A DNA stretch of 64,000 bases, from NCBI RefSeq assembly GCF_011745365.1, contig NW_024468909.1, positions 5,208,001 to 5,272,000 on the forward strand, read 5' to 3'. The translations under genes were made by a program, and so were the position numbers. Below, one piece after another: positions 1 to 64,000 of this stretch; position 1 is the stretch's first letter, and every line of letters begins with the position of its first letter. The notes below the pieces were generated by a model that was not told the DNA's origin, searched no databases, and saw nothing but the letters and a program-made list of their open reading frames with translations. This DNA is from Cryphonectria parasitica EP155. Taxonomy: Eukaryota > Ascomycota > Sordariomycetes > Diaporthales > Cryphonectriaceae.

Positions 1-1800
1 TTGTGATTCACAATCGTCCGACTACCCGTTGCCTGGCTGCGGACGATGAAGCTACTGGCTGCCTCGGTCTGGTCCTCGCGATGAATGCACTGGCTAAAGT
101 CGACAGCAGCAGCAGACCTTCCGGCCCCGAACGAGGACAGCACTGTTTCCGTAGCTGCGGATCGACGGCTGGGCAGCACGGTGACGAGATGAAGCGCTAC
201 TAGGTCGGGCGGGACAAGCTGTTGCAGAACCTCGAGCGAGTTGCCGCAGTTCCCACCACGCCGTTTCTTGAGGCTTGTGGCTCGCAGTTTGGCATCCTCT
301 TCGGGGAAATGAGGGACACTTGTGAGATCTGTGAATTAGCACGGCTCTTTGATCTTCTCCCTCCCCCCCCCCCCCTCTCCTTTTTTTGTTTTCCCTTCTC
401 TTTTTCTATTATTCGATCTACCGAATTGAGGTGGACCGTTTGTTGTTTACTATTGCTCACGTGAGGATGGTGTCGAGGTAACAAGCCCCGACCATGATCA
501 AGTGCTTCATGGCTGCGATCTTTCAGTTTATTTCCCCTATTGCCGGCCTATGGCCATTCGTAAATCGTGATCCTCGAGTGAGGGATTGAGTTGTGGGGAT
601 TTCACGAATGGCACGGGCGATTTTCGCTGGTTCGGTGGCGTGTCTGAGAGTAGGGACAGACAGATGCTGTTGCGTCGTTGAGAGGAGAGTTTCTTTAGGA
701 GGGGTCGTTTAGCCTGCACATGTGCTCGTCTACGTACAGCACTGCACCTTACGTCATAGGCCATGCCTCCTCACAACTGACTAGTTGTACATGAAATTGC
801 ACATCATACATCGAGGCCGAACGAGACAACTCGAAGTAGCACATCAACCTTCGACAAGTCGGCTGTGATGCTGTGGCTATCCACATAACAACATATGCAC
901 CTTGCTGTCCGGACCAAAGTCCCGCACCTTGGCTTGTTAAGTCTCGTGTCGATGGCCGCGGTCGCTAGTATGTGAAGCAGGATATTTTCTAGTCAGGTAA
1001 CCTTCTTCCTTCGCATGTCCCTTCACAATATCTTTTTCTCTCGTTTCAGGTGTGCAAGCAGCCTCCCTTTCAGAGCCGTCCTTGTGAACCATATTGGACT
1101 CATTAGGTATACTATATATACTAAAATGATTGCTTCCACCGGAATAATTTGCGAATGCAACTTCTTGGTTCCGTCGTCTGTGTGTTGTATGTAAGACGGC
1201 GAGAAATAAGTCTCATAGGTGCCAGTCACCACCAAAGCCTGCTCTAGCAGACGCTTTTTACTTCTCGACGCCCCCTGATCAATGGCAACTAATACGACCC
1301 ATTGATGTCCAATATGTTGGACTAGTGAGTACTCATCAGTAAGGACGCTATGAGAAACAGCTCGAGGCGCTGCCCAACATACGCAGGTGGCCTTTTCCAC
1401 CGGGAGAGACCTCCCCCTCCCCCCCCCCGGGGAGGCAGCCTTGGGACTGGCTGGCTGGCTTGCTTTTGTTTCTCGGCCCTTGGAAGAGGCAGAGTAAGAC
1501 ACGAGGCATAACCAACCCACATGGCTGGATATACACCGTCTTTCTGGACAATTTCTTTTTCCAGCGGCGTGCCAGCTGTGTTCTTTTTCTTTTCTCCTTT
1601 CTTTTCTTCAATCCTGGGGCGCCGGCGCTTGTGTCACCTTGATCCTGGTGTATGTGTTGTACGGGCAGCAAAAGGGACAAAAAGAACGAAAAGAAAAAGG
1701 AAAAAAAGTCGAGCGTGCGTCCAGGCTGAGGCCGAATATGTGGATCCTGACCAATATGGAATTGTCATGACTGGCGGGGAAGCAACAAGTTCAGTGGACC
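1..1800. other. intergenic, no supported gene
   Basis: No open reading frame here resembles a known family. The DNA is pyrimidine-rich, with a 13-C run at 363-375 and a 10-C run at 1419-1428. Short open frames on both strands carry low-complexity residues and look like chance. A gene entering from the left edge cannot be excluded. Confidence 0.5.
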
Positions 1801-1971
1801 ATGGGTGAATTTGCCGTGGCGCGCTGCATCAACCTGGACAAGAGCATCCAGGAGGCTACCCTTTCGATGTAAGCCCTCTCGTCTGGCCTCGTAAAGATCT
1901 CATTATCACCGCAAATCAGGATGAGTCTAGGAGAATGGGAGAGGAGAGGCCGCTTTCACCCACCGGGACAA
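1801..1971 (+). CDS. possible small gene or gene fragment, two exons, unknown product
   Basis: An ATG at 1801 with a good context (ggaccATGg) opens 22 codons that end at a donor GTAAGC (exon 1801-1868). The next exon, 1920-1971, begins after CAAATCAG, joins in phase and ends at a donor GTAAGA. The 40 residues read MGEFAVARCINLDKS at the start and GRFHPPGQ at the end and look protein-like. I could not place a third exon with confidence: an acceptor near 2058 would add about 11 residues and a stop. The product is not recognised. It could be the start of a short protein, a decayed gene, or chance. Confidence 0.28.
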
Positions 1972-2969
1972 GTAAGATCGGGGAGATGAGGAGTCACTCT
2001 AAATGTTGATTCTGAGGGTTGAGGGGATGGGCAATGTCCATGAGCAAGACCACTTACGCAGAGGCTTCCGTCATTAAAGCAACTGATAGGCTCATAATAA
2101 GAAGAGCACGGGTGGCCTTGATACTATATTTGCAATAATGTAAACAGTTGCTGAAGCTTGATGGGTCAATCTTGTTTTGAGTTTTTGATCTTGGCATTCT
2201 ATATGAATTCTACTATACATGCATGCATGCATATAGACTTGGAAACGCAAAGTAGAAGAATCTCTTCAAGGCGGCAAGGTGTAATGAGTAACTTGTGCTC
2301 CATGGGCTCTTGGAAAAGGCACATAGCGATACCATTGGACTTCTCGATTTGGCCTTGGGGAGCGAACGGTCAGTGCAGATGAGTCCAGGGGGCAAGATCG
2401 AGACTCGGTGTATAAAAGACCACGTGGTGTTGTTGATTTCAGTTAGTAGGCGCAACGGTGTCCCTTTGATGGCGCTGGGCTCCGGGTATGTATCTCGATA
2501 TGACTGGTATTACCTAGCTTTCATCATTTAGATATTCTTCATCAACTTTCAATGTCAGTATTAGATAGTAGTTGACTTTCTGTCTGTGTCTTGCTTCGTG
2601 CACGCTCGTGGACTTTGGAATATACAGTGAACACCCTCCATTTCAACGAGTCTTCTAACCCATATCTGCTCCTGCACAGAACTTCATGCTTCCATCACAA
2701 TCGTTCTCATTCGCTACTCTGAGGCAATCAGAGTAGTCGGTCATCAGCCGCCCCTGAAGTCATGTATCGACCGGAGTGACGGCCCGGCACCAGGGGGGAA
2801 GGGGGGTCAGTTCCTCACTTTCACCGCCGAAGATTTACCGCCGGGTCACTGGAGAAGCCGTATGCAAGATATCAAGACAATATTTTTTTGGATTTGACGT
2901 TGTCTCTAGCGAAAAGAACTTTTATTCAAGGACTGGGTAGCCGGAGTCCCCCAACGGCTTCTCCCGTCC

Positions 2970-2970
<1 letters not shown>
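1972..2970. other. intergenic, promoter side of the MFS gene
   Basis: No supported gene. A short ATGC tandem (about 2217-2232) is present. The part nearest 3012 is presumably the transporter promoter and leader. Confidence 0.4.

Positions 2971-3008
<38 letters not shown>
2971..3008 (+). repeat. (AC)n microsatellite, 38 bases
   Basis: A pure AC dinucleotide tract that ends three bases before the ATG of the MFS transporter gene at 3012, so it is the last part of that gene's leader. Confidence 0.95.
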
Positions 3009-3010
<2 letters not shown>

Positions 3011-3011
3011 C

Positions 3012-4716
3012 ATGGCTACGACGACCCAGACGGCGGTGCTCGACGTACATCAGATGGCCCCGAGCGTAGAGCACGAGCTTCGCCAGATCCGCAGGCCGGC
3101 TGCGGCGACGACCTGGTCAAGACACTCGGCGGCAGAAGACATAACTCCTTCATCTGCGGGCGCACGTCCAGGAACACAGCAACCTGCCGTGCCAACAACG
3201 ACCACGACGACAACGACAAGCCCTCCGTCTCCGCCGTGGCTCAGGCTCAAGATCTTTGGGGTCGCATTCTCCTTCTTTTGTGCCGGCATCAACGACAGCA
3301 CGCTGGGCCCGCTTGTACCGTATATGCTCACCTCTTTCTCGATCGGGACGGGGCAGATTGCTATCCTGTGAGGCCTTCCCGCCGCCACATTCACGCACAC
3401 CTGTTTAAACCCGCCCCCACATTAAAAAAAAAACACGACCTGAACTGGCGCCGATGGTCTAGAAAAACTCCCTCCTTTGTTCTTCTCCAGCTGACTTGCC
3501 ACCAGTTACGCCTCCTCCTTCATAGGCTGGTTCCTGGCGGCCATCACCAATCCACTCCTCACACCTCACCTGACTCTTGGCCAGCTCCTCTGCCTCGGCG
3601 CCGCCGTCCAGCTCGTGGCGCAGTGCCTCCGGCCCTGGTCGCCCTTCCCCTTGTTCTGCGTGACCTTTGCCCTGCAAGCCCTGGGCACGGGCTACCAGGA
3701 TGCCCACGGCAACACGTTTGTGAGCGGGGTGCGGCTTGCGCACCGGTGGCTGGGCTTGATTCACGCCATGTATGCGCTCGCGCTCGTCATGGGTCCGCTG
3801 GTGGCCACGTCCATCGCTGCCCACCCGAGCGCCACAGGACGCGGGGTGGTGGGAGGGTCATCGTCGTGGAGGCGGACGTATTTTGTCACGTTGGGCGTGA
3901 ACCTTGTGAATCTGGCGTGGGTGATGGTTGCGTTTAGGGACTCGCTGGGGAAGATCCACTCGGAGACGGCGAGGGGACGGGCAGACGGATCTGTTGCCGA
4001 CGAGGAAAGGCGAGAAGACGACGACGACGACGACAACAACAACAACAACAACCACGGTACTCAGCAGCAGCAGGAGCAGCATGACGCAGAGCAGACAGCT
4101 TGGTCTGCCCTGCGTGATATGGGCGTAATGCTAAAGGTGAAGGATGTTTGGCTGATCAGCCTCTTCTTCTTCTTCGCCCTAGGGGCATCGATGACCTCGA
4201 GCGGTACTTGCAGCAGCAGCTTATACCCCCCCCCCCCCTTTTTTTTTTCCTTCTTTTTCCTTCTCAGAGCCAAGCTTGTGCTGACCATAGTTTGCGTGTG
4301 CGGGGTGCCCATCACAGGCTGGGTCGTCGACTACCTCGTCGATGTCCGAGGCGGCAGGCTCTCGAAAGTCGGCTATGTGCCCACAGGCTACTCTGCAGGC
4401 CTCTTCCTCGGTCGCCTTTTGCTTCCTGAGCCAACATACCGGTTCGGCGAGAAGCGAGCGCTCTTGGTCTTCTTCGCCATGGCGATTGGATTTCAGCTGG
4501 TCTTTTGGCTGGTGCCAAATGTCATTGCGGATGCCACGGCGCTGAGCGTCCAAGGGTTTTTCCTGGGCCCCTTTTTTGCGACTGTAAGTCAAGTCCACAC
4601 ACGCGCCTCAGCGTACGGAGCCAGAAACGACAATATGCATACTAAAAGATGGACAGGGCGTCTCTGTTGCGTCCAAGATCTTTCCACGGAAGATACAGGC
4701 AGCAGCCCTCAGTCAG

Positions 4717-4762
<46 letters not shown>

Positions 4763-5002
4763 ATTCGTCGAGAGTTTTCCGGGGGTTTCGTCTCACTAAT
4801 GAAGAATGGGATCTCCCCTCCTCGCCTTACAGGCTTCGTATTTGTTGTTGCCCAAGCAGGGGCGGCCATCTTCCCCTCAATTACGGGCCTGATCGCTGAG
4901 AGGGAGGGCGTGCAGGTCCTGCAGCCCATGATCCTGGCCCAGCTGATTGCGGCGACCATCTTCTGGGGGGTTGTGCCCAAGGCCACGGAGCGTAGGGAGT
5001 GA
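3012..5002 (+). CDS. MFS transporter, five exons
   Basis: Predicted integral membrane transporter of the major facilitator superfamily, resembling the fungal BSC6-type group; substrate unknown. Exons by frame and splice sites: 3012-3367, 3506-4203, 4318-4583, 4657-4711 and 4833-5002, giving 514 residues. Phases agree at every junction (for example TSSG joined to WVVDYL across 4204-4317, and FFAT to GVSVASK across 4584-4656, which has a CTAAA branch site). Residues 1-75 are a polar Thr/Pro-rich cytosolic tail. Hydrophobic segments follow (FGVAFSFFCAG, FIGWFLAAITNPLL, FPLFCVTFALQALGTGYQDA). The central loop has Asp and Asn runs near 4018-4052 encoded by (GAC)n(AAC)n. Intron 2 carries a 13-C run and intron 4 a long (CT)n tract. 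The family call is secure; the number of membrane spans and the function are not. Confidence 0.85.
4226..4248 (+). repeat. C13 followed by T10 inside intron 2 of the MFS gene
   Basis: Homopolymer tract inside the 4204-4317 intron. It keeps a frame open through the intron by chance, which could mislead an automatic gene caller. Confidence 0.9.
4717..4758 (+). repeat. (CT)n microsatellite in intron 4 of the MFS gene
   Basis: An almost pure CT tract just after the donor at 4712, inside the 4712-4832 intron. Confidence 0.9.
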
Positions 5003-8000
5003 GGTAACCCGTCCTGGATGTTGCCATGATGACGTTCAAAGAAGGCCTCGAATTGGGATCGAGGAGAGGAATAGATAAGGGAAGGAGAGGCAGGTAGTCT
5101 CGGCGGCCTTGCATGGGACACTAAGTTGGTGATTGAGCCTTTGTCAGAGAGAGCGAGGCACGCGCGCGCGCACACACACACACACAGACAGACAGACAGA
5201 GGGTGCTCAGCGGAAACCCGATCCTGGACTGTATGAAGAGCCATCAAGAACGCATAAATCCCGAGGAACAGTATAAATCCCCTCCATCTCTATGACATCA
5301 AGAACCCTCGCGTGCAACTTTGCAATGTGAAATATTCTCGAGCAGTACTTTGACCTCTGCCATCTTGGAGATACTCTGGCAAGGGAGGCACCTTGGCTCT
5401 GTGCTGCCACAGCACGTGCCGACGACAATGGTTGTCAGGCGCCTCGGGTCTCCCCGTTTCTCCCCTCCTTCTTCCTCCAGTCATAGCTTCAGAAGGCACC
5501 CTTCCTTGCGATGGCCACTAGCTTCGAAACCCTTTTGTCTTTCCTCACTCGACTTCGAGGGGTAGTCGAATTATTTGCGTCCATGATCTGCCACGACCGA
5601 TGCCACAATGCTCCCTCTCTCTCTGCCTCTCCCATGGCTGTAACGAGGCAGCTATCCACCCGCGCGCCCCTTCTCAATTCACTCGAACCAGATTGAGACC
5701 ATGGGTGTATGTGTGCGTGTCATGCAGAGACACCGCCTCGTCCTGACCACGCCGAGTTACCTCACCTTATTGACAGTGCGGAGCCAGGGCGGGGAAAGAG
5801 GCCTGGCCTTTCCTGACGCCATCTCGCGGCCTCTGTTCGTCTTGCAAGTTGACATCCTTCTACACGCGCGTAGTCTGAAAAGAAGAGGGGGGGTTGTTTG
5901 TTTCGTCAAGATAAAGCCCTTCTCGGTAGACGTCGGGGAAACTGATGCGGCAAGGGCCGTTTGAGTCTTTAGTCTTGTTTCTTTCTTTGGAGATCTTGAA
6001 GAAAGCACGTGCTTCTGCTTTCTGCAAAGCGCTGAAAGGGGAAGCAATGGCCGCAGGTTAAACAGTGTAAACAGGGCAGGTAGAGAGATACCAGGCACAT
6101 TAAGCGCCACCCTGTCTGCTCCACGATTGCACCCTTTTTCCTCAAGCGTCGGCGGTGCAAACCCGCTTCCCTCTCTCTCTCTCTCTCTACCCTTGGTGTG
6201 TGTTGAGAGGAAGATTGATCTAAGGTGTTTTGTCGGTCGGTAAGTCGGTGAAGCTAGGTAAAGCAAGAGGGGTCTGACTCGCATGCAGACGAATTTAGCG
6301 ACTCGCCGATGGCCACGTGCGTCGTCTACTATCTAGGCTGTGGTTTTTCTTTTTCTTTGTGTGTCTGATGCAGGGGGCGGCGGGGCGGCGACAGAGTGAG
6401 AGGAGGAAAGATAGTTCTGGACCTCGTCTCGTCATGTTCATTCTCCTGCCCTTTGAGAAACAGCGCATGTTAGCGCCCATAACGCAAGCGTGCACCGGTA
6501 CTACAGCAATACTACTGTAGTATGCAGAACTATCTATTTCTGATGGTAGCAGTGGTTACTACCACTCTACAAAAGTTGGAATTATGGGTACCATAGAACG
6601 TGCTGGCGCTGGCGCTGGTGCTGGTGCTGGTGCTGATGGTGGCGTTTAGGCTCTAGGAGAGGTTTGGGTGGGCTTGTAACGCTTGGTATCGCGGAGAAGA
6701 GATGTCTTTTCTGGAGCTTGAAGCCGCAATGGGTTCTGGACTCTGTTGGACCTGCGGCTGGGTTTTCCTAGAAGGGAACAGTCTGGACACCCGGGGTGTG
6801 GGGGACGGCGGCTCGAAGTCTGAAGGGGTGTGGCTCGTGGGGTAAAAGCGATACTACAAAACACAGTATCCTGGTATTACTCTGTACCATTGTACTGGTT
6901 CCCGAAGGAAAAAGGTATGTCTGCAAGTATGTTACATATAGCAGCTGCACAGATTGCTTATCTTTACCCGTGCGTGAGCCGGGAGCCTATTATGTATCTG
7001 GGTATCATGGCTATCACGGCAGGTCATCCTCGTCAATTGGCCCGGGTTCCATGTACTACGTGCTACTATGGACATGCAACCTGGTGGCCAAAAGCGGCCA
7101 AGTGCTGATGAAAGTTTACCTCAACATGATCCGATCTCAACTGCCACAGGATGCAACCCGCACCGCATGAATCAGGCTTTGTGAATCCAAGTTACGAAGT
7201 AAAGCCACGGCGGACCAGGACCCTGAGCGTCAGTGAAATCGTCGATCGATTCTTGAACCATTGATTCTTGGAAAATGAGCAGGATATCGTGTGCCACGGT
7301 ACGACTCTCGGTAGAATTTCTCATTTTCAGGTCGCTAGGCCTGTTTAGAGGGGGCAAAGAGTCATAATGGGTGGCATGTCGAGATCTGCTCAGACACCAC
7401 GCAAATATTACATACAGATCACATGTGGCGAACAGCCTTGCGCAACATTATTTGGAAAGGAAAGAGAAGAAAAAATAGAGAGAAAACATGCGAAATTGTC
7501 TTGGCTGTGGTCGACCCACACATCGCACGGTTGGAGGGGAACACGCGTCAAAATCGCTGGAGACGGTGGCCAATATTGAGGGCTCAACATCTTGGCAGCA
7601 GCGCTCAGACCAGCACAGCTTGAAAAAAGGAGCCAAACTTGGTAACATGATGTAACATGTGTGTCGGCGTGCAAGAAGAAGAGGAAAAAAGAGAGAGGGA
7701 CAGGAAGAGTGAGAAGCGTGATTCACAGAATACGAGTAATTCGTCATCGTCACCGCTATCGAATGTTTTAATGGTGGTCCCCGCGACAGGTCTCGAAACT
7801 GGCGAGTACAAACTTAGAAAGAACAAGTGGGCAGCAGTAGCAGACGCGCCTCAATTCTGGGTCATGACTGGCTCCCAGCCCTTCCCCCTTGTCGTTCCCC
7901 TTCGCTCGTGTTCCAGCTGCGAGCTTCCCCTGGCCTGTCCTTTTGTGTCCCCGAACCTGCAGGTCGTCGGTGACTACTGATATGAAAACATTGTATATGT

Positions 8001-9345
8001 GCCAGGGGAACAATCAATTGACTCGAGCAGGGCAAGGAAAAAGAGGAAAAAAAAGAGAGAGAAGGGGATCCGTCTCACCAAGGATAAGGTTCCTGCTGCT
8101 CCACATTCAATGAGATAATATGATACCATCGAGAAAAGCGACAGTGTGAACGAAGAGACAGGAGAGAGCGAGAGAACAAGGAAACAAGGCCAGGACAGGG
8201 AGCCAGGGCAGTACAGCTCTCATCCCTGAGGGTTCGAAGGTTTATTGCCAGTACCAGCCTAGTGCGAGTCGTGGCACCCCGTACCCTGGCATACAGGCAT
8301 GAGCCAATAGACGATGTCGCTCAAGGCTATCGACTACCTAAAACAGTAAGAGGACACTCAAAGTCAGACGGCAAAACATCATGGGAATATCCGCGGGTGG
8401 GCCCAATAACGGCTCAGGGGCAAGGGAAAAGAGAGCGAACTAGAGGGTTCACTAGGCTCGCTGGCTGGCTATGGGAGACCTCCTGCCCTCCAATTGCCAG
8501 AAGCTTGTTGTGTCCGTGCGAGGTTGAGCTGCTATGTGCTAGGGGTGGGGGGCCTCACAGGTGCTAGTAGACATGCTAGAGACCGCTAAGCGAACCCCCT
8601 TCTGTGCCACAAGCGCACCACTACGTCTTGTCTGTCTCTGACCCTCTGGCATGAGACTCGTCGACCAGGATACGGTTCACATGTTCCAGGGTGCTTGTTC
8701 CCCTTCAAATCTCATTTCCCATTTGCTATCTTGCGCGCCTCCCCAAGGCAAAACAGATCGTCCTCCTCTCCCGTCCCGCTCTCTCTCGTCGTTTCGTCTA
8801 TTTGTTGTTTATGTTGTTTTGTGTGTGTTTTTATTTTTTGGGGGTTGATCAATACGAGTGAACTACCGAATTCTCCCCCTCCACTCCTTGGCCAACGGCA
8901 AAAGAGCGAAACTCGAGTGACTGGCCTTCGTCCAGGTGTGACTCTGTCTGCCCCTCTCCTAGTCAACTCCAGTCAAGGAAATCGAACGAGGCCAACCTCC
9001 CAAGCTGTACTGCGTTGCGTTCCTCAGATCTGTTTCGCAACCACTACATCGCAACAACACTACCTTCGTCTCAGGTCCCCTGCACACGTCCCTGGAGCTT
9101 TCCTCTCCAGTGAATAAACAGCCTGTTGATCCTCCTTCCTGGCTAGCGACGCTCGCAATCTCTCGAGATACAGATGGACCGGCAGTAAACAGCTGTGCCA
9201 CCCCCCCCCCTCCAGAACGCTATTCTGTTCTTCTTCCCGCGTCCTCTGCCTTCCTGGTATCTCGACGGTCTGATCCCAACCTGGCGCTGGCACCATAACC
9301 ATCTGATCGCCTAGACCATTCGAAAGCACAAACACTTTACGTACT
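5003..9345. other. gene-poor stretch of 4.3 kb
   Basis: No frame resembles a known protein and none shows convincing splice structure. It contains CT-rich tracts (6171-6188), an (AC)n/(AG)n tract at 5161-5195, a GGTGCT/GGCGCT tandem (6602-6640), a 10-C run (9201-9210) and two patches of the TACCATAGTAC-like motif. The last few hundred bases are CT-rich and are probably promoter and leader of the gene at 9755. Confidence 0.5.
6499..6598. repeat. patch of short palindromic TAC/GTA motifs
   Basis: Contains TACTACAG, TACTACTGTAGTA, TTACTACCA and GGGTACCATAG within 100 bases. The same vocabulary recurs in other intergenic regions of the window. Confidence 0.45.
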
Positions 9346-9518
9346 GTAAGTCACAGAGAAGCATGTGCCACTGGGTCCCACCAGCCCACCGCCTGGTCCC
9401 TCCCCCTTCCACTCCCCCTCACAAATACTATGGAGAGGGAGAGAGACACAGGGCAGAGAGAAAAGACCCTTCTCCTTATAATTTGCTAGCCAGATTCTGA
9501 CAATCCCCCCCCCCCCAG
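9346..9518 (+). other. predicted intron in the 5' leader of the gene at 9755
   Basis: A consensus donor GTAAGT at 9346 and a TTCTGAC branch-like site at about 9495 precede a 12-C run and the acceptor AG at 9517-9518. The intron would be 173 bases long, wholly upstream of the ATG. Confidence 0.5.
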
Positions 9519-9754
9519 GTCTACTACACCGCCCGCACGATCATCCTCGACCTTCTTTAACTCCCAATATTTGGTATTCCAAGCTGGCAGTTCAATCGAC
9601 ACTAGCCGCCAGACAAATTGGTCACCTGGCATAATTATTCTTCTTGCAACATATACCCAACCCGCCCTCCGAAGACGACATACCAGTCGCCTTCAACGTG
9701 ACAACTTGTCAACCCAACGGCGTGCCACTTGTCTCGCACACACTCTCTTCCACC

Positions 9755-10282
9755 ATGGCCTCGTCCACTGAGAAGGCGGACACCACCGCCAAGACCACTA
9801 CTGAACTCGCCGACAACAAGAGTCCTGCGAAGATAACAACCTCGAATCTCGCCCCATCGCGGGCTGCCTCCACTACGCCCTCGCAGTCTATCGAGCTCCG
9901 CCGCCCCTCTGACATCTCCACCCCTACTACCGCCCACAATGACGGCCTGAACCCGTTCGACACCGACCTGGAGGCCATGGTCTCCTCGCGGACGCTGACA
10001 GTTGGGGACGACTCATGCGGCATGAAGTCCACGACCAACGTCAACATCAAGGGCAGTAGCCCAGACTGCCAGGTGTGGCCTGGCAAGGACCACTGGAAGA
10101 AGAAGGCCAAGACGGCCCGCGTCAACCGCCACTCGTGCCAGATGCTCGCCAAAATGAGCAAGCGCAACAGGATAATAGCCAAGATCTCCATCATCGCCTT
10201 GATCCTGGCCATTGCCCTCGCCGTCGGCCTGGGCGTGAGCAAGTCCCTTGGTGCCGCAATTTGGAGCCCCAAGGGCAACTGA
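9755..10282 (+). CDS. small conserved single-pass membrane protein, unknown function
   Basis: One uninterrupted coding exon of 175 residues. I chose the ATG at 9755 because it has a strong context (tccaccATGg); the frame is open further upstream, but a CT-rich leader with a likely intron (9346-9518) lies there. Residues 1-75 are Ser/Thr-rich and probably disordered. Next come LTVGDDSCGMKS, a block with DCQVWPGKDHW, a basic stretch ending KMSKRNRI, and one hydrophobic helix near residues 145-163 (IISIIALILAIALAVGLG type). The protein ends SKSLGAAIWSPKGN. I recall this layout, a basic patch then one helix then an SK-LGA-IW-PKG tail, from uncharacterised proteins of Sordariomycetes. The end of the chain would lie outside the cytosol if the basic side stays in. 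No function is assigned. Confidence 0.78.
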   Translation: MASSTEKADTTAKTTTELADNKSPAKITTSNLAPSRAASTTPSQSIELRRPSDISTPTTAHNDGLNPFDTDLEAMVSSRTLTVGDDSCGMKSTTNVNIKGSSPDCQVWPGKDHWKKKAKTARVNRHSCQMLAKMSKRNRIIAKISIIALILAIALAVGLGVSKSLGAAIWSPKGN

Positions 10283-11542
10283 AGTGCGACGTTGGATGCC
10301 ACTCAGCTGTGTGTGACTCCCGCCATCAGTGTGGTTTGTGGGGTGTGCCGACATATTCAGTTTGGCTACTCACATCCGGCATGTTCAGACACGCCGACCA
10401 CAAACAACACGCGTGACCATCATACCACCCCAACCACCACCACCCTCCCCATCCTTGGGACCACTCGATATCAGACGACCAAAGCAATGTATCTCTCCTC
10501 TGTACATACTCTGGACATTCACCGACTCCCATGCTTTCACCCTGACTTTGGGGCCCCCAATTACGACTACGAGAAGCAAGATACTGGACATTGCAAGCAC
10601 TTTTGAGACTTGTACGGCGTTTCTGGAGTCAAAACAAACACAAATGAACAATCGACAAGATCGACTCGGCGTTGGCGTTCTCGGAGCCTGACCTAACGGG
10701 CCCAGCTATCCATGTCTGTCCCGCCTATTGGTTGGCAGCTTTTTTCTTTTTTTTCTTTTTTTTATCCTAATTTTTCTTTTTTTCCCCCTCCTGGGATCTT
10801 GCTACTGTTGTGCTGGATATCCGTAAGAGGGAGTCGGAAGAACGGACGAGCGCGAGCCTTGTTTGACATTTATTATTATGCTAGCGCGGGTGAAACAGGA
10901 ATGTCGCCATTCGCGGAGGACAGAAGACCCGATACAGACGAATTGTCTTGTCTTGCGCATACCATTAGGGAAGCTTAGGCCCGATCAGGATGTTTTATAC
11001 CCAATTTGAAAGAAACGATGAGGCCTACATTATTTGCAGGGCCCTCTTCTACGACCGATTGTCCTTCATCTTCAACACCCTCTCCTTCTATGCTATTTGC
11101 CCATGTGATACCGTTCTCCAATGTTTGTGTCGTAGTTAGTACTGGTCAGGTCACTTGCAATGCTTCAGTCACGCTTTACGGCCCAGCAGCTCACACAAAT
11201 CCTGGAGACGCACGAGAGCACGAGGCAGGGTTTGCTTGACAGGCGAAAATGGTCACACTGCGGTTCACAATTGATCACAAACAGGCAGGCAGTCATAGGT
11301 CACCCACACAAGGCACATATGCGGTCTCAGATTGCACTGGGCAAGGGAAGTGGAGGGGTGTCACATGCAGAAGTGTATTATTGATGCCTCGAGACAGCAT
11401 GTTCATCTGGCTCTTCATCGCTATGCTATGATCAAATCAAACGAAGAAGAAAAAGTGGCAGCGTCCGACTGCAGGTACAGTACTCCGCCCCTGAAGAAAG
11501 GCCAACCGCATCTCGCTATCATGTCTCTAGCATTCAGCTAGA
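10283..11542. other. intergenic between convergent genes
   Basis: Holds the 3' regions of the plus-strand gene ending at 10282 and the minus-strand gene ending near 11543. T-rich tract at 10738-10790. No supported gene. Confidence 0.5.
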
Positions 11543-12512
11543 TCAGAAGCGGCCCCTCTCTTCGCAGCAGCAGCAGCAGAAACAAAGGGCGCCAAGAAGG
11601 GCAGAAGAAAAGAGACGGAGAGGTGAGAGTGGAGAGGGGAGGTCAGGACAACCGCCGTCGACTTACCTCTGCCAGGAGGCACGTGTCACCCGCGCCAGTG
11701 AGAGGAACACGCACGAACCCGTCGTCCTGGGGCAACTCGGCCTTCGCCTTCTCGTCCAACTCGTATTGCTGCTGCGCCTCCGGCCGGAACACGCTCGCCT
11801 TGCCCAGCACCGCCGTCTGCCGCATGAAGGCCGGGGCGGGGTCAAACTGCTCGTCCATGTCTTCGTCCGGGACGACGTACCATGGCTTCGGGACTAGGGA
11901 TAGGCCGGCGACGATGGCAGTGGGGTTTTCGGACCGGGTCCCGATGCCTAGGGCGGCTGCGGTGGAGGAGACGGTGGCGGAGGAGGCGGTGCTCAGACGG
12001 TGAGACGAGGACGCTGGGCCAGGGGTAGCGCTGGAGCAGCGGCTGATCGAGGAGGTAGAGAAGGACGGGGCCGGCAGGGTAGGGGCTGTGAGGGTGTTGG
12101 CTACGTTGTTGTAAGGGGAGCCGTTGCAACCTAAGCCGAAGTCCTGCGCCCGCGCCCGGTCGGCCTTGTGGGTGGGGAGAAGGTTGCCGTAGCGGCCCAT
12201 GGTGAAGTCCTGCTGCATTTCCAGGTCGACGTTGACGTCTTTGGGAATGATGGTGGTGGTGGTGGTGGTGGTGGATGTGGCGTCGACGGGACGAGGGGTT
12301 CCTAGGCAGCTTGTCAGCCAGGCTGCGATGGAATTGGTGTATTTCACCATCTTGGACGTGGAGCGGCGGTGCTTGTCCATTTTCTCTAAGCGCCGGGTGT
12401 AGTAGACCGTCAAGGCGAAGCCTAGGGGAATCAGGGTAATTAGAGAGTAGAGGGGCAGGTAGTTGGTCTTCATGATGCCCGGGTTGGGGGGTTGGGGTGT
12501 AAATACTGGCAT
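11543..12512 (-). CDS. membrane-anchored protein of unknown function
   Basis: The coding exon runs from 12512 (or from the in-frame ATG at 12473) down to 11667, where GAG is followed by a consensus donor GTAAGT. The last exon is probably 11543-11557 (adds RGRF and a stop); an acceptor two bases earlier would instead give a slightly longer tail ending near 11527. The second ATG gives MKTNYLPLYSLI with a hydrophobic segment (LYSLITLIPLGFALTVYY), fitting an N-terminal membrane anchor. After it come a basic stretch, a poly-Thr run from (ACC)n, a Ser/Ala-rich linker, and a more conserved-looking region (WYVVPDEDMDEQFDPAPAF, RQTAVLGKASVFRP, DDGFVRVPLTGAGDT). No known domain is recognised. I am confident it is a real gene because of the clean donor and the conserved-looking C-terminal half. 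Confidence 0.65.
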
Positions 12513-14760
12513 CGAGGAGGACTGTTGTTCTGGTCGGTCAGTGCAAGTATTGATGGGATTTGTGTAGTCTCCAAGACCCAGTATGGTAGGTCAGTAATTA
12601 CGTGGTCAGATCAGGAAAGGAAACGAGCTTTGAGGTTCTCGTTTATATTGGTAGAGGCTTGGGAATCTCGCATGCTGTCACCCAGCTGCGGTCTTTTGAC
12701 AACTTACCTGTTTATCAACAATCTGGGTTCCAGCCCTCACGCACCTCACTTAACACACCATCTGTTCATTTAGTGACGAGTCTCTCAGTTCATCGGATAA
12801 CAATTCAGTCTCATCAACTGGCAGTCACCATCCACTGCGGTGTCGAAAGTTGGCGGGTTTGTTGTCTTTACATATAAAATAGAGGTAAAGTGAGGAGTTC
12901 TATTCTCAATCTTCTTTTCGTCTGTACAATAGCTTTGTGTTTTCTACGTCCAAGAGCATGCCCTTTGATTCATGAATCTGTGCTTCCTTTCATGGCGATT
13001 CGGTTAAGACACACAAAGACTTTTTTAAACGAACGCAGTCCTTTGTTTTTATTACCTAGGCTGCACAAACCTTTGAAGCTGCAGGTGGTGAATCTCTTCC
13101 ATCTCAATGCGGGTTCTCAACCTGTGTGAGGATCCGGGTGTGTGATATCACATCAACTGCTCGTCATGACCATGCAATGCTTTGATATCCGTCAGGAGGA
13201 AGATGGACAGAAGTCACTATTAGAGAAGACAGCAGTAGTTGCTGACAAGAAAGCATATGAATCTATTAGATTCAAGTACCGAAATGCCCCAAGCATATCT
13301 TGTCTAAAACGCAACTGACAAACCGAGCCTCTAGAATGTATTTCTATTGTATAATAGCTGGAATGTCTCATAATGATGCATTGGATATTATATGATCTTC
13401 TAAGATGACTTTCGTGGCACTGTGGTTTGTTTGGACGCTACCTTCTTAATGCAGTAGATGACTGTATTTATATACGACGATGTGTTTCAGGTGCAGCCAA
13501 TCGTAATAATTTACTTACATGATGATGGTCACTCAGACATTATTAGTCGTGATTTGATACAGTTGGGGAACAAATATCGAATCGCTGAGGCTGTCGAGGG
13601 TCATTACCAGGTCGACTGTTCGCTACTGCTATGTACTCGAAATTAAATGTATTCCGAGATCTCGGTAATAGCATGTTGACATACCAACACGCATAACACA
13701 CATAATCAACAACATCCTTCAAATGTCCATAAAAAGTGATCATTTGTCCTCGAAGACGATCTCACATCTATGTTGTGCCGAATCTGGCCTTGGCGGGTAA
13801 TTCCTTGGTCCGGCAGTCTTGGCTCCGACAAAGCGCACGCCCCAAGCACACGTTCAAGATTCAAAACACCATGAGATGAAATCCAGGGTGAAGATTCCAA
13901 AAAGGACCACGAGCAAGCAGAAAGCTTTTCTAAATTTGGCTCTCTTGGCAGTGTCTCCCTCATGCACTGGTCGCTTCTTGATTCCTCTCGGGATGATAAA
14001 ATAGCCAATTGGTCTAGACCCAAGGCGACTTATACGTCTTCAAGAAGTTGTCCACTTGGAAGAATATGGGCGCGGAAGGCGGGTGGTTGCATGCGGTAGG
14101 TGAACTGGCTGGTATGTACGTCGGTGAGAAGTAGAAGTCTGCGATCTGACTTTATGTTGTCTCTCTTGAAACGACTCGTGTCACCTTGGAGCACATCTAC
14201 TATGCGAGGCTGACGTTTCCTGGGGGACGTTCCACACTGGGAGTCGGCAGTGAAGATGGCAGGAAAGGGTGTGGTGCAGTGTGACCATCCGGGGTGGACG
14301 GGGGGGAGGGGGATTCAAAGAGGTCTGGGGGAGAGGGGCTTGATCCAGTGTTTCGTTTCAAGGGCCTGCGCTACTGCAGCCCTGCGCACTGCACTGCGCT
14401 GCAGAGCAGGGCCCAATTATTGACTGGCTGAACACTTTGCTCGTATACGTCTCTTCAGTACTACTTTCTTATGGTAACTTGTGAAATATTTACTCTTGAG
14501 GCTGTACGGACTGAGTTGTCTGTTTCTTTCTTGCCTATGCGTTTGAAGAAATTGCCTTTGACAAGGTGCAACCGCCGCATATCAACTCGATCAACCGTAG
14601 CAATCCACGCATCTCCTCCGCTCATTACCCAAATAAATTAGTCCCAAGAGCCCTATAAAAAAAAAAAGAAGTAATCAACCATGAACCTCGAGGTCGGTTG
14701 CAGCACGTGTCAGGACGCAGGGAAAATGGGTTACCACCTCGCAGGCTCTTCTGGACCAAG
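12513..14760. other. intergenic, AT-richer, no supported gene
   Basis: The DNA between about 12840 and 13740 is clearly richer in A and T than the gene regions. No protein family or RNA gene is recognised. It includes the promoter side of the minus-strand gene ending at 12512. Confidence 0.45.
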
Positions 14761-15111
14761 ATGTTGTTGACATCTCTCGGCTTGCTTGGACGTCTTGGCT
14801 CTGTGATTTCCTTGGCAAGGTCTCAAGACTGCCTGACCCACAAATGCGGTCAACGCAACCACCCGCCCAGCCTAATCGCTTGTACTATGTATGCTACTTA
14901 TTGTAAGGGCCCAATTCACGTACCGTCCGATCACCGCCGTGGCTGCTTTGACCTTCTCTTGGCTACAACAGCCAAGGTGAATCATATCTGGGTCCTCAAA
15001 CGGGACGGACGACCAACTAAAAGGTGTCCAAAGCAACTGGGAGCGTGCACAGGTTTCCACCACGGTATCGACTTGTCATATCTCCTCCCTCCTCCTCCTC
15101 TCTTCTGGTAG
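14761..15111 (+). CDS. doubtful small Cys-rich secreted-like ORF
   Basis: An ATG at 14761 opens 116 residues. It starts with MLLTSLGLLGRLGSVISLA, which resembles a signal peptide, and continues with seven Cys spaced over the next 80 residues, ending in a proline run and LFW. Such a layout would suit a small secreted protein, but the residue mix is otherwise ordinary for a chance frame, no intron is seen and the family is not recognised. I keep it only as a candidate. Confidence 0.18.
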   Translation: MLLTSLGLLGRLGSVISLARSQDCLTHKCGQRNHPPSLIACTMYATYCKGPIHVPSDHRRGCFDLLLATTAKVNHIWVLKRDGRPTKRCPKQLGACTGFHHGIDLSYLLPPPPLFW

Positions 15112-15727
15112 ATGACTGGCCGAGGTCTCCACCGTCTGGACTGTCTTATCCTAGAGGACATGTATGAGGAGGTCTCTTGGCGGGTTGGTGGTGGTGGATC
15201 TCGCCGTGTGGTCCAAAGAATATCCTTCTAGCTCCCCCCTCTTCCTCCACCAAAATAATAGCCTTGTTGCTTTTTTCTGGGGTTGAGGGTCGACTGGATC
15301 ATCACGATGCCTCCATGTCTGGTATGCCACGGCATCCCGGATAGCTGCTTGGCGGACGCATCAAGTGGATCGTCACTGTTGAGGGGGGAAGAACGTCTGG
15401 TGTGAGAGACAGAAGAATTGCCACTTCAGAGTCTGGATGCATGCTCGCTCGCACACCCTTGGTCTTCCCCATTTCCGTGCTTCACATATATGCCTCATCC
15501 CTCCCACTCGCCATAGTGAACAGTTTGAGATGTTCTTTCCCTCTCCTCAGCTGTGCTCGAACGAATCATCACTCTAATCACATCTCCCCCCTTCCCACGG
15601 CGCCCGCTGGTCGAGCTGGTTCTATCGTCGCCCCTCCCCTTGTCTTCTCTTGTGTGTTGCAATTATCATCACTCCATTAATCAAGTCGTCGAGCCCAGGA
15701 GGTCGTGTAATATAACCCTCATCGAAA
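15112..15727. other. promoter and leader of the secreted protein gene
   Basis: CT-rich DNA typical of fungal leaders (15530-15660), with no supported gene. Confidence 0.45.
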
Positions 15728-17061
15728 ATGGTTGCTTATCGCATTGTGCTCCTGGCCGGCGCCGCCGCCGCCCTGCCACTGAACATCAACCTCGGAGCCT
15801 ACTCGCCAGCATTGGTAGTCGGTAAGCAAGCAGACCCCAACCTAATCACTGCCCCTGAGGCAATTGTCCTCGCGAGATCAATGTTCGGTTTCACTGACCA
15901 CAGATTGTTGCTGCCCACAGGTGATGGTGAGATCAGCTTCGGAGGCAACCAGGATGTGTCCGCGCTCATGAGCACACTCGAGGGGGCCGCAGTGACGGCG
16001 GCGAATGGGGCAACAACCGCCGCCGCCGCTCAACCAGCAGCAGCAGCACCAGCAGCACCAGCGGCTGCCGCGAGCCCATCGACTGCTGCAGTCGAGACCC
16101 AGGCAATCGAGCAGAATAGTGTGGCTGAGCCTTCTGCTGTCCCTGTATCCGAGGCCACCAAGGACGCAACTATCGCGGAGCAGGTGAGTCTTGAGGTGCG
16201 AAACGATATCACCCCTCTCTTTAAGCTTCTGCCATTCGGCACATCCTACCACCTCTGCACAACGAGGGTTGACAGATCACTAACCCTCGCTCTCCCTTAC
16301 CTCCTCAACAGGCCCAACAGATCGCTGCTCTCCAGGGAATGGGCAAGGTAGTCCTACCTCGGGGCGATGCAGAGGCCATTGACGACGACGTCGACGTCGA
16401 CGCCAACGATGACGAGGAGAGCTCCAGCATCGCCAAGCGCGACTTCGCCAGCTTCGACCGGGCGCTCAAATTCGCCGAGGCCGCACTGCAGAAGGGCCCT
16501 AAAGTCCAGCTGGGAACCGGCAGCGACGGCTCCGGCGTCGGCATCATCGTGGACAACAACCAGGAGGCCGCCGCACGCGCAGGCACGGGCACGACAGCCG
16601 CCAAACGGGACCTGCCTGGTGCTGCCGCCGCGGGCCCCAAGGTCAAGGTCACCACCATGTACGTGCGCTCTGGCATCCCTTCCTGTGAGTATGAATAGCG
16701 ATGTGTCCTTTCCTTGTCTCTGGCTCCGGGCTCCCACACTGTGTTTCAACAGATGAACGAGAATTCAGAACCTTTGTTTTTTGTTCTGCTTCTTCTTCTC
16801 CTTTTTCGTCCCTCGGACTAACATATCCCGTGTCTTTCTCTCTCTTCAGCCCTTCAGAGCGGTGAGCAGATGACCGCCCGCGACCTTGACAACGTGAACG
16901 ACAACGCCGTGCCGCGTTACGAGACGATACAGATCGCACCCAACAAGAGGGAGGCGAACCACAACCCCAATGCCATCGACGCCGTGAACCTGAATGTCAA
17001 TGGTGACCAGGGCGTGACCATGACATTTGTGGAGACTGTCGAGGATGGCGAGGACGCATGA
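15728..17061 (+). CDS. secreted protein with dibasic (Kex2) sites, unknown function
   Basis: Four exons: 15728-15821, 15921-16183, 16312-16684 and 16850-17061, giving 313 residues with all phases consistent (introns GTAAGC..CACAG, GTGAGT..CAACAG, GTGAGT..TTCAG). The N-terminus MVAYRIVLLAGAAAALPL looks like a signal peptide with cleavage near residue 16. A short block (EISFGG) is followed by an Ala/Pro/Thr-rich stretch (about residues 52-86), an acidic Asp patch, then SSSIAKR before DFASFDRALKFAEAAL, and TTAAKR before DLPG. A third dibasic site is NKR near the C-terminal end. The two AKR sites suit cleavage by the Kex2 protease in the Golgi, which would release a piece of about 60 residues. 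Related uncharacterised fungal proteins with the FDRAL-FA-AL and GSGVGIIV blocks exist as far as I recall. The function is unknown. Confidence 0.8.
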
Positions 17062-17917
17062 AATGCAAGGAAGGGGTATTATGTCGATTAAATTGTAAGA
17101 CCGGAGCGGGGAGGGAGAGAGGGAGAGAGGGCCCTTTCTGGTACTATATGTAATTTTACATCGTGTCCGTGGAGTTTGCATGGGCACCATCACGGAATAC
17201 CCACTTGAGTAGATAGTAATCGGCTGACGGGTGTATGAGATTCCCCCAATCACAGTGATGAGAAAAGGACCAGCATTTGACTTTGAGAGGCAAAATTACA
17301 CCGTTCGTGACAACAATTCGGTCGGAGAATCTGTGACAAGTTCTCCCAGACTGTCAGCAGTGGCCCTGGGAGCTGTAGTGGTCATTGTGCGTGTGTGGTC
17401 TGGGGTCCGGCGGCTCGACACGTTTCAGGAAGCGCCAGGCAAGGCCGCAAAGATGCCGCGAGAGGCGCAAGAGACATCCCAGCTTGAAGGGCTGAGCTTG
17501 TTTCAGGAACACATCTCTTGAGTTCGGATCGAATCAGCCCTGTAGCTATTTCCGACGGGACGCTGAGCAGAGAAGGCTGTGGGTTTTATGTATTTCCAGG
17601 TCCGATGTCGTGTTTTCTAGTATCGCTGAGACTGGGGTCGGAGGTTGTGACGGACGGTGGCAAGTGAAAAGAATGAGAATCCCGTCGAGCTTTGTCGATC
17701 GAATTGGCAGGCGTGATCGCCCGTGAATCCAAGGGTTTCTCACTCTATAAATCTACCGGCCGTGTGTATATCGTGCTCTTAGGCATATGTATCCAATATC
17801 TTAACCGTCGTTCCCAAAAACTGATGCATAACCTTCTCATAACGATGCACCGCAGCAGGGAGAAGGAAAAAGGAGCAAAATGATGAACAGCCTGGTCCTG
17901 CTGGGGGATTGATCTCA
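17062..17917. other. intergenic between convergent genes
   Basis: 3' regions of the secreted protein gene (+) and the NAD kinase gene (-). No supported gene. Confidence 0.5.
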
Positions 17918-19910
17918 TCAGTGATCCCACTCCCGGAAGGCCTTCTGCTTCTGTCTGGTGTTCCAGCCTAGCTTGCCGCTGATACTGTTCACCCAGTCCT
18001 CGCTGCGCCGTCCCTGCGCCTGTACGCTCGCAAACGGGTACCGGCTTGCTGAGATGGTGACGTAGTCGCCGGGCAACAGCTCAAGCCGCTCGCGGCCGTC
18101 AAACGAGGCCCACGAGCTGGTCCGCGCGCTGTAGGGGACGCCGACGCGCAGGACGATAGTGTCGGGCAGGATGATGGGCCGGAAGTTGAGGGTGTGGGCG
18201 CAGATGGCCGTCACGAGCATCACGGGATTCTCTGGATGGCAGAGGGATCCGCCGGCCGCAAGATTGTACGCGGTCGAGCCGGTGGGTGTGGAAACGCAGA
18301 CACCATCGGCAAGGACGGAGGTGAAATGCTCGTCATCACCGAATATCTCGCAGAAAGACATTGCTGGCCGCCTCTCTCAGTAAGAGTCTCCAGAAAAGAA
18401 TGAAAGGTACGGTCAAAGGAAGAAAAGAGAAGAAAAAAAGAAGCTTACTAGGGTTCGGCCCGCGGTCCACCACGATCTCGTTGAGTATTTCATACGTCCC
18501 ATCTGGCTTGTGAGTGTGCTCGTTTTCCCTCTCTTCGCCGATGAGTTCTTCCACCAGGTCGCGCTCAGCCTGTGGCACTTCCTCGTCTGCTTGTGTCTGG
18601 CCATCGGCTTCACCGACTGTCTTGCCATCTGTGATCATGGCCTGCTTTCTTCTCCTCTTCTGGCTCCTCATAATAGTACCCTCGAACCGCAGCCGTAAGC
18701 TCACCGTCACGCCCTCCTTAAAAGCCCCGGTAAGTGTGTTGCGGTAGTCCTCGAAGTCGAATTTGGTCAAGAAGCCCAGGCTCCCCAGCGCAAAGCTGAG
18801 CACAGGAGGCACGATCCTCTGGAAGAGCCAGCTGGCGTACAAGACGGTTCCGTCACCGCCGAGAGTGATGGCAAAGTCAAATGTGTGTGGCCTGGTATGG
18901 CACATACGCTCGTCCCACCATCTCAGCCGCCTGGAGATACTCTCGCTGTTCTCTTCCTCCAGCTCTCCAGCCTGCACGTAGTCCTTCCGTATCTCCTCGA
19001 CCAAGCCGGGCGCATCAAATTGTTTGTTGGTCTTGAGCTCTCTTTCCAGGTAGACTGTATACCTGACGTCCCTGTCCTTGTCCAACAGCCACCTGACCAA
19101 CTCCCTTGTCTTGGGAACAAGATCGCGGTCGTAGATCTTGGTCAATATGAAAATGTTGCGCACCCGAAACTTCAGCCTCATGCTCCCCAGCCGCCGGCTC
19201 AGCTCCCGCACGCCCCACGCCATCTCGCTCAGCTGCTTCTTGGTCAACAGCCTGCTATGCAGCACGTCGGGATCCAGGCCGGCCTGGTCAACCTCGGAGG
19301 GTGTCGCCTTGGCCATCTGCTTGGCCCAGTTGTGCTCGTCCGTCTGGCCCACGTCGCTGCTGGCATCACTACCGTTGCCATTTCCTCGGGACAGAATCGC
19401 GCACTTGCCCTTGGGCTCGACCAGGCGGTCGCCGAGACCGTTCTCGTGTGCTGAGCTGCCATTGATCACCGTGTTCGCGTGGACCTGGGGCGGCGGTGGC
19501 GGCTGGTCGTGGTGATCAGCAGAGGTTTTGTCGCTACTGTTGCTGTTGCTGGTACCATGCTGTTGCTGTTGCTGTTGCTGGGCGTGGCGGGCGCGGCGCT
19601 GGGACTCGAGGAACTGGTGGACGAGGCATTGCGTCTTGTCGTCCTCGCGGGGCCGGGGTCGCTGGGACTCGGAGGGGACGAGGGAGCTCTTGCGACGGTG
19701 GACATTGGCAGCATCGAATGTGACCTGGAGAAGTTGTCAGGAGGAAACGAACAGAGAAGACAAACAGACAGGAAGAAAGCAAGGGGGAAAGCAGAGAGGA
19801 TAAGGCAGCGACCAGGGCATTGTTACCTCCACAGCCTTCGCATCCTCATCGCTGGCACTGGAGTGCGGGTCCTCAAAGGACACGTGCCTATCCTCAGTGC
19901 CCATGATCAT
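17918..19910 (-). CDS. UTR1: NAD kinase (ATP-NAD kinase)
   Basis: Phosphorylates NAD to NADP with ATP, the step that makes NADP for reductive biosynthesis. Three exons on the minus strand: 19910-19827, 19724-18449 and 18363-17918, giving 601 residues. The first join (AKAVE to VTFDAA) is phase 0. The second (GPNP, then T-M from A|CA ATG) matches the conserved NAD kinase block before EIFGDDEHFTSVLADG. Key motifs are GGDGT near residue 320 (nucleotide binding and catalysis), NE in YEILNEIVVDRG, and the STPTGSTAYNLAAGG block. The first 150 residues are low complexity with Gln and Pro runs. There is an insertion of basic and acidic residues (RSQKRRRK) between the GGDGT block and the NE motif. It resembles fungal Utr1-type cytosolic enzymes. 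The start could be the ATG at 19910 or the one at 19904. Confidence 0.94.
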
Positions 19911-20396
19911 GTATATGTGTGAGTATTTGTTGTTGTTGGCCAATCAATGAAAGGAAGGCCCTGTTCTTGGTCAAACCAAGATCCAGGGAGCTCGAGTGAT
20001 GGAGATGGGATGCATTCAGGCGGTAAAGCGGCATCCTAGTAGAGCAGCAGCGACTGTCGGAGGTAGCGGGGTACTGCTTCCCTGAACTGCCGATGTCATA
20101 GCTCTCTCATAGTGCATACTACTGTTGCAATACCCCTAATTAATAGTACAGTAACGCCATGCCGTAGCACTACACTAAGCCTTCCTACGAGACTATCACT
20201 AATCAATATTACTTGCCAGCCCGATTTAGATACAACACCTGGCGGCTCAGTATCACCATCAGCTCAGCACAACTTCCTACTACATACAGCACTGGCATGG
20301 TCTTACTTCAACTGCTCAATAGCACACCAGCGCTTGGAGTAATGTGCTGGCACAACACCTTCTGATATCTATGAGCTCACCTACTTTGTGCACTTC
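19911..20396. other. divergent intergenic region
   Basis: Separates NAD kinase (-) from the hydrolase (+), so it should hold promoters for both. 20100-20170 has a patch of the TAC/GTA motif (CATACTACTG, AGTACAGTA). The frame into the hydrolase is open upstream of 20397 back to a stop at 20340-20342. Confidence 0.45.
20108..20180. repeat. patch of short palindromic TAC/GTA motifs
   Basis: Contains CATACTACTG, AGTACAGTA and GTAGCACTACACTA, as in other intergenic patches of this window. Confidence 0.35.
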
Positions 20397-21571
20397 ATGG
20401 CCAATACTCGCGAGATGTTTTATGTTGGCGGCAGATATGTTCATCATGGAGCTCGTGGTCAACTCATGCAGGGGCAGATGTATGTCGAGCATCTCAAGCC
20501 CTTGTCAGGAACTGGGCAACAACAAGAACAACCATATCCAGTAGTCTTCATCCATGGTGGCACGCGGACCGGTGCGGTATGTACTTACGTCAAGTCAGCT
20601 GAAGGACGTTTCTTAGAGATGTGATCAAACCAATCTTCAACAAAGTCTGCCAGGCTGAAGCAAAAGCACTGCAGGACTGGCTCACCAAGCCTGATGGCAA
20701 TCCGGGCTGGGCTGACTACTTCCTCTCTCGCGGCTACGAGATCTATCTCGTGGACGTCCCTTACCGCGGGCGGAGCCCCTGGAACCCCAGCGTCGAGGAC
20801 GTCATCACTTTCGCGGCCGAAACAATACAGGAGAGGTTCACTGCGTGCGCCCAACACGGCACATGGCCCCAGGCCAAACTGCACACTCAGTGGCCCGGCT
20901 CGGGCCTCCAGGGCGACCCGGTCTTCGACCGCTTCTTCGCCTCGGGCGTCCAGATGATACGCAGCCAGGAGAAGCAGGAACTGGCCTCGCAGGCCGCCCT
21001 CGCCGAGCTGCTGGACCGTATCGGGAGGCCGGTGCTCTTCCTGTCGCACTCGAACGGCGGCGGTACGCCGTACCTGGTGGCGGACGTCCGGCCTCGGCTG
21101 GTCAAGCTGATTGTCTCTGTCGAGCCAAAAGGCCCGCCGTTTGGAGGCATCGGGATGCTGCCGGGTGCGGGGAGCCAGTATGGTGTGTGCCAGACACCTA
21201 TCACATATGAGCCACCGGTGGTGGATCCCAAGAAGGATTTGGTCAAGATAACCAGAAGTGCTGCATCTCCGGCCCTGCGTGACGCGATACTGCAGGCCGA
21301 CTCTCCGCCCCCTCGAAAACTGGTCAACTTGACACACATTCCGGTGCTTGTGGTCACGGGGCAGGCCTCCTACCATGCTGAGTACGACTGGTGCACTGTG
21401 GAGTATCTGCGGCAGGCTGGCGTGGAGACCGAGCATCTCCAGCTGGCGGAACGAGGCATTCTGGGGAATGGTCATATGATGTTTATGGAGAAGAACAGTG
21501 ATGAAATCGCGTCGGAGATAGACAGGTGGATTGCGCAGACACTGGTCAGGCTCTCAGTTGACAAGACCTGA
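20397..21571 (+). CDS. alpha/beta-hydrolase (esterase/lipase-like)
   Basis: Two exons, 20397-20576 and 20675-21571, give 358 residues. The intron has a GTATGT donor and the acceptor CTGCAG; a nearer acceptor (20659) is in the same phase, but joining TGA directly to DWLTKPDG fits the family better. Features are an oxyanion-type HGG (FIHGGTRTG), the fungal block GWADYFLSRGYEIYLVD, a nucleophile elbow SHSNGG with Ser near residue 186, and a candidate catalytic His in GNGHMMF near residue 326. No clear signal peptide is present from the ATG at 20397. The family usually has a longer N-terminus, so an upstream exon may be missing or the start lost. The substrate is unknown. A long open frame antisense to this gene is a codon-bias shadow. 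Confidence 0.82.
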
Positions 21572-21820
21572 TATCACCAGCCCTGCCAAAATGCTGTGGG
21601 CAGGGGATCTTGGCTTGGATCCGTGCATGAAAGGCCAAGTTTTGGCTGCAAGCCTGTCACACCAACATAGACTTATGAAGCTGATCGCCTTCTGTCATCA
21701 TTCTCAATAGGGATGTTGTATGACTGGCTCAGATGATTTTGTATATAACGGCACGAAAATCGGCGGGAACCTCAAGAAAAGCTGCCCGGCTAGCTCAATC
21801 GGTAGAGCGTGAGACTCTTA

Positions 21821-21839
21821 CAGAGTTTCCGATTCTGAA
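21821..21839 (+). other. canonical tRNA intron after position 37
   Basis: 19 bases between A37 and A38 of tRNA-Lys(CUU), the usual place for eukaryotic nuclear tRNA introns cut by the tRNA splicing endonuclease. Confidence 0.85.
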
Positions 21840-21855
21840 ATCTCAAGGTTGTGGG

Positions 21856-21913
21856 GTATGTGAATGGTCAAAATCATCTCGTGCTCAAAATTTCGTTTTA
21901 ACAATGTATCCAG
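21856..21913 (+). other. intron-like 58-base insertion at the T stem/loop border of tRNA-Lys
   Basis: Starts GTATGTG and ends ATCCAG, with TTTTAAC about 13 bases before the end. These match fungal spliceosomal donor, branch and acceptor signals, and 58 bases is a usual intron length here. Exact removal restores the T arm. The last G of the insert replaces G53, so most of the internal B box (GTTCGACCCC) stays readable. Confidence 0.75.
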
Positions 21914-21953
21914 TTCGACCCCCACGTCGGGCTCAATTCCCGTCTACGATCTA

Positions 21954-21965
21954 TTTTTTATTTTT
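21954..21965 (+). terminator. likely Pol III terminator of tRNA-Lys
   Basis: T6 at 21954-21959 followed by T5 at 21961-21965, about 20 bases after the tRNA 3' end. Confidence 0.7.
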
Positions 21966-22860
21966 CCCCTTTTCATGTTCTCTTTCTCACTTCCTCTTGC
22001 ATTTACACTTTATGTTGTGTAAAAGCCGTTTCACTACCTCCCTCCTTTTTCTTTTTGTTTTCAAGATCTGGTTCGTTACAATTTTAACCACTTGAATAGT
22101 TTTTGTGCCCGAGTGGGAAGAGTCATGAGTTGGGGAGTGCCTCCAAAATCTCGACAGGGCTGTAGTTACAGGTCCAATAAGCAGCGGCAGTCCGTGAAAA
22201 TGTTTTGCTCAGTAAGTACTTACTTATTGTTGTAAGTGGGTGGTCCGGTACGTCAGGCTCAGATTTAGCAAGTAAATTCGTTGTAGGGTTCCTCATATCT
22301 ATTCATGTTTCATGGTACAGTATATCATGTACAAGAAGACAACACGCCCGTGTGCTTTCCTCTTAGCAGTTTGGAAATATTGAACGAACATGTCATGCTG
22401 GTTGTTTCAATTCGTTTTGTTAGTCTTGAATTGTTGTAGTATTATTTTCCCTCTCTTCAGCGCACGCCTGGTTTAATTGTAATGAGATACGACTCTGTGA
22501 TCCAAGTTCCTTCAAGTATCTCTGGAATGTCACGATGTTTGAAATTAGTAGTGCCATAAGGCACGAAGAGTTGGCTGCACTAGGGTTAGGACATAACGGA
22601 ACCCCCCCCATGAGGGTTACACTCTGGCAGCCGCAGACCCCTGCACGTCCTGCTATACTATGTTAGTGCTGTAGTCGTAAATCGAATCAATTGCAGCTTG
22701 ATTGGCAGCGCGTGTGGCCCGTGCTCAAAAAATTACTGCAACTCGAGTCGAGTTCTCACCAGCACCTCGCGACGCTCAACAACCGTGATTTTCTTCCACC
22801 TTGGGCCCATTCATCTCCTCTCCTTGCGTTTGTGGTTCTGTCGTTTTTCCCTTATTCAAA
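21966..22860. other. intergenic, promoter side of EF-Tu
   Basis: No supported gene. An 8-C run lies at 22602-22609. The 22700-22860 part is the likely leader of the EF-Tu gene. Confidence 0.45.
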
Positions 22861-24319
22861 ATGTCGTCGTTGAGAACGTTGGCTCCGTTTCTGCGGACAG
22901 CCCGCACCTCTTTCAGATCCGGCCACCCTTTAATATCACTGCAGCGACAGTCCACCTCGCCCGTCCTGAACCTGCGCCGTGGTTACGCTGTCTACGAGAG
23001 AACCAAGCCTCACGTCAACATTGGTCAGTTATAGGCGCAGGTCTCCTACCGCCATGTTCTAAGACTGACAATCCATTTGACAGGCACAATTGGTCACGTT
23101 GATCACGGAAAGGTACATATTTAGGACCTCCTCCACAAGCTCTCCTCTCACGCGACCAAGCTAACCGCAGCTTCCCTACGAATAGACCACACTCTCTGCC
23201 GCCATTACAAAGAGGCAAGCCGAGAAGGGCTACGCAAACTTCCTCGATTATGGCTCCATAGACAAGGCTCCCGAGGAGCGCAAACGAGGTATTACCATCG
23301 CCACCGCCCACATCGAATACTCTACCGACAACCGCCACTACTCCCACGTCGACTGCCCTGGTCACGCCGATTACATCAAGAACATGATCACGGGTGCTGC
23401 CAACATGGATGGTGCTATCATTGTCGTGGCCGCCTCCGACGGTCAGATGCCCCAGACCCGAGAGCACTTGCTTCTGGCCCGTCAGGTCGGTGTTCAGAAG
23501 ATCGTCGTCTTCGTCAACAAGGTCGACGCCCTGGAGGACCCCGAGATGTTGGAGCTCGTCGAGATGGAGATGCGCGAGCTGTTGACCACCTACGGCTTCG
23601 AGGGCGACGAGACCCCCGTCATCATGGGCTCTGCGCTCTGCGCCCTTGAGAGCCGTCGGCCCGAGATTGGCGAGCAGAAGATTGACGAGCTGCTCAAGGC
23701 CGTCGACGAGTGGATCCCCACGCCTGAGCGTGACCTGGACAAGCCATTCCTCATGTCTGTGGAGGATGTCTTCTCCATTGCTGGTCGTGGCACTGTCGCC
23801 TCAGGCCGCGTCGAGCGTGGTGTGCTGAAGAAGGACTCCGAGGTTGAGCTGGTCGGCAAGGGCGGCGAGACCCTCAAGACCAAGGTTACCGACATCGAGA
23901 CTTTCAAGAAGTCCTGCGACGAATCCCGCGCCGGTGACAACTCTGGTCTGCTTCTGCGTGGTGTCCGCCGCGAGGACATCAAGCGCGGCATGGTCATCGC
24001 CAAGCCAGGCACCGTCAAGTCTCACACCCAGTTCATGGTCTCCTTGTATGTTCTCACCAAGGAGGAAGGTGGCCGTCACACCGGCTTCATGGAGAACTAC
24101 CGCCCTCAGATGTACATCCGAACTGCCGATGAGTCCTGTGCCCTCTTCTTCCCCGAGGGTACCGAGGAAGCGCACTCCAAGATGGTGATGCCTGGTGACA
24201 ACGTCGAGATGGTTGCTACCCTGGTTCACCCTGTGGCTGTTGAGGCTGGCCAGCGTATCAACATTCGTGAGGGCGGCAGGACTGTTGCAACTGGTCTGGT
24301 CACCCGCATCGTCAAGTAG
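22861..24319 (+). CDS. TUF1: mitochondrial translation elongation factor Tu
   Basis: GTPase that carries aminoacyl-tRNA to the mitochondrial ribosome. Three exons, 22861-23023, 23084-23112 (29 bases) and 23186-24319, give 441 residues. Residues 1-45 are basic and Ser/Arg-rich ([24 protein letters not shown]), as for a mitochondrial presequence. The mature part begins about [10 protein letters not shown]. GTPase motifs are GHVDHGKT (58-65, split over the small exon and exon 3), DCPGH (120-124), NKVD (175-178) and SAL near 213. Domain 2 ([13 protein letters not shown]) and domain 3 ([12 protein letters not shown] to TGLVTRIVK) are complete. Length and motifs agree with bacterial-type EF-Tu. The ATG at 22861 is the only one giving a presequence in frame. 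Confidence 0.97.
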
Positions 24320-25072
24320 AGACCATTTCGAAAGAAACGAAAAAGAACATGGATGAACAGTCTTGGGGATTTTGACCAAAAAATTGGTTCTCGAGAGGTA
24401 CACACCCCTAGTTGGAAGGTACACTGCATTTGCATCACTTTCAGGTCTAGGTCAAGGGAAAATGGAAGGAGTTCGCAAATGGCGTGCAATGGCTTGAGTG
24501 TACGTATATTATAGAGACAGCGCTGTACATTTGGTTGGAAACTACGGATCTTCTCCCCTCTCACATTTTTCATGACTGTCATGGTCCTGTAATTTTAGAC
24601 GGGGAAGCGCAAATTGATACAGCTCTACATGGTCAGAGTAGCCCTACTCTGATGGACAGTACGAGGTTGGAATCAGAGAGAAGTGTTCCACAGATAAAGC
24701 ATTGGCAGTCAATAGAAATCCACGCAGCTCCGAGAGTCAAGCTGGTGCACAAAACCTGGTGAAGACGTGGCGAGCACCGTAATAAGAGTTGCTTTGCTCA
24801 TTTCACTCGTGTGTATTCCGATGTAGGATACTCGGTTCTATAGTCATCACACGGTCCTTCCCTCCCTCGACTTTTTGCTCCATTCCTGGTGGTTTCCCAT
24901 GTCCGAATGTCCCACCAACTCCAAATGCAAAGCGCAAAGAAGACCTCAGCTGGTTGGATGGTGTGTCCATCGCGTGAGGATTGTCGAGGATGATGGCCAC
25001 TTTATTTCGTGTCGACTGGAAAACGCGCATCCTCTTTTCGTCCCCTGTTCCCACCTCGCTCCAAGGGTGCAT
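24320..25072. other. intergenic between convergent EF-Tu and S29 genes
   Basis: 3' regions only; no supported gene. Confidence 0.5.
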
Positions 25073-25471
25073 TTACTTGAGCTATAAACTCACACATGTT
25101 AGTATCGTTTGTGTCGGGGGAATTCCACTCGCTGGGTCATATTCGAGTACAAGGGTTCGACTGGACGGAGGGTTCGTCTGCGCACCTTCTGGAAGCCAAT
25201 GTCGGCGCTCTTCTCACGGAAGCACTGACGGCAGATGTTGAGGCCGTACTTGCGGATCAGACCGGCACGGTGAGTGCAGACACGGCTGTTAGACGAGAAC
25301 AACAACAGGTCAGCATTTCATTCTCCGCCTGATTGCACCTCAGATTCCAAAGCTCCTTCTTTCTCTGACAGTCCTGCTCCTCATGCTGTGGGGTGTGGAT
25401 GATTCGTACCACTGGCGGGCGCCCTTGCCGTAGCCACGGGGGCGAGAGTTCCAGACGGATTCGTGAGACAT
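25073..25471 (-). CDS. RPS29: 40S ribosomal protein S29 (uS14)
   Basis: Zinc-binding protein of the small ribosomal subunit. Three exons on the minus strand: 25471-25410, 25285-25186 and 25081-25073, giving exactly 56 residues, the usual length. The N-terminus [20 protein letters not shown] and the block [20 protein letters not shown] with [14 protein letters not shown] are diagnostic. The four zinc Cys are in CRVC and CRQC. Intron 1 splits TG|C. Intron 2 starts with an unusual donor GTGCGC, has a strong TACTAAC branch site, and ends TTTATAG; the last exon codes only Leu-Lys-stop. The reading frame through intron 2 is open by chance, which would give a false longer tail. Confidence 0.95.
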
Positions 25472-26059
25472 GCTGGGCAGTAGGAATTGTCGATCGACCT
25501 GATGAACTGTCGAAGGTTGACTTGTCAGGAGAGAGAGGTTGTGGGAATTGTCGTGGTCGGATCGTTCGTCTGGCTGGCGAGAGGTGTGGTAGGGTGGAGT
25601 TTGGCGACTGGCGCTGCGGAAGTCTTTTTCCTCGCAAATTGGGAAACCGTGGGTTTCTTAGGTAAGCAAAAGCCCCGGCAGGCCAGTAAACTCAACTCAC
25701 TCCCCTGGCTCCTCTTACCAAGACTTCTTATCTCTTATCTTAGCGTCATCTTTGAAGTTCTCAAGGGGCTGCATTGCCACATGCCTGGCTAACCACGTCT
25801 GCCACAAGGTGACGGAGCTTTGTAGTTGGCTGAAGCTGTCCCTTCTAAGCATTGAATTGGCGTTCAGCCAGTGTGTCCTCTTTTGCTTCACATCAAACAC
25901 CCGGCTGATTTCAAAGCAACATTGTCTCTCTCCGTACTTAATTGTAGCTGGAGTATTAAATTTTTTTGCCTTACCCGTCTTTCTCCTTTCGGGTCAAACA
26001 ATCATCGATCAATACTATTCGCATCCAAACTTCCCTCGACCTGACATCCCTTCGTAACA
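25472..26059. other. divergent intergenic region between S29 and PDI genes
   Basis: Head-to-head promoters for the S29 (-) and PDI (+) genes. No supported gene. Confidence 0.5.
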
Positions 26060-27245
26060 ATGGTCCTCCTCAAGAGCCTCGTGCTCACCGGCCTGACGGC
26101 CGTCGTGGCCGCCAAGTCGGCGGTCATGGATCTGATCCCCTCCAACTTCGACAAGAATGTTCTCGACAGCGGCGTGCCCACGCTCGTTGAGTTCTACGCA
26201 CCGTGGTGCGGCCACTGCAAGAACCTGGCTCCCGTCTACGAGGAGCTTGCCTCCACCCTCGAGTTCGCAAAGAGCAAGGTCCAGATCGCCAAGGTCGATG
26301 CCGACGCCGAGAAGGACCTCGGCCGCAAGTACGGCGTGCAGGGCTTCCCCACGCTCAAGTTCTTTGACGGCAAGAGCAAGGACCCAGTGGACTACAGTGG
26401 CGGTCGTGATCTCGAGTCCCTGCAGAACTTCATCGCCGACAAGACGGGCGTCAAGCCGAAGAAGAAGGTCGAGAAGCCATCGACTGTGACTTGGTTGACG
26501 GATGCCAACTTTGCCAAGGAGATCGGTGGCGACAAGCATGTCTTTGTTGCGTTCACTGCTCCATGGTGCGGACGTAAGTCGATTTCTCTCCTCGCCGCCA
26601 CACTGCATTCTCTTGATCTAATAAAGCTAATGTGCTCACCATCAATCAGACTGCAAGAACTTGGCTCCTACGTGGGAGCAGCTCGCCAACGACTTCGAGA
26701 ACGAGTCCGAAGTGCTGATCGCCAAGGTCGACGCCGACTCCGACGGCAGCAAGGCGACCGCTCAGGCACAGGGCGTCACCTCATACCCAACCATCAAGTT
26801 CTTCCCCGCCGGTAGCAAGGAGGCCGAGCCCTACAACGGTGGCCGCTCCGAGAAGGACTTTGTTGCGTTCCTGAATGAGAAGGCCGGCACACACCGTGCT
26901 GTGGGTGGTGGTCTCGATGCCACTGCCGGGCTGATTGATGCCCTGAACGTCGTGGTTGACAAGTTCAGCGCGGGCCAGGCCGTCCTGGCCGATGCCGCTG
27001 CCGAGGTCAGCAAGGAGGCTGCGGTCTTGAAGGAGGGCGCCCAGGCTAAGTACGCCGAGTACTACGTCAAGGTCTTCGACAAGCTGAGCAAGAACGACGA
27101 CTATGCTTCTAAGGAGCTGGCGCGTCTTGACGGCATTCTGAAGAAGGGCGGCCTGGCGCCGTCCAAGCTGGATGAGTTCACTGTCAAGTCGAACATCCTG
27201 CGCCGGTTTGTCGAGAAGGTCAAGGAGGTCAAGGACGAGCTGTAA
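26060..27245 (+). CDS. tigA: protein disulfide isomerase, Erp38/TigA type
   Basis: Makes and reshuffles disulfide bonds in proteins entering the ER. Two exons, 26060-26573 and 26650-27245, give 369 residues. A signal peptide covers about residues 1-18 (MVLLKSLVLTGLTAVVAA). Two thioredoxin domains follow, each with an APWCGHC site: C50-C53 and C170-C173. The single intron falls inside the second CGHC, between Gly and His. The region after about residue 265 is helical and matches the ERp29-type D domain of this group (CaBP1/TigA). The chain ends VKDEL, an ER retention signal. All catalytic residues are present. Naming to the level of the Erp38/TigA subgroup rests on domain order and length. Confidence 0.95.
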
Positions 27246-27564
27246 ATGAAGCTGGGGCAAATCCGGGATAGTGAGGTGTCACAAATAGCTGCATAGGATG
27301 GAAAATCGCACGGAAATCGATTTCTGACAATCATGAATGGGACTTTGGTTGGAAGCGTGTAAGATACATAGGAGAAGCATGAATGAGATTTTGCATGGGA
27401 ACACTTGCTATGTTTCGTGACTTCGTGATATGTGACCGGGCTGAGCGTTTTATCAGTGTCGAGTGCTCATAGCCGACTGGAATCTATGTACTGGGTCTCA
27501 TCCGTCAAACTATACTGGTGTTAATAGTATCAGGTCTCGTGACAATTCCCCTTCATCCCCTGGG
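27246..27564. other. intergenic between convergent PDI and HSBP1 genes
   Basis: About 320 bases of shared 3' regions; nothing else seen. Confidence 0.5.
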
Positions 27565-27949
27565 TTACGACGGTTTCGAGCTTGCGTCCCGGTCGTTATT
27601 CGCAGCCAGCGTCGCCTCCAAGCTGTCGATTCTCCGTGACATCTCATCCACTTCACCAGAGCGTTAGCCACTCACCGGTCACTGTCTCGTGAGCTCGCGC
27701 ACTCATTGACTCACTCTTTGCAAAGATCTCGCTGGATACACCGGCAAACTTGTTGGACAAGGTGTTCAGGAGGTCATCCAGTTGCTGTGTCAGCTCGGCG
27801 CGAGCATCATCTGGCGGCTTTTACAGGCCAGGGGCGGTCAGTTTGGTGAACACTCTTAGAAAGATGATCGATAAGAGGGAGACGGGAGTGGACAGCAGGC
27901 GTACAGCAGAGGTTGTTTGTGAATTAGACTCGCTGTTGTTGGAAGACAT
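27565..27949 (-). CDS. HSBP1: heat shock factor binding protein 1 (HSBP1)
   Basis: Small coiled-coil protein that in animals binds the trimer coil of heat shock factor and is also linked to WASH-complex assembly. Three exons on the minus strand, 27949-27905, 27817-27715 and 27650-27565, give 77 residues; human HSBP1 has 76. It starts MSSNNSESNSQTTSA, joins PPDDARAELTQQLDDLLNTL (exon 2) and ends with DEMSRRIDSLEATLAANN. The join AAG A|TG restores Lys-Met. The heptad pattern (LDDLLNTLSNKFAGVSSEIF, MDEMSRRIDSLEATL) with DEM-RRID-LE is diagnostic for the family. Donors are GTACGC and GTGAGT. None of the exons is long enough to stand out alone, so the gene is easy to miss. Confidence 0.9.
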
Positions 27950-28246
27950 CTTGACCGTCCCGAGGTGCGCGCTCTGGCGCTTTCTTTGTCTCTTCCTTCT
28001 TTATGGTGTCTGTTTTTAAGAACAGCTTTGCGCCTTGGTGGTAATGATTGTGAATGGAGTCGTCTTGTGGGAAAGAAAGGGGGTTGATTCGATGTTAATA
28101 ATCATAAGAACGTGTTAACGCCCCGGTCTGCAGAGGCGCAGTGCTGGAGGTGTGTTGGGGTTGCGTTAGCGGCAAAGACCTTACCAAGGGGGGGGGGGGG
28201 TTCCCTTTCCGGGCCTTCCCCAGTAAGCTAATAAGGCACCATGCAC

Positions 28247-28326
28247 ATAGTACCGTACTATGGAAGAGTGCTGTACAACGTCACCAACCAAGTACAAGTG
28301 GAACCTCGACCTAACATCTACTATGT
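28247..28326. repeat. patch of short palindromic TAC/GTA motifs
   Basis: Contains ATAGTACCGTACTATGG and CTACTATGTACC. Confidence 0.45.
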
Positions 28327-28450
28327 ACCTGCCTGCACAGAGCATCTCTCTGTCGCCGGCATAACCTCGTCTCGCGCTACAACCACCAGCTTCAGCGCAT
28401 GGTCGACGGCGGTGCTCGCATAAAGCGTTTGTGACAAGTGGCAGGACACC

Positions 28451-28479
28451 CAGCAGCAGCAGCAGCAGCAGCAGCAGCA
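28451..28479 (+). repeat. (CAG)n trinucleotide tract
   Basis: About nine CAG units upstream of the DSC ligase start codon. Confidence 0.9.
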
Positions 28480-28585
28480 CGCATCCGCTACAATTCAGAC
28501 ATGATATCTCGGTGATCCCGTTCTGACTTGGGCTTCACGCCGCAAATCCTCCCACCAACACTCACGGAACCGACCGACCACGACG

Positions 28586-31267
28586 ATGCCTCCTCCCCAA
28601 CAAGAGAGCGCCCGCTTCCTGGGTGTCATCATAATATTCATATGGATGATGAGCTCAGGCGGCGGGGGCCAGGCCGGTTACTTCGCTACGCCCTTTCTTG
28701 TACGAGAGCGGCTCGCTCGGCAGCAACACTCGTTTGGTGTCCTCAATTCCACGGCCTGGGGCGACTTCAACCCACGGCAGACGGCAGATCCTCCCAACGG
28801 TACGGAGGCTACACGATATCTCAATATCACGGGATTCAGGCAGGCGGATTATTTTGCCTGGGAGGACTTGGGACGGTTCAAAGATAGGTGTCTACAATGG
28901 AGCCGGAGCACAAGCCCCTTGCTGCCGGCGGGGGCCGAGATAGAAGGGGTGCAAGTAGAAGACGACGGAAGAGAGGGGAGGAGTGCGTGGGACCTGGGGT
29001 CGGGCAGCGCAGTCTGGCAAAACGCAACAGGCATTGTGAAGGGATCATGGGTCCGTCAAGAGGCGAGCGTGAGCCGCTCGTGGGCTGACTATAATTTCAC
29101 GGCTATGACGCCAAGCATCAACTGGATTGGCACACATGGCGAGTGGAATCGCAACGCTACGGGCATTGAAGGCGATATGCAGCTGCGCGTGGAGGACAAG
29201 CGGCGGTACGTCGAATACGACGATGAGGTTGTCGACATCGACCACGGACGGTTGAGCACGGGCGGCTCTGTGCGCGAGGTCGCCGCGACCCTGACCATCG
29301 AGGACGCGGGCCCGTTGGGTGGCGGTGGCGCGTATGAGATGCGGCTGCACGGGGTACACTGGCCGCGTCAGGGCAACATGCTCCTCACCACGACATCCGA
29401 GAAGTTCGCGGGCATTTTTGGGCTGCCACATCTCGCGCCGGATCAGAACTTCTTCCAGTCGAGTCAGAAGTTGCTCAATCAGACGATCGATGAGGTTCTT
29501 GCCAAGAAGGAGAAGTCGGCCTTCACGGACCAGAGTAATCCTTGGACTTCGAATGTCGGCGGTGCCGAGGATGTGTTCAATCCGAGCCCGCACTGCGAGT
29601 ATGTGGTGTACTTGCAGGTGCATCCTTTTCGTCAGGGCGGGCCGCTGCCGACTGAGGGCCAGGAGACATCCATTGATGGTATGCGTGACGTGGTCAAGGA
29701 AATCGAGGACGAACTGCGATATCCTACTGGAGCGCCGGTACAACATATCCCAGAGTTGCAGATGTCTGCCATTATATACTCACCTGACTGCGCTTACTTC
29801 CTGGAGTCTAAGGGTCCTCCGGATTTCCCAGAATCCCAGGGCTTCAATCACCTGGCCGGCTTCAAAGAGGAGATCTGGATCTACGATGTCAACTTCTATA
29901 TGCTGGTGACGGCCGCTATCGCTTTTGGGCAGGTGTACCTGCTCAAGTCCCAGATGAGAGAGTCCTGTACGCCCTCTACAATGGGTCGAGTGAGTTTCTG
30001 GACACTTCTGGTGATGGCACTGGCAGATGGCATGATGTTTGCGCTTTCGGCTGCGCTGGCTCTTGACTCTACGCACTTTTATCTCCGGGCTCTCATGTTG
30101 ACATTCGCTCTGTTTATGTCCATGATGATTGGCGGCAGCTTCTTGGGTGAGGTATATCGGATCCAGGAGCCCGAATGGCGTCCTCGCGAGCGTGAACATA
30201 CTCCCAATAATAGCACACCAAGACCGCCATCGACGCCGGCCCCCCCTGCGAATGAGTCCCTGCCACGCCCAGTCACAGCAGGCGGGGGCACCAACCCAAC
30301 CGATGTACCAGTCATAGTGCCCTCGGATCAGGATGTCGACGCGGACATCGTCGAGAACTTAACTGCTGGTGCTGCTGGTGTCCCTACCGCAGCCGTGCCT
30401 GCTGCTGGTGGTGGCGGTGGCACTCAGCGGTCAGATGTCATTCCGTTCTCTACAATTGTCGGCCGACTCATCTTCCTTGGCTCGGTCATTGGCTTCCTTT
30501 CACTGGCTGCACGGTCGTGGTGGAAACCAGTGCGAAACTCTTTCATCAATGCGACGCTGTTCGCCTACCTGTCTCTCTGGGTCCCACAGATCATCCGCAA
30601 CACGCAGCGCAACAGCCGCCGAGCTTTCTCGTGGCAGTTCATGGTGGGCCAGTCGGTGTTGCGGATCCTGCCCATCTCGTACTTTTACCTGCACCCGAAC
30701 AACCTGATTTTCTCGGAATCGGACTGGACAGCCTTTGCTGTATTAGCTGGCTGGCTTTGGATGCAGCTCTGGGTTTTGTTCTTCCAGGACGTCCTCGGCC
30801 CACGATTCGGCATGCCCAAGGGCTGGATGCCTGAGGCATGGGATTACCACCCCGTCCTCCGCGAAGATAACCTCGAGGCGGGCGGTCTCCCCATCGGCCT
30901 CGCACCGTCCTCCTCTGCCCCGTCGTCTCCCAGTCTCGAGAGAACCCGCAGCATGTCGCTCAGCAGCGGCGAGGTAGATCGTGCGGTTCGGGAGAAGGGC
31001 TCCAGCTCGAGCGTGGGTGCCAAGGGAGGTAGCCGCACGCACACGCGGGCCATCGACTGTGCCATTTGCTGCGAGGTACTGGAGGTTCCCGTCGTCAAGG
31101 CGGGCCAGGAGGCCGACCCAACTGGCGGAGGAGTTGCAGGCCTGCTGGAAAGAAGGAAATATATGGTGACTCCGTGTAGGCATATCTTCCACAGCGCTTG
31201 TCTTGAGGGATGGCTTCGATACAGACTGCAGTGTCCGATATGCAGGGAGGAACTACCTCCTCTGTAA
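28586..31267 (+). CDS. dsc1: DSC/Tul1-type RING E3 ubiquitin ligase, subunit 1
   Basis: Membrane-embedded E3 ligase of the Golgi DSC complex, which handles membrane protein quality control and, in many fungi, SREBP activation. A single exon of 893 residues. A hydrophobic anchor or signal lies at about residues 11-22. A large lumenal region runs to about 430 with several NxS/T sites and matches Tul1/Dsc1 in layout. Hydrophobic segments then occur near 435-452, 466-490, 501-520, 622-644, 650-670, 684-702 and 714-733, with a Pro/Gly-rich linker between the third and fourth. The C-terminus is a RING-H2 domain (about 825-890): CAICC, then a spacer, CRHIFHSAC, and CPIC. The RING has an inserted Gly-rich spacer between the first two Cys pairs. 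The end of the protein is five residues after the last Cys pair, as is usual for Tul1. Confidence 0.92.
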   Translation: MPPPQQESARFLGVIIIFIWMMSSGGGGQAGYFATPFLVRERLARQQHSFGVLNSTAWGDFNPRQTADPPNGTEATRYLNITGFRQADYFAWEDLGRFKDRCLQWSRSTSPLLPAGAEIEGVQVEDDGREGRSAWDLGSGSAVWQNATGIVKGSWVRQEASVSRSWADYNFTAMTPSINWIGTHGEWNRNATGIEGDMQLRVEDKRRYVEYDDEVVDIDHGRLSTGGSVREVAATLTIEDAGPLGGGGAYEMRLHGVHWPRQGNMLLTTTSEKFAGIFGLPHLAPDQNFFQSSQKLLNQTIDEVLAKKEKSAFTDQSNPWTSNVGGAEDVFNPSPHCEYVVYLQVHPFRQGGPLPTEGQETSIDGMRDVVKEIEDELRYPTGAPVQHIPELQMSAIIYSPDCAYFLESKGPPDFPESQGFNHLAGFKEEIWIYDVNFYMLVTAAIAFGQVYLLKSQMRESCTPSTMGRVSFWTLLVMALADGMMFALSAALALDSTHFYLRALMLTFALFMSMMIGGSFLGEVYRIQEPEWRPREREHTPNNSTPRPPSTPAPPANESLPRPVTAGGGTNPTDVPVIVPSDQDVDADIVENLTAGAAGVPTAAVPAAGGGGGTQRSDVIPFSTIVGRLIFLGSVIGFLSLAARSWWKPVRNSFINATLFAYLSLWVPQIIRNTQRNSRRAFSWQFMVGQSVLRILPISYFYLHPNNLIFSESDWTAFAVLAGWLWMQLWVLFFQDVLGPRFGMPKGWMPEAWDYHPVLREDNLEAGGLPIGLAPSSSAPSSPSLERTRSMSLSSGEVDRAVREKGSSSSVGAKGGSRTHTRAIDCAICCEVLEVPVVKAGQEADPTGGGVAGLLERRKYMVTPCRHIFHSACLEGWLRYRLQCPICREELPPL

Positions 31268-32309
31268 CAGTCACAAGATAGGAAAAAAAAATATTGTAAA
31301 TATACATTGTACCTACAAGTATTTGCCCAATTGTGGTTTGGAAGCTTGCTGCTAGACACCATGCGCACTGCTATCCATGAATGGTCTCTCGAAGCAGAGT
31401 TTCCCTCTCGCTCTCTCGATAAGGCTATGAGGCCATCACCGGGAGAGGCTCTGGCCAGTGTCGGGCGCGACACCATATAAGCAGGACCCTTGTCTCTGCT
31501 TTACCCTACCCCGCGCCCAGGTGCCTGGATCCACTAGAACATGCTAGTAGCTTCCATAGGCCTGGGAGGCCCCTCGACCCATGTACTTTGTTCAGAATCA
31601 TACACTACGTGTGAATAGTCGCAGGGAAAAATTGACATCAAGGCTGGGAGATAAACGGTATGAATATGAAGAGATTTTAGTTGTTCAGAGTGCCCTGCTC
31701 GTTGACTGAATACTTCGAGTCGAAGCTATTGGCCGTGTCAAAGGCGGCAGGCTTGTCTTCTACAAAGAGGGTTTCGAAGGGTTCCCTGCAGGACTGCGTC
31801 ACTAGCCTAGTGTGCCTTGTACTATGGTAGAGCCCATCGAATGTTCTTGAAGTTCGCTCCTCCAAATAGAGCCCGCTTTTCCGTGCTAGCTATGAAGGGG
31901 GCTGGCTGGCCTGTGATAGCCTGTGCCAACTCTGTTCACAGCCTCCAGGGTCTGGACTCTTTCTTTCTCTTTCTCCTCTTCCAACAACACGTGAATTCTC
32001 AAATCTTGACAACCTATAATTTGGCAGACTCTTGTCATTTCAGCAAGATCGTGCTGAAATTCATTTCTCCCAAACATTGCTTTCTAGTCAACACGACATA
32101 CATAGACGACCCCCACTCAATTTGAGACAACACCAACCTCGTCTCTCCACATCACAAATATCACACGATCAACCCCAACCTTGCTTGTCTCCTGATTGTT
32201 TTCTCCCCTTCCCATACATAAGGCCTCGTGCCTGATCTTCCACCAAAAATATCCCACTTGATACGGAATCCATACCTGCTGTAATCACCAAGCAGTACAG
32301 ACTGCCAAT
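31268..32309. other. intergenic, promoter side of the J-protein gene
   Basis: No supported gene. 32100-32300 is an A/C-rich leader. Confidence 0.5.
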
Positions 32310-33646
32310 ATGGTCAAAGAAACGAAGCTGTACGACCTACTCGGCGTCAGCACCGATGCCTCTCAGGACGCGATCAAGAAAGGCTACCGGTAAGTGCCTC
32401 TGTCACCACCACAAGTTTTGCTTCCCGCTTATCCCTTTCCCATCCCGTTGATTTTACTCTCATTTCTATCCCATTGGAAAACGGCAAACTAATTACGCAA
32501 TCTCAACAGGAAATGCGCGCTGAAGTGGCACCCCGACAAAAACAAGGACAACCCCGACGCCGCCGAGAAGTTCAAGGAATGCTCACAAGCCTACGAGATC
32601 CTCTCCGATCCCGAGAAGCGCAAGATTTACGATCAGTTCGGCCTTGAATTCCTCCTTCGAGGCGGCGCCCCACCACCAGAGGGCGGTGCGGGCGCTGCAG
32701 GCGGCAATCCCTTCGCCGGCGCAGGTGGCATGCCAGGCGGCTTTAGTGGCTTCGACTTTGGCAACATGGGTGGCGGTCCTGGAGGAGCTCGAACCTTTCA
32801 CTTCAGCACCGGCGGCGGCGGTCCCAGCGGCTTCAACCCCTCGAATCCACAGTCCATCTTCGAGACATTTATGCGCTCGGGCGGCGCGGGCATGGGCGGG
32901 GACGATGATGACGACATGGCCGACCTTTTTGCCCAGTTTGGCGGCGGCGCCGGCGGTGGAGGCCGGCCTCGCACGCGTGTGAGGACTGGCTTCGGCGATC
33001 CTGCGGGCCGCAGCGCGCGGCAGCACACACCTGAGGTGACGACGGTCGAGCGCCCGCTGCCTGTGTCGCTGGAGGACATGTTCCAAGGGGCTCAGAAGAA
33101 GATGAAAATCAAATGCAAGCTGTTTGACGAGAACGGCAAGCGCACGACGACGGAGAAAGTGCTGGACGTGCCCATCAAGGCAGGCCTGAAGAAGGGCAGT
33201 AAGATCCGCTTCAAGGGCGTGGGCGACCAGGAGGAGGGAGGACAGCAGGATTTGTGCTTCGTTGTCGAGGAGGTAAGTTTCCACGCCATACAATTATCTT
33301 TGGCCGACACCAATACAGACGAGATGAAAGAGTTGCTGACTGACGCGTACAGAAACCCCACATCCTCTACACCCGCGACGGCGATGATCTGAGCATGACT
33401 GTCGACCTCGACCTCAAGGAGGCTCTGACTGGCTGGAAGCGCACGGTCAGCACCATCGACGGCAAGCAGATCGCCCTCGAGAAGGCCGGCCCTACGCAGC
33501 CCGGCTCGCAAGACGTCTACCCTAACCAAGGCATGCCCATTTCGAAGAAGCCTGGCCAGCGGGGTAATTTCATCATCAAGTACAACGTCAAGTTCCCCAC
33601 ATCTCTGACGGCACAGCAGAAGCAGCAGCTCAAAGAGATTCTGTAA
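32310..33646 (+). CDS. SIS1: class B J-protein (DnaJ/Hsp40, Sis1/Psi1 type)
   Basis: Hsp70 co-chaperone of the cytosol and nucleus. Three exons, 32310-32389, 32510-33272 and 33353-33646, give 378 residues. The J domain (residues 1-75, [11 protein letters not shown] at the start) has HPD at 34-36. A Gly/Phe-rich region (about 85-180) follows, including an Asp run ([13 protein letters not shown]). There is no Cys-rich zinc region, which makes it class B. The two C-terminal substrate-binding domains are complete ([57 protein letters not shown]). Introns start GTAAGT/GTAAGTG and are in phase at both junctions. The nearest well-known relatives are yeast Sis1 and fission yeast Psi1; which of them is the true counterpart is inference. 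Confidence 0.94.
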
Positions 33647-35465
33647 ATGCAGTGCCTCAGCGATCTGGACGAACAACAGACAGATACATGGGTGCTAAGG
33701 CATGAAGCCGCAGCGTTGCTTTCGGGAACGGTGGATTTGAGATGGACTGCTAGACATGGTGCAGAAGAATCCAACATGAACTCAGCCGCTTGAGCGGATG
33801 ACAGGTCCTTGTCTCTTTTTTATATTTTATTTTGAAGAGCTACTTCTTGGGCGAAGATGGCCGACAACCTTTTGCCTTACGACGGCCTCTCGACCTTGAG
33901 CTACAGCCACCATCGCGCGGCGCGTTTGCTTCGCGTACACGCTGTTTACATAGCGACAAAAGGGGGACAAGCACCTGGTATCAGTGCTTACGGGTGGAAG
34001 CCTGCCGGTCCGTCACTCCGAGCAGGTTTGACAGCCAGGAGAAGTTGCATGAGAGGAATAATGATGTATCATGAATCGCACGGAGTTCAGGGGGGAATGA
34101 TGTTCCTGCTTTATCTATTTGTCTTTTTTTACCTCATTCGGCGGAAGTTTTCTGCTAATTCATTGGGCTGGACGCTCGCCCGCTTCAGCTTCAGGAAAGG
34201 AAGCGGCGTGCTGTCATGAATGATGGATGAATCACCGGGCTCCGACAGCATCAAGGTTCTCTCTACTATGGGAGAATCCTGAAGTATCTGGCAGTGATGA
34301 GCACATACATCTGATTGAACCCGATAGACTAGTAATGCTAGTACTGGCAAACTTTTGATCCACAGACTCGCAAACTCAATTCCTGCATCACTCACCGACT
34401 GGTAACATGCAACGAGTGCAACTTGTTCACCAGATCTCGTCATATGGTTACGGCAGCTGCGACATCGGGTCGTGCTGTTGCCCAAGCCGTGCCAATGTGG
34501 TGTGTACATATCCCCGCTTCCCTCAGGATGCCACTCGGTGGGCTGAGTGAGCACGGAGGGCTTACTGTGGCACCAGGTGTGTACGCCCGTCTATTGCGAG
34601 AGAGAAGAGAAGGAACAATGCTCTCCTTTCGTTTCTGCGCTCTCATGGTCGGACCGTCGATTCTTTGCATAAAGGCTATTCCTTCTTGGTCGGGCGGGCA
34701 CACAGGACAGAGTTTCTCCTCATTCTAGCCATAGTACCGTGGTACTCAACACCAAAGTAAGTCATCCTGGAAGTGCAAGGCCTCCCCTGTTATGGCGGGC
34801 CCTCCCTTAAGTACTGAAGTACACTCACGCGGCAGGCCACCACGCCAACAGCCCTCTAAAAGACGGAAATAGCGCAAGGTCTGCTTATTGAAACAATTCC
34901 TTCCCGTGATGGCGGCGCGAAAAGGTGCTCGTGTCACTATTCCCAGCCAATTGTGGACTGCCAAGGGTGGTATGCAGTTGCTTCTGCTGGCTCTCCGTCT
35001 CCATTTCCTGCCCACAGGAAGCCTATGGAGCCTAACCCGTGGAGTCTTCATGACGTAAGGCTAGGGCGGGCAGGAGCTACATTTTGCAGCTGCAAGCTGC
35101 AGCTACCCCTCCCCCGCTCTGCCCCTGCCCGCCTTTCTGTCCACGTAAAAACGATCAACATTCCCAGCAAGAGCCAACCCTCCTAACCTACCTGGTCTTT
35201 CCACCCTCATCTCTTTTTCTTTGCCTCGAGCTGACAACCATCTCCCGCATTCTTCACGAAGCCATCTCCTGTTTTCGTCAACGTCTCTTGACTAGAGCAT
35301 CTTTGATTTCTTTTTCTACACCAGACTAGACAAAGAGCCATCTAGACCATCTAGAACGTCTGCCTCTGGTCATTTCTGCCCTCATCCCCCCAACAACCAA
35401 TCCACAAACAACAACAAAAACAAAAACAACCCAGTCAATCACCAACCACTACTACTACATTCATC
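33647..35465. other. intergenic, 1.8 kb
   Basis: An open frame from 33857 has a hydrophobic stretch but starts only 210 bases after the J-protein stop and shows no family match, so I treat it as chance. A TAC/GTA motif (CATAGTACCGTGGTAC) is at 34730-34745. 35382-35465 is a leader almost free of G for the HAD gene. Confidence 0.45.
34729..34746. repeat. short palindromic TAC/GTA motif
   Basis: CCATAGTACCGTGGTACT, an imperfect palindrome of the kind seen in other intergenic patches. Confidence 0.4.
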
Positions 35466-36212
35466 ATGCCTGCCCGCAAGATCACTACCCTCCTCTTTGA
35501 CTGCGACAACACTCTTGTCCTCTCTGAGGAGCTCGCCTTTGAGGGCTGTGCCGACCTGATCAACCAGATCTGTGAGAAGCGCGGCATCAAACTCGAGAAG
35601 CCCTTCACTGGCGACACCCTTATCATTGAGTTTGTGGGCCAGAACTTCCGTGGCATGCTCAAGACCCTGCAGGAGCGCTACAACTTCGAGGTCACTCCTG
35701 AGGAGGAGGAGGCCTACGTCAAGGAGGAGGAGAACATTGTCATCGCCAAGCTCAAGGAGAAGGCTCAGCCTTGCAAGGGTGTTGATGCCCAGCTTGAGAA
35801 GCTGGCCGCCTCTGGCAAGTACAAGTTGGCTGTGGTCTCTTCCTCTGCCCTGCGTCGCGTCAAGGCCTCGGTCGAAAAGGTTGGTCAGGACAAATACTTT
35901 GGCCAGGACATCTTTTCTGCCGCCACGTCTCTGCCCAAGCCTACCAGCAAGCCTGACCCTGCCATCTACCTGCATGCCTGCAAGACCCTTGGTGTCAACC
36001 CTGAGGAGTGTGTCGCCATCGAGGATTCCAAGTCTGGCTCCCTGTCTGGCAGCCGTGCTGGCATCAAGGTCATTGGCTATGTGGGCCCCTACACTGATGA
36101 CAAGAAGGAGGAGATGAAGAAGGTCCTGAGTGACGCTGGCTGCTGTGTCATCATGGAGGACTGGGATGAGTTCCCCTCCAAGCTCGAGCAGGTCGAATCT
36201 GGCGAGGTTTAG
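35466..36212 (+). CDS. HAD superfamily hydrolase
   Basis: One exon of 248 residues, complete. HAD motif I is FDCDNTLVLSE, with nucleophile Asp12 and acid Asp14. Motif II is VVSSSALRR, motif III the Lys in TSKPDPAIY, and motif IV IEDSKSG. The helical cap between motifs I and II (about residues 20-115) is of the C1 kind, as in phosphoglycolate phosphatase and beta-phosphoglucomutase relatives. It most likely hydrolyses a phosphate ester in the cytosol, but the substrate cannot be told from sequence. Third positions are strongly biased to C and G and codon choice is narrow (AAG, GAG, GCC), which with a G-poor leader suggests high expression. The antisense strand is open over the same span because of this bias. 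Confidence 0.9.
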   Translation: MPARKITTLLFDCDNTLVLSEELAFEGCADLINQICEKRGIKLEKPFTGDTLIIEFVGQNFRGMLKTLQERYNFEVTPEEEEAYVKEEENIVIAKLKEKAQPCKGVDAQLEKLAASGKYKLAVVSSSALRRVKASVEKVGQDKYFGQDIFSAATSLPKPTSKPDPAIYLHACKTLGVNPEECVAIEDSKSGSLSGSRAGIKVIGYVGPYTDDKKEEMKKVLSDAGCCVIMEDWDEFPSKLEQVESGEV

Positions 36213-36912
36213 GGAGAGGGCCTGCACTCCAAATAAGCTGGTGACATGGTCATCATCATCGTCCTCGTCATCAGCCATGCGTGCTTTTTTCCTTTCTTTT
36301 TTCCTTCTACTCCAGGTGTTGAGCGAGCGGGATCATATCAAAAGGGTTTTTCTTTTGCTGGGATTTTCATGGTGGACATGGAACGACGGGGCCTAAGTCA
36401 GTTACATACAAATGCAATGAAGACATGAGGTCACCACATGGTCACCACACATATGCACACATACTATTCTTTCTGCTTATCCTTTATGTCAGGCTGCTTA
36501 TCAGAGCAGCTATGGCTAAACATCTTGCAAAGAGCTACTAATTCCTGTGCTTGCAGCTAAACGTCCGTGATTGTCCAAAATGCCAACTTTTGTACAATGG
36601 GCACCAGAACAAGAGGAAATGCCCCAGTAATTATTCAATCACTATGGCTCCATGACTCCTGTCCTAAACCTTGGGCGAACCTTGTGATTCACCACAATGC
36701 ATGGAATTGGAGCAGGTTTTGGTCTTCTTCACACAGAGGCTGTGATAGCTGGCTAACTATATCCTTTCTGTAGATCTGGGGCAATTACCTGGTGGGTTAT
36801 CGCCCCTCCCCCACCCCCCTTCATCCGCAATGCAGAGTTGGGAAAGGCTGTCTGTTGCTTTCGAGTCAAGCAAGCAGAAGACGGTCACCTCCCTTATCAC
36901 TGCCTGAATACA
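36213..36912. other. intergenic between convergent genes
   Basis: 3' regions of the HAD gene (+) and the Rit1 gene (-). No supported gene. Confidence 0.5.
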
Positions 36913-38798
36913 TCATTTCCGCCAGTCCATGAGGAAACTATTTACGCTCTGCAGCGTCGCGCGGTTCGGGTTCGCATCAGGCATGGTGGTCATGATCCGG
37001 CCCAGCCTGATCTTGATGAGGCTCTTGTTGAAGGATACCGTCCCCCCTCCTCCTCCTCCTCCTCCTGCTGCTGCTGCTGCTGCGCCACTGCTCTGAACAC
37101 CGTCGTCATCGGTAATGTCACCGCCGCCCTGGGGTCTTCGCTCCCTCACAACCTCGCCTACATCGTCCTCGAAGCACCAGCACAGCAGCGCGAGCGCGAC
37201 GCCGACCGAAAGGTCCCTCCCGCCCGTATCGCAGGCGACGAGAATCCTCCTCCGCCTCAGCGGTGGCGGGTTGTCGTGCTCGTCGTGCTGGTCGCCCTCC
37301 TCCTCGGCTGGATTTCTGCTGTTGTCGTCATCGCTATGCAGGAATCGCAATGCGGAATCGCAGATGCTTGGCAATGCGGCGCGCAGATTGCGGCTGGCTA
37401 CCTTGTGCTTCCCTAGTCCGACCTCCATATGGGTTGGTGACCTCGGCCACGTCTCTGCAGGCGTGGGACTTGGGAGGAGGGCGACGGTGAACCAGGTAGG
37501 GTCACCCATGAGGCGTTGTGGTATGGGGAGCGGCGAGACGTGTAGCTGGGGTGTGAGCTGTCGTGCGGCTGGTGGGAGGTCCGCAGTGCTGCTGGCGATG
37601 CCGCCGCTGCCGTCCTCGGTGGTGGTGTTCTCCTCCTCCAGGGGATGTCGCTTCGCAGACGCCACGAGGGACCTGATGAGGTCGGGCAGGTCGGCTTCGG
37701 GCGTGGACAAGAGCTCGTCTGCGTTTGCCCAGAACACGGGAGGCTCGAGGCCGTGGGCCCAGTTCTCGGTGTCATCACCGGCGCCCTGGATGTACCCTGT
37801 ATGTCCGCTCATCTCGCCGCCGGCCACGCGCCTCGAGGAGGTGCAGCAGATGACGGGACGAAAGTCGTCAAAAATGTGCTCTGCGCCGCCATCGCCACCG
37901 CCATCGCCATCGTCCTCTCCGGTCTGCAAGTGGCCGAGGGCCGTCTCCTGAGTCACCCAGGTCGGGCGCAAGGGTTTTGAAATCTGTGCGCAGAGGCTGT
38001 CTAGGTCGAGGTTGAGCTCTTTGAACGCGGCCAGGCCTTCGGGGATCCGTGCCAGCGCTTGGCTCTTTTCAGAGTCCGAGACTGCATTGGGCGGAACGTA
38101 GAGGTTATGAAATTCAGGCTGGTCTGGGAATAGGGCCCGGTTGAGCACGCAGCACCATATTGGGATGGTCTTGCTCAGGGCATCTGGCATTCCTTTGTTT
38201 TGGGGGTTTACGTGTCAGTAAGACTGAATGAGATGCTGATGTGGTGAATTTTTTTCAGTCTTTACTTCTCTAGTACATTACGTCTGATCACCTACTCTTT
38301 CCTCTTCGGGTCGAATCGACGATTATAATCCTTTTCATATCATCTCAACTAGGTCAGTCCAGCTCATCATGGACCGAGCATACCAAAGAGAGGAGGGGGG
38401 GGGTTCTTTTTCTTCTTCATTTCCTCTGCCCCCCAATACATGGCGACTTACCCATCACACCTCTCAATGATTGGTAGAAGATGCAGATTCAGCCTCCTCG
38501 TGGAGAACCTCCACTGGCCTGTGTGCCCGTCGGTGCTCTTGAAATAGGCACTCCCGCCCTTGGCCCCGGGGCGGATGTACCAGCTACCACATCTCTCGTT
38601 AGCGATAAGGGGCCGCCGTCCGCCCCCGAACGCGGCCGCCACCTCGTCTACAAAGTCTGCATCTTGTTGGACCGAGCGGAGGCGGTTTGTGATGGACAGG
38701 TTGGAGCGCTTCAGGTCGCCCAGGATGCGGTTGATATTGTGGTTGCCGGCGGCGTCGGCGGCTTGGGAGGGGAAGAGGATGTCGGAAAGGGATGTCAT
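36913..38798 (-). CDS. RIT1: initiator tRNA A64-2'-O-ribosylphosphate transferase
   Basis: Adds a ribosyl-phosphate to A64 of cytosolic initiator tRNA-Met, which keeps it out of elongation. Three exons on the minus strand, 38798-38452, 38330-38296 (35 bases) and 38192-36913, give 553 residues. The small exon encodes IIIVDSTRRGKR and is needed: exon 1 ends IIERCDG, and the family reads DG-I-VDSTRRGKR-MPDALSKT-PIW across the joins. Other marks are NRLRSV and WYIRP in exon 1, and near the C-terminus ILVACDTGGRDLSVGVALALLC and RNA-ligase-like residues SFNKSLIKIRLGRIM. Poly-Ala, poly-Gly and acidic inserts (DDGDGGGDGG) make it longer than average. Donors are GTAAGT and GTAGGT. Confidence 0.93.
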
Positions 38799-40451
38799 GG
38801 TGGTATTTGTATGTAGGGTGTGTATATTATGAAATGGAGCTGTGTGGGCGCAGATTTTGAAGGGTTAATCCAAAGAGGTAGCACCTCGTGAGACCGAGGG
38901 CGTGAGGATGGTCATTCTCTGCCAGTTTTTTTTTTTCCCTTCCTTTCCCTTCCCTCTGTTTTTTCTTAGAGGTGTCGTCCGCTGGAGAAGGGTTCAATTT
39001 TGACCAGCAGCAGCAGGGTTCCACTGATTCGCTAGTGAGAAAACCCTTAATGAAGTTAGTGGACAAGCGCCTGAGCACTCACGGAGCACTAGCACTTTAG
39101 AGGGTTCTACAAAAGCTTAGGTAGATGAAACGGGCCCCCTAAAGAGAGGAACTAGAAGGACAATACAGCAACAATCCCATCCGTGAACTCGCATACACTA
39201 TTCACCCCTCGTTGTCTCGCTTGTTTTGCATCAAGATGCAGCTTAAAACCTTGAAGAGCCAGCAGACAAATCACCAAGCTGGAGGGAGACCAAAGTGGCC
39301 TGCATAAGGGGCCATATGTTTATCCAGAGGCGACTCGGGACCCGCCATCAGAGACGGTCCAGCTCACAGGTCTCAAGATGATGGCGGGCCTCGTGCAACG
39401 GGGACGCACACGGCTTTGACCCCTGGGCCACGGGTGGCTGCCGGAAACAATGCATGAACCATCAACAAGCAATGATGTGGGAGAGGACGAGGAGGATTTG
39501 TGTGTTGGCGTCAGATGTTGACGCCGTCTTACAGAAAGGGTTTGGATGCCAGTGACTGAACAGTGTCAGAGACATGCTCGCTCAAGTCGACCACGACAGG
39601 CTGGGGGGACAACCACGTAGAACAGAGCCTGGAGAAGCTGAGGAAGACGTGTCCACCAGACAGAGGTGTCATCAGGGCCGGCTCTGCGTCACGCGCGCAA
39701 CCTGCATTTTCCTCTTCTTTCTTCCTTTCCTTCTGACCACCAGGCAGATAAACACACCACCACAGTAATGAGCTGCTAGTCGTCCATAACAGCATCCACT
39801 GCAGGTTGTGCTGTTTAGGAAAAGGGGGACGCAGGGAGGGGGCCAGGAAAGGACTACCACACTGCCTGACCAGGGGTCTTTGATTGGCAGCCTTATCATT
39901 TTGGTCTCCCCTTTGGGCCGTACCAACTTCTTTGGTTGGGCCTCGATTCTGGCCACCAAAACTGCCAGCCCACTGCAGAGCAAAACACACACCTTCACCA
40001 CCACCAGGGTGCAATTCTTTCCCCCGCGAACTCCTGTAAGCTTATGCAGTCCACCTGGCTGAGACGACTTTTTGTGTCACGGCCACCTCAACAGGCAGAG
40101 CTGGATGGTATTCGGAGGCTGGTTCCCGCGGAACTTGGGTCTTTTCACTTTCTGGCAAACATTGAAGCGCTCTAAAGAACATACATTCTCTGCAGTATTT
40201 AGGCTCAGCCTTGGTCTCATCCGGCCAGGCTGCGCCCATCGCCTCCTCCCTCCTCCTCCCCCTCTAGGACGCTTGATCAATCTTTCAAGTATCTTCGTGG
40301 CTTCAACGTTGCTGCCTTTCACGGCGGCAGCATTGAGTATCAAGCATCGTGTTCCTTTTTTTTCTTTCTCTCTCTCTCTCTTTCTATTATCTTTTAATGT
40401 CTTGACACACTTGACGATTTCTCCTCATATCGTCCTGCCCTGCATCTCACA
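38799..40451. other. divergent intergenic region
   Basis: Promoter side of Rit1 (-) and of the plus-strand gene at 40452. CT-rich leader at 40350-40390. No supported gene. Confidence 0.5.
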
Positions 40452-41788
40452 ATGGCGCTTCCCGGTGAAGGGTCAGATGTCGAGGCTCTGAGGAAGAGGA
40501 TCGAGTATGGCCTCAATCTCCTTGGCAGAGAGGAAAATGCAGCCACGAGGGAAAGGATGAAGGCCGCGTGAGTTACACTCATCAACCATCTTGCAGATTG
40601 TGGGCAAAAAACGACGAAAAAAGGGCTGACCCATCTCAACAGCATCGAGGCTGATCGAGAACGCCTGGGCCAGCTTGAGAATGACCAGCCACAACGAGAA
40701 CGTCCGCGTGCCACGCCACAGAGACCGCGTGCAATGTCGAAGAGCAAGATATGGGACGTGATGTAAGTGTGTTGCTCTCATGATATCTCAGAGCAGATTC
40801 CCACGCAGGTTCAAGTGATTGTGCCATACAACAGTCTCGCTGATGGCGCGCTTTACACTACCGCAGTGAAAAAGCCAATCAGGTGTCGGCAGGAGAGCCG
40901 CCTAGGAAGGAAACTCCCAGCCACAATCAACCCCAGGCAGAGCGAGAGACCCCCCGAAGAGAAAAGGAGCCCACGACTCCGACAGCAAAGGGCGAGGACG
41001 AGCAGCAGAGAAGGGCGCAGATCATAGCAGAGCTGCAGAGGCGCAGGGATGTGCTGATGGCCCAGCTGCACCCCCAGCCAGCAGCAGCAGCACCCGACGG
41101 CCCGACGGCCGAAGAGACCCGGCGGGAGGAGGAGGAGCGGGCGAGGAAGAAGCAGGAGCAGGCCAAGCTGGACTTGCAGACGGCCGTGCCCAGAGAGCGC
41201 AGCTCGGGCCTCTCATACTCCTGGGTGTCTCCCACGGTCGGCAGCTTCGGGCCCGAGGCACGAGACCTCCCGAAGCCCACCAGGCAAACTCCCCCCGGCC
41301 CGGGCCGTGACGCGGGCGGCGGTAGAGGTAGCAGCAGCAGCAGCAGCAGCAGGACGAGGACGCACTCCGAAGACAGGCACAGTACAAGGTCTGTCGACTC
41401 GCGTGCATCCTCCCAGCGGTCGCAGACCACCACCCGCGGCTCCCGCAGCGAAACCAGCTACCCACCACGTGCGAGAGCGAACCGCCCACCCGTACCTCAG
41501 CAGGAGGAGGAAGAACAACAACAACAACAGCGGCAGCGGCAGCACAAGCAGCCGCGGCGGCGAGACTCAGAACGAAGCCGGGACAGCAGCAGACACGCCG
41601 ACGACAAGCCGCCGCGCCGGGAGCGCGAGCATGAACGTGAACGTGAACGTGAAGGGGATCGAGGGGGAGGCCGCCACCGCAGTCCTAGCCGGGACCGGGA
41701 CCGAGATCGAGACCGGCGTAGGCGGAGTGAGCCGCCAAGGGGAGGTCTGCTGGAGGAGCTCTTGAAGCTAGGGCCTTGGAGGGCTTGA
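40452..41788 (+). CDS. charged, largely disordered protein, unknown function
   Basis: Three exons, 40452-40567, 40643-40762 and 40867-41788, give 385 residues with consistent phases (donors GTGAGT and GTAAGT; acceptors CAACAG and CCGCAG). The first 50 residues look like a helical domain (MALPGEGSDVEALRKRIEYG, LLGREENAATRERMKAAIE). SKSKIWDVIEKANQ follows at the exon 2-3 join. From about residue 85 the chain is a Glu/Arg-rich helix, then Ser, Gln and Arg/Asp repeats (ERERER, RDRDRDRD), and ends GGLLEELLKLGPWRA, a possible short binding helix. Arg-Asp/Arg-Glu tracts occur in nuclear RNA-processing proteins, but that is only a hint. Not recognised beyond this. Introns and an unusual conserved-looking start make it a likely real gene. 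Confidence 0.72.
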
Positions 41789-44700
41789 AAGAGGGATCAA
41801 TCAGCCAGGCATATGAGTGCATGCATTACACAGTCGAGATGAAGACGACAGGAGCCACTGTCTGTGGCAGGAGGATACCCCTTTGAATTTTCTGCATAGG
41901 CTTTCATTTCTTCCATTTTTTATTCTTGAAAGGTCAAGGTTAGATAACCATGGTGAGGAAGGTTGCTCAACCATCCAGACATTTCCTCATTGTCATCAAT
42001 ATCTTGCACCTCAAAAAAGAAAGGGAAAAAAAAAACAAGACAAATAACCGCACCAATGCTCTCGCGTCATCAACATCGATCATCATGTTCCAACATGCCA
42101 TGAAAAAATTGTATAATTCGTATCAAGTTCAGCAACAACCCCAAGGGAACTAGTTTCAGGTCTATAACAGTCACTTGTTGGTCATGTTTCACAGGACAAA
42201 CACTACTGAAGGCTACTTTCGTCTTATCCAACAAACATTACTCCGAAGCAAGCAAAATGTGCAGCCTAATGCCAGTAAATGGATGTTGCACTGCGGAAAG
42301 TGCGGAAAGCAGCCGCCATCCGAGCACTGGGCCTCTCCTTCTCTTCTTCTTCTTCTTTCACTTCCCTTCCAGGTTTGTATATGCAATGATATCGAGTGGT
42401 CAGGCTCGAGCCTCCCTCATTCGGGGCAAAGCTCAGAAGCAGCAGGGGAATGGTGGTCGATGCTCTGGACAAGCTGAAGATCTAGAGGAACAGTATACTC
42501 CCCGAGGCTGTCGAGATATTACAAGGTCAGGAGCCGAGGTGATGAGAAGGTGGGTGGGAGACGGAAAAAAGAAGAAAAGATGTAGTACTGTAATTGTGAT
42601 CACTTTCCAAGACTTGTCGGGGCTGAATGAGCAAGGCCGGAGCAAAGGGTGCATCACAAGGTAACGTTCACATGGTCTCGACGGTTTGGTTTTTTTTTTT
42701 TGGAACATTGACCGCACGCATCATGACATTCCATCTGACCTCCCATCATCAAAGTGCCGTAATAGTCCCAAGCAAAAGTTTAGACGAGAAATGTTTGAAT
42801 GCCTGATCGCAAGTTCTGTTTGGTCTTAGTGGGCGACGCACATTCAAGCCACACCCAAAGACATTGTCCGCGGTCGGCCGACGACACAAGCGCAAGCAAA
42901 GTGGATGAGTTAGTGTCATGGTAGCTTCTGTTTGGTTGGCTGACGTTGCAAGAAACCATCAGGTCTTAGCTATGGCGTCGAAATGCCACGGCTATGACCG
43001 ACGTGCGATGATGAGATGAACAGGACCCCGGATACTGCTGCACACAGCCTCAGTGGGCCAGGCGCCCCGGCGCCGGGGGTCAAGAAGGGGAGGGGGGTGG
43101 GCAAGGATGAGATCCGTCCCGGGGGAAGATCCCAGTGACACCCATGGACCCGAGGCATTGGGATGGGAAAGATAGATCGAAGGCTTCCTCCAAAAAGCGG
43201 TCACAATCGAGAGAAGATGGTGTGGTGACGTGTGGGATGGCCGGCACTTTATTGTCCTGATGGTGATCTCTTCTCAGCAGTCAAGGAGTGATCCAAGTCG
43301 GTGTTGGCCGCGGCTTTTCGGTTGTGCGCCTGTCATCGCCGAGGCGGATCGTGGCGAAGTCCTCGCATATCTATTGTGGAGAGCTCTGTCGGGGCCAAGA
43401 GGTGACGTGACGATGACAATCTTGCGGAGAGCACGAGACGAGATGATTGACGTAGGCCAGTAAAGAGTCATACATAGGTTGTCTTCGAGTGCATACTTAG
43501 CGTCTCTGGCACGTCTTGGGTCGTCAACTTGGTGTCTTCGGTGCATTGTACCGTCAGGTGCTTGAGGCTTGGCTGGCTCGTCCTTTGGGGTGCTAGCATA
43601 GTCGATGACAACAGATTCTCGAGCTGCTCTTGCTCAACAAAAACAGTTCAAGGAACCACTGCTCGCCTAGACTGTCGGCATCATTGGCATATCAGGTCCC
43701 GAAATGCTAACGAGACGGTCAGTCAGTCGAGGTTAGCGAAACGCTGGCGTGGTGGTATATGTAGAGACTCTGGGGTAAAGTAGAATCCAAGAAGGCCAGT
43801 GTCGCCATGATCGATCCTCGAGGCTATTCCCGAATGCAGTGTTGCAGTGCAATTTGTTCCTGCTCCCACGGAAGGCGAAGGTAGATTGGAGGGAGGAGAC
43901 AAGGGACAAGCCAACCAGTAAATGAGTGCTTGTTGGCCCTGATTGGTGAGGAACCGGCCGTACAGACAATCTCGCTTGATCGGGATCGCAGAGTCCCGGC
44001 GATACCCTGTCGCGGATTAGGGCTGACGGCTTGTGCGTACAAGAGATGGGGGTGGGCTGCAGATGTGACCCTGGAAATGGCGTCGGAAACAGGCTCTCTT
44101 CCTGTTTCCGGCCAAAGGGGTTCGCCATCGTCCCAGGCCTGCTGCTGCAGAATGTCATGCTACCATTGACTCGCAGAATCGAACCCAGAGGAGAGTGTAT
44201 CAATCAGCCTCAGTCGCCTGTGAACCGGGAGCCGACAAGAGGGGGAGAGAGAGGGAGAGAGAGGGGGGGAGAGAACAAGTCGTACGCTGACGTGAGAGAT
44301 AGAGGTAAGTGAATTGAAAGATGATTTGTCGATTCCCCGTAGGATCAATACTGGTCCCGAAATTCATAGGGCTGAGATGGTGGGTACTGTCATAACAGAC
44401 CTGGGGCCCTGGCTTTCGTTGCATGGTTCATGGCATCCTTCTACTGTAGTATCTGCACAGGAGATCAGTCAGGATCGTGTTTCCAACGCCATAAGGGTCC
44501 TCAGCACGATCTCGAAAAGGGTGTTCACCCCTTCTTCAAGCCATCCTCCCCTCCTCTCTCTTTCTCTCGAATGCCTAGAAAGAGAGCCGCGTCGAGGTGT
44601 CCCGTTACATGGTTCTGACTGTGGCTTGGTGGAAAATATTGCATCCATCATGTCTTATGCTATGCCACCATCCTCAACGGTTGTCTCACGCAACAGAAAA

Positions 44701-45107
44701 TAGACCTGTGGCGCGTTGTCGCTGTCCTCTGGTGCACTAGTTTACAAAGCAGCTTACAAAGCGCATTGCACATAAGAAACGGCCCGTTTTTCCAGCGGTG
44801 GGGAGAACAACCACCCTTAGGTGTCTCTTCACCGAGGCTTTGCGTGTGTGCAGTCCTTTAGTTTTCTGTCCTGCCTCAGAAAGCGGTGGATCCATTCCTG
44901 GTTGACAGGAGGAGAGATACCAAGTGGGAGAAGTGGGCTTCGACAATGTCAGAACTCGGCAAAGTCACTGTTGCGGTGAAAAAGGGTAGAGGACATTGTT
45001 CTGGGTGGTGTGTGGCCGGGGTTCTTTTGACAGGTGGGGAGGAAAGACAAATATGAGAGAATGAGCGAGAGATGATCAGGCGTCACAAGGGTAGCTTTGG
45101 TGTACTA

Positions 45108-45236
45108 GGATACAAGGGTTCTAAGGCAGCTAGGATGCTAGAGTTCCATACTATGGCATGCTACAAGTAGCATGGTAGGCGCAGCCCATGAGTGAGACGG
45201 GCCTTCCATGCTATCACAGTATGGAGTACCATAGGA
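45108..45236. repeat. patch of short palindromic TAC/GTA motifs
   Basis: Contains GTACTAGGATAC, CATACTATGGCATG, CTACAAGTAGCATGGTAG and GGAGTACCATAGG within 130 bases. Confidence 0.45.
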
Positions 45237-45388
45237 TATTGGAAAATCCAGGGACAGGGCCTCCCTTGAACTCCCTCCTCCACCTTCACTCCACGCCCAT
45301 CCACGCCCAGCCCATCACCAAGCAGCCCAGAAAACAAAATCCAAAGAGCATCTTAGACCCTTTTCCACCAGAAACTTTATTCTGCATT

Positions 45389-45432
45389 TACCATGGTACA
45401 AGCTATCATCATGTACTATGGTGCTTACTACG
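45389..45432. repeat. patch of short palindromic TAC/GTA motifs
   Basis: Contains TTACCATGGTACAAG and ATGTACTATGGTGCTTACTACG. Confidence 0.4.
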
Positions 45433-45713
45433 CCCCCCTTCCCCCACCTTCCTCACCCAGAGACGACGGTCAAGGATAGGTGGCCTCTTGAATGAGAGAG
45501 TGGGAGAGAGACTGGGAGGGACTGAGAGAGGCATTAGCACAAGCATCTCGCGGTCAGAGCCTGGCAGTATATTAACTACGACATCACCTGCTTCGATTTA
45601 TATTGTGATCATACATCCGCATGCAGGGCGAAGTAGGGATCATCGCCAGCATGTGCCTCTTCTCCCGAGACTACCACAAAAGGGTTTGAGACATTCACTC
45701 GACGGGCGGAGCG

Positions 45714-45778
45714 GGTGCAGTAGTACCACAGTCTGGTAACTGTACTCCATATCCTGAACCGTACTACTGCATAGTACA
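45714..45778. repeat. patch of short palindromic TAC/GTA motifs
   Basis: Contains GCAGTAGTACCACAG, GTAACTGTACTCC and CCGTACTACTGCATAGTACAG. Confidence 0.4.
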
Positions 45779-47201
45779 GCCTCACAGGGCCTGAGAGCCC
45801 CCTGTACCCCTCTCCTGCCGTCGCGTGTCAGGTGCCTCTACCTGGACTTGCCAGACAGCAGAGTTGCCCTAGCACGCCTATAGGTAGGTTCCGGCTTCTT
45901 GAACCCATCTGCCCTCTTCCTTAGCCCCGCCTAACTATGTCTATCTAGGTATCTACAGCCCGCAGTTCTTCGTCTTCGTTCCAACGGGCCGAGACATCTA
46001 TCCTTCTGCCTCTCCAATTCTGTCCTCCCTTGCAAAAAAAGAGTTATTGGTTCTGATTTCTCTGCCGCCTCTACTCGACATTTGATTCAGGTCCTAGATT
46101 CGCTATTCGTTCCTATACGGCTCGCCCCGTCCGCGTTGTCTCGATCATTTCCTCTTCGGTCACCTTCGACACAGACTCTGCCGCTTTCCCCCCACCACCC
46201 ATATTAAAGCATAGCGCCTATCACTCTTCGTGTCGCCGGTAGTTGAACGCTCAGACGCTTTTGATCACAACGCAGCTAAGCTGTATCCAGCCACACCGAC
46301 GACCCTGGTACCTGGCACCCAGAAGCTCTAGCTTTTGATACCCGCGACGGCTCTTCTCTTCCGCGTCTCCCTCCCGTCCGAGCTTCAACAACGGGGGCCC
46401 ACAAGTCTTGCCTATTCTTTTGTCTGGCCGGTCCATCTCCTCCTACTCGGCGTTACCTCGTGTCGACCAACCACAAGGGGGCGTCACGCCAGCTTTTGTC
46501 TGTTCTCTCGAGGACCGTCACACTCCACCGGCCTTGCCACCCCCACCATCGATCTCTCTCCCTCTCGCTTTCTCTCCACCCGCTTGCGTCGGTCATCTTC
46601 AGCGAGGGTGTGTTTATACGGGGGGGAAGCTCTTGAATCTTTGTCCTCCTCTTTTGTCAGTACTATGGTATTGCCATGACATAACGGCACAGGCCGACCA
46701 ACCGGACTTACAAGCAGATTCCGGATACAACTGCCGTCCTGAGTGTTACGTCTCTAGCCGCCTACGGCCAGCCTGTGTTGCACCGGCTTGCACACAGCAG
46801 GCTGCCTAAAATTTGCTGCAGCTGCTCCCCCCTCTCGAGGCAGTACTTTATTAAACCCCTGGTCCTCCCCCGGCATCTGGACCAAAGAGCCTCGCTCGTG
46901 GGAACTCTCCGCCGTCTCCACATATCTGTGTGCTGCTGGTCATTGCATCGCTTCGCATCCCAGCGCCGCGTCCCCACCGGCTCGACGAGGGTTTTGATTT
47001 GGTTGCAGCCCTAGCAAGCCTTCAAAAATATCGATCCGTCCCTTTTGAGGAGGGGACCGCCCTAATCTTCTCTCGGGTGCCTTTTCTTACAAACTTTACG
47101 ACCACAATCCCCGACCTTACCGACGTCCTATCGTCCTGAGGGCTCTTGTCAGCCTTCCCTCCTGCTTTGGCCTGCTGACCTGACGCTGCAGCCTGGCTGG
47201 A

Positions 47202-47270
47202 ATGGCAATTGCGCGCCGTAGTGCCTCGTCGTTTCCCGACTCATCCCTTTCACCATGGCACCCGAACTAA
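47202..47270 (+). promoter_or_regulatory. upstream ORF overlapping the Zn2Cys6 start codon
   Basis: An ATG at 47202 opens 22 codons (MAIARRSASSFPDSS at the start) and ends with TAA at 47268-47270, beyond the main ATG at 47255 and in another frame. If it lies in the mature mRNA, ribosomes that use it cannot start at the main ATG. Confidence 0.5.
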
Positions 47271-49607
47271 CAAGTCATCGGCGGACCGGCGCGCCGTCCC
47301 CTGCGCCAACCGTTGACTCCTCGACCTCATCTTCCACCCTATCACACGATGCTCAGAGGCAGAGACGACCCAGGACAAGCAAGCCAAAGGTCAAGACAGG
47401 TTGCAGTAACTGCAAGTTAGTAGCTTCCCGGCGTCCTTCTTCACACGTGTCGTAGTTGTTACCATACATACCGCAGACAGACAGCGCTGATATATGTATT
47501 TTTTTTTTTTTGATTTGCTCATAGGCAGCGGAGGATCAAATGCGACGAGAAACGGCCGGCCTGCTCGAACTGTGTGCGTTCAAAGAAGAACTGCTCCGGC
47601 TATCCACCTCCATCAAGAAGCGCACGGCCGTTCGAGGAAATACCAATCCTCCCCAGACCGAGACCTACGGACGGCTCGGCAGCAACCGCCCCACAAACTA
47701 TTCGGCCTACCCAGTCCATACAGCTTCCCCCCCGACGTGTCGCCAAACAACAGCGACGGAACACGCCACCTCAGGAAAGGCCTTTCGCGCAGCAGCAGCA
47801 CCAGCTGCATCACCAGCAGCAACAACAGCAGCACCACCAGCACCACCAGCAACAGCAGCAACAGCAAAATGCCATTACCCTCTACAGACCGACGACATTC
47901 CCCTTCGCTCAACAGGAAGGCCTCTATTTTCAGTTGTTTCAGTCCCACACTGCGAGCGAGCTGTCGGGCTACTTTGACTCGGTATTCTGGTCACGCCTGG
48001 TCCTGCAGGAATGCCATTCTGCAGTAGCAATCCGTCATGCCGTGGTGGCACTGGGCGCGCTATACAAGACTCTAGAAAAGAATTCCGAATCACCTCCCAC
48101 TTCGCCACGGCCTGGTGTCGACTATGTTGACAGTGCATATCGTCATTGGGAGGTGGCGGTAAGATCATATTCCAGCGCGTGCACATCACTGGTCGGTGTC
48201 GCCGGTTCAGACAACAGCGCAAACAGGACGCGGCTCATGGCCAGTGTCTTGCTGGCCTGTTTTGACTCGTTTATTGGTGACCACAAGCAGGCGATCAAGC
48301 AGATTCAGACCGGCCTGAGCCTTCTGGAACAGTTGCGCGCACAGAGACGCCGCGCATTCATGGCACATCCAGAAGAGCCCGTGGAAGACGAGATTATCCA
48401 GATGTTCACACGACTGGCGATCCAGGCAAAGTCGTATGATATGGCCTTCCACTTTCCTAAGCCATATGTCGTACGGCTGATCCAGCCATCGACGGACCCG
48501 TCTTCCCCCCAGTCCGATGGAGGGTCCCCTGTGTCCCTGCATCAAGACCCGATTCCTGATCGCTTCGCATCCCTGCACGAGGCGCGAATCGCCTGGGACA
48601 CGCTCTGTGAGAGGATGTTCAGATTCACCGAAACCCTCTTCTCCACCGCAAGCCAAAACGGACCCATGGGCATCTTGCCCGCTACTTTGCACCAGTACGG
48701 TCTAGGATTTCGGGGCCAGATTGAGTCCTGGTCCCAGGCGTTTGACCACATCCTCACCACGAGGTCTGCACCTGGCGTGATCAGCCAAGAGAAGGCCGCG
48801 ATAGCGGTCCTCAAGATGTCCCAGCTGATGGGACAAGTGCTCTTCTCGATGACGTTCAGCGACAGCGAAGGCCATTTCGACAAGTTTGAGCCTCAGTTCC
48901 AGAAGATCGTTGACCTTGGACGCGAGGTTGTGGGCGATCAAGAACGTCGGGCGGCTGAAAAACGGTGTCCTGATCCCCGAACATGCCGACATTTCACGAA
49001 GCATGTGGCAGATATCTTTGGTGGACATGAGTATACGGCAACTCACATCAAGCCCAGCTTCAGCGCAGATATGGGGATCGTCCCGCCACTCTACGTCGTG
49101 GCGACAAAATGCCGCAACCCGCTCATCAGGCGACAGGCGATCCAGCTGCTCAGGAGCAGCTCGAGGAGGGAGGCCATGTGGGATAGCGAGCTCACAGCGC
49201 GCATCGGCTCCTGGATTATGGACATCGAGGAAGAAGAAGACCTGGAGGCATTGACTCCAGGCCGCAGCTCGCTAGGCTCATTCTCAGATGCGAGCGGCCG
49301 GTCTCCGCTCACTGCTTATACGAGCGGTGGCAGCCCTCGGCCCCATTCTAGTTATTCAAACGGCTCCGTCGAATTCGGCAACAACCTAGGGCCCGGTGGC
49401 AATGCGAAGTGGGATGCCCGACGAGGATCCACCGTCAGCCAGGCCAATAGAGTACAGCAAAAGGTTGTCCCCCACGACAAGCGGGTCATGGTCATGGCGG
49501 TCGAGTTCAACCTGCGGGAGCATAACGCAGTTCTGCAGTGCGGAAGTAGAGGCATCACTGCCGGAACCCCGGATCTGAAGACCCGTGTGACGCAAATCAC
49601 ATGGTGA
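47255..49607 (+). CDS. Zn2Cys6 transcription factor
   Basis: Fungal binuclear zinc cluster regulator, expected in the nucleus. Two exons, 47255-47415 and 47525-49607, give 747 residues. The intron (GTTAGT..CATAG, 109 bases) cuts inside the cluster after the second Cys. The six Cys are at 50, 53, 60, 67, 70 and 77 with spacing 2-6-6-2-6, followed by a basic linker. A Gln/His-rich tract lies near residues 140-165. The rest matches the fungal-specific regulator domain often seen with such clusters (YFDSVFWSRLVLQECHSA, AVVALGALY, DSFIGDHKQAIKQIQTGLSLLEQL). The C-terminal 100 residues are Ser/Gly-rich. The start codon context caccATGg is strong, but an upstream ORF overlaps it. The targets are unknown. 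The decarboxylase gene 2.2 kb downstream is a possible but unproven partner. Confidence 0.93.
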
Positions 49608-51784
49608 TCACTGGACCTCCACCTGGCTTGTGTCTTCATGTTTCTTTTCTTTCTTCCTCTCTCCCTCTCTCTTTTTCCCTTGTGTGGGCAAACACACTAG
49701 GTACCACGTCTTCTTTCAAGGTATACCCCAGTCACGGGGTGAGGGGGGGGGGGGGGGGATATTATACATATATCTAAAACGGAGAATTTTGGGAATCAAT
49801 GTGGCATGGGAAAAGACTTTAAATCGTGGGCATATTCCAGGAAGGTTTGGGACCACTCGCTTTACAAGATTTGTATGCCAATCATGCGCGCGCGCACGCA
49901 GCCTGGCTGGTTTTTGGGGTCGAGGGAAATAGTCTGACTTTCTCTGCGAGGAACAGGCTGGAGCAAGAGGCCGTCGGTCTTTAGAATGCAAAGAGGCAAG
50001 CGAGGGGGGTGGGCAAGGAAATGAATGCATGTACTGACTGGGCGAGCAGTGCTCAGGGTTCCCTTTTCAGCTGGATACATGGTAATGATATTCTAATCGC
50101 CTGTCAGCCTTGAACAATGCGTGTCTCTCTTCCTCTTATCTTTTTACTTGAAGTGCATTGGTAGAGCTTCTCCGGGCTGTTGGCGTCGACCTGAGGTCTC
50201 AAACGATGAGATGTGTGCATAAGGTACTCATGCCAACCCGCGGTTGACTGATGCAGCAGGCCGAGGCGATGGAGACTCTGTTGTCTTCACAAATGAAGCT
50301 GCCAGCAAAGCATACGCCCCGCCTCCCACTCAAGCAGGCCCCCGGTCCTGCTTTCATCTTCCCATCTACACCCTATCCCCTGTCGTCATTCATATTCGTG
50401 GCACATAGCTTGCTGATATTTCAAATTATTCCTTGATGTACCTTTCTTCTTCTTAAATCTCCCCAGGCCCCATTATACCATTTATGTGCACAAGCAACCA
50501 CCTCTTCACAAGCTAAAAGGAGGCAAAACCACCAAAACTGAGAAGGAAAATTATGAATAATTTACCGGGAGAAGGGGCAAAGAAAGAAGAAAAAAAAACC
50601 AAATCTCGCCTTCTCGCTTCCTTTTTCAGCTCTGCGATTTCGGGTGGAGGCGAGCTGGGGGGAGGGAGGGGTGGAAGGCGGCCTGGCTCCGCTCTGTTTC
50701 ATAGTTATTCCCTGTGATGACCATCATCATCCTCGTTGTCGTCGTCATCATCGTCATTGTGCCGTAGCACCTTCCACCTCAGGAGAGAAAGAAAAGCAAT
50801 GATTTGGTGTGTGGACGAGGGGTCTAGTGGCTGCCGGCTCATGGTCAGTCCGAGATGGGGCACTGTGGAAAGAGTACATGGATGCAGGACATGACCAGAA
50901 CTGGGAGGGAAAATTCTTTGGGAAGACGGCATGCGGGCGTGCGTGCTTCAGCCAGTATAGATCTGAGTTCGTTGTGGATGTGATAAGTACATGAAGACTG
51001 CACACAGCGGGGTGCCTTTGTGAATGATGATCTCGTAGTTGGTGGGTTCTGGTATCTAGTTATCTAATTGTGTTCCAAGACCCCAAACATAAATAATCCC
51101 TCGAGTCAGTTGATAGAAAATGCCACCACCTGCTCTACTAATATTACGACTTTGTGCCCAGTCTTAGAATATCCGGTTTGGATGCTCCTGGTTTGAGAGT
51201 TCCCTGTTTGCGCCAGTTCCCGACGTCATGCTCTTTTCGAAGTCGTAATAGAACTTACTTGGTCCTTGCAGAAGCACATCTCTGACCTAGGCAGCTCAAT
51301 TCTACCTGGAAGGTGAAACAGAATGATTCTGGAATATGATTTGTTTTTACCCTTTACTTTTTGATAATTTGTACGTGGCAGCTGTGTCTTGTCCTGCTTC
51401 TGTCAAAAGACATCATCGTCTACTAATATGACTAAGAAGAAGCATAGTTTCTACATGATTGCAATAATGAATGGGAGCTATGTTTTGACTGAGATAATTA
51501 CTTGGACTAATTTCAGGTTGATTCTTCGAGAGGATTCATCTAATTGCCGTGCTGATTTGCTTACTCTGCTAAATTGCTGCATGCTTTTCAAAGCGTTGAG
51601 ACCCACCTCGTCGGACAATGGATATAATCATGGCCGGAACAGGCCTTATAGGATCCGGGGCAGAAACATGCCAGAAATTGCCTATTACGGTAGTAATCCG
51701 GGCCGGAGGACAACCCGTGCACGGAGCTAAGACACGGTCAGTTCGGAGCAAACGAGGGAAATCAACGACGTAGGTTGAGGATAT
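49608..51784. other. intergenic, 2.2 kb
   Basis: A 16-G run lies at 49743-49758. 51050-51780 is AT-richer. No supported gene or RNA. Confidence 0.5.
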
Positions 51785-51790
51785 ATGCAT

Positions 51791-51800
51791 TATATAAATA
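51791..51800 (+). promoter_or_regulatory. TATA box of the decarboxylase gene
   Basis: TATATAAATA, 72 bases before the ATG at 51863. An in-frame ATG at 51785 lies upstream of this box and so is unlikely to be in the mRNA. Confidence 0.6.
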
Positions 51801-51862
51801 CGTCCCAGGCTTTCAAGACATGCTATTCACTCTTCTCTTCAACGCTCCAAACAAAAGAACAA

Positions 51863-52984
51863 ATGCTGCGAAGGCTCCTCCCTCCAAAGCTCTTCCGTCC
51901 AAGAGCACCATTGACCTTTTCCCATCATCAATTACAACAACAACAAGCACTCGGCAACAAGATCAAGACAATGTCGTCCACCACCACCACCACCACCAGC
52001 CCCACCCAACGCCCCATCATCACCCTCGAGGAACACTTCCTCTCCAAAGCAGCGACCAAACACCCGCACCCTCGCAACGCCGACTTCAAAGCCATGCCCG
52101 ACCTGTTTGACCGCTTCACCGAGCTGGGCCCCAAGCGCCTCCAGGACATGGACCAAGGCCAGGTCACGATGCAGGTCATCTCGCACGGGCCGGGCGACCT
52201 CACCGCGGCACAGTGCCGAGCGTGCAACGACCAGCTGGCCGAGGCCGTCCGCGCACACCCGGGCCGGTTCGCAGGGTTCGCCGAGCTGCCGATGGACGAG
52301 CCCGACGAGGCGGCGCGGGAGCTCCGGCGGACGTGCGGGCCCGACGCCGGGGTGCGGTTCGTGGGCGCCCTGGTGGACAGCCACACCGAGTCCGGGCTCT
52401 ACTACGACGGCCCTGCCTTCGACGTCCTGTGGGCCGCCGCCGCGGAGCTCGACGTCCCCATCTACCTCCACCCGACGTGGCCGTCGGCGCAGCTCACAGA
52501 GGCCTACCGCTCCCCGGCCCTGCCCGACGCCGTCACCACGTCCATCCTGGCGTTCGGCTTCGGCTGGCACAGCGACGTCGCCGTGCACGTGTTGCGCCTG
52601 TACGCAGCGGGCGTCTTTGACCGGTTTCCCGGGCTCAAGATCGTCATCGGCCACATGGGCGAGATGATCCCCTTTATGCTGCAGCGCATCCAGCGCACGT
52701 CGGCGCGGTGGGGCCGGGCGAGGTCGTTCCGCGAGGTCTGGGATAGCAACCTCTGGCTGACGACGAGCGGGAACTGGGCGCTGGACCCGCTGGCGTGTAT
52801 CCTGCGGAATACGAAGCGCGATCGGATCATGTATAGCGTGGACTACCCTTTTGCCAGGAGCCCGGATGGGCTGAAGTGGTTGCAGGAGCTGGAAGAGAGC
52901 GGTATGGTCAGCGAGGAAGAGCTGGAGGGCATTCGCTGGAAGAATGCCGCCCGGTTGCTCAAGGTAGATGTGGGCAAGTTGTAG
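51863..52984 (+). CDS. amidohydrolase-family decarboxylase (2,3-dihydroxybenzoate or gamma-resorcylate type)
   Basis: Metal-dependent non-oxidative decarboxylase of the amidohydrolase-2 family, which acts on hydroxybenzoates such as salicylate or 2,3-dihydroxybenzoate; the exact substrate is inferred. One exon; from the ATG at 51863 it has 373 residues. Metal and catalytic motifs are in place: EEH near 55-57, HP in YLHPTW, GHMGE, and SVDYPF. FGFGWHSD and AGVFDRFPGLKIVIGH are family blocks. Residues 1-36 (MLRRLLPPKLFRPRAPLTFS at the start) are basic and lack acidic residues, like a mitochondrial presequence. A second ATG at 51971 (MSSTTTTTT) starts the usual cytosolic form. Which start is used, or whether both are, cannot be told. 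GC at third positions is very high. The antisense frame over the whole gene is a bias shadow. Confidence 0.9.
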   Translation: MLRRLLPPKLFRPRAPLTFSHHQLQQQQALGNKIKTMSSTTTTTTSPTQRPIITLEEHFLSKAATKHPHPRNADFKAMPDLFDRFTELGPKRLQDMDQGQVTMQVISHGPGDLTAAQCRACNDQLAEAVRAHPGRFAGFAELPMDEPDEAARELRRTCGPDAGVRFVGALVDSHTESGLYYDGPAFDVLWAAAAELDVPIYLHPTWPSAQLTEAYRSPALPDAVTTSILAFGFGWHSDVAVHVLRLYAAGVFDRFPGLKIVIGHMGEMIPFMLQRIQRTSARWGRARSFREVWDSNLWLTTSGNWALDPLACILRNTKRDRIMYSVDYPFARSPDGLKWLQELEESGMVSEEELEGIRWKNAARLLKVDVGKL

Positions 52985-54648
52985 GTCGGTATGCAAAGCT
53001 TAAGTGACAGTAGTATGACAGGTATGTAAGTGAACAATCAGAGCTCTCCCCTCTCCATGCAAACGAGATTGTATTTGGGGTCTGTCGGAATATGGCAAGC
53101 AGCTCGAGGTATCAACAGGTAGTTGAAGATCATCATGCTGTTAGCTGTCTACATGAACCATGTCTAGACAGGGAAAAGGAAAGGTTAAAGCAGGTATCGA
53201 AAGTACTAGCATCGTGAAGTGTGGTGGACTGACAGGCTGGGCAGAATCGAGTTGACTTCACTTTGTGGAAGGCTGCTCACAGTGATTATTGCTCCATTAG
53301 ATGTCAACGACGTGCTATCAACAGTGTTTGGTAGCAACATGAGCGATCCGTAGTGATAGAGCGAATATGGCATTGCTCCCACCTCTTCTTATATCAGTAT
53401 ATGGACATTGATTGCCTCGATCTCCATGCTCCAACTCCTGACACAAACCTACAAGCGATGTAGGTGACTAGCCTGAGAAAGGAGAGAAGCAACTTGAGAG
53501 AGGCACACCAAAAGGGCTGGTTGGATTCAGTTATCCTCATCACTTTGCTACAATCATAAGCCATTTTTCGGAGTGGGAGAAAAAGCCGCCAAGGCAAAAA
53601 TGCCTTGCCCTCCCCCTTTTCCCTCCCCTTTCCACAGCCTCTTTCCCGGTCGTCCAGAAGAAAGTAGCCCAACCTCCTGTACAGAAAACTAATAATAACA
53701 ACCACCTAAAAAGCCAAAGACCCCGGATGTACCAGGAAAGACGACTCGATGAGGTGACCGGCACTTCACTAGCCAGTATGCCATTGAGAACCATTTCCTC
53801 ACTCTGCTTTTTTCGCATGCTGGCTTCTCTTCCCTCTTGTGCGTACTTCGTATCGACAGTCAGTAGCGGGGAAAAAGAGAAGGAAGGAAGAGAAGAAGGG
53901 GAGGGGAGGGGGGCGAATGACGTAGGCCGCGAGAGCTGTGGCTATTTCGACCGACTTTTATTCTGACGTGGACAGTGTTCATAGACGATAGGTCTGATGC
54001 CGTTGGATGGTTTCCTAGTGATGCAGGTGAACGGAGACTCCGTATTAGGCGACCACCACGAAGGAAGATCATCCTCATGCAACTACGTCAGTACACATTG
54101 TCCGTAGGCAGAAGAAGCACCACAAGGTTCATTTTACGGAGAGAGTTTCCACAGTACGAGTTGGGTAGAAGGTACACAGACATCTTTGATTTGCCATTCG
54201 TAAAGATGCCGCAAGGCCTTTGAGCGAGTAATATAGCATGAAAAGTATAATAAATTGTACGCTACGGCTCTGGGGGCAAGAAATGGTCGATTTTCTGATG
54301 TTCTCTCGCCAACCCTCTGATAGTATTTTGAAAGTATCTGTCAAATGTCATCTGGATATAGGCCAACTCTCAAAAAGGTTGTGCATGCGCTTGCGCACAA
54401 GAACCAAAAGGACAGAAAATGGTGGATATTCTGAGACGACGTCAGACGCCGGGGTTGAGGTTTCGCTACTAACTGCGACAGCACATTTGTCCGAGAACGC
54501 ACTCTCGACCGTCGTCATCCTGCCTTAACCTCGATGATCTATCTCCCGCTACGACTTCTGGCGGAAGATCGAAAGCAAAGGAGGTGGACGTCATTACTCA
54601 CAAGGATTTGAAGAGACCTAGAATGTAGGACGAAATAGAAAGAGAAAC

Positions 54649-54675
54649 AAAAAAAAAAAAAAAAAAAAAAAAAAA
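54649..54675 (+). repeat. A27 homopolymer
   Basis: A run of 27 A. No target-site duplication or reverse-transcribed body was recognised next to it. Confidence 0.9.
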
Positions 54676-55265
54676 CCAGAAAAGGAGGAAGGAAAGAAAG
54701 GGGTCAGGGGTTGGAGGCACGGGTTCGTGTTTTTTTATTGCTGACCTTTTGATCAAACGTCTTGTCCATAGCAAAAACGCCCCTAGTAAATACGAGGGCT
54801 TCCTACTGGGCTGAAGCCAAATCGAATGGTATGGTTCATACAGCATATCATTCGCGAAAGGCGCATCCATACCAATGAGAGCTGATTGCCAGATGGCAAC
54901 CTCTAAAGAGCAACGTTGCCACGTAAAATAATGGTTAGAGGTTTGCGTCGCCCAAAGACTGGTCTCAAGCGGGGAAAACAGACTCTGAGGGGATTAATCT
55001 CTCAAGCTAGAGAATTGCCCCCAGAACCGCCCGATTTGTCAATAGCCCGAAAAGCCATGGCGGGGAATGATGCGGCGGAGGGGAGAGGATCCGGGTGGCG
55101 AACATGGGATTTTCAGAAATCCCATCATCAATTGCCTCACTTGAGAGATGGCGGCGGCATCCAAGATTTATCGAGGGGCGCAGGCGGGGTTTGAATCAAG
55201 GTGTTTCAGGAGCCTTCAGCTGCTTAGCCAGACTGTGTAGATGGTCTTTGAAACGAGCAAGCCTG

Positions 55266-56153
55266 CTACAAGATGGCACACCACTGGCGAGGCTGCGATC
55301 TCGAGAATAGACCCATAAGCCAGAGATCGAGAGTTCTAGCAACGTCATCGCCTAGTAGGGGACAACCCAGCCCTTTCAGCCTTGTGGACCACGGAGAGAG
55401 GAGCAAAAGAGTCGTCTTTGGAAGAGCGATGATTTCTCCTGGGGGGGGGGGCCTCGGTGGTGTTGGATTGTGCAGTGTGTGTGGCACGGGACGGCTCAGA
55501 TACATAGATGACGGTGTGTTTGTGTCAACACACACCTCGTCAGGGCTTGCCGCGCTTCGACCGCTAGCATTTGATTCATATGGACTATGGCCCTGGTAAG
55601 ACATTGGAACCGATGCGACTGTGGGATGAAGCTTACCTTTGGGTCTCTCCTGCAGGGTCCTTCGTGCATCTAGTGGGTTCAAGACCCCCGATGTAATTGT
55701 GTGTCTAATGTCAGGCAGGATCTGCGCAGCTTCATACTATCGACAAGCTTGTTGATAATCATCTCACGGACCTGGTCAAAATCGTCATGAGCATGCGTAG
55801 TTTCAGTAGCACAGGGTGCCAGTGGGTGCCAGTTCGAACTCCGTCACTCCTTCCACTGTCGTGATGTATTGTAGCGACGACGACGTCAAAACCACTGCGG
55901 TAGGGTCAGAAACTGATACCCTGAAGGGCTGCTCGACGTCAGGCCTGACGTCTTCTAAGCCGGGGGATGGGACAACGGGGAGGTATTGTTTTTGGGTATT
56001 TGGCCACAGGGGGGAGAAGAAGCGAGCACTTACGCAGGTATCATGAGTGGGATGGGGAAGGGAAGGATTGAGGCGAAAACAGAAACCCCTGGCTGGAAGG
56101 GACCCTACGTGCAGACGAGGCCAGGGCAAGGGGGCGCCTTCCTCTGGCCCCAT
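55266..56153 (-). pseudogene. possible decayed gene trace
   Basis: Reading the minus strand, protein-like stretches change frame. VRPDVEQPFRVSVSDPTAVV ends in LAPTGTLCY and a stop. Another frame then carries TTHAHDDFDQVREMIINKLV (ending near 55735), and a third AQILPDIRHTITSGVLNPLD, followed by LQERPKG. A consensus donor GTAAGT (about 56036) and a possible acceptor lie upstream. This could be a frameshifted old gene, a real gene with introns I could not resolve, or chance. The family is not recognised. Confidence 0.22.
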
Positions 56154-57010
56154 CCCCCCCCCCCCGGATTATAACATCCGACCCACTATAATTAGCGAAT
56201 CAGCAGAAGTACAGACAGGAAGCTCCAGTATGACGTAACGAACTACCCTGGAGCCAAAACGGTGGCGCCCGATTGACGTCTGTCGTTTAGTTTCTGACCT
56301 CACTTGTGCCTGGTACAGCTAAGCGAACATTACATGTCTGTCTTCATTCTTTTGTTACACATCGCCTAAGCCCCATTTTTCTATCCAAGCGGATTTTGAT
56401 ACCTCGTCAGAGGTAGTCAGGTATCCACCCCAAGTGTACTATGTACAATGTGTCGTGCATGTTTGGCTCAGTTATGCAAGTGCCAGTCTCGTCATGTCTG
56501 ACAAAGGGGAGGGATGCTCTTTTTGGGAGCGGTTCGCTCGCTCGCCCTTGTCTCGCACCCCTGGACATGAGTGTGTGTCCATAGGGGATCTACGGGTATG
56601 GGTATAGCGTCTGTATATTTCCGACGATCTTCACGATACCTTCGCGGTCTAGATCTTTTTGGATCCAGACTGCCGAGTCAGTTCACTGGGGCCTCAATCT
56701 TGGGCAGTTCTTACCAGAAAGTTCGTTGTCGGTATGGAAATCCAAGGAGATTTCCATCACCCATCCAGTATCCCCCACTGCCAAGTCTGCCAAGTTTTGG
56801 TCGTTACAGGGCGCACAACAAGCAGATGGGAACATCACCCACCCCGAGAGTTGACTCTTTCTCTCATGAGGCGCGCTGCTTGTGGTGTTGACCACGGAGA
56901 GAGGTGTTCCCGAGTGTTATGATACAGAGTTCTCTCAACACCTCATGCGGGTATCAACCTACGTTGGCCATTCAGGGTCGAGGCAGACGACGATCCAAGA
57001 GGGGAATTAC

Positions 57011-57030
57011 ACTCTAGTACAGTACTACCG
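57011..57030. repeat. short palindromic TAC/GTA motif
   Basis: CTCTAGTACAGTACTACCGA, part of the recurring intergenic motif. Confidence 0.35.
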
Positions 57031-58016
57031 ACAAGCGGGGGTGTGCTCGAGCAGTAGCTCGTCTGCACCAATGCGGAAGGCCGTTCCTTGTCGACAAGAA
57101 GCGTCCAGCCAATGACATCATGTGAAAACGAGAATCGTTTCTGCGGGTGGCCATGTCGATCTCGAGGCATTTTGGGCGTGGGTGGTAGTGATGGGGCTGG
57201 TGCCGTTTTGCCTTTGTGCCCTTCCCCTTCACGTATCACTCACCGAAAAGATATATCCTCAGGAGGGGAGAAGAACTACGAGGCCTGGTTGTGGGACGCT
57301 GAGATGTCCTCGCCCTTCTCTCACATTCGATCCCTGGGTTAACATGAGCTGAAAAGGTCTCTCTCACTTGTGTGGCGGCACGACACAAAAAGATTTTGTG
57401 CCATTGATTGTTGGAAGGGGGGTACAAAGGACCCTTGGGGAGGCGACGGGGGGGGCCTTCCGCAGCTGTGGCCAATAGATGGACATGAGACCATGACCCA
57501 GGGCCCTCATCACTGATTTTCAGGGTCCCCTCTCTCTCATCCCCCCGGTGGCCATTGTCCTTTTCCCAGCAAGACCCTTGGAACGGCCGTGCACATCAGA
57601 CCCTTTGCCGTCCTAGCGTTGCTGCGAGGATGTTGGCCCAGCCCATGTACGCTTTGCCAAAGCTGCATCACGCCGACCACTCTCGAGCCGGGAGCGGACA
57701 CGGCTACATCACCCAGTCCTGCAGGGTGGCGGCGATCACCATCCCACCCGCCGCACCTTTACGCCATACCCTGCCCCTAGTGCGTGAGGCACCTTCACGC
57801 ATACGGCAAAACTGAGGCGAGGATCCTGTAGGCAACCTGCAGACCAGAGGCGGGTGACGGGAGAGGTAGGAGCGCTAACAGGTCTTGGCCCACAACCATG
57901 ATGAAGGGTTCTCAGGGTCCAGGACGTACAGTCGTCACACAAGGTTCTACCCAGCTCTCTCTCGCGTCACCTCTGCCTTTCATACCTCTGGCAGAAGTCA
58001 GCCTGCTCATTTTAAG

Positions 58017-58025
58017 TTTATAAAG
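58017..58025 (+). promoter_or_regulatory. TATA-like box upstream of the gene at 58237
   Basis: TTTATAAAG, 212 bases before the ATG, followed by a CT/CA-rich leader (58120-58230) typical of well-expressed fungal genes. Confidence 0.45.
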
Positions 58026-58236
58026 ACCCAGGAAGTCCACAACATCTTTCCTGTTCTGGAGTTTGCTCTTCATCTTCATCGGAATCACAACACCTCAGCA
58101 AACAGCCTTGCATCCAAAACCTCATCAAACTACTTCAACCTTTTTCTCCTTCACAACCAATTTGTCTGTTCTCGACTGACAAATCCCTCGACACTTTCCC
58201 AACACACTTTCCCACAACACACGCCACAAAATCTAT

Positions 58237-58485
58237 ATGCCTCTCTTCGCCGACAGCATGTCGTCCTCTCAGGATTCTTTTTCCATCTCTCACTCGCCAC
58301 CACCACCATCAGACCTTGGTTCCTACATGCGCTCCATGCACCAGCACACCAAGAGACAAATTGAAGCCATGTCGCGCTCTCAAGAGCGCCGATCACGCAA
58401 CACGGGCTCTCGCGGAACCCCATCAATGCCCAACGGTGTGGGTCACTCGAGTTCCTCCAACACGGACGAGTACCTGCACTCTTGA
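58237..58485 (+). CDS. small Ser-rich protein, unknown function
   Basis: One exon of 82 residues. An internal ATG at 58258 (MSSSQDSFSI) could also be the start. Features are a Ser-rich head, a Pro run (HSPPPPSDLG), a basic central block YMRSMHQHTKRQIEAMSRS, and a Ser/Asn/Gly-rich tail ending DEYLHS. No membrane span or signal peptide is seen. The central MHQHTKRQ block gives an impression of conservation among short uncharacterised fungal proteins, but I cannot name a family. The clear TATA-like box and long CA-rich leader support a real gene. Confidence 0.55.
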   Translation: MPLFADSMSSSQDSFSISHSPPPPSDLGSYMRSMHQHTKRQIEAMSRSQERRSRNTGSRGTPSMPNGVGHSSSSNTDEYLHS

Positions 58486-60081
58486 ACTCAATCAGCCCAC
58501 CAAGTGTATCAAACAAATCATTTATTTGTTACGGCTTCGGCCGGCAACGGCGGCACTGTAACAACAACACCTCTACACCAACTCGGAACATGAAAACAAC
58601 AAATCCACACACATGAAGCATACGCATGATGAAAGGTAGACGGGATACCGCCAACCCCGCCTGCCCATCATTTTCAGAGTTTGGGAAAGCATATGAACAT
58701 CCCACACCATCAAGCCCTCCGATGGGGCAACGAGTGGGGTAAGCTGCTTCTGCTTCATGCTCGGCAGTGGTGCTACTACTACTATTCACTATCGCTCCCC
58801 TGACTACGACAGGGGCCCAAGAGAGGCTCCTCTCCACAGCGCTGGGGAAGTAGGTGTAGAGGGTGCAAGCAGGGTTGACTCATGATGTGTACTTTTTAAG
58901 AGAGAAGCGAAAAATCATGGTTACGAAGTGTTTCTATCATTGCGAGGAAGGAGTCTAGGCTTGTGAAATTAGTTGGGGCATGGCATCTGGATACATATAC
59001 GGTTACAGATGTGGAAGCGTATCTACACGCTTTTCGTGACGAATTTACTTCTGTATCACTTTCAATGAACGTTCCTCACTATGCTTGTGATATGTTTTGG
59101 TTGTGGATCTGTTCACGGTGATATAGGATTGGATCAAATATACTTTCGTGTATACTGCATATGTGATGTATGACACTACACAAATCCAACATACACAACA
59201 TTGGAGAGGTCCTCTCAACCAGCTTCTTCGGGAGCACTTGCGAGGTCTGGGGGGAAGTGAAGCTTTCGTGACTTGAGACCTGTTGGAAAGGATGTAACGA
59301 CAGCAACGAGTCCTTGGAAGAACTGAGTCAGGCCAGGAGACAGGGAGGGAGGGGGGCGACGAAAGCAGGATTTTGTGGTGGGACAGTTGGGCGCGGGACC
59401 ACTGCCATGGTTGTCACCCAACAGGTTTTGTGTAGCTACCTCAAGAGACGTACTCTTGGTACCATAGTACTGTACAGTAGCAGCGGGACTACGCAGGGAT
59501 TGCGTGAGCGGGTGGTATGTAGTACTACGATAAGTAGGTACAGTAAATCACCTGTGAGAAGGCCTGCCATGTCACTTTGTTTGAAATCCATAGATGTCTC
59601 TTATACATATAAGTATAAGGCGCTTATCGAGTCTTTCTTCACTTACTGTATGTGATGAGTAGTGGTTTGAGACTGCCCAGCGCGGTCCCGTCTTTGGCAT
59701 GAGAATTGATTTTCCGAGGTGAGATCTGATGTCTGGACGCTCCGCCCCTCCCGGCCCGCCTGGATGTATCACATCCAACCTCTCAAGGCAGGGGTGGAGA
59801 ACAAGCCACCAGCTTAACTCGTCCAAGATGTTGCCTAGTAACGTGGCTTGGCGGGTGAAGGAACAAGATGGGAACAGAGAAATGTTGGACCAGCCCTGCG
59901 ACCTCAACGGGTTCATGTATGAGTGCGAAAATGCTATGTCATATTGATCATGGTCTGCTATATCTATATTTCGAGAATCAGTGGTGAAAATGTCTCTCTA
60001 TCGCTGCGCAATGGACGGCTGTCTCAACACATTGCGCATGCATGGTCTGCGGAGAAAGTTTCGAACTTCTGGAAAGTGAAC
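58486..60081. other. intergenic, 1.6 kb
   Basis: A TAC/GTA patch lies at 59458-59545. No supported gene or RNA. Confidence 0.5.
59458..59545. repeat. patch of short palindromic TAC/GTA motifs
   Basis: Contains GGTACCATAGTACTGTACAG, then GTAGTACTACG and AGGTACAGTA further on. This is the clearest copy of the motif. Confidence 0.5.
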
Positions 60082-60981
60082 CTATTTCTTCTTGATGCCG
60101 GGGAGCAGAACTTCCTTCTTCTTTTTCACCTGGCGCTTGAAGGTGGGCGCAGGCGTAGTGTTGTCCTCTTCTGCTTTCCTCTTGACACTGGGGGCTGGGG
60201 CTATCTCCTCCACCACCTGTTTTCTCGGCGGCGGCGGCGGCGGCGGTGGTGGAGGCATCGACGTCCTCACCGAACCACTGCTCGAAGGCGTGGTGCCGTC
60301 CTCGTCTCCGTCCTCGAGCACCTCCTCGGTGATGGCCTCCTCCAGCAGGCCTTGTGCCCTGGCCCACGCAGCGGCATCCTCCTCATCCTCCTTGGTTTTC
60401 TGCTCGTCCTTCACGACAGCCTCTGGGCCCAGCAGGCCATCACCGTGGGCCCTCTCGAGCCGGGCATTCCTTGTGCGAATCTCATCCAGGGCATCGGCGA
60501 CGGCCATCTCCCTCTTAGCGTCGACGGTCTTGGCCTCAAGCTGCTCCATGGCGCTGCGCTCCTCGGCCTCCTCCTCCTCGCGCTCCAGGCGGTCGAGACG
60601 CTGCTCGTCCGTCTCATCTTCGTCGACGCCGCGACGCCACGGCTCGGTGCTTCGCTTGGCGCCGCGCTCGCATGTGTAGTCCTGGTTCTTAGGGTCCGTC
60701 TTGAAAGTGATCTCGCTCGAGCAGCGCGTGCAGCGGATGTAGAAGCGGTAGATCTGCACGCCCAGATACCGCTCGTCCTCAGGCGTCTCCTTGCGCGCGT
60801 TGAACTTGCGGCCCTTGTAGATATACTCGCCGCACGAGGTGCACTTCATCGAGAAGGGCGCCATGAGCCGCACCGGTTGGACGCGGGGGCCTGTGGGCTT
60901 GGGGCCTTTCTTCTTGCGCGTAAGCTGCGCCGGGTCGAAGTCGGGCGGGTAGTATTTGGTAAGGACCTTGCGTTCGGACAT
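60082..60981 (-). CDS. YJU2: splicing factor Yju2 (CWC16 family)
   Basis: Spliceosome protein that joins with the NineTeen complex and promotes the first splicing step in the nucleus. One exon of 299 residues; the ATG at 60981 gives the standard start MSERKVLTKYYPPDFDP. Two CxxC pairs (C47/C50 in CTSC, C84/C87 in CTRC) form the zinc site. Family blocks include MAPFSMKC, YIYKGRKFNARKE, YRFYIRCTRC and ITFKTDPKNQDYTCERGA. A long Glu-rich helix follows (about 120-165). The tail has a Pro run (SMPPPPPPPPPP) and Lys clusters ending LLPGIKKK, which may aid nuclear import. Length and order match fungal Yju2/Cwf16. The tail is variable in the family, so its repeats are not alarming. Confidence 0.95.
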   Translation of the reverse strand: MSERKVLTKYYPPDFDPAQLTRKKKGPKPTGPRVQPVRLMAPFSMKCTSCGEYIYKGRKFNARKETPEDERYLGVQIYRFYIRCTRCSSEITFKTDPKNQDYTCERGAKRSTEPWRRGVDEDETDEQRLDRLEREEEEAEERSAMEQLEAKTVDAKREMAVADALDEIRTRNARLERAHGDGLLGPEAVVKDEQKTKEDEEDAAAWARAQGLLEEAITEEVLEDGDEDGTTPSSSGSVRTSMPPPPPPPPPPRKQVVEEIAPAPSVKRKAEEDNTTPAPTFKRQVKKKKEVLLPGIKKK

Positions 60982-62727
60982 CTTGACGGTCTATGAGGGG
61001 TGGAGTGAGAGAACGAAGTGGGAGGGGAGGTGGCGGAGGAGGAGGAGGAGGAGGAGGAGGGGGATGTAGTTGTGGTAGAAGTGGTTGGTGGGTGAGGAAC
61101 GGCGGAGGTAGTAGATATGAACTTGTTGCCTTTGTGGTGTGAGGGGCGGCAAGGTGGAGGTTGCACAAGTTGTAAGACGGGGCGTGGGTGGCGACTGATG
61201 TAGATTCTTGAATGCGGGAGAACGGGAGCAGACGTGAAGTCGTCTGCCTTCTACGGTACTGAGTCCGTGAGTGATCTTTGGTAGTCTGGAGGGAAACTAG
61301 CGCGGGTGCACTGGGCAGGGGTGACGTCCCTAGCCCAAGGGTCACGATGATTGAGGCGATAAGCAGGAAGCGATAAGAAAGGCGGTCAAGATCTGGATGA
61401 GAGTGGCAGAATTATTCCTAGCTTCAAAATTTCCCCATCGCGCGATATCGCTTCCTTGTTTTCTTCCTCTTCTCTTCAAACATTTCAGACCACATACTCA
61501 AATCACCGCCAGCATTGCAACCACCTCCACATTACTGGCAGTTCCGAATCCGTGGTCGAGAGTAAAACAAGAAAAGTGTCCTAAAACCGTCATCACGAGG
61601 GCCCCTAATTTGCGTGGCATTCCCAGGATGCGATGACGACCTGATGACACAGACATTACGACATTACGTGCCTCGTCTGCTGAGTGAGCTGTTCTGCTGG
61701 ATTGGTGAGGATGATATCTGCGTCAAGGTTGGAGGGTAGCAAGGTGTAAGTGATGCTGCCTCTTCTTTTTTCCTTCGTGCAATGGGGGAAAACCTGCCAT
61801 GATGTACCATTCCATCATCTGGTAAGCTGAAGCGCCCAGCCTGTCTGTTCCATGTGGGACAGACGTGGTTGGGCTTGACGAGACAATCTTTTGGCAATCA
61901 ACACTTTTCTGAGCAGGACCACCATCTCTGGATCCGCCAACTTCCATATCACCTCCAGCAAGATGGAGGCTAATTATAATGGATAGTTTCCCCTCGTTCG
62001 TAAGCTTCCTCTGATTAGCTTTGACGATCGTCTACCACGTTCTTATGGGCGTCACTTGCAGAGCTCAAATATAAGCAATCCCTGAGATTTCTACCTAAGA
62101 TCCAGACAACTTCGTGGACTGCCTCAAGTCTCGATTGTAGACGTGACTTTTATGACATGGTTTCTTCTGGAAAACCAGAAAAATATATATTTACCTGCAA
62201 ATCATCAAAATGATTTAGGCCGGTATAATGATAATCCCCATGTCATGATTTGCAAGTAGATTTTACCCCCCCCCCCCCCACCTCGTTCCCGACATCGCGG
62301 GACGGCGGGGCGGACAGCAGTTCATGACTCTCTGGACACAAGCAGTTAGAAAGCACGTCTTGCAAACGGCAATTGACCTCGTGCTTTCTGATCTACTGTA
62401 CTTTTATCAACTACCTTTCCTTATCTTCTCATGCTGAGTTCTTGGCCAAGGCGTAACTGAGTGTACAAACACCACATGCACAGTTTGCGCTCAACAATTT
62501 TCTCTGCTTCTTTCTTCTACGCCGCTCGTCTTTGAACCGCCCAACAAATTCCACCAGTGGATCAGCAGCTCTTGTCAAGCCCTCCCAGTTTTGTCGAGAT
62601 TTCCCACCACTGGTGGTCTCTTGGCTGAGCGTTGCGAACCTCTACGTACGACCTTTGTTGCCACTGCTTTCGCTGGCGTTGACCCCCTCCGATCGTTAGG
62701 TGCACCGCTGCAGCCCGCTCGCTCAGG
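60982..62727. other. divergent intergenic region
   Basis: Promoters of Yju2 (-) and MTHFR (+) should lie here. A (GGA)n-rich stretch (61018-61065) is close to the Yju2 start. A 14-C run is at 62266-62279. No supported gene. Confidence 0.5.
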
Positions 62728-64000
62728 ATGGACAAAATCACCGACAAGATCGCGGCTCTGCCGCCCGACGCCAGCTACTTCTCGCTCGAGTTTTTCCCCC
62801 CGAAGACGGCCATGGGCTTTGCCAACCTGCGATCGCGTCTTGAACGCATGGCACGCGCCCTCAAACCCACCTTCGTCAACGTCACCTGGGGCGCCGGCGG
62901 CTCCACCGAAGACAAGTCCCTCGAGCTCGCCGAGATCTGCCAGCGCGAGCTGGGCCTGACGACATGCCTGCACCTGACTTGCACCAACATGAGCCGCCGC
63001 CAGATCGACAAGGCTCTCGAGGATGCCAAGGCACTGGGCATCAGGAACATACTGGCGCTGCGAGGTGACCCCCCGCGCAGGGCCGAGTACAAGGACGAGA
63101 ACGAAGAGGCGGACCTGGACGGGTCTGAGGAGTTCAACTGGGCGGCAGACCTGGTCAAGTACATACGGCGAAATCATGGCGATTACTTCTGCATCGGTGT
63201 GGCTGCGTACCCTGAGGGGCATGCGGACGAGAGCCATCCCCTGGGCCAGAGCATGGACCACGACCTACCCTACCTCGTGGAGAAGGCTCAGGCCGGGGCA
63301 GATTTTATTATGACGCAACTCTTCTTCGACATCAAGGCCTACGACGACTTCGAGAGGACACTGCGAGAGCATCCCAGCGGCGCGTTCAAGAACATCATCA
63401 TCATCCCTGGCCTGATGCCCATTCAGAACTATCAGATGATCAAGCGGACGACAAAGCTGAGCCATGCCAGGATACCAGAGGATTTGATGGCGCGGCTGGA
63501 CGAGGTGAGGAAGGACGACGAGAAAGTCAAGCAGGTCGGTGTCGACATTCTCAGCGAGCTGGTTGAGCAGGTCCGCGAGATCAAGAGCAGGACGCCAGGA
63601 CCCAAGGGGTTCCATTTCTACACCCTAAACCTGGAGAAGGCCGTCTCCTTCATACTCGAGCGCACAGGCCTGCTACCGGCTGACTCTGACGACGACGAGG
63701 AGGCCGTGGCTGACGATCTTGGTCTCCCTCTTGCGGCCCCCAGGATTGCCATCAACGGGTCCGTCTCCAGTCATTCACAAGACCACCACCTCGCCCCTGC
63801 CGGAGGGCCATCGTCCCGCAGACAGTCACACGTATCTTCTGAGCCCCGAAACCGCGTCATCGTCTCTGGTCAGCGCACGCCTTCCAACCCAGAATACGAG
63901 GCCACGCAACTGGAGGCGTCCCGGCCCTACGAACCCGTTCAGAGCCGGGCTAACACGCTGGCTATCTCGGAAGGAGAGGGTGTGCTAGGCCGTGAGGCTA
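62728..64000 (+). CDS. MET12: methylenetetrahydrofolate reductase, cut by the window edge
   Basis: Reduces 5,10-methylene- to 5-methyl-tetrahydrofolate using FAD, feeding methionine synthesis. The ATG at 62728 opens 424 codons with no intron up to the edge. The catalytic FAD domain is complete: SLEFFPPKT, FVNVTWGAGG, CLHLTCTNM, NILALRGDPP, GVAAYPEGH, FIMTQLFFD, IIPGLMPI and FHFYTLNLEKAV (about residues 15-315). A variable Ser-rich linker follows, then NRVIVSGQ and ANTLAISEGEGVLGREA. The C-terminal regulatory domain lies beyond the window. VTWGAGG and SLEFFPPKT resemble the Met12 more than the Met13 branch of the two fungal enzymes; that choice is inference. Confidence 0.93.
   Translation, partial: MDKITDKIAALPPDASYFSLEFFPPKTAMGFANLRSRLERMARALKPTFVNVTWGAGGSTEDKSLELAEICQRELGLTTCLHLTCTNMSRRQIDKALEDAKALGIRNILALRGDPPRRAEYKDENEEADLDGSEEFNWAADLVKYIRRNHGDYFCIGVAAYPEGHADESHPLGQSMDHDLPYLVEKAQAGADFIMTQLFFDIKAYDDFERTLREHPSGAFKNIIIIPGLMPIQNYQMIKRTTKLSHARIPEDLMARLDEVRKDDEKVKQVGVDILSELVEQVREIKSRTPGPKGFHFYTLNLEKAVSFILERTGLLPADSDDDEEAVADDLGLPLAAPRIAINGSVSSHSQDHHLAPAGGPSSRRQSHVSSEPRNRVIVSGQRTPSNPEYEATQLEASRPYEPVQSRANTLAISEGEGVLGREA

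Follow-up and report, generated by a model that had tools for sequence, protein, structure and literature searches.

In Cryphonectria parasitica EP155, a nuclear gene for tRNA-Lys(CUU) contains, besides its ordinary intron at positions 37/38, an insert of 58 nt at positions 53/54 which is quite probably a short spliceosomal intron of the U2 type residing in a gene transcribed by RNA polymerase III (Pol III), and which would be excised from the precursor. The gene occupies positions 21784-21933 of the window, i.e., the whole stretch of 64,000 nucleotides that was analyzed (GCF_011745365.1, contig NW_024468909.1, positions 5,208,001 to 5,272,000 of the forward strand), and its exons of 37, 16, and 20 nt add up to 73 nt between the mature 5' base 21784 and the last mature base 21933. 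Protein comparisons agree with C. parasitica or a very near relative as the host: a DnaJ gene of the window shows 99% identity, over 97% of the query, to a protein of C. parasitica, and the closest named EF-Tu proteins are those of Cytospora, Gnomoniopsis, and Discula, which belong to the Diaporthales. A wider reading appears on balance probable, in which the genes of one nuclear tRNA have been colonized by true spliceosomal introns and their transcripts pass two unrelated splicing machines, the terminal AG of the intron rebuilds the B box, the splicing signals have outlasted the intron interiors, and the spliceosome helps to set the supply of tRNA-Lys(CUU). The comparison of gene copies suggests that tRNA-Lys(CUU) from the interrupted copies needs two different splicing machines to mature.

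Layout of the gene and its sister copies

The gene (Table 1) is built as an earlier note on this DNA had proposed, with a cloverleaf of tRNA-Lys(CUU) that becomes complete once two inserts are removed, one being the normal intron after position 37 and the other the 58 bases at 21856-21913, which separate the T stem GTGGG from the T loop TTCGACC. The identity of the tRNA rests on exon pieces equal to those of three sister genes with full cloverleaf and with CUU outside the introns. These uninterrupted sisters align end to end to the Rfam tRNA model at 55.6-55.9 bits, and the alignment places the CUU anticodon before the 37/38 intron. The earlier note had also recommended listing the tRNA-Lys(CUU) copies of the genome in order to see whether any lacks the insert. 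A genome-wide search that used the locus as query (assembly of 43.8 Mb in 17 contigs, simple repeats being skipped by the search) gave 9 matches at six genes, all of them tRNA-Lys; three of the six tRNA-Lys(CUU) genes carry the T-arm insert and three do not. All 73 bases of the mature tRNA are letter-identical in the six genes. The 37/38 intron consists of the same 19 nt in four of the six copies, and is altered and 22 nt long in C4 and C2.

Table 1. Features of the tRNA-Lys(CUU) locus in window coordinates, and further copies of the gene in the genome
Feature	Position	Strand	Description	Basis
TATA-like element TATATAA	21742..21748	+	42 to 36 bases upstream of mature 5' end; putative role
Exon 1	21784..21820	+	acceptor 5' strand, D arm, anticodon arm to position 37, anticodon CTT	sister-copy alignment and Rfam tRNA model
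Presumed Pol III A box	21791..21802	+	TAGCTCAATCGG	consensus as we assume it
Ordinary tRNA intron at 37/38	21821..21839	+	19 nt	copy alignment and Rfam model
Exon 2	21840..21855	+	position 38, anticodon stem 3' strand, variable loop, T stem 5' strand; ends GTGGG	copy alignment
Insert at positions 53/54	21856..21913	+	58 nt, read as spliceosomal intron	genome copies, pattern searches, signal statistics
Putative 5' splice site GTATGT	21856..21861	+	same in 3/3 interrupted copies
Branch-site-like TTTTAAC	21896..21902	+	followed by 11 nt to insert end; weaker match than CTAAC of two paralogues
Putative 3' splice site CAG	21911..21913	+	CAG in window copy, CAG in C5, TAG in C4
Presumed B box, rebuilt over junction	21912..21922	+	insert AG followed by TTCGACCCC; GGTTCGACCCC in uninterrupted genes	consensus as we assume it
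Exon 3	21914..21933	+	T loop, T stem 3' strand, acceptor 3' strand, discriminator T	copy alignment and Rfam model
3' trailer CAATTCCCGTC	21934..21944	+	same in all six genes
Pol III terminator-like T runs	21954..21965	+	T6, A, T5	sequence
Interrupted copy C5	C5, about 619.6 kb		insert 59 nt
Interrupted copy C4	C4, about 4650.8 kb		insert 58 nt
Uninterrupted copy	C9:2714613		55.9 bits	Rfam tRNA model
Uninterrupted copy	C1:4760178	-	55.9 bits	Rfam tRNA model
Uninterrupted copy	C2:2351909		55.6 bits	Rfam tRNA model

Beyond the trailer CAATTCCCGTC, the 3' flanks of the six genes are partly alike, most of all between C4, C5, and C9. Upstream, a leader hairpin of 5-6 bp whose 3' strand includes the first tRNA bases folds in five of the six copies (L002-L006), with a C-G to U-A exchange between the three uninterrupted copies (GCGCC/GGCGC) and the copies C4 and C5 (GCGTC/GACGC). 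This hairpin sequence is missing from the window copy, where another stem of 5 bp closes a loop of 15 nt.

The interrupted genes are poorly recognized by the usual tools. The window gene reaches 22.5 bits in the Rfam tRNA model, which is below the gathering score of 29 bits, because the alignment omits the T arm and matches GTGGGGTA to the acceptor 3' strand; the C5 and C4 copies score 35.5 and 22.3 bits, respectively. Consistently, a Rfam scan at gathering level did not find the window gene, and ARAGORN called no gene at this locus. With two of the three interrupted copies below the cut-off, standard tRNA models can therefore miss such genes. The uninterrupted genes were read by ARAGORN as tRNA-Val(tac), apparently because the 37/38 intron is not removed; this reading was rejected, as the Rfam alignment gives CUU instead. 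In the Rfam tRNA search of the genome, 63 of 990 first-look candidates were scored and 61 of these lay over the cut-off. A further tRNA match of 48.4 bits (L121:2998-3109) is absent from the genome-wide tRNA list, which is thus incomplete.

Putative splicing signals and drift within the inserts

The inserts of the window, C5, and C4 copies, with lengths of 58, 59, and 58 nt, all sit at one junction and have their end signals in common. The donor GTATGT, which fits the fungal GTRWGT, is present in 3/3 inserts, and so is an acceptor YAG (CAG, CAG, and TAG). Each insert further features a YTAAC element, namely TTAAC followed by 11 nt in the window copy, CTAAC followed by 11 nt in C5, and CTAAC followed by 12 nt in C4. 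The TTTTAAC pointed out in the earlier note is thus present, though 11 bases from the end of the insert and not about 13 as stated there. Fungal introns are described in an available excerpt by a donor GTRWGT, a branch element RCTRAY located 6-36 nt before the acceptor, and a terminal YAG (PMC5832005), and the inserts match this consensus, save for the TTAAC of the window copy in place of CTRAY.

Apart from their ends, the inserts have drifted freely. For the interiors, defined as the inserts without their first 6 and last 18 bases, fractions of 0.22, 0.33, and 0.20 of 2000 shuffles reach the observed pairwise scores, whereas for whole inserts, ends included, none of the three pairs is equaled by any shuffle (0/2000 each). 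Had the leading columns drifted as the interior did, agreement of 3/3 inserts in the first six bases would have a probability of about 2e-7. Taken by itself, the branch element is a weak argument, since shuffled interiors contain YTRAY at a suitable distance in 24-30% and CTRAY in 11-12% of cases. For comparison, five native introns of 60-120 nt were placed in three protein genes of the window by means of tblastn gaps, with exact ends chosen by hand as GT..AG. Their donors are GTAAGT (three), GTCAGT, and GTACAT, with GTATGT in 0/5; CTRAY lies 8-27 nt from the end, and four end in CAG and one in TAG. As the shortest of these five measures 60 nt, the inserts fall 1-2 nt below this small sample, which, like the lack of GTATGT among the native donors, counts against the spliceosomal reading. 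Linear GT, branch, and AG signals combined with free interiors point to the spliceosome. Of the two origins considered in the earlier note, a spliceosomal-type intron or a non-canonical tRNA intron, the former is favored by three paralogous inserts with common donor, branch-like, and acceptor elements and no common interior, and excision would follow from it.

The latter origin, with the insert as a substrate of the tRNA splicing endonuclease like the ectopic introns of archaea and some algae, is unlikely. Introns of this kind are described for archaea, the red alga Cyanidioschyzon, and the Guillardia nucleomorph, and many of the Guillardia introns lack a defined bulge-helix-bulge according to the available excerpts (PMC3978253; PMC4033280). 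Besides, the endonuclease presumably acts already on this pre-tRNA at 37/38. Nevertheless, such an intron would lie at 53/54 and so outside the usual nuclear site 37/38, with exceptions in some algae, and it would leave three inserts of unrelated interior with linear splice signals in common. A folding check for a bulge-helix-bulge, as suggested in the earlier note, revealed no strict motif at the T-arm junctions of 3/3 copies, also when slid by one base (at most 2/4 central pairs). This test argues only weakly against the endonuclease, as the ordinary 37/38 intron, used as a control, fails it likewise (at most 2/4). A group I or II self-splicing intron was also considered and rejected. The Rfam search detected no catalytic core: the window gave no gathering-level match to any family, and none of the 4 matches at E<=10 within 21500-22300 was to a group I or II intron family. 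Moreover, 58 nt is too short for either type.

The spliceosomal reading gains from the rarity of the arrangement. The insert is not a chance feature of one locus, because two more tRNA-Lys(CUU) genes carry inserts of 58/59 nt at the same junction and with the same end signals. The pattern GTATGTN{34,64}AGTTCRANNC, covering donor to T loop, has 18 matches in the genome, and a T stem of 5/5 pairs occurs only in the three tRNA-Lys genes, the next best two showing 4/5. Searches with the donors GTAAGT (21 matches) and GTGAGT (18 matches) gave a best T stem of 4/5 and none of 5/5 among the 20 of 39 matches checked; the remaining 19 belong by their letters to one repeat family, three checked members of which have a T stem of 2/5. 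A pattern joining A box and B box at the spacing of the insert matched 12 places in the genome, including these three genes and no other recognized as a tRNA. Likewise, a long-gap pattern of both boxes gave 7 genomic matches, none recognizable as tRNA, and a second one 17 matches, with one recognizable tRNA that has a long ordinary intron; the other A-box/B-box matches were judged by at most 80 bases each. A concatenated query of 31 tRNA types found 41 places and no gene split in two among the 40 of 65 candidates scored; the 31 types do not include Lys-UUU, Phe, and His, among others, and doubtful intron calls of ARAGORN underlie part of the exon joins in the query. In viral and bacterial/archaeal contigs the patterns had 0 matches, as expected for a fungal nuclear gene. 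The searches also touched a dispersed AT-rich repeat (GTRAGTRAAATGCTRTRRA...AAGTTCAAAAC) at many places, e.g., C2:375687, C4:2362358, and C11:45072, with many C/T and G/A differences between copies, which we take to be possibly a mark of repeat-induced point mutation.

That a small mobile element was inserted separately into three genes at a preferred site would account for the common position, but is extremely unlikely, as the three inserts have no internal sequence in common and the locus search yielded tRNA-Lys genes only (9 matches at 6 genes, simple repeats skipped).

The three uninterrupted copies could supply the tRNA, which counts against the spliceosomal reading. The earlier note had held that intact single-intron genes elsewhere, together with a lack of transcripts, would make the locus a dead copy. 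Such genes do exist (3/6); a dead copy does not follow from them, since none of the three interrupted copies shows exon decay. Dead copies, in which the insert would never be removed and translation would rely on the uninterrupted genes, are accordingly very unlikely, even though the low Rfam scores of the interrupted genes (35.5, 22.5, and 22.3 bits) would fit them. A pseudogene test counted 0 changes over the 73 nt of every interrupted copy, despite inserts that have drifted to shuffle level, and their 5' flanks (300 nt) are not alike beyond shuffles. The 3' flanks are, with local scores of 25, 29, and 41 against shuffle maxima of 21, 26, and 22, so that the copies are either not saturated everywhere or have exchanged sequence. 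However, a gene conversion that keeps exons would have to spare the insert with its splice signals, and would tend to remove or homogenize the insert. Undecayed exons beside inserts at shuffle level, in genes whose 5' flanks are likewise no more alike than shuffles, argue for selection on the mature tRNA and thus for removal of the insert, as we infer from the sequences.

Proposed transcription and maturation of interrupted genes

The position of the insert appears compatible with an internal promoter. With its final AG, the insert restores G53 of the Pol III B box and thereby preserves the promoter: uninterrupted genes have GGTTCGACCCC, and interrupted ones have AGTTCGACCCC because the insert ends in AG, with 10 of the 11 bases kept. 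If two machines do process this tRNA, introns may be tolerated for the very reason that an intron-terminal AG at this site rebuilds the box. Further elements surround the gene, since TATAWA occurs within 60 upstream bases in 3/6 copies (window, C5, and C1b) and a run of at least 5 T begins 20-27 bases past the gene end in all six. The roles assigned to TATA, B box, and T runs are those generally attributed to such elements in Pol III genes.

The usual substrates of spliceosomes are capped Pol II RNAs, and read-through of an upstream gene, spliced as an intron of a 3'-UTR or of a non-coding RNA while the Pol III product stays unspliced, would be in line with this. The genomic surroundings permit it at two loci, as genes of the same strand lie just upstream: an ORF for an alpha/beta-hydrolase ends 212 bases upstream of the window copy and one for a glycosyl hydrolase of family 3 ends 221 bases upstream of the C4 copy. 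At the C5 locus, in contrast, the 1500 bases upstream contain no ORF of at least 150 aa on the same strand, but four of 102-128 aa. Moreover, excision of the insert, which has one and the same position at the three loci, would give back an exact tRNA, and T runs of at least 5 follow each tRNA gene, all of which makes splicing of a Pol II read-through transcript very unlikely as the explanation of the insert. Pol III remains the favored polymerase, since both the internal promoter and the T runs stay in place at all three loci despite the insert.

According to this order of events, Pol III would make a pre-tRNA with two introns. The spliceosome would cut out the 58-nt intron, upon which the T loop can form, and tRNA endonuclease and ligase would take out the 19-nt intron at 37/38. 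Trimming of the 5' and 3' ends, which reads the T arm, would probably come after the spliceosomal step. As to its origin, the intron probably entered a single ancestral gene from which the interrupted copies descend, perhaps through reverse splicing as proposed for the U6 intron of fission yeast, and its interior was afterwards free to drift.

Comparison with other non-coding RNA introns

Descriptions of nuclear tRNA introns usually assign their removal to the tRNA endonuclease. The reading proposed here would add a tRNA to the non-coding RNA genes that are known to harbor spliceosomal introns, and the intron would be excised from it. The intron of U6 genes, with a length of about 50 nt, offers a close comparison. 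Fungal U6 genes (Schizosaccharomyces pombe and others) likewise harbor an mRNA-type intron in a short structured Pol III RNA, and reverse splicing was proposed as the origin of the fission-yeast U6 intron (PMC10484740, in the available excerpt). Unlike a tRNA, U6 is itself part of the spliceosome, so that the landing of an intron there is explicable. The host genes of fungal ribosomal RNA and of U2 snRNA yield Pol I or Pol II transcripts, which distinguishes them from tRNA. Otherwise, ascomycete rDNA and the U2 snRNA of Rhodotorula resemble the present case by mRNA-type introns in fungal non-coding RNA genes (works cited in PMC2586383), and spliceosomal introns are described altogether in fungal U6, U3, U2, and rRNA genes (PMC10484740; PMC5832005; PMC2586383). 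In fungal U3 genes, GTRWGT/RCTRAC/YAG introns occur and some genomes mix copies with and without them, as in the present genes, although the host RNA there is a snoRNA (PMC5832005).

Introns outside 37/38, with several in some tRNA genes, are described for archaea, Cyanidioschyzon merolae, and the nucleomorph of Guillardia theta (PMC3978253; PMC4033280; PMC8450103). Unlike the spliceosomal type proposed here, these are tRNA endonuclease substrates at bulge-helix-bulge or relaxed motifs, many Guillardia introns being without a defined one, and a GT-branch-AG signature goes unmentioned in the available excerpts of these sources (PMC3978253; PMC4033280; PMC8450103). As of 2017, no small structured RNAs other than U3 and U6 were said to be known as frequent hosts of an intron (PMC5832005, excerpt). 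In titles and abstract openings of the open-licence literature, a spliceosomal intron in a nuclear tRNA gene was not found reported, though this does not establish that none has been published.

If the spliceosomal reading is true, the spliceosome would be productive on a Pol III transcript of a kind quite different from U6, and the maturation of a tRNA would be partly under the control of pre-mRNA splicing. Moreover, the coexistence of interrupted and uninterrupted copies in one genome would allow the gain of introns through reverse splicing to be tested in a natural setting.

Two matches to other non-coding RNAs in the present genome count against the spliceosomal reading, as they show no intron. 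The U6 match (L065; the only match, with 47 of 3351 candidates scored) covers 106 bases for 105 model positions and is therefore without intron. U3 introns are described in the vast majority of the Pezizomycotina analyzed (PMC5832005, excerpt). The U3 match at L121:1501-1774 (minus strand; the only match, with 24 of 639 candidates scored) aligns without an intron.
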